A stretch of 20,036 bases of DNA from an uncultured Pseudomonadota bacterium. GTDB lineage: Bacteria > Pseudomonadota > Gammaproteobacteria > Burkholderiales > SG8-41. Under the pieces are notes generated by a model. The model did no database searches. It was given only the letters and a program-made list of their open reading frames with translations, and was not told the origin of the DNA. How positions within the stretch are numbered: position 1 is the first letter of the stretch; the number at the start of each line of letters is the position of its first letter. Shown piece after piece: positions 1-20,036 of this stretch. Both the position numbers and the translations under genes were made by a program. Where the stretch lies: contig CAMPGR010000063.1 in NCBI GenBank assembly GCA_946885605.1, forward strand, positions 1 through 20,036, given 5' to 3'.

Positions 1-30
1 TATTGATTCTCGTGCAAATGGTTGACAACC

Positions 31-91
31 CTCTGCACCACAAATCTCCCCTCGCGCGCGACACGGGAGAGGGGCGGGAGTGAGGGCAGAG
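31..91 (-). repeat. REP-like palindromic element, possible terminator of the SDR operon
   Basis: The outer arms CTCTGC (31-36) and GCAGAG (86-91) are exact inverted complements. Inside them CCCCTC (48-53) can pair with GAGGGG (69-74). Read on the minus strand, the composition (CCCTCAC, then CCCTCTCCC, then GAGGGGAGA) resembles the extragenic CCCTC/GAGGG palindromes common between genes of GC-rich proteobacteria; that comparison is from memory. It starts 28 bases past the SDR stop codon, where a terminator would be expected. There is no T-run, so it is not a classical intrinsic terminator. The rest of positions 1-118 shows no gene. Confidence 0.45.
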
Positions 92-118
92 CGGTGCCAG
101 TCATTTCTACGGCGCTCG

Positions 119-910
119 TTAGATGCTGCGGGTGCGGCCGCCATCCACATTGATGGCGCAGCCGCTGATGAGCCCAGCGCGGGCGGAGGCGAGGAAGACG
201 GCCAGATCGGCAATCGCTTCCACCGTGATGACTTTGCCGAGCGGGACTTCGCGCAGAAGATGCTTCTCCGCTTCTTCGGTGCTTGTGCCGCGCTCGCGTG
301 CCGTGATGTTGACGAGCTCGGTCCAGCGCCGGGTGGCGGTGGAGCCAGGGGCAATCGCATTGACGGTGATACCGAATGGCCCGAATTCGTTCGCCATCGC
401 CTTGGTGAGGCTCAAAGTGCCGAAATTGATCGGGCCGGACATCATCGAATGGGCTTCGGGCTCGCGCCCGCGCGTACCCGAAATGTTGATCACCCGCCCC
501 TGATCCGACTGCTTGAGATAGGGCAATGTCTCGCGCGTCATGCGCACGAGCCCGAGCGGCTTCACCTTGAAGTAGCGCTCCCACATCTCGTCGGGGATCT
601 CCGCGAGCCGGCCGCGGTAGGCGCCGCCCGCGCAGTTGACGAGAATATCGACGCCGCCCAGTTCCCGCACCGCGGCTTCGACGGCAGCTTTGACGGTGTC
701 CGGCTCCTCGAAGTCGAGCCGCGTGACGATCACCTTCGATCCGGCATGCCGTTCGCCGATTTCGTCCGCAACCGCGGTGCAGCGCTTTACATCGCGGCCG
801 AACAGCGCAAGATGGATGCCTTCAGCGGCGAAGGCCGCTGCGATGGCACGGCCGATGCCGCGGCTCGCGCCCGTGACGAACGCTTTTCTGTTCCTGAGTC
901 CCAGCTCCAT
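119..910 (-). CDS. SDR-family protein with non-canonical active site
   Basis: This is a 263-aa protein with the Rossmann fold of the short-chain dehydrogenase/reductase family. The NAD(P)-binding TGASRGIG lies at residues 13-20, NCAG at 92-95 and the catalytic-region INIS at 141-144. The C-terminal half has the usual ITVNAIAPG (181-189) and ends in the typical INVDGG. The YxxxK signature is missing: aligning LTKA (168-171) with the family puts Ser158 at the Tyr position and Asn162 at the Lys position. It could therefore be an isomerase or lyase-like SDR, use other residues, or be a non-catalytic paralogue. It is the last gene of a minus-strand run, 28 bases after the dehydrogenase gene; its ATG has no clear Shine-Dalgarno, so translation may depend on the upstream gene. 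Family is certain; substrate and activity are unknown. Confidence 0.93.
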   Translation of the reverse strand: MELGLRNRKAFVTGASRGIGRAIAAAFAAEGIHLALFGRDVKRCTAVADEIGERHAGSKVIVTRLDFEEPDTVKAAVEAAVRELGGVDILVNCAGGAYRGRLAEIPDEMWERYFKVKPLGLVRMTRETLPYLKQSDQGRVINISGTRGREPEAHSMMSGPINFGTLSLTKAMANEFGPFGITVNAIAPGSTATRRWTELVNITARERGTSTEEAEKHLLREVPLGKVITVEAIADLAVFLASARAGLISGCAINVDGGRTRSI

Positions 911-938
911 TTGATTTTGATCCGGAAGATCCGCCCGC

Positions 939-1958
939 TCACGCGCGGCGCTGTTTCAGATATTGCGCGTTGACGCAGTTCTCGAGCTTGCCGTCGCGCA
1001 GATAGTAATAAGCGGTCTCGACCGCCTTCCGCCGCATGTCGGCGAGCGCGTCCGGGCTGTAGAAGCCGGTATGCGCGTTGAGCAGCACGCGGCCGCGTAT
1101 CCAGGGCTCGTGCTTGTGCCACGCGGCGACCAGCGCGTCGTCGAGCGAGGCCGGCTCCTTGGGCAATACATCGAGACCTACCGCGGCAAGCTTGCCGGAC
1201 TTCAGACCTTCCAGCAGCGCAGCAGTATCGCAGATCGGCCCGCGCGCCGTGTTGATGACGTAGCTCCCGGGCTTCATGGCGCGGACCGCTTCGGCATTGA
1301 TGAAGGCGCGGGTCTCTGCAGTGAGCGGGGCGTGTATCGAAACGACGTCTGCCATGGCAAGCAGGTCCGCCAGCGTGCGCGTGCGGGTGTAGTCGAAGGG
1401 CAGCTCCGCGCCGTTCGGCAGGTACGGGTCGTAGAACGCGACTTTCATGCCGAACGCCTGCGCGCGCAGCGCAGCGGCCGTGCCGATACGGCCGAGACCG
1501 ATCACGCCGAAGCAAGCGCCTCTCAGCCGGCGTGACGTAACGTTGTTGAGGTGCGTCCACGCCCCTTTGAGATCGGCGCGCAACGCGGCATCGCAGGCCG
1601 CGGTGGAACGCGCAAAGGCGAGCATCATGGCGATCGCCGTGTCGGCGACCTCCGTCGTGCCGTAGTCCGGCACGTTGCAGACTGCGATGCCGGCCGCGCC
1701 GCAGGCTTCGAGATCGACCACGTCGAAGCCCACGCCCATGCGCACGACGATGCGTGCACGCTTCAAATGTCCAATGACATTCGCATCGATCATCACGCGG
1801 CGCACGACGATGGCGTCGCAGTTCTGCCACGCGCTCAGCTCGACGTCCTCGAAACGGGTCTTGCACGGATTGATAAAGACGACGTCGGATCCGGTGACTT
1901 CGGCCTCGATACCCATGTCTGAAGGCCGGTTGTCGGGATAAAGAATGGTGTAAGGCAC
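939..1958 (-). CDS. D-2-hydroxyacid dehydrogenase, C-terminal-binding-protein-like
   Basis: This 339-aa protein belongs to the NAD-dependent D-isomer-specific 2-hydroxyacid dehydrogenases, which interconvert 2-oxo acids and D-2-hydroxy acids in the cytoplasm. The nucleotide-binding GLGRIG is at residues 154-159, followed by the acidic Asp177 of YDP that suggests NAD preference. The catalytic triad is present: Arg239 in NTARGP, Glu268 in PKEP and His296 in NAHTGF. NAHTGFYS and the overall pattern point to the CtBP-like branch rather than to PGDH or formate dehydrogenase. The start is GTG at 1958, with GGGAGAG upstream on the coding strand. It begins 16 bases after the VOC gene's stop and is followed by the SDR, so the three are probably one transcript. 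The exact substrate cannot be read from the sequence. Confidence 0.93.
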   Translation of the reverse strand: MPYTILYPDNRPSDMGIEAEVTGSDVVFINPCKTRFEDVELSAWQNCDAIVVRRVMIDANVIGHLKRARIVVRMGVGFDVVDLEACGAAGIAVCNVPDYGTTEVADTAIAMMLAFARSTAACDAALRADLKGAWTHLNNVTSRRLRGACFGVIGLGRIGTAAALRAQAFGMKVAFYDPYLPNGAELPFDYTRTRTLADLLAMADVVSIHAPLTAETRAFINAEAVRAMKPGSYVINTARGPICDTAALLEGLKSGKLAAVGLDVLPKEPASLDDALVAAWHKHEPWIRGRVLLNAHTGFYSPDALADMRRKAVETAYYYLRDGKLENCVNAQYLKQRRA

Positions 1959-1974
1959 TTCGCTCGCTCTCCCT

Positions 1975-2433
1975 TTACCCCTTCGCCGTCTCGTTTGCGC
2001 CCACGGCGTACACGTCCGTGATGTTGTGCAGGCCCTTGAACTCGATCGCGTTGCCGCAGCCGTCGGTGACGGTCATCAGCATCTGCTCGCGTATCGTGCC
2101 TTTCTGCGTCACGGAGGGTTCGTTCAGAAACCCCACGCCATGTTGCGCCAGGCGATCGGCGGTTCTGCGGAATTCATCGAGCGTCATCACGACGCCGAAG
2201 TGGCGGAGCGGCGTCTTCTTCGAGTCGCCGACCTTTCTCCCGTCTTCGCCGACGACTTCGTCGGGCGCAAGATGCGCGACGAGGTGATGGCCGAAGAAAT
2301 TGAAATCCGCCCGGCCGGGAAGCCTGCGGCCTTCCCGGCATTGCAGAATCTCGCCGTAGAACTTGCGCGCGCGGTCCAGATCGTTCACGGCAAACGAAAA
2401 GTGAAACAGCGTTTTCAGCTCGGCGTGGGCCAT
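1975..2433 (-). CDS. VOC-superfamily (glyoxalase/dioxygenase-fold) protein
   Basis: This 152-aa protein has the paired beta-alpha-beta-beta-beta modules of the vicinal-oxygen-chelate fold. The first module opens with FHFSFAVNDLDRARKFYGEIL (starting at residue 10) and the second with LRHFGVVM (from residue 77). Likely metal ligands by family position are His11, His78 and Glu131 of AIEFKG; a fourth may be one of His49, His50 or His54. Members include glyoxalase I, extradiol dioxygenases and epimerases; nothing here separates them. The ATG follows a strong purine-rich site (GAGAGGAGAG). The gene leads into the hydroxyacid dehydrogenase with a 16-base gap, which suggests a role in the same small-molecule pathway. 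The 116 bases between it and the upstream binding-protein gene show no clear terminator. Confidence 0.9.
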   Translation of the reverse strand: MAHAELKTLFHFSFAVNDLDRARKFYGEILQCREGRRLPGRADFNFFGHHLVAHLAPDEVVGEDGRKVGDSKKTPLRHFGVVMTLDEFRRTADRLAQHGVGFLNEPSVTQKGTIREQMLMTVTDGCGNAIEFKGLHNITDVYAVGANETAKG

Positions 2434-2549
2434 GGTCTCTCCTCTCTTCGTGGGTGCGCGGGTGCTGGGCTGATGCTACCACGCTCCTGCCCGCCCGCAA
2501 CGCAATGCCAGATGGTGACGGGCGGTCGAGGAGACGCGACGGCAGCGCC

Positions 2550-3455
2550 CTAGATCGACGGCGGGTCCTCGCGCACGACCTGCTCGGCGAAGCGCATATC
2601 GACGCACTGCTCGAACGTGAGCCGGGTCTTGATGTAACCGGCGGCGAGCATCGAGTCCCGCAGGCGCTCCAGCCCCTCGCGCTGCATCACCGGGCGTGTG
2701 TTCCACAGGCCGAGCGACTTGTAGTCCTCGCAGCAGGCCGCGAGCACCGGCAGCGGCACGTCTTTCAGATAGGCCGAGATCACTTCCGCGAGCGCGCGTC
2801 CGTCGTGCGCCGCGATCCACTTCAAAGTGCGGTACATGGCGCGGGTCATGCGGAGCGCGACATCCGGATTCTTCTCGATGAAGGCGCGCGTCGTATTGAA
2901 CGTCGTGTAAGTCGTCAGCCCCCGATTCGCCGCCGCGTACCAGACGTGGCCCGCACCCGAGTCCACCAGTTGGCGCGCAAAGGGCTGGAAAACCTGTATG
3001 ACGTCGACTTCTCCCGCGCGCAGCGCCGCAGCGTTTTCGGCCATCGTTCGAGCGGGCGCGAGCGTGAGGGTTGCCGGATCGATCCCCGCGCGGCGCAGGT
3101 CGTACTGAAGGCAGATCCACGGTGTGGGCACTTCGCTCACCACCGCGACGCGCTTGCCCGGGAGATCCTTTACCGTAAACTCCCGGCTCGGCGTGCGCCC
3201 GACCAGGAAGAACGGGTCGCGACCAACCACCTCGCAGAAGGCGACGTATCCGCCCTCGGGATTCGTGTCGAGCGCCTTCATGACGCGCAGCGGACCGCCC
3301 CACGAAACTTCGCCGGCGGTGAGCGTTTTCTCCGCGGCCTCGGAGAGCCTCATGGTGACATCCACCCCTTCCGCCTTGTACGCGCCGACCGCGGCGCACG
3401 CGTAGAAGGGCGCGTAGAAGACTGCGCGGAAATTTTCGATCAGCGTGATTTGCAT
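2550..3455 (-). CDS. NMT1/THI5-like ABC transporter substrate-binding protein, no signal peptide
   Basis: This 301-aa protein resembles the NMT1/THI5-type periplasmic binding fold of the aliphatic sulfonate and pyrimidine-precursor binding proteins. It opens with the domain-I strand ITLIENFRAVFYAPFYACAA, followed by GAYKAEGVDVTM. The hinge-region motif DLPGKRVAVVSE (from about residue 98) is typical. The start was placed at ATG 3455 because AGGAGGGAG lies just upstream and the homology begins there; the open frame extends far beyond but only as antisense of the neighbouring aldolase gene. It has no N-terminal signal peptide or lipobox, unusual for a transport protein, and no permease or ATPase gene is adjacent. 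It may be a cytoplasmic sensor or enzyme-like THI5 relative. It is divergent from the aldolase and upstream of the VOC gene in the same direction. Confidence 0.87.
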   Translation of the reverse strand: MQITLIENFRAVFYAPFYACAAVGAYKAEGVDVTMRLSEAAEKTLTAGEVSWGGPLRVMKALDTNPEGGYVAFCEVVGRDPFFLVGRTPSREFTVKDLPGKRVAVVSEVPTPWICLQYDLRRAGIDPATLTLAPARTMAENAAALRAGEVDVIQVFQPFARQLVDSGAGHVWYAAANRGLTTYTTFNTTRAFIEKNPDVALRMTRAMYRTLKWIAAHDGRALAEVISAYLKDVPLPVLAACCEDYKSLGLWNTRPVMQREGLERLRDSMLAAGYIKTRLTFEQCVDMRFAEQVVREDPPSI

Positions 3456-3526
3456 TGCACTCCCTCCTGTAACAGCCCGCGAGTATATCGGAACAGCGCG
3501 ACGCATCACCCTGTATCGCCTTGGCG

Positions 3527-3532
3527 TAAAAT
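3527..3532 (+). promoter_or_regulatory. Candidate -10 box of the aldolase gene
   Basis: TAAAAT lies 28 bases before the aldolase ATG in the 105-base divergent spacer, and GGAAGGA follows at 3547-3553. The spacing would give a short leader of about 20 bases. No convincing -35 hexamer is visible at 16-18 bases upstream, so this is a weak call. Confidence 0.3.
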
Positions 3533-3560
3533 GCCGCCACGACTTCGGAAGGAAATGTCC

Positions 3561-4424
3561 ATGAGCGATATCCCGCGTCTCAACGGCGTCATCCGCGCCC
3601 TCGAACAACGCAAGCCCGCATTCGTCACGTTTTCCCCGGCGGAGATCGGCGCCGCGCAGGCGATCGCGGCGGCGTCCTACGACGCCGTCGTCTTCGAAAT
3701 GGAGCACAATCCCTACGACATACGCACGCTGCGCGATTGCATGCACTACATGCTCGACCGGCGTCAGCTCGTGAAGTCCGGGACGCTCGCGCCGGCCGTG
3801 GCGCCGATGGTGCGCATTCCGCCCAACGGCGGCGAGATGAGCCAGTGGGCCGCGAAGCAGGTGCTCGATATCGGCGTGTACGGCGTGATCTGGCCGCACG
3901 TCAGCACGGTGGAGGAAGCGCGCAACGCGGTTGCCGCGTGCCGCTATCCGCGCCCAACGCAGGCGAAGTATTGCGAGCCTGCCGGCCAGCGTGGCGACGG
4001 GCCGCGCAATGCCGCGCGTTACTGGGGGCTCACGCAGCCGGAGTACTACGCGCGGGCCGACGTGTGGCCGCTCAACCCGCAGGGGGAAATCCTGGTCGTC
4101 ATCATGTGCGAGGAAGTCCGGGCGATCAAGAATCTGCCGAAGATCCTCGAGCAGGTGCCGGGCATCGGGGTGGTACTGATCGGCGAGGGCGATCTTTCGC
4201 AGGACATGGGCTATCCACGGCAGTACGATCACCCGGAAGTCGCAGCGGCGATCGACGACATCCTCCGGATCTGCAACGACCACAAAGTCGTGTGCGGCCA
4301 CCCGCACGTGGACAGCGGCAATGTCGACGAGCTGCTCGACAAGGGGTTCCGCTGGCTGATGGCCGCCCCCACGCAGTCCTATGCCGCGCTCGAGCGCGGA
4401 CGGAAGAAATCCGGCCGCGTCTAG
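3561..4424 (+). CDS. HpcH/HpaI aldolase/citrate lyase-family protein
   Basis: This 287-aa protein is a class II aldolase-like TIM barrel of the HpcH/HpaI family, whose members cleave 4-hydroxy-2-oxo acids to pyruvate (or similar) and an aldehyde. Family residues are recognisable: His49 in FEMEHNP, Arg85 in PMVRIPP, the metal-ligand Glu region at IMCEE (181-185), and Asp211 in GEGDLSQDMG. HPEVAAAI is also typical. Start ATG 3561 was preferred to the ATG at 3555 because GGAAGGA at 3547-3553 is 7 bases from the former and only 1 from the latter. The gene is divergent from the NMT1-like gene and convergent with a Bug gene, sharing 4 bases at the stop codons. An insertion of about 30 residues (near 131-170, rich in Tyr, Arg and Pro) before the metal site is longer than in HpaI itself, so the substrate probably differs. 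Confidence 0.92.
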   Translation: MSDIPRLNGVIRALEQRKPAFVTFSPAEIGAAQAIAAASYDAVVFEMEHNPYDIRTLRDCMHYMLDRRQLVKSGTLAPAVAPMVRIPPNGGEMSQWAAKQVLDIGVYGVIWPHVSTVEEARNAVAACRYPRPTQAKYCEPAGQRGDGPRNAARYWGLTQPEYYARADVWPLNPQGEILVVIMCEEVRAIKNLPKILEQVPGIGVVLIGEGDLSQDMGYPRQYDHPEVAAAIDDILRICNDHKVVCGHPHVDSGNVDELLDKGFRWLMAAPTQSYAALERGRKKSGRV

Positions 4425-5395
4425 CGCGGCTGGATGCCGGCCGAGCCCACGACTTTGCCCCACTTCTCGGTTTCGCTGCGGAGGAAACGCGCGAATTCCT
4501 CGGGCGTGCTGCCGACCGGCTCGGCGCCGTCGCTCGCGAGCTTTTCCTTGATGGATGCGCTTTGCAGCGCGCCGGTCATCGCTTCGTGCAGTTTCGCGAT
4601 GATTTCTTTGGGGGTCTTCGCGGGCGCGAGCAACCCGTACCACTGCACCGCTTCGTAGCCGGGAACGCCGGCTTCCGCCACAGTGGGAAGGTCGGGGAGC
4701 GAGCTGCTGCGCCTGGCGCCGGTCGTCGCGAGCGCGCGCAGGCGCCCGCTTTTCACGTGCGGCAGCCCGGCGAGCATCGTCGAAGTCGCGACGACGACCT
4801 GGCCTGCAATGAGATCGACGAGCGCCGGCCCGAGCCCCTTGTATGCGACGTGGACCATCTTGGTGCCCGTCATGCTGAGGAAGAGCTCCATCGAGAGATG
4901 CGGGTTCGTGCCGAGCCCCGCCGAGCCGTAATTGATTTCTCCGGGACGCTTTTTCGCGAATGCCACGAGTTCTTTCACCGACTTCACCGGCATCGACGGA
5001 TGCACCACCAGGATGTTGGGCGCCGAGATGACCTGCGTGACGGTGGCGAGGTCGCGCATCGCCTCATAGGGCATCTTCTTGTGCATGGCGGGAAGAATCG
5101 CGAGCGTGGAAATGCCCATCAGCACCGTGTACCCATCGGGCGGCGCTTTCGCCACGACGTCGTTGCCGATGATCGAGCCGGCGCCCGGACGGTTGTCGAC
5201 GACTGCGGTTTGCCCAAGGCGCTCCGAGAATCCGGGCGCGACGAGCCGCGTGAGGATATCGGTGCCGCCGCCGGGCGACGAGGGGACGATCACGCGCACG
5301 GGGCGCGTGGGATAGTGGCTCTGGGCGAGCGCTGTGCCGGCCGTGCACGTAAGCGCGGCGGCGCAGACGAAGGGCATTGCTCTTGCGAGTTTCAT
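4421..5395 (-). CDS. Bug/TctC-family tripartite tricarboxylate transporter substrate-binding protein
   Basis: This 324-aa periplasmic protein belongs to the Bug family, which binds carboxylates and other small organic acids for tripartite tricarboxylate transport or for sensing. It has a clear signal peptide with a likely cut after ALA-24. The mature protein begins QSHYPTRPVRVIVPSSPGG, followed by the Asp46 of GGGTDILTR and the signature VDNRPGAGSIIGNDVVAKAPPDGYT. The C-terminus GSTPEEFARFLRSETEKWGKVV is canonical. The GAGGAGG site upstream of ATG 5395 fixes the start. It is an orphan: no TctA or TctB membrane subunits are nearby, as is usual in bacteria with large Bug families. It is convergent with the aldolase, with which it shares the stop tetranucleotide. 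Confidence 0.96.
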   Translation of the reverse strand: MKLARAMPFVCAAALTCTAGTALAQSHYPTRPVRVIVPSSPGGGTDILTRLVAPGFSERLGQTAVVDNRPGAGSIIGNDVVAKAPPDGYTVLMGISTLAILPAMHKKMPYEAMRDLATVTQVISAPNILVVHPSMPVKSVKELVAFAKKRPGEINYGSAGLGTNPHLSMELFLSMTGTKMVHVAYKGLGPALVDLIAGQVVVATSTMLAGLPHVKSGRLRALATTGARRSSSLPDLPTVAEAGVPGYEAVQWYGLLAPAKTPKEIIAKLHEAMTGALQSASIKEKLASDGAEPVGSTPEEFARFLRSETEKWGKVVGSAGIQPR

Positions 5396-5435
5396 TGCTG
5401 AGACCTCCTCTCTCTGTTGTTATGGTGCTTCCCGA

Positions 5436-6230
5436 TCAACTCTTCGGCTTCGGCCCGCGGCGGGTGAGCTGGCCGCGTATGTCGCGCAGCTTCGCTTTCA
5501 TGCGCGCCGCGTTCTCGTTCCCGATACGCATCATGGCCTTCTGTCCCGCGGAACGCTTTTCGAGATCCGGGTCCGCGAACTGGTAGAACACCTTCGGTTG
5601 CACGAGCCGCGCGTTCGGCGGCATCTCGGGCGCAGCGAGGAGATGGTCGATCACTTCGACCAGCCGGTCATTGAAATACCCCTTGGGATAGCCCAGATCC
5701 TCGTATGCCTTCTGAAAGAGCGGGTAGTAGCGCACGTAGGCGTCCACGAGCCGTGTCGTGTCCATAGCCTCCATCACCTTGACGTACGTCGCATAGCGCG
5801 CGCCGTTGTCGGGATGCACGGTGAGCTCGTCGCCCTGGCCGCTCACGCGAAACTGCCCCGGCGCCTGCTTGACGGGGTTGAGACGCATCGCGATCTTCTG
5901 CCGCGGCAGGTTGTCGACCGTCGCAACGACGCGGCGCACGAATTCGTTCACGTTGAAGAGCTGCGCGACGGCCTTGTCGCTCCACAGGTCGCGCAGCGTG
6001 TCCTTCATCGCCGGATCGCTCTTGGCGAGCGGGGGCAGCGGCTTTTCCTGCGGTTTCTCCTCGACCGGGTAGCGGATCTCGGGCTCGGGCTCGGTCTCGG
6101 GCTTCGGTGCCGGGGCTTCCGCAACCGGCGGCGAAACGCGCAGCGGCGTCTGCTGGCTTCTATAGTAGAGGACGGACAGGATCGCGCCGGCCGCCACGAT
6201 GAGTATCACCCACCATATCGCTTTGTTCAC
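5436..6230 (-). CDS. DUF3014 membrane-anchored protein
   Basis: This 264-aa protein has one N-terminal membrane segment (about residues 5-22, WWVILIVAAGAILSVLYY), then a Pro/Glu-rich spacer (about 30-70) and a globular domain that I recognise as DUF3014. Hallmarks are LFNVNEFVRRVVATVDNLPR, the YVRYYPLFQKAYEDLGYP stretch and FNDRLVEVIDHLL. The N-in membrane anchor would place the domain in the periplasm. The function of this family is not known. The start is GTG 6230 with CAGGAG about 7 bases upstream. It lies 40 bases upstream of the Bug gene in the same direction, so they may be co-transcribed, but a functional link is not evident. Confidence 0.88.
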   Translation of the reverse strand: MNKAIWWVILIVAAGAILSVLYYRSQQTPLRVSPPVAEAPAPKPETEPEPEIRYPVEEKPQEKPLPPLAKSDPAMKDTLRDLWSDKAVAQLFNVNEFVRRVVATVDNLPRQKIAMRLNPVKQAPGQFRVSGQGDELTVHPDNGARYATYVKVMEAMDTTRLVDAYVRYYPLFQKAYEDLGYPKGYFNDRLVEVIDHLLAAPEMPPNARLVQPKVFYQFADPDLEKRSAGQKAMMRIGNENAARMKAKLRDIRGQLTRRGPKPKS

Positions 6231-6244
6231 TACAAACTCCTGGG

Positions 6245-6261
6245 CGCTCGGTTCCCGAGCG
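6245..6261 (-). promoter_or_regulatory. Small hairpin directly upstream of the DUF3014 ribosome-binding site
   Basis: CGCTCGG (6245-6251) and CCGAGCG (6255-6261) form a perfect 7-bp stem with a 3-base loop. It sits 14 bases before the GTG start and just 5' of the AGGAG site on the minus strand, so if transcribed it could influence ribosome access. It could equally be a chance palindrome or an operator. The remainder of the 6231-6387 divergent spacer holds no gene. Confidence 0.3.
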
Positions 6262-6376
6262 TTAGGTTACCACGCCGACCCGCGGCAGGCAGCGTGCGGC
6301 GGGCATGGTGGCGAGGGAAGATTCGGGCTCCCGGTAAGGGGAAGCCGCCTTCTTTCCTGCCCTGGGCACCCAAAGC

Positions 6377-6382
6377 CATAAT
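6377..6382 (+). promoter_or_regulatory. Candidate -10 box giving a leaderless methyltransferase mRNA
   Basis: CATAAT ends 5 bases before the ATG at 6388, which would put the transcription start at or next to the initiation codon. No Shine-Dalgarno precedes this ATG, which is consistent with leaderless translation. The -35 region (TTCCTG, 6354-6359, 17-base spacer) is poor, so the call is tentative. Confidence 0.3.
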
Positions 6383-6387
6383 ACGGC

Positions 6388-7020
6388 ATGCCGCTTAGCT
6401 CACGTGATCTCGCGGAAATCTCCCGCCGCACCCTGGAAAACTACGAGCGCAGTGCCGAGATGTTCTGGGCGGGCACGCGCGATCACGATGTCAGCCAGAA
6501 CGTTATCGCGCTTCTGGAGCACATCGATGGCGATCCGCCTTGCACGCTGCTCGACTTTGGCTGCGGGCCCGGGCGCGACTTGAAAACGTTCAGGCGGCTC
6601 GGCCACAGCGCGATCGGGCTCGAAGGCACGCCGCGTTTCGCCGAGATGGCGCGTGCGTACAGCGGCTGCGAAGTATGGGAGCAGGATTTTCTCGAGCTCG
6701 ATCTGCCGGCCGCATATTTCGACGGCGTCTTCGCCAACGCGGCGCTCTTTCACGTGCCGAAACAGGCGCTCCCGCGCGTGCTGCGTGAGTTGCACGTCGC
6801 GCTCAAGCCCGGTGGCGTACTATTCAGCTCAAACCCGCGCGGCAACAACGAGGAGGGCTGGAACAAAGGCCGGTACGCCGTGTATCACGACCTCGAAGCG
6901 TGGCGCGGCTATATGACCGGCGCGGGTTTCGTCGAACTCGGGCATTACTATCGGCCGGCAGGGTTGCCTTGTGCAAGGCAACCCTGGCTCGCGAGTGTGT
7001 GGCGCAGGCCCACGTGGTAA
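6388..7020 (+). CDS. Class I SAM-dependent methyltransferase
   Basis: This 210-aa cytoplasmic protein has the seven-stranded Rossmann-like methyltransferase fold. Motif I, LLDFGCGPGRD, is at residues 54-64 and binds S-adenosylmethionine. An acidic residue, Glu79 in GLEGTP, sits at the ribose-binding position. The post-II stretch FDGVFANAALFHVPK is at 111-125 and LKPGGVLFSSNPRG at 139-152. The substrate cannot be predicted; the family contains small-molecule and protein methyltransferases. There is no clear ribosome-binding site, and a CATAAT box sits directly before the ATG. The last 20 codons contain a perfect 28-base palindrome (6959-6986), yet the encoded GLPCARQPWLASVW still reads like a normal family C-terminus. 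It is divergent from DUF3014 and followed by gene debris. Confidence 0.92.
   Translation: MPLSSRDLAEISRRTLENYERSAEMFWAGTRDHDVSQNVIALLEHIDGDPPCTLLDFGCGPGRDLKTFRRLGHSAIGLEGTPRFAEMARAYSGCEVWEQDFLELDLPAAYFDGVFANAALFHVPKQALPRVLRELHVALKPGGVLFSSNPRGNNEEGWNKGRYAVYHDLEAWRGYMTGAGFVELGHYYRPAGLPCARQPWLASVWRRPTW
6959..6986. repeat. Perfect inverted repeat inside the methyltransferase gene
   Basis: The arm CAGGGTTGCCTT (6959-6970) is followed by the loop GTGC and the exact inverted complement (6975-6986). The 12-bp stem without mismatch is the strongest palindrome noticed in the window and lies 35-62 bases before the methyltransferase stop codon. No T-run follows, so it is not an intrinsic terminator in the plain sense. 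It may stabilise the 3' end of the transcript or be a small palindromic insertion. Confidence 0.8.
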
Positions 7021-7048
7021 GCACTTCCTGGTGGGGAGGAGATAAACG

Positions 7049-7150
7049 CTAGTAAGGAATATCGCCGGCAACCGTAGTGCGGTGCATGCGGCGACGGACC
7101 GAAAAATCGTAGTCCGACAGCGCGTAGTGCATCGTGCAGCGGTTGTCCTC
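7049..7150 (-). pseudogene. 3' remnant of a TauD/TfdA-family dioxygenase gene
   Basis: On the minus strand, codons from about 7147 down to the TAG at 7049-7051 read DNRCTMHYALSDYDF and then RRRMHRTTVAGDIPY. This is the C-terminal signature of the TauD/TfdA 2-oxoglutarate/Fe(II) dioxygenases, where family members have WDNRxxxH and then RxMxRxTVAGD with the 2-oxoglutarate-binding Arg. Only about 33 codons remain; beyond 7150 the same frame turns into unrelated residues because the DNA there belongs to a Bug gene on the other strand. The remnant cannot make an enzyme: the HxD metal-binding part is gone. Family assignment rests on a short match but an unusually characteristic one. Confidence 0.72.
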
Positions 7151-7151
7151 A

Positions 7152-7316
7152 AGGGATGTCGCGGACCTGCTCGCGCTCCCTGATGTGAAACAGCGTCTCG
7201 CAACGCGAGGATCGGTGCCCAAGCCTTCAACACCGGCCGAGTTCGACCGATTCGTCCGCGGGGAGATGGAGAAACTCGCACGCATCGTAAAGACGGCAGG
7301 GATAAAGGCGCAGTGA
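7152..7316 (+). pseudogene. 3' remnant of a Bug/TctC-family binding-protein gene
   Basis: The frame ending at TGA 7314-7316 reads ALPDVKQRLATRG, then STPAEFDRFVRGEMEKLARIVKTAGIKAQ, which is the standard Bug C-terminus; compare STPEEFARFLRSETEKWGKVV in the intact gene at 4421-5395. About 54 codons remain out of roughly 320. The signal peptide and the whole ligand-binding region are absent, and the frame can be opened only by a GTG (7134) lying in dioxygenase-derived DNA. It begins where the dioxygenase remnant of the opposite strand ends. Confidence 0.82.
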
Positions 7317-7372
7317 GATCGGGCGGGTGCGAACTGTCCCTGCCGCAACAGTTGGCCATGCTGTAGCGGTGA

Positions 7373-7394
7373 ATTCCGGATCATCCTCCGGAAT
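7373..7394. repeat. Short inverted repeat between the Bug remnant and the monooxygenase 3' end
   Basis: ATTCCGGA (7373-7380) and TCCGGAAT (7387-7394) are perfect inverted complements around a 6-base loop. The element lies 23 bases past the monooxygenase stop codon on the minus strand, so it could act as a weak terminator or 3'-end stabiliser. No T-run is present. The rest of 7317-7416 shows nothing recognisable. Confidence 0.4.
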
Positions 7395-7416
7395 GGAGAG
7401 GATGTCAGTGTACGTG

Positions 7417-8622
7417 CTATAGCGTGGGGCTGTGGTACTCGCCGCCGAGCGCGACGAGCCCCCACGGCGGAAGCTGCGCGTCGGTGCTGAAGCTGATGTG
7501 CCCCGCAGCCGCGCGCGCATCACGGAAGATACGTTGCAGCGGATGCTGGTCGTAGATGCCGGTTCCGCCCAACATTTCGTGCAGCGAATCGACGGCTTCG
7601 AGACACTGGCGGACGGCGAACGCACAATTGCGCCGGTAGCGCAGACGCGTCTCGATATCGAGCGTGCCGCCCGCTTCGACGATGTACTGCGCTTCGAGGC
7701 AGTCGTTGCGCATGAGCAAAGCGGCGGAATCGATGCGCGCGCCCGCGGCGCCGATGCGCAGTTGCACCGTCTGGAAGTCGCGCATCTTCGCTCCGGTGTA
7801 GTTGGTGCTGCGCGACTTCACATGATCGATCACGATATCGAGCGCGGCGCGCGCGTTGCCGACCATGCAGGCGCCGATGCATGTGCCGCCGAGTGCGGAG
7901 GTCGGGATCCGGTAGTGCGGATTGCGATGGACCGCGAGACCGGGCCATGTATGTCCCTCTCGCGCGAGATACATCGATACCGTGCGGTAGCTCGGCACGA
8001 AGACGTCCTTGCAGCGCACCGTCTTGCTGCTCGTCGCGCGCATGCCGAGGGTTTGCCAGTCGTCCACCACTTCGTATTCAGACCAGTGCAGCAGGCACAG
8101 GAGGTAGTCGATGGGCTTGTCACCGTCGCGGACAATACATGCGAGCATGCTCCAGTCCGAGTGGTCCGTGCCCGAGGAAAAGTTCCACTCGCCGGACAGC
8201 ACGATCCCGCCGTCGGCAGGGCGCCCGCGGCCCTGGTGATACGCGATGCCGGAGGCAATCCCCGCGTCCGGATTGCGTCCCCAGACTTCCTGCTGCGCTT
8301 TTGGGTCCCACCACGCGAGGTTACGGTGATGCGAGGCGAGGTTGGCGACGACCCAGCCCGCCGAGATGTCGCCGCGCGCGAGCATTTCGGGGACATCGAA
8401 GTAGGCCACGAACGGCAGCTCCATTCCGCCCCACACCCTGGGCTGGAGATAGCGCAGGAGCCCGGTGCTGTGCAACGCGTTGAGGACCGCCGGAGTGAGG
8501 CTGCGCGCCTGCTCGCACTTTGGCGCCTGTTCGCGCAGGAACGGAATCAGTTCGCGCGCACGCCGCAGCGCTTCCTCATACGTTACATCCGAAAATCCCG
8601 CGGGGCGGTCGATGGTGTCCAA
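7417..8622 (-). CDS. Acyl-CoA-dehydrogenase-fold flavin-dependent monooxygenase (HsaA/HpaH-like oxygenase component)
   Basis: This protein of about 401 aa has the acyl-CoA dehydrogenase fold. Its signature SGEWNFSSGTDHSDW (143-157) and LGMRATSSKTV (192-202) match the two-component flavin monooxygenases (HsaA, HpaH/C2 type), which use reduced flavin from a separate reductase to hydroxylate aromatic or cyclic substrates. It lacks the catalytic Glu pattern of ordinary acyl-CoA dehydrogenases as far as I can see. The start is uncertain. TTG 8622 has GGAGAG 6 bases upstream and matches where the family homology begins (DTIDRPAGF). The ATG at 8682 would add 20 Arg-rich residues and has no ribosome-binding site. 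No flavin reductase gene is in the window. It is divergent from the selenoprotein operon. Confidence 0.88.
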   Translation of the reverse strand: MDTIDRPAGFSDVTYEEALRRARELIPFLREQAPKCEQARSLTPAVLNALHSTGLLRYLQPRVWGGMELPFVAYFDVPEMLARGDISAGWVVANLASHHRNLAWWDPKAQQEVWGRNPDAGIASGIAYHQGRGRPADGGIVLSGEWNFSSGTDHSDWSMLACIVRDGDKPIDYLLCLLHWSEYEVVDDWQTLGMRATSSKTVRCKDVFVPSYRTVSMYLAREGHTWPGLAVHRNPHYRIPTSALGGTCIGACMVGNARAALDIVIDHVKSRSTNYTGAKMRDFQTVQLRIGAAGARIDSAALLMRNDCLEAQYIVEAGGTLDIETRLRYRRNCAFAVRQCLEAVDSLHEMLGGTGIYDQHPLQRIFRDARAAAGHISFSTDAQLPPWGLVALGGEYHSPTL

Positions 8623-8727
8623 GCGTCGCTCTCCATTGATATCCTGCGCGAAGCGAGCGTCGCGCCGCCGCGCAGTGCGCATTATGCTTGCTCACGCCGG
8701 AAAAACGTAGCGCTTCGCGAAACGAAG

Positions 8728-8733
8728 TAAAAT
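8728..8733 (+). promoter_or_regulatory. Candidate -10 box of the selenoprotein operon
   Basis: TAAAAT lies 40 bases before the ATG of the first operon gene, in the 150-base divergent spacer 8623-8772. No good -35 element is visible at the proper distance. No Shine-Dalgarno precedes either the ATG at 8773 or the in-frame GTG at 8752, which makes the leader worth mapping. Confidence 0.3.
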
Positions 8734-8772
8734 CCCCAGCACGCATTTACCGTGCAATATTCCCGCATTCCT

Positions 8773-9900
8773 ATGACAGAAGCCGCCCTGGTTCAGCCGC
8801 CCGCGCCCGCCGGCACCACGCACGTGCCCGAAGGCACAGACCTCATCGAATGGTATTACGAGCATGGATACTCCGACGGGCTTCCGCTCGTGCCGCCGAC
8901 GCCCGACAAGATCGCGGCGGTGCTCGAAGCGCTGGGCGGCGAGGCCAGCGAGACGCTGTGCCGCGTGCCGCCGCGCTGGGGCAGCCTCACGCGCGAAGTG
9001 CTTGCGATCAACATGGTGATGGCGGGGTGCCGTCCCGAGTATGCGCCGGTGGTCGAAGCGGCAATCCTCGCGCTTTGCGCGCCGCCCTTCAACCTGAACG
9101 GCGTGCAGACAACGACCCACATGGCGAGCCCGCTGCTGGTGGTGAACGGGCCGGTGCGTAAATCGATCGGCATGAACGCAGGCTGCAACGTGTTCGGCTC
9201 GGGAAACCGGGCGAACGCGACCATCGGCCGCGGGCTTCGTCTCATGTTGCTCAATGTCGGCGGCGGCTGGCCGGGGCTCCTCGACAAGAGCACGCTCGGC
9301 CATCCCGGCAAGTACGCCTATTGCATCGCCGAGAACGAGGAGGCAAGTCCCTTCGCGCCGTATCACGTGGAGAAAGGCTACCGTGCGGAAGACTCGACGC
9401 TGTTCGTGCTTGCCGCCGAGCCCCCGCACAGCATTACGAACCACTTCGCCAACGACGCCGAGGGCATCCTCGACAGCGTGTGCTCGGCGATGAGCACGAT
9501 CTGCAACAACAACGCGGTCTCGGCGGGCCATTGCGCGGTGGTGCTCGGTCCGGAGCATGCAGCGACCATTGCAAATTGCGGCTGGAAGCGCCACGACATT
9601 CGCAATTATCTGTGGGCGCACTCGGGCAACCGCTGGGGCGACCTCTACGGCAACGGCCGCTACGGCAAGGTGTACAACCGCAACCTTCCGGTGTGGTACA
9701 AGCGCGAGCCGGATGCGCGCACGCCGATCGTGCCGAGTCCCGAGCACATCCATCTCTTCGTGGCGGGCGGCGAGGCGGGGCGTTTCTCGGCGTTCATTCC
9801 GGGCTGGGGCCACATGTCCTCGCCCGTGCTGCGCGCGATCGGCGGCGGGGCGCCCGCGGCCGGCGGCCCGCAGTGCGTGGATGGAACCTGTTATCTGTGA
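8773..9900 (+). CDS. Conserved Cys-containing protein, neighbour of the UGSC selenoprotein
   Basis: This 375-aa protein belongs to a conserved family I recognise by its opening HGYSDGLPLVPPTPDKI (from residue 31) and by MAGCRPEYAPV (83-93), MNAGCNVFG (134-142) and TLGHPGKYAYCIAENEEASP (from 174). I recall relatives being labelled loosely as thiol-disulfide oxidoreductases, without experimental support that I know of. It has no signal peptide or membrane segment. Conserved-looking cysteines are Cys86, Cys138 and Cys184, and the protein ends in CVDGTCYL, so Cys368 and Cys373 form a flexible C-terminal CX4C pair that could exchange electrons with a partner. It is the first gene of a five-gene operon; the selenoprotein starts 17 bases after its stop. 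The in-frame GTG at 8752 is an alternative start adding 7 residues. Biochemical role unknown. Confidence 0.88.
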   Translation: MTEAALVQPPAPAGTTHVPEGTDLIEWYYEHGYSDGLPLVPPTPDKIAAVLEALGGEASETLCRVPPRWGSLTREVLAINMVMAGCRPEYAPVVEAAILALCAPPFNLNGVQTTTHMASPLLVVNGPVRKSIGMNAGCNVFGSGNRANATIGRGLRLMLLNVGGGWPGLLDKSTLGHPGKYAYCIAENEEASPFAPYHVEKGYRAEDSTLFVLAAEPPHSITNHFANDAEGILDSVCSAMSTICNNNAVSAGHCAVVLGPEHAATIANCGWKRHDIRNYLWAHSGNRWGDLYGNGRYGKVYNRNLPVWYKREPDARTPIVPSPEHIHLFVAGGEAGRFSAFIPGWGHMSSPVLRAIGGGAPAAGGPQCVDGTCYL

Positions 9901-9917
9901 CGAATGCGGAGGCGATG

Positions 9918-10472
9918 ATGAAGACGATACCGGTATACGATCCGCGCGGCGTGGTCGAGGCGACACCGCTTGCGCTCGCGCCACGGGCGAAGAGCCTCGA
10001 AGGCTTGCGCCTCGCGCTCCTCGACAACACCAAGTGGAACGCGAACAAGCTTCTGCGCGGGGTGCGGGACAGGCTCGCGGAGAAGCACCGCTTTGCCGCG
10101 GTCAATTATTACCGAAAGGAAAGCTTTTCGCTGAACGCCAGGCCCGAGCTGATCGACGAGATCGCCGCGAACAACGATCTCGTCCTCACCGCCATCGCGG
10201 ATTGAGGCTCCTGCACGTCGTGCTGTATGCACGACTCGGTGATGCTCGAGGCAAAAGGGCGTCCGACGGCGATGATCGCGACCTCCGAATTCGTGCTCGA
10301 GGCGCAAACCCAGCGTGATGCGCTCGGCATGACGGGCTTCGAGCCGGTCGTGATCACGCACCCGCTAAGCTCGCTGACCGCTGCGGAGATCGCGCGGCGC
10401 ATCGAGGAGGCGCTGCCGCAGATCGAGTCCGTGTGGTCGCGGGGCAGCGTGCGGGCCGATAACGCGCAGTAA
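9918..10472 (+). CDS. UGSC-family selenoprotein (Sec96 encoded by in-frame TGA)
   Basis: Read through the TGA at 10203-10205, this gene gives a 184-aa protein. The part before the TGA ends NNDLVLTAIAD and the part after it begins GSCTSCCMHDSVMLEAKG in the same frame, so the centre is Sec96-G-S-Cys99-T-S-Cys102-Cys103. That is the defining motif of the UGSC (seleno)protein family. It also resembles the Sec site of glycine reductase protein B (GrdB, UGTCTRCG as I recall it), but in a protein less than half that size. Sec96-x-x-Cys99 has the spacing of a thioredoxin-like redox pair. A SECIS-like hairpin follows the TGA. Start ATG 9918 was chosen over ATG 9915 because GGAGG (9908-9912) is 5 bases away. 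An ordinary gene caller would stop at 10205 or start anew at 10227. The reaction is unknown; a cytoplasmic redox role is inferred. Confidence 0.92.
10214..10241 (+). promoter_or_regulatory. Bacterial SECIS-like hairpin
   Basis: GTCGTGC (10217-10223) and GCACGAC (10229-10235) form a perfect 7-bp stem capped by the loop TGTAT. CAC (10214-10216) and GTG (10239-10241) extend it by 3 bp across a 3-base bulge. The loop begins 18 bases after the TGA, within the 16-37 base distance known for bacterial SECIS elements. The loop has a G in its first two positions, also as in the bacterial consensus. It would bind SelB to direct Sec insertion. The structure overlaps the codons for CTSCCMHDSV, so the same bases also encode conserved residues. 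Confidence 0.72.
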
Positions 10473-10489
10473 CGATACGGAGCTTGCCC

Positions 10490-11857
10490 GTGAAGGAAAT
10501 GCGCATTGTCTCTGCAACCGGCATCCTGGGGTCGGGCTTTCGCGAGGAGACGCTCAAGCGCGCGATGCGCCGCGAGCCGCATTTCATCGGCGCCGATTCC
10601 GGCTCGACGGATCCCGGGCCGCATTATCTCGGCTCGGGCGAGACGCTTTTCTCCGATTCGGCGTACAAGCGCGATTTGAGCCTCATTCTCCTTGCCGCGC
10701 GGGCGGCGAAAGTGCCGGCCATCATCGGCTCGGCGTGCACCTCGGGAAGCGACCCGCAGCTCGCGCGGCTCGCCGGCATCGCGCGAGAGATCGCGCGCGA
10801 GGAGGGGCTTTCCTTCAAGCTCGGCGTCATCCACAGCGAGCAGGACAAGGGCTATCTCAAGCGCAAGTTCCGCGAAGGCAAGGTGACCCCGCTTGCCAAC
10901 GCGCCCGAGCTCACCGAAGCGGTGATCGACCGCAGCGCGCATATCGTGGGCATGGCGGGCATCGAGCCGTTCGTCGAAGCGCTGGATAACGGGGCGGAAG
11001 TCGTAATCGCAGGGCGCTCGAGCGACACCTCGATTTTCTCCGCGATGCCGGTGATGCACGGCCTCAATCCCGCGACCGTATGGCACGCCGCGAAGATCCT
11101 CGAGTGTGGGGCGGCGTGCGTGGTGATGCGCAAATACCCGGACTGCATGTTCGCCACCGTGCGCGACGACCACTTCATCGTCGAGCCGCCGAATCCCGAC
11201 TACCGCTGCGATCCGGCGAGCATTGCCTCGCACAACCTCTACGAGAATTCGACGCCTTACGAGCTTCGGGAGCCGTCCGGCGTGCTCAACACGTACTGCG
11301 CAAAATACGAAGCGCTGTCGGACCGCGCAGTGAAAGTGTCGGGCAGCACGTTTACACCGGCATCGCGCTATACGATCAAGCTCGAAGGCGCGGAGCTTGC
11401 GGGCTACCAGACGATACTGATCGGCGGCGTGCGCGATCCCATCATCCTGCGCCAGTTCGATTCGTGGGTCGAAGGACTCCTACGTGCGGCAAAGGATCGC
11501 ATCGCAGCGGTGTTCGGCCCGGGCATCGAGGAGAAGTACCGGCTCGACATACGCGTGTTCGGGCGCAACGCCACCATGGGCCCGCTCGAAAGCGAGACGG
11601 CGATCGGCCACGAGGTCGGCTTGCTGTTCCAGGTCACCGCCGATACGCAGGAACGGGCGACGGCGCTCATGAAGTCGGTGAGCCACATCGCGGTGCATTA
11701 CCCGGTGCCGGAGTGGACGGGTCTCATTACTTCCATCGCCTACCCGTACTCGCCGTCCGAAATCCCGCGCGGACCGAGTTACCGCTTCAACATGAACCAC
11801 GTCGTCGAGCCGGATTCTCCGCTCGAAATGTTCCGCATCGAATACGAGCAGGTGTGA
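10490..11857 (+). CDS. DUF1446 / acyclic terpene utilization AtuA-family protein
   Basis: This 455-aa protein matches the DUF1446 family, named after AtuA of the citronellol/geraniol (acyclic terpene) pathway. Recognisable stretches are the N-terminal MRIVSATGILGSG, FIGADSGSTDPGPHYLGSG (32-50), the IIGSACTSGSDPQL segment and IAGRSSDTSIFSAMP. It is soluble, with no signal peptide. The start GTG 10490 was chosen because CGGAG (10478-10482) is 7 bases upstream; the TTG at 10484 is too close and the ATG at 10499 lacks a good site. None of the geranyl-CoA carboxylase or other atu genes is nearby, so terpene use is not implied. The gene is 17 bases after the selenoprotein stop and 3 bases before DUF4387, its usual partner. 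Molecular activity is not established. Confidence 0.92.
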   Translation: MKEMRIVSATGILGSGFREETLKRAMRREPHFIGADSGSTDPGPHYLGSGETLFSDSAYKRDLSLILLAARAAKVPAIIGSACTSGSDPQLARLAGIAREIAREEGLSFKLGVIHSEQDKGYLKRKFREGKVTPLANAPELTEAVIDRSAHIVGMAGIEPFVEALDNGAEVVIAGRSSDTSIFSAMPVMHGLNPATVWHAAKILECGAACVVMRKYPDCMFATVRDDHFIVEPPNPDYRCDPASIASHNLYENSTPYELREPSGVLNTYCAKYEALSDRAVKVSGSTFTPASRYTIKLEGAELAGYQTILIGGVRDPIILRQFDSWVEGLLRAAKDRIAAVFGPGIEEKYRLDIRVFGRNATMGPLESETAIGHEVGLLFQVTADTQERATALMKSVSHIAVHYPVPEWTGLITSIAYPYSPSEIPRGPSYRFNMNHVVEPDSPLEMFRIEYEQV

Positions 11858-11860
11858 ACG

Positions 11861-12169
11861 ATGGCCAAGCTCTGGCAGCTGACCAAGCTGATTCGCAGCA
11901 AGAACGCGGGCCCGTTCGAGCTCACGTTCGATGTCATCTTCAAGGACCGCGAAAGCTACGAGCGGGTGCGCGACGCGAAGCTCATCAACGCCGGGTGGTT
12001 CGCCAGGACGTACCGCCTTACACCCGAGGTGGTCTCGATCATCGACTACGATGCAGCGAGCGCGATCAAGATCACCATCCCGCGTCCCGTCATCTCGGGC
12101 GACATCGACGATACGGACGTTTTCGGCGGCCAGCAGCACGGCCCGCTGGTGGACCTCGAAGTTCCCTGA
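11861..12169 (+). CDS. DUF4387 protein, small partner of the DUF1446 protein
   Basis: This 102-aa soluble protein matches the DUF4387 family by WQLTKLIRSKNAGPFELTFDVIFKD at the N-terminus and by IDYDAASAIKITIPRP and SGDIDDTDVFGGQQH near the end. In many bacteria this domain is encoded directly after, or fused to, a DUF1446 protein, so the two are probably subunits of one enzyme; here the gap is 3 bases, which suggests translational coupling. The function is unknown. It is shorter than 110 residues and lacks cysteines, so a direct redox role is unlikely. Confidence 0.92.
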   Translation: MAKLWQLTKLIRSKNAGPFELTFDVIFKDRESYERVRDAKLINAGWFARTYRLTPEVVSIIDYDAASAIKITIPRPVISGDIDDTDVFGGQQHGPLVDLEVP

Positions 12170-12179
12170 AGGAAAACAG

Positions 12180-12770
12180 ATGCCACGCATCAAGCCGCTG
12201 CCGCAGGACACGCATCAGGATCTCGCAAGCACCTTCGAGACCTATAAGAACTATCTCGGCTATCCGCCGAACAGCGTGCTCATCATGCAACACCGCCCGA
12301 AACTCGTGAAGGCGCTTGCCCAGATGGCATCCGCGGTGTGGGACAAGCAGAGCGAAGTCGATTTGGGCTTCAAGCGGCTCGTGGCCTACATGGCGAGCCG
12401 CACGCATGGCTGCAGCTACAGCATGGCGCATGCCGCGGAAGCCGCGCATCGCGTCGGGATGGACGACGCAAAACTGGAAGCGGTCGTCGACTACCACACG
12501 AGCCCGCTCTTCACCGAAGCGGAGCGCATCGCGCTCGACTATGCGATCGCGGCCGCTTCACAACCCAACGCGGTGACGGAAGAGCTGTTCGCGCGCATGA
12601 AGCAGCACTGGACCGATGCGCAGATCGTCGAGATCACGGCCGCCGTTGCGCTCAACGGCTTTCTCAATCGCTGGAGCGACTCGCTTGCGGTGCCTTTGGA
12701 GCCGGAGCCCACCGAATTCGCCGAGATGCATTTGAAGCGTCATGGTTGGCGCGCCGGCCGGCACAAGTAA
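12180..12770 (+). CDS. Carboxymuconolactone-decarboxylase/AhpD-fold protein with single active-site Cys
   Basis: This 196-aa all-helical protein belongs to the CMD/AhpD superfamily, which includes gamma-carboxymuconolactone decarboxylase and the peroxidase-related AhpD proteins. The core is FKRLVAYMASRTHGCSYSMAHA (from residue 64). In AhpD-like members this site reads CxxCxxxH or similar; here Cys78 is kept, Ser81 stands at the second Cys position and His84 remains. The C-terminal half ALDYAIAAASQP...WTDAQIVEITAAVALNGFLNRW is typical of the larger, uncharacterised CMD proteins. AAGGA lies 6 bases before ATG 12180, starting at the stop codon of DUF4387, so it completes the operon. A disulfide reductase mechanism of the AhpD type is unlikely with one Cys unless a partner supplies the other thiol or selenol. 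Confidence 0.92.
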   Translation: MPRIKPLPQDTHQDLASTFETYKNYLGYPPNSVLIMQHRPKLVKALAQMASAVWDKQSEVDLGFKRLVAYMASRTHGCSYSMAHAAEAAHRVGMDDAKLEAVVDYHTSPLFTEAERIALDYAIAAASQPNAVTEELFARMKQHWTDAQIVEITAAVALNGFLNRWSDSLAVPLEPEPTEFAEMHLKRHGWRAGRHK

Positions 12771-12923
12771 GACTCGCGTAAGGCGGAATTTTTCGAGCGG
12801 TGGGATCTCGCCGGGCTGCAAATTCACCTGAACTAAACACGCACGGCGGAGTCACTGGGAAAAGCGGCTGCACCACGCAGGCCGGCTTACGACCCTCCCG
12901 CCAACCAATTCCCAGGAGAGATC

Positions 12924-13331
12924 ATGAACATCCGATCCCGTTTTCTCGTCATGACGTTCTGTACGGCGGTCGTGGGCACCTGGGCGCCCACGACCACGGC
13001 ACAGACGACTAGCCCCGACACCCCGCAGGCCGCGCCGTCGCGTTCGTATAGCGATGACGAATTGAAGACCTTTGCCGTTGCCGCGCTCGAAGTCCTGCGC
13101 ATCAACGATATGTATCTGCCCAAGCTCAAGATGGCGGCGACGCCCGAGGAGCAGCGCCAGGTCGAGAAGACCGCCACCGACGAGATGGTGAAGGCGGTCG
13201 AGAAGGAAGGCCTCACGGTGGACAAGTACAAGGAAATCATGAGCCAGGCCGAAGCGAACCCCGAAATTGCGGAACGCGTGATGAAACACATGAAGGATGT
13301 CCAGTCTTCCGCGCCCGGGGCCGGTCGCTGA
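12924..13331 (+). CDS. DUF4168 secreted protein
   Basis: This 135-aa protein has an N-terminal signal peptide (likely cut after TTTA-26) and then a helical domain matching DUF4168. Typical elements are SYSDDELKTFAVAALEVLRIND (from residue 41), TPEEQRQVEKTATDEMVKAVEKEGLTVDKY and the C-terminal EIMSQAEANPEIAERVMKHM. It should be periplasmic. The function of the family is unknown. The ATG is preceded by CCAGGAGAGATC, a strong ribosome-binding site. The 153-base gap after the CMD gene separates it from the selenoprotein operon. Transcription ends at the strong terminator 30 bases downstream. Confidence 0.9.
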   Translation: MNIRSRFLVMTFCTAVVGTWAPTTTAQTTSPDTPQAAPSRSYSDDELKTFAVAALEVLRINDMYLPKLKMAATPEEQRQVEKTATDEMVKAVEKEGLTVDKYKEIMSQAEANPEIAERVMKHMKDVQSSAPGAGR

Positions 13332-13360
13332 ACCACGCCGCTATAGCGTTAAAAAAGAAA

Positions 13361-13384
13361 AAGGCCGCGCCCTGGCGCGGCCTT
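13361..13384. terminator. Bidirectional intrinsic terminator between convergent genes
   Basis: AAGGCCGCGC (13361-13370) and GCGCGGCCTT (13375-13384) form a perfect 10-bp stem with the loop CCTG. A T-run follows on the plus strand (to 13386) and an A-rich stretch (13351-13362) precedes it, which acts as the T-run for the minus strand. It lies between the DUF4168 stop (13331) and the glycine-zipper gene stop (13404), so it can serve both. Confidence 0.93.
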
Positions 13385-13403
13385 TTGTGGATTCCAGCAA
13401 CGA

Positions 13404-14042
13404 TCAGTTCGCGACGATCGCGCCTTCCACGACCTTGACTTTCGCGCCCGGACGAAACGCCGGTTCAGTTTCGTACGGGAACGTGCGCACGCTGCCATCC
13501 TCCATGCGCACCACGACTTCGTGACGCTTGGTGCTTTTTACGTGCTTCTCGATCTGGTGCCCGGCGTAGGCACCGCCCGCGGCGCCCGCCACAGTCGCGA
13601 TTTTGCGACCGCTGCCGCCGCCGATCTGATTGCCGAGCAGCGCGCCCGCCACACCACCGGCGACCGCTCCCAGGCCGGACCCTTCGCCCTGCTGCTCGAT
13701 CACGTTCACCGCTTCAACGCTGCCGCAGTTCGCGCAGATGCGCGGTGCGGGCCGTGCCGGCGGCGCGGAGGCGACGCGCGTCGGCTCGTTCGCCGCCGTG
13801 CGTTTCGGTGCCTCGCTGGCAACGCTCTTCTTCGGAGCGGGTGCTGCCGCCTGCTGCTTCTGTGCGGGTGCGGTGTCGGTCTTTGCGCTTTCCGCCTCGG
13901 CTGGCGGCTGCACGTCCGCGCTCCTGGACATCGAGCTCGGAATGAGTCCGGTCATCACCCCCACACCGACCGCGCTGAAGATGATCAACGCGACAGCCGC
14001 TGCGGCAATCAAGGGATTCATCCGACTCGTGGTTTCCGCCAT
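13404..14042 (-). CDS. Membrane-anchored glycine-zipper 2TM protein with CxxC motif
   Basis: This 212-aa protein has an N-terminal membrane segment (about residues 10-31), an Ala/Pro/Lys-rich linker (about 40-100), a CANC motif (103-106), then a glycine-zipper region GAVAGGVAGALLGNQIGGG (125-143) continuing VAGAAGGAYAGHQIE (151-165). The tail after it is a small beta domain (VVRMEDGSVRTFPYE). Glycine-zipper 2TM proteins of this layout (SlyB/Rickettsia 17 kDa-type) sit in the envelope. The start is ATG 14042 because AGGAGG lies 6-7 bases upstream; the frame extends another 39 codons but they lack family character. The CxxC next to the zipper could be a metal or disulfide site. Function unknown; envelope integrity is only a guess. 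Confidence 0.88.
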   Translation of the reverse strand: MAETTSRMNPLIAAAAVALIIFSAVGVGVMTGLIPSSMSRSADVQPPAEAESAKTDTAPAQKQQAAAPAPKKSVASEAPKRTAANEPTRVASAPPARPAPRICANCGSVEAVNVIEQQGEGSGLGAVAGGVAGALLGNQIGGGSGRKIATVAGAAGGAYAGHQIEKHVKSTKRHEVVVRMEDGSVRTFPYETEPAFRPGAKVKVVEGAIVAN

Positions 14043-14367
14043 CTCTTGCCTCCTTTCTTCCGCTGTGCCACTGCCATAACGCCCGGCGCACCGGCTCGTT
14101 GACGCGCGCGAGCATGACGTATGACATACTAATATGCGCCCATGCCAAGGGCCAGGCATTATTTCCGGCCCCTCGCCTGCTGGATGTCGTTGTCCGGCGA
14201 CAAGCGATCGCGATGAGGTGCGGACAATCTGCTGAACTGAGTGTCAAACGACGAATCCAACGGCTGTATCGTGCGCGACTTACCCGGCTTTTACCCAATT
14301 CGACCGGGACGTTCGCGTCTGATATCGTGACGATCATGGGGAGCCCTTTTTTTTCGGAGAGTATTAC
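14043..14367. other. 325-base divergent spacer upstream of the RRM gene
   Basis: No convincing gene lies here; the one open frame (14099 onward, plus) is Arg-rich, has no family match and overlaps the RRM gene. A possible promoter for the RRM gene has TTGACG at 14099-14104, with an AT-rich stretch containing TACTAATAT (14127-14135) downstream, but the spacing is not ideal. Small hairpins are ATGCC/GGCAT (14142-14159) and TTGTC/GACAA (14190-14203). A run of eight T (14347-14354) stands just before the GGAGAG ribosome-binding site. A long leader would fit post-transcriptional, for example temperature-dependent, control of an RNA-binding protein, but this is inference. Confidence 0.5.
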
Positions 14368-14748
14368 GTGGGCAGAAGAATCTATGTGGGCAACTTGAAC
14401 TACAGCGTCGGTAAGCAGGAACTGCAGCAGGTGTTCGGCGCGCACGGCACAGTGGTGTCGGCGCAAGTCATCACCGACCGCGACACAGGGCGCTCCAAGG
14501 GTTTCGGTTTCGTCGAAATGGGCAGCGAGCAGGAAGCACAGGCAGCGATCGCCGCGCTCAACGGCAGGAATTTCGAGGGACGCAACATCACGGTAAACGA
14601 GGCGAGGCCGCAGGAAGGCCGTAACGGCGCCTTCGGCGGCGTGCGCCGTGGCGCATTCGGCCTGGGCGGCATGCGCGGTGCCACCGGGCACCGTGGCGGC
14701 GGCGGCCGCGCAGGCGGTCTGGGACGCGGAGGCGGCGGCCGCTACTGA
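14368..14748 (+). CDS. RRM-type RNA-binding protein with glycine/arginine-rich tail
   Basis: This 126-aa protein has a single RNA-recognition motif in its first 80 residues, with RNP2 IYVGNL at 5-10 and RNP1 KGFGFVEM at 44-51; the aromatic residues that stack on RNA (Tyr6, Phe46, Phe48) are present. The rest (about 83-126) is a low-complexity Gly/Arg tail ending GGGGRY. Such small RRM proteins occur in cyanobacteria and many proteobacteria, often cold-induced, and are thought to act as RNA chaperones or RNA-binding regulators. The start is GTG 14368, 6 bases after GGAGAG (14356-14361). The unusually long untranslated region before it and the gap of 73 bases to the GST gene suggest it is its own unit. 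Confidence 0.94.
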   Translation: MGRRIYVGNLNYSVGKQELQQVFGAHGTVVSAQVITDRDTGRSKGFGFVEMGSEQEAQAAIAALNGRNFEGRNITVNEARPQEGRNGAFGGVRRGAFGLGGMRGATGHRGGGGRAGGLGRGGGGRY

Positions 14749-14821
14749 AGGCGCCGCCAGGCTCACCCCGCGCCTTGAGCGCCGGCCGCGGCCCGATCAG
14801 CCGCGGCGAAGGAAGGCGTTC

Positions 14822-15544
14822 ATGCGCTTCGAGTTGTACTACTGGCCCGGCATCCAGGGCCGCGGTGAATTCGTGCGCCTTGCGCTCGAGGAAGCCGCGG
14901 CCGACTACGTCGACGTCGGGCGTATGCCGCGCTCCGGGATGCAGGCGTTGATGCGCGTGCTCGAGGACGGGCGGGCAGCGCGCCCGCCCTTCGCACTGCC
15001 TGCGTTGAAGGCCGGCAGGGAAATCATCGCGCAGACCGCCAACATCCTCGGCTTTCTCGGGCCTCGGCTCGGTCTCGCGCCGGCTACGCACAGCGGGCGG
15101 CTATGGGCGCACCAGCTGCAGCTCACGCTCGCCGACTTCGTGAGCGAAGTGCACGATTGCCACCACCCGGTATCGGGCGCGCTGTACTATGAGGATCAGA
15201 AGAAGGAAGCAAAGCGCCGCGCACACCACTTTCACTTAGAACGCCTGCCGAAGTTCCTCGATTACTTTCAACACGTGATCGCGCGCAACGGCGGATCCTT
15301 CATGATCGGGAGGCGCCTTTCGTACGTGGACCTTTCGATGTTCCAGGTCATGGCCGGCCTGCAGTACGCGTTTCCGCGCGCCATGGCGCGCTCCCGGTCG
15401 CGCTGGCCCCGCCTGATCGGCCTGCACGATCAGATCGCCGCGCGGCCGCGCATCGCCGCGTACCTTGCGTCCGAGCGCCGCGTGCCATTCAATACGCAGG
15501 GCATATTCCGCCATTACCCGGAGCTCGACGTGCAGCGGCTTTAA
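14822..15544 (+). CDS. Glutathione S-transferase-family protein
   Basis: This 240-aa cytoplasmic protein has a thioredoxin-like N-terminal domain and a helical C-terminal domain. The N-terminus FELYYWPGIQGRGEFVRLALEE resembles sigma/alpha-type GSTs, with Tyr6 or Tyr7 as the likely glutathione-activating residue. The cis-proline position is LPAL (59-62, Pro60) and the glutathione-binding Gln-Thr is at 71-72 (IAQTANILGFLG). The C-terminal domain has the usual SYVDLSMFQVMAGL. GAAGGAAGG precedes the ATG. It is followed by a SnoaL-like gene whose ribosome-binding site overlaps the GST stop codon (TAAGGA), then by a Bug gene; the three look like one operon. Probably conjugation or stress-related thiol chemistry; substrate unknown. 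Confidence 0.92.
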   Translation: MRFELYYWPGIQGRGEFVRLALEEAAADYVDVGRMPRSGMQALMRVLEDGRAARPPFALPALKAGREIIAQTANILGFLGPRLGLAPATHSGRLWAHQLQLTLADFVSEVHDCHHPVSGALYYEDQKKEAKRRAHHFHLERLPKFLDYFQHVIARNGGSFMIGRRLSYVDLSMFQVMAGLQYAFPRAMARSRSRWPRLIGLHDQIAARPRIAAYLASERRVPFNTQGIFRHYPELDVQRL

Positions 15545-15551
15545 GGACCCC

Positions 15552-15998
15552 ATGTCACTCGACACGAACAAGAAACTTATCCATCGTCTTTACGCCGAAG
15601 GCATCAATCGTCACGACGCCGCCGTGGCGGCAGCCTTTTACACGCAGGACGCTCTCAATCACGGCCGCCGGGTCGGACGCGCCGGCATGCAGGCGGTGTT
15701 CGAGGCGCTCTTCAGCACGTTCCCCGACTTCAGTTACGAGATCGACGAGAGCACCGCGGAGGAGGATCGCGTGGTATGCAAGGTGACGATGACGGGCACG
15801 CACTTCGGCCAGCCGACGCTGCCGCACGCGTTCACCGGCATGCTGACCGGGGTCGCGCCGACGGGCAGGAAAGTGCGCGTGCAGCAGTTCCACCTCTTCC
15901 GGCTGCGAGACGGCGAGATCGCAGCCCATGAGGCGGTGCGCGACGACTTGAGCATGCTGCTGCAACTCGGGCTGCTCCGGCGGCCCGGCGAGGGTTGA
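15552..15998 (+). CDS. SnoaL-like / ester cyclase-family protein
   Basis: This 148-aa protein has the cone-shaped alpha+beta barrel of the NTF2/SnoaL family. Family traits are KKLIHRLYAEGINRHD at the N-terminus, FPDFSYEIDE (57-66), VTMTGTHFG (78-86), GVAPTGRKV (100-108) and the closing FRLRDGEIAAHEAVRDD, where the His/Asp pair corresponds to the usual active-site pocket. Members act as polyketide cyclases, isomerases or simple ligand-binding proteins. It starts 7 bases after the GST stop and ends 3 bases before the Bug gene, so it is almost certainly co-translated with them. The particular role is not deducible. Confidence 0.92.
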   Translation: MSLDTNKKLIHRLYAEGINRHDAAVAAAFYTQDALNHGRRVGRAGMQAVFEALFSTFPDFSYEIDESTAEEDRVVCKVTMTGTHFGQPTLPHAFTGMLTGVAPTGRKVRVQQFHLFRLRDGEIAAHEAVRDDLSMLLQLGLLRRPGEG

Positions 15999-16001
15999 CC
16001 C

Positions 16002-16964
16002 ATGAAGACGTCGATCGCTGTTGCCGTGATGCTTGCTGCGCTCGCCTCGATCGCAGCGGCGCAACCGTATCCTGGCCGCCCGATACGGATGGTCGTTCCC
16101 AACCCTGCGGGCGGCGCGAACGACATCGTTGCGCGCATCGTGGCGCAGAAACTCGGCACACTGCTCGGTCAGCAGCTCGTCGTGGACAACCGCGGCGGTG
16201 CCGGCGGAGCGATAGGCGCGGAAATCGTTGCACGCGCAGCACCGGACGGCCATACGCTCATCGCGGCAACGTTCGCAACGCACACGACGATACCTCACCT
16301 GCAGAAGAAGATCGCGTACGATCCGCTGCGCGACTTTGCGCCGATCGCGCTTTTCGTGGTGCAGTACAGCATGCTCTCGGCGCATCCCGCGTTTCCGCCG
16401 CGCACCGTGGGCGAACTCATCGCCTATGCCAAGGCGAACCCCCGCGCGATCAACTACGCCAGCGCGGGGCCCGGATCGACCAGCGATTTCACAGGCCGGA
16501 TGTTCGCCCGCCTGGCCAACATCGAGATTACGCTCGTGCCCTACAAAGGCGGCGGCCCGGCGATCACGGCGCTCCTCGCGGGCGAAGCGCACACCAATTT
16601 CGGGCCGATTCCCGCAACCGCCTCGCACATCCGCGCGGGCCGCTTGAAAGCGATCGCGGTGAGCGGGGAGAAGCGGTCCATCGCCATGCCCGACGTGCCG
16701 ACAGTAGCGGAGTCCGGCTTGCCGGGCTTCTCTGCGAGCGCATGGGTCGGCTTGATGGCGCCGGCACGCGCGCCACGCGTGATCGTCGAAAAGCTTGCGG
16801 CTGTGTCCAGGGAGGCGCTCGACGCACCGGACGTGCGCGAGCCGCTGATCAAGAGCGGCGCGGAGCCGGCCTATAAAGGGCCGCAGGCCTTCGCTCAGTT
16901 CGTGCGTGGCGAATACGAACGCTACGGTAAGCTCGTGCGCGAGCTAGGGTTGAGCGCGCTCTAG
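16002..16964 (+). CDS. Bug/TctC-family substrate-binding protein
   Basis: This 320-aa periplasmic binding protein has a signal peptide with likely cleavage after AAA-20, leaving QPYPGRPIRMVVPNPAGGAND. The ligand-contacting Asp41 is in GGANDIVAR and the signature VVDNRGGAGGAIGAEIVARAAPDGHT follows at 60-85. INYASAGPGSTSD and VPYKGGGPAITALLAGE are also typical. Compared with the other intact Bug protein the two share only family-level identity, so they probably bind different ligands. No TctAB genes are adjacent. It is the third gene of the GST/SnoaL/Bug run and ends 3 bases from the bicupin's stop codon on the opposite strand, with no terminator between. Confidence 0.96.
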   Translation: MKTSIAVAVMLAALASIAAAQPYPGRPIRMVVPNPAGGANDIVARIVAQKLGTLLGQQLVVDNRGGAGGAIGAEIVARAAPDGHTLIAATFATHTTIPHLQKKIAYDPLRDFAPIALFVVQYSMLSAHPAFPPRTVGELIAYAKANPRAINYASAGPGSTSDFTGRMFARLANIEITLVPYKGGGPAITALLAGEAHTNFGPIPATASHIRAGRLKAIAVSGEKRSIAMPDVPTVAESGLPGFSASAWVGLMAPARAPRVIVEKLAAVSREALDAPDVREPLIKSGAEPAYKGPQAFAQFVRGEYERYGKLVRELGLSAL

Positions 16965-16967
16965 AGA

Positions 16968-17879
16968 CTAGGCGGTGTATGCGAAGCGTTTGTCCTGGGC
17001 GATCACGAGGCGCGCACCGCGCGGGGCGTACAGCACGTGCGGCGTACCGGCCGGCACATGCAGCAGGCAGCGCTCGTTGACCTGCAGCCGTTCACCGGCG
17101 ACGTCGGCTTCGAGAACGCCTTCGGCGACAAAGGTGAACTGCTCGTTCCCGTGGACGTGGTGTTCCAGCGTTGCACGGGGAGCAAAGCGCAATACGCCGA
17201 CATGCAGCAGTTCCCCGCTCAGCAGTTTTCCCGTGATTCCGTGTGGAAGGACGAGCTTGTCGCCGGCTGTGACGGCTGCGTTCGAGAGGCCGCTGGGTGA
17301 ATCCCCGATCTCCCTCATGTCGTACACGTAACGCTTGCCCGGTCCGGGCGGCAGGCGCCGAGATTCGGCGATAGCCTGCGCTGTCGTCTGCTTCGGCTCG
17401 TGAGCGCGGCTGCCGAAGCCGGGAAAGCAATTCGGCCCGTCGTACTTGCCGTCCACCGGCGGTCCCACTATGCCGTGCCGCGTATCCTTGATTGCAAGAA
17501 ACACGAGATCCTCATCGGGGCACGCGAGCCCGGTGTGCACCGCCATTCCCGGCGTGTGCAGGATCATGCCCGCGGAAGCGAAGACGCGATCGCCTTCGAC
17601 GTCCGCCATCATCGTCCCTTCCAGGATGTAATTGAACTGCTCGTTCGGATGCGTGTGCGCTTTCGCGCCGGTTCCCTGCGCCTGACGGCCCAGCGTCGAG
17701 ATGATGCGGTCGCCTGTGAGCACTGCGCCCACGGTCGAGGACTTACCGGTCTGCAGCGTCGGCCCGGACAGCAGCCGCTTTGGCGTGACTTTGAGGCTCG
17801 TCGGGCCATCCGGCGCGCGATCGAGCGCCGCAAAGTCGTACACGTACTGAACGCGGGCGGGGTTGCTCAGGTCGTTCAT
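16968..17879 (-). CDS. Bicupin domain-containing protein
   Basis: This 303-aa protein holds two cupin barrels that look like an internal duplication: each half starts with a similar YVYDF or YVYDM element (residues 12 and 184). Metal ligands in the first are His75, His77, Glu80 or Gln81, and His115; in the second His241, His243, Glu246 or Gln247, and His281. Both sites therefore look able to bind a metal such as Fe or Mn. Bicupins include oxalate decarboxylases and dioxygenases such as gentisate 1,2-dioxygenase, but the residues seen do not settle which. There is no signal peptide. It is divergent, with a 62-base spacer, from a dehydroquinase-like gene, so the two may share control. Confidence 0.9.
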   Translation of the reverse strand: MNDLSNPARVQYVYDFAALDRAPDGPTSLKVTPKRLLSGPTLQTGKSSTVGAVLTGDRIISTLGRQAQGTGAKAHTHPNEQFNYILEGTMMADVEGDRVFASAGMILHTPGMAVHTGLACPDEDLVFLAIKDTRHGIVGPPVDGKYDGPNCFPGFGSRAHEPKQTTAQAIAESRRLPPGPGKRYVYDMREIGDSPSGLSNAAVTAGDKLVLPHGITGKLLSGELLHVGVLRFAPRATLEHHVHGNEQFTFVAEGVLEADVAGERLQVNERCLLHVPAGTPHVLYAPRGARLVIAQDKRFAYTA

Positions 17880-17941
17880 GGCGCGGCTCGCGAACCGGGG
17901 GAAATGAGTCTAGCATAGCGCAACCAAATGAGAGGGACGCT

Positions 17942-18400
17942 ATGCTGAAAGTGCTGGTCGTGCACGGCGCAGGAATGAACATGCGCGGGAAAGCGCAGGT
18001 CGACATCTTCGGCCCCATGACGTTGCCGGAGTACGACGAGCACATCCGCCGCTATGCGGGCGAGCTCGGGATCGAGGTCGAGCTCTTTCACTCGAACGTC
18101 GAAGGGGAAGTGATCAACAAGTTCTATCAGGCGCACGACCGCGGAGTCGATGCGGCGATCATCAATCCCGCCGGATATACGACCGGTTATCCCGCATTGA
18201 CGGCGGCGATTGCGCAGGTGCGCTTTCCGACGATTGAACTGCACATCTCGAATCCTGCGCGCCGGGGGCGGGAATCCGAGATTGCTCGCGTGTGCCGGGG
18301 CGTCGTGACAGGGTTCGGGATTTACGGCTACTACCTTGCGCTGAGCGGTCTGCGTGACCTGCTCGGCACGGCGACGAAGAAGGGCGGCGACAGAAAATAG
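17942..18400 (+). CDS. Type II 3-dehydroquinate dehydratase homologue with altered active site
   Basis: This 152-aa protein has the flavodoxin-like fold of AroQ: the N-terminal strand MLKVLVVHGAGMN, EVELFHSNVEGEVI (46-59), INPAGYTTGYPAL (74-86) and IELHISN (98-104). Several catalytic residues remain: Asn75, Glu99 and His101. The essential pair in the flexible loop is changed: the Arg of the normal LGxREPxxYG is Ala18 and the catalytic Tyr is Phe23 (GKAQVDIFG); the usual NGPNLN opening is HGAGMN. It is therefore unlikely to serve the shikimate pathway and is better called a paralogue of unknown function. GAGAGGGA precedes the ATG. It is divergent from the bicupin, suggesting a catabolic or ring-modifying role by context only. 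Confidence 0.88.
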   Translation: MLKVLVVHGAGMNMRGKAQVDIFGPMTLPEYDEHIRRYAGELGIEVELFHSNVEGEVINKFYQAHDRGVDAAIINPAGYTTGYPALTAAIAQVRFPTIELHISNPARRGRESEIARVCRGVVTGFGIYGYYLALSGLRDLLGTATKKGGDRK

Positions 18401-18410
18401 CGCCTGGTGA

Positions 18411-18677
18411 CTAGAAGCCCAATCGGCGCGTGGGGGAATCGTAGAGCTCGGGCGCATCGGCGGGTGAAGGTACATACGCGCCCGATGCGGAACGCTTGTC
18501 CGAATCCGCTTTGTCGACAGGCGGTTTCTCGCGCTCCTTCGTGGAGGTGTTGTCCCGTGCCGCATCCTTTGCGGCGGTAATCTCGTTCGGCGCACGCGCG
18601 AAGTAATTCCGCACTTTGTCGCCTGCGAGCACGAGAACGATCAGCACGACGACGGCTGTCCACAGTACCCGTCTCAT
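18411..18677 (-). CDS. Small hypothetical membrane-anchored protein
   Basis: This 88-aa protein has one N-terminal membrane segment (about residues 5-19, LWTAVVVLIVLVLAG) and a charged, Lys/Glu/Asp-rich tail ending SPADAPELYDSPTRRLGF. I do not recognise a family. ATG 18677 was chosen because the hydrophobic segment begins there, although no ribosome-binding site is evident; it starts 10 bases after the stop of the binding-protein gene upstream and may be translated by coupling. The frame could extend upstream but only through the neighbouring gene. The 10-base gap to the convergent dehydroquinase-like gene leaves no room for a terminator. Confidence 0.6.
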   Translation of the reverse strand: MRRVLWTAVVVLIVLVLAGDKVRNYFARAPNEITAAKDAARDNTSTKEREKPPVDKADSDKRSASGAYVPSPADAPELYDSPTRRLGF

Positions 18678-18687
18678 TGTAAGAAGG

Positions 18688-19380
18688 TCAATGGCGGGCT
18701 GGCTCGAGTCCCTTCGCACGCAGCACATGGGCTGCCGACGGGGTCCCAAGGAAAGAAAGAAGGGCCCGCGCTGCTTCCGGCTGAGCTGCGCTGCGAAACA
18801 CACCCGCAGAAACGATTGTCGTCTTCTGGAGCGCCTCAGGTAGCGGGCCGACCAGCGCGATGCCGCGAACTGCCATCAGCTCGGAGATCTGCTGGATCGC
18901 CACTTCTGCTTCGCCGTTCGCGACCAGCTCACCGACCAGCCCGCCCGGTTGCCGCTTCGCCTTCGTCTTTACAGCCTCCGCAATACCGAGCCGCTCGATG
19001 AGTTCCGCAAAATGCATGCCGCTTGCGCCGTCGATGGTATAAGCCACCGACCGTGCGTTGAGTATCGCCGCTTTGAATGCTTCCACCGTGCTGATGTCAG
19101 GCTTCGCCGCTCCAGCACGCACCGCCATGCCGACGGAAGAGCGCGCGAGCACACTTTGCGTATCGGGTGCGATGATGCCTTCACCGGCGAGCTCCTCGAT
19201 TGCGCCCGAGCCCATGATGGCGAGATCGCCCCGTTCGCCGCTGCGGATGCGGCTCGACATGCGCTTTGCGGGATCGTAGCCGATCGTCACTTTGTGTCCG
19301 CTTGCACTTTCGAACTGCGGCACGAGCTCGTCCATCACGCCGCGCATGCTATTCGAGCACATCACGCTTACTGTCGCCAT
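18688..19380 (-). CDS. ModA-like substrate-binding-domain protein without signal peptide
   Basis: This 230-aa protein has the type II periplasmic-binding fold of the molybdate-binding ModA group: VSVMCSNSMRGVMDELVPQFESASGHKVTI at the start, the GDLAIMGSGAIEEL strand (52-65), VGMAVRAGA (83-91) and VAIQQISELMAVRGIALVGPLPE (159-181). It lacks a signal peptide, and the in-frame sequence before ATG 19380 reaches a stop after 9 codons, so none has been overlooked. AGGAGT lies 6 bases upstream. No modB or modC is adjacent. It is therefore probably cytosolic, perhaps a ligand sensor, or secreted by an unusual route. It is followed by the small membrane protein in the same direction. The molybdate ligand is not assured. 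Confidence 0.88.
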   Translation of the reverse strand: MATVSVMCSNSMRGVMDELVPQFESASGHKVTIGYDPAKRMSSRIRSGERGDLAIMGSGAIEELAGEGIIAPDTQSVLARSSVGMAVRAGAAKPDISTVEAFKAAILNARSVAYTIDGASGMHFAELIERLGIAEAVKTKAKRQPGGLVGELVANGEAEVAIQQISELMAVRGIALVGPLPEALQKTTIVSAGVFRSAAQPEAARALLSFLGTPSAAHVLRAKGLEPARH

Positions 19381-19545
19381 AAGAGACTCCTGCCAAAGCG
19401 GTCCGCCTCAACCGAGCGGCATATAGTAACCCGCAATACAGGGCGCGCCCAACGGGGCACCGAAAATGACGCCTGTGCCGGAGGAATCGGCTCAGGCTTA
19501 GTTCTCTTTTCAGGACCCGATGCACAGGCTCGTGCATCGTGAGCC

Positions 19546-20036
19546 CTACGCAGCTTTCGGGCCGGGACCCGGCGGAAGCGGTGCGTAGCGGCTGAGCCGC
19601 ATTTCGAGCGCCGCTGTGCCCTTCGCCAACGTTTCAAGCACGCGCGGGTAGCCGAGCAGGGTGCGCAGCGGTGCCTCTCCCCGGACTACTGCGGGAGCAT
19701 GCAGCCAGTCCACGAAGTCGATGGTCGCTTCGCGCGCGATGAGATCCTGGATCACGGCTTCTACGTGTTTGGGATCGACCGTCACCTGCACCCGCATGAC
19801 CGGCTCGCGCAGTTCGCGTTCGTAGCGCAGCCGCACGCGCGGTTCTTCCAGCGTCACCTCGTCGGCGTGGATGTTACGTACGGCGCGTGCGGGCGCGGTC
19901 AGCGCCATCTCGTTGGCACCCAGTATGCACAGGCCCTCGGCCGTCGGCTCGAGCGCGACGTCATCGAAGGCCGGCATGAGGCGCATCGTCATCTTCGCGA
20001 AGCCGATCTGGAATTGCGTGTGCGCGCTCCGGGCGA
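19546..20036 (-). CDS. EF-G-like protein, C-terminal domain (5' end beyond the window)
   Basis: At least 162 codons on the minus strand continue past the right edge. The C-terminal part REPVMRVQVTVDPKHVEAVIQDL, then APLRTLLGYPRVLETLAKGTAALEMRLSRYAPLPPG, follows domain V of elongation factor G (LEPIMxVEVxxP...PLxxMFGYxxxLRSxTxGxxxxxMxFxxYxxVP). The part before it is divergent from the usual domain IV. The Arg-Gly-type residues of EF-G are not all kept (REATID replaces the usual RRGQI), so this may be a paralogue or a stand-alone EF-G C-terminal-domain protein and not the housekeeping factor. The intact frame upstream of Met 19992 rules out a start there with any certainty. The 165-base gap to 19381 has no gene. 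Confidence 0.8.
   Translation of the reverse strand, partial: ARSAHTQFQIGFAKMTMRLMPAFDDVALEPTAEGLCILGANEMALTAPARAVRNIHADEVTLEEPRVRLRYERELREPVMRVQVTVDPKHVEAVIQDLIAREATIDFVDWLHAPAVVRGEAPLRTLLGYPRVLETLAKGTAALEMRLSRYAPLPPGPGPKAA

What the first reader, a model, noticed from the sequence alone, without database searches (positions are those of the whole stretch)
9918..10472. In-frame TGA read as selenocysteine in a UGSC-family protein
The frames before and after TGA 10203-10205 are the same frame and join into one coherent 184-aa protein. The TGA stands exactly at the U of U-G-S-C-T-S-C-C, the motif for which the family is named. Neighbouring genes use TGA as a normal stop, so code reassignment is excluded. 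Without readthrough the operon would have an orphan 95-aa piece and an orphan 81-aa piece. The biology of this selenoprotein group is, to my knowledge, not worked out.
Basis: partly seen in the sequence, partly recalled or inferred. Interest (0 to 1): 0.95.

Follow-up and report, generated by a model that had tools for sequence, protein, structure and literature searches.

The report
Expanded two-part selenium enzyme family
This bacterial gene, interrupted by a stop-type codon that is very likely read as selenocysteine, belongs to a family that related genomes carry in up to about thirty such copies, nearly every copy examined lying beside the same partner gene, and each pair is predicted to form an enzyme related to glycine and proline reductases.

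Summary
The ORF 9918-10472 is one frame with a single TGA at 10203-10205 and scores above the cut-offs of Pfam UGSC and NCBIfam UGSC_fam. The TGA is very likely selenocysteine: of 80 related genome loci 21 have TGA at this column and 59 have TGC or TGT; a stem-loop fitting the published bacterial SECIS model follows, and across 82 TGA copies its stem is kept far beyond what the protein forces, with changes on both sides of pairs. Genomes with TGA copies carry selA, selB and tRNA-Sec much more often than others. The window's own genome is not held, so its sel genes are untested.

The function, a two-part reductive selenoenzyme, is inferred and untested. The family is known; its scale, partner and kinship were not met in the papers searched.

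The parts
9918..10472 (+). UGSC-family ORF, 184 aa with selenocysteine predicted at residue 96
10203..10205 (+). in-frame TGA, predicted selenocysteine codon (U of UGSC)
   Evidence: TGA in 21 and Cys codon in 59 of 80 related loci
10217..10235 (+). predicted bacterial SECIS hairpin: stem 10217-10223 with 10229-10235, loop UGUAU 10224-10228, 18 nt after the UGA
   Evidence: model constraints from a passage of PMC13188914
8752..9900 (+). P382, partner protein of 382 aa, no Pfam or NCBIfam match; near-invariant Cys93 and, in this subfamily, a C-x4-C tail
   Evidence: beside UGSC in 79 of 80 loci; fused in 17 of 65 further pairs
9908..9912 (+). GGAGG, likely ribosome-binding site of the UGSC ORF
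   Evidence: read from the sequence
10484..11857 (+). AtuA-like gene directly downstream; probably same operon but no match beside UGSC in the 80 loci
   Evidence: PF07287 60.1 bits
11861..12169 (+). DUF4387 gene following the AtuA-like gene; no match beside UGSC in the 80 loci
   Evidence: PF14330 119.5 bits

Best explanation
The TGA at 10203-10205 is very likely read as selenocysteine in a UGSC-family protein, and this protein together with the product of the gene just upstream (8752-9900) is predicted to form a two-part selenoenzyme that would reductively cleave a bond in a small organic substrate, as glycine and D-proline reductases do. Shown here: one frame across the TGA; TGA or a Cys codon at that column in all 80 loci examined; a conserved hairpin after the TGA, with changes on both sides of its pairs, that fits the published bacterial SECIS model; a constant partner gene, sometimes fused; sel genes going with the TGA form in relatives; many divergent paralogous pairs per genome. 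Inferred: that the window's organism has the sel genes; that UGSC shares descent with the Sec domain of GrdB/PrdB (supported by profile comparison); that Sec96 is the nucleophile that attacks substrate carbon, is released by Cys99 as a selenenylsulfide and is then reduced by a thiol donor, for which the C-x4-C tail of the partner is a candidate in this subfamily; that the partner binds the substrate. The paralogues would then be versions for different substrates.
For: TGA/Cys column; purifying selection after the TGA; hairpin against a synonymous null, 6.24 against 4.39 of 7 pairs, 0 of 2,000 shuffles, strict SECIS rule in 69 of 82 TGA copies and 8 of 59 Cys loci. SelA over cut-off in 17 of 19 genomes with a TGA-UGSC and 39 of 181 others of a 200-genome draw; SelB in 20 of 21 TGA genomes. 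Partner beside UGSC in 79 of 80 loci and 65 of 70 further copies, 17 fused. UGSC profile against 20 PF07355 proteins: probability 82.5, E 9.8e-6, Sec columns aligned; these 20 take ranks 1-13 and 18 of the top 22 among 235 proteins. Mechanism of the reductases from passages of PMC10298544 and PMC13188914.
Against: No selenium measurement; own genome not held. With the narrower 26-sequence alignment the GrdB/PrdB match falls to probability 16.5, E 0.0015, and a Pfam scan of three UGSC proteins at E up to 10 lists no PF07355. The model has no clear solved relative. The partner shows no link to a known pyruvoyl subunit: PF09338 was not found in 21 genomes, but the control did not ring either. One TGA copy (L199) has no hairpin that fits, and 12 fit only under a loose rule that 21 of 59 Cys loci also pass. 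Two of 19 TGA genomes lack SelA over cut-off. No substrate is known, and neighbouring genes vary.
Confidence: 0.6

Rival explanations
1. UGSC is a selenocysteine-containing thiol-disulfide redox protein, a UxxC oxidoreductase that reduces or repairs the partner or another protein, rather than an enzyme attacking substrate carbon.
For: UxxC is a common redox motif; PMC2398784 (passage) judged the fold likely Trx-like; the C-x4-C tail of P382, kept in 36 of 37 sequences, could be its redox partner.
Against: The model has five strand-helix repeats with flavodoxin-like top matches; profile similarity points to PF07355; about thirty divergent pairs per genome look more like substrate-specific enzymes than repair proteins.
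Confidence: 0.3
2. The TGA is read through as another amino acid, by suppression or near-cognate reading, without selenium.
For: Not excluded for the window itself, whose genome is not held.
Against: The alternative codon is Cys in 59 of 59 loci without TGA; the hairpin fits the SECIS model; TGA copies go with the Sec machinery, and in at least 11 of 22 genomes one lies within about 10 kb of selA, selB or tRNA-Sec.
Confidence: 0.03
3. The TGA is a real stop or an error and the gene is a broken copy (pseudogene or sequencing error).
For: A TGA inside an ORF is by default a stop; the window gives one sequence only.
Against: TGA with the same hairpin loop in 21 other loci; dN/dS 0.12-0.21 after the TGA against six close relatives; TGA in 101 of 108 and 83 of 87 matches of nine genomes.
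Confidence: 0.02

Closest known systems
UGSC family (seleno)protein, NCBIfam NF041046 / Pfam PF24696
   Same: Full-length match above both cut-offs and the U-G-S-C motif; known as a selenoprotein family since marine metagenome surveys (PMC2398784, passages)
   Different: Function not given in the passages read; the constant partner gene, the 16-30 copies per genome and the GrdB/PrdB resemblance were not met there
GrdB/PrdB, selenoprotein B of glycine and D-proline reductase (Pfam PF07355)
   Same: Sec in a UxxC motif after a strand, similar profile over 95 columns with Sec columns aligned; larger partner encoded nearby
   Different: No direct HMM match; UGSC is smaller and stands alone or fused to P382; no pyruvoyl subunit identified (inconclusive)
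UGSC/Unknown_1 fusion of the GOS survey (PMC2398784)
   Same: A UGSC protein fused to another conserved domain; P382 may be that domain (inference)
   Different: Its alignment is in a supplement not readable here, so identity is untested
FdhA beside selA-selB-selC in Alpha- and Betaproteobacteria (PMC1794560, passages)
   Same: A selenoprotein gene next to the insertion machinery
   Different: There FdhA is called the only selenoprotein of the genomes surveyed; here UGSC genes lie near sel genes in at least 11 of 22 genomes and may be many per genome

Membership tests
UGSC family (PF24696, NF041046) | HMM score above curated cut-off | tested here: met
   188.9 bits against 25 and 153.3 against 125
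UGSC family (PF24696, NF041046) | U/C-G-S-C motif at the conserved position | tested here: met
   U96-G-S-C; column invariant in the 26-sequence alignment, window Sec written as C
Bacterial selenoprotein | In-frame TGA aligned with Cys in homologues | tested here: met
   21 TGA and 59 Cys codons in 80 loci
[quoted passage not shown]
   7 bp, loop UGUAU, 18 nt, -14.5 kcal/mol for 41 nt; constraints from PMC13188914, passage
Bacterial selenoprotein | selA, selB, selD, tRNA-Sec in the same genome | not testable with these tools
   Window genome not held; in relatives; selD was not searched
Bacterial selenoprotein | Selenium present in the protein | not testable with these tools
   Needs 75Se labelling or mass spectrometry
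GrdB/PrdB (PF07355) | Direct HMM match to PF07355 | tested here: not met
   Not listed for three UGSC proteins at E up to 10 (HMMER filters drop weak matches)
GrdB/PrdB (PF07355) | Remote similarity of the Sec domain with coinciding Sec column | tested here: met
   Probability 82.5, E 9.8e-6; ranks 1-13 of 235; only 16.5 with the narrower alignment
[quoted passage not shown]
   PF09338 found in 0 of 21 genomes and in no control; P382 keeps Cys93 in 54 of 56
GrdB/PrdB (PF07355) | Reductive cleavage through a selenoether | not testable with these tools
   Biochemical test needed
Thioredoxin-like fold | Thioredoxin topology | tested here: inconclusive
   Model has five strand-helix repeats and flavodoxin-like top matches; absence from these lists excludes nothing

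The most novel reading that the evidence does not exclude
UGSC and its partner are a third branch of the glycine/proline-reductase selenoenzymes, at work outside the amino-acid-fermenting clostridia. In some Betaproteobacteria it has radiated into 16-30 selenocysteine-dependent two-part enzymes per genome, each for a different small substrate, making these among the most selenoprotein-rich bacteria known, through a single family.
Probability: 0.45. Interest if true: 0.85.

Novelty: new variant of a known kind. Interest (0 to 1): 0.66.

Why it matters
A 2006 survey lists one selenoprotein family for Betaproteobacteria, with FdhA beside selA-selB-selC as the only selenoprotein (PMC1794560, passages), and a 2016 survey gives at least 39 genes as the largest bacterial selenoproteome (PMC5029168, passage). 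Genomes related to this window carry up to 30 TGA-containing matches from one family. Such genes are easily annotated as fragments or missed. The constant partner and the GrdB/PrdB resemblance give a concrete, testable idea of what UGSC proteins do, and the paralogue set offers natural variants for finding substrates. If the copies are all made, these organisms would need much selenium, which would matter for selenium cycling where they live.

Tried and rejected

Limits of sampling: the genome scan used the patterns DCGSC[TC]S[CAG]C and KWNANKLL, so TGA forms enter only by the second and 21 against 59 is no prevalence; 80 of 89 confirmed loci were kept. A1 holds 26 of 121 proteins. A2 holds 37 and A3 56 chosen partner sequences. 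Neighbour tallies scanned 85 of 108 and 130 of 186 calls of a simple codon-usage gene caller of mine, so misses are likely. Copy counts come from draft genomes of unknown completeness, some copies lie at contig ends, and the 200-genome survey scored at most 16 candidates per genome. The position of the TGA was checked only in fetched copies (G005, G002, 12 of 18 in G003, G016). The 65-bit line for tRNA-Sec is mine; the tool's own cut-off also lets ordinary tRNAs pass (38 of 48 genomes, 5 of 14 controls). The synonymous null used codon usage pooled from the TGA-rich loci, also for the Cys loci. The UGSC model was built with Cys at residue 96.

Full report
OBSERVATION. The frame 9918-10472 is open apart from TGA 10203-10205 and encodes 184 residues with Sec predicted at 96. 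It matches PF24696 at 188.9 bits and NF041046 at 153.3 bits, both above their cut-offs and across the TGA. TGA is a normal stop in neighbouring genes, among them the partner, AtuA-like and DUF4387 genes. In-frame ATGs at 9915 and 9918 follow GGAGG (9908-9912); 14 bases lie between the stop of the 382-codon gene 8752-9900 and the first ATG.

THE TGA COLUMN. In 80 related loci from the genome collection the codon at this column is TGA in 21 and TGC or TGT in 59; L016 has a second copy, also TGA. The closest relatives, L001-L005 and L016, are 78-82% identical and all TGA. Against these six, dN/dS is 0.12-0.21 after the TGA and 0.10-0.15 before it; nine more distant comparisons give 0.17-0.62 after and 0.13-0.47 before. 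Because one of the two scan patterns can only find Cys forms, the ratio is not a prevalence.

THE HAIRPIN. A five-base loop UGUAU begins 18 nt after the UGA and is closed by seven pairs. Folding energy alone is unremarkable to modest against dinucleotide shuffles (z -0.9 to -2.3 for four stretches), so the comparative evidence matters. The same loop at the same place occurs in all 21 first-set TGA loci. I took 82 TGA copies: 65 from the second set below, which includes the window and both copies of L016, and 17 further first-set loci after removing three duplicates. Mean pairing at this register is 6.24 of 7, against 4.39 (sd 0.14) in 2,000 shuffles that keep the protein; none reached it. 63 copies have all seven pairs and 7 have six. 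The Cys loci average 4.10, above their own null of 2.86 (sd 0.17), which may be remnant structure or codon bias. Pairs change on both sides, for example C-G in 44 copies and G-C in 34 next to the loop, and U-A in 63 and A-U in 6 lower down. 69 of 82 copies meet a strict rule (six or more pairs, G in the first two loop positions), 12 fit only at another register or loop and 1 (L199) nowhere; 8 of 59 Cys loci meet the strict rule, and 21 of 59 pass the loose one. The constraints of the published bacterial SECIS model, read as a passage of PMC13188914, are met by the window.

MACHINERY IN RELATIVES. The window's genome is not held. Of 48 genomes holding the loci, the 21 found through TGA loci have SelB over cut-off in 20, SelA in 20 (one more partial) and tRNA-Sec at 65 bits or more in 19; the 27 found through Cys loci have 8, 11 and 11. 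One of the 27, G048, also holds a TGA-UGSC. In a draw of 200 genomes of the order of G005, 20 have UGSC over cut-off and 19 of them a TGA copy. SelA is over cut-off in 17 of these 19 and in 39 of the other 181 (Fisher p 5.8e-9). In at least 11 of the 22 first-set genomes with a TGA-UGSC (G001, G004, G006, G007, G012, G014, G015, G017, G018, G019, G048) such a gene is on the same contig within about 10 kb of selA, selB or tRNA-Sec. In the order draw the same holds next to selA in G177, G215 and G221. A 2006 survey reports that the Sec-decoding Alpha- and Betaproteobacteria it examined have an fdhA gene there, as their only selenoprotein (PMC1794560, passages).

THE PARTNER. The upstream gene, here P382, has no Pfam or NCBIfam match. 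It is directly upstream of UGSC in 79 of 80 loci; the exception, L079, begins at a contig end. In 60 further loci plus L016 and the window, 65 of 70 UGSC copies have a same-strand P382 match nearby; one of these lies 1.3 kb away (L142) and one is a weak partial match of 34 bits (L179). The 5 copies without lie at contig ends. 17 of the 65 are one uninterrupted frame, UGSC always first; of 48 separate pairs 29 have UGSC first and 19 P382 first. Varied order together with fusion is good evidence of joint function. P382 homologues are numerous: 7,952 of the 7,999 scored candidates. In the window's subfamily a C-x4-C tail is kept in 36 of 37 sequences; across 56 diverse members Cys93 is kept in 54. 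A 2008 survey noted a UGSC fusion with an unnamed domain, Unknown_1, and thought UGSC likely Trx-like (PMC2398784, passages); its supplement was not readable here.

THE EXPANSION. Five genomes reached through TGA loci hold 32, 22, 19, 18 and 17 UGSC matches, of which 30, 20, 18, 17 and 16 contain one TGA: 101 of 108. Four more, from the order draw, hold 26, 24, 19 and 18, of which 24, 23, 19 and 17 contain a TGA: 83 of 87, three of the other four being under the cut-off. The 27 Cys genomes hold one or two. Among the 70 copies read, 65 have TGA followed by GxC; of the others 3 form a Cys group with CGTS and 2 are truncated. Paralogues of G005 are divergent: median identity 25% for UGSC and 32% for P382. 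All are drafts of unknown completeness. The largest selenoproteome named in PMC5029168 is at least 39 genes, in Syntrophobacter fumaroxidans (passage). A groundwater genome study that may bear on this (Deng et al. 2026, cited in PMC13188914) was not seen.

RELATION TO GrdB/PrdB. The UGSC model is a five-fold strand-helix repeat with residue 96 in the loop before helix 97-112. 17 of the 21 TGA genomes hold PF07355 proteins over cut-off, six of them read here with an in-frame TGA in a UPxC motif (L200, L202, L207, L208, L211, L214). Profile comparison of 90 UGSC sequences with 20 of these proteins gives probability 82.5 and E 9.8e-6 over 95 columns with the Sec columns aligned; UGSC against P382 gives 0.3. 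As a wider control the UGSC profile was compared with 235 single proteins, 215 of them genome neighbours: the 20 PF07355 proteins take places 1-13 and 18 of the top 22. With the narrower 26-sequence alignment the probability is only 16.5, and a Pfam scan of three UGSC proteins lists no such match. I call it a likely distant relative, not a member.

MECHANISM. In glycine and D-proline reductase a selenolate is thought to form a selenium-carbon bond with the substrate, broken by a thiolate to give a selenenylsulfide; in proline reductase the substrate is held on a pyruvoyl group, which the cited titles derive from a cysteine (PMC10298544, passages; PMC13188914, passages). By analogy Sec96 would attack substrate carbon, Cys99 would release it and P382 would hold the substrate; the C-x4-C tail may return electrons in this subfamily. 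All of this is inference. Neighbouring genes (CoA transferase, MmgE/PrpD, MaoC, TRAP and TctC receptors, acyl-CoA dehydrogenase) suggest small organic-acid catabolism but differ from locus to locus, so no substrate is named.

LITERATURE. A search for UGSC with selenoprotein gave 8 papers and UGSC as a whole word 15, several unrelated. Passages were read in PMC2398784, PMC13188914, PMC9312934, PMC5029168 and PMC9402790; no function of UGSC was given there. The others were seen as listings only. The expansion in Betaproteobacteria and the GrdB/PrdB link were not met in these passages or in the listings of searches; papers outside this open library were not searched.

VERDICT. The protein is a member of a known family; what appears new is the scale, the constant partner and the likely kinship with reductive selenoenzymes.

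Noticed in passing
Cys loci among L018-L080: At the hairpin register Cys-type UGSC genes pair better than a synonymous null (4.10 against 2.86 of 7): possibly remnants of a lost SECIS, or codon bias of other genomes.
   Followed up: no
L016 13906-15527: A second UGSC (TGA) and P382 pair, in reversed order, lies about 3.9 kb downstream of the first.
   Followed up: partly
L200, L202, L207, L208, L211, L214: PrdB/GrdB-like PF07355 proteins with an in-frame TGA in UPxC in the same kind of genomes.
   Followed up: partly
L146 2971-3513, L179 2971-3516, L193 2989-3534: A UGSC subgroup with CGTS instead of UGSC: Cys codon in place of TGA and no second Cys; L146 and L193 are fused to P382.
   Followed up: no
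genomes G002, G003, G005: At least 149 TctC receptor genes per genome (limit of scoring; 303-488 first-look candidates).
   Followed up: no
window 12129-12770: CMD-domain protein with a sub-threshold match to NF053654 YciW-related (seleno)protein (77.8 bits, cut-off 310); its ORF has no in-frame TGA.
   Followed up: partly
L006: A contig titled Klebsiella pneumoniae MAG carries a UGSC 68% identical to the window's and near-identical hairpin to L007, a betaproteobacterial MAG; probably a mislabelled bin.
   Followed up: no
plasmid records H1-H12: UGSC-family matches on 12 plasmid or megaplasmid records, including haloarchaeal and actinobacterial ones.
   Followed up: no
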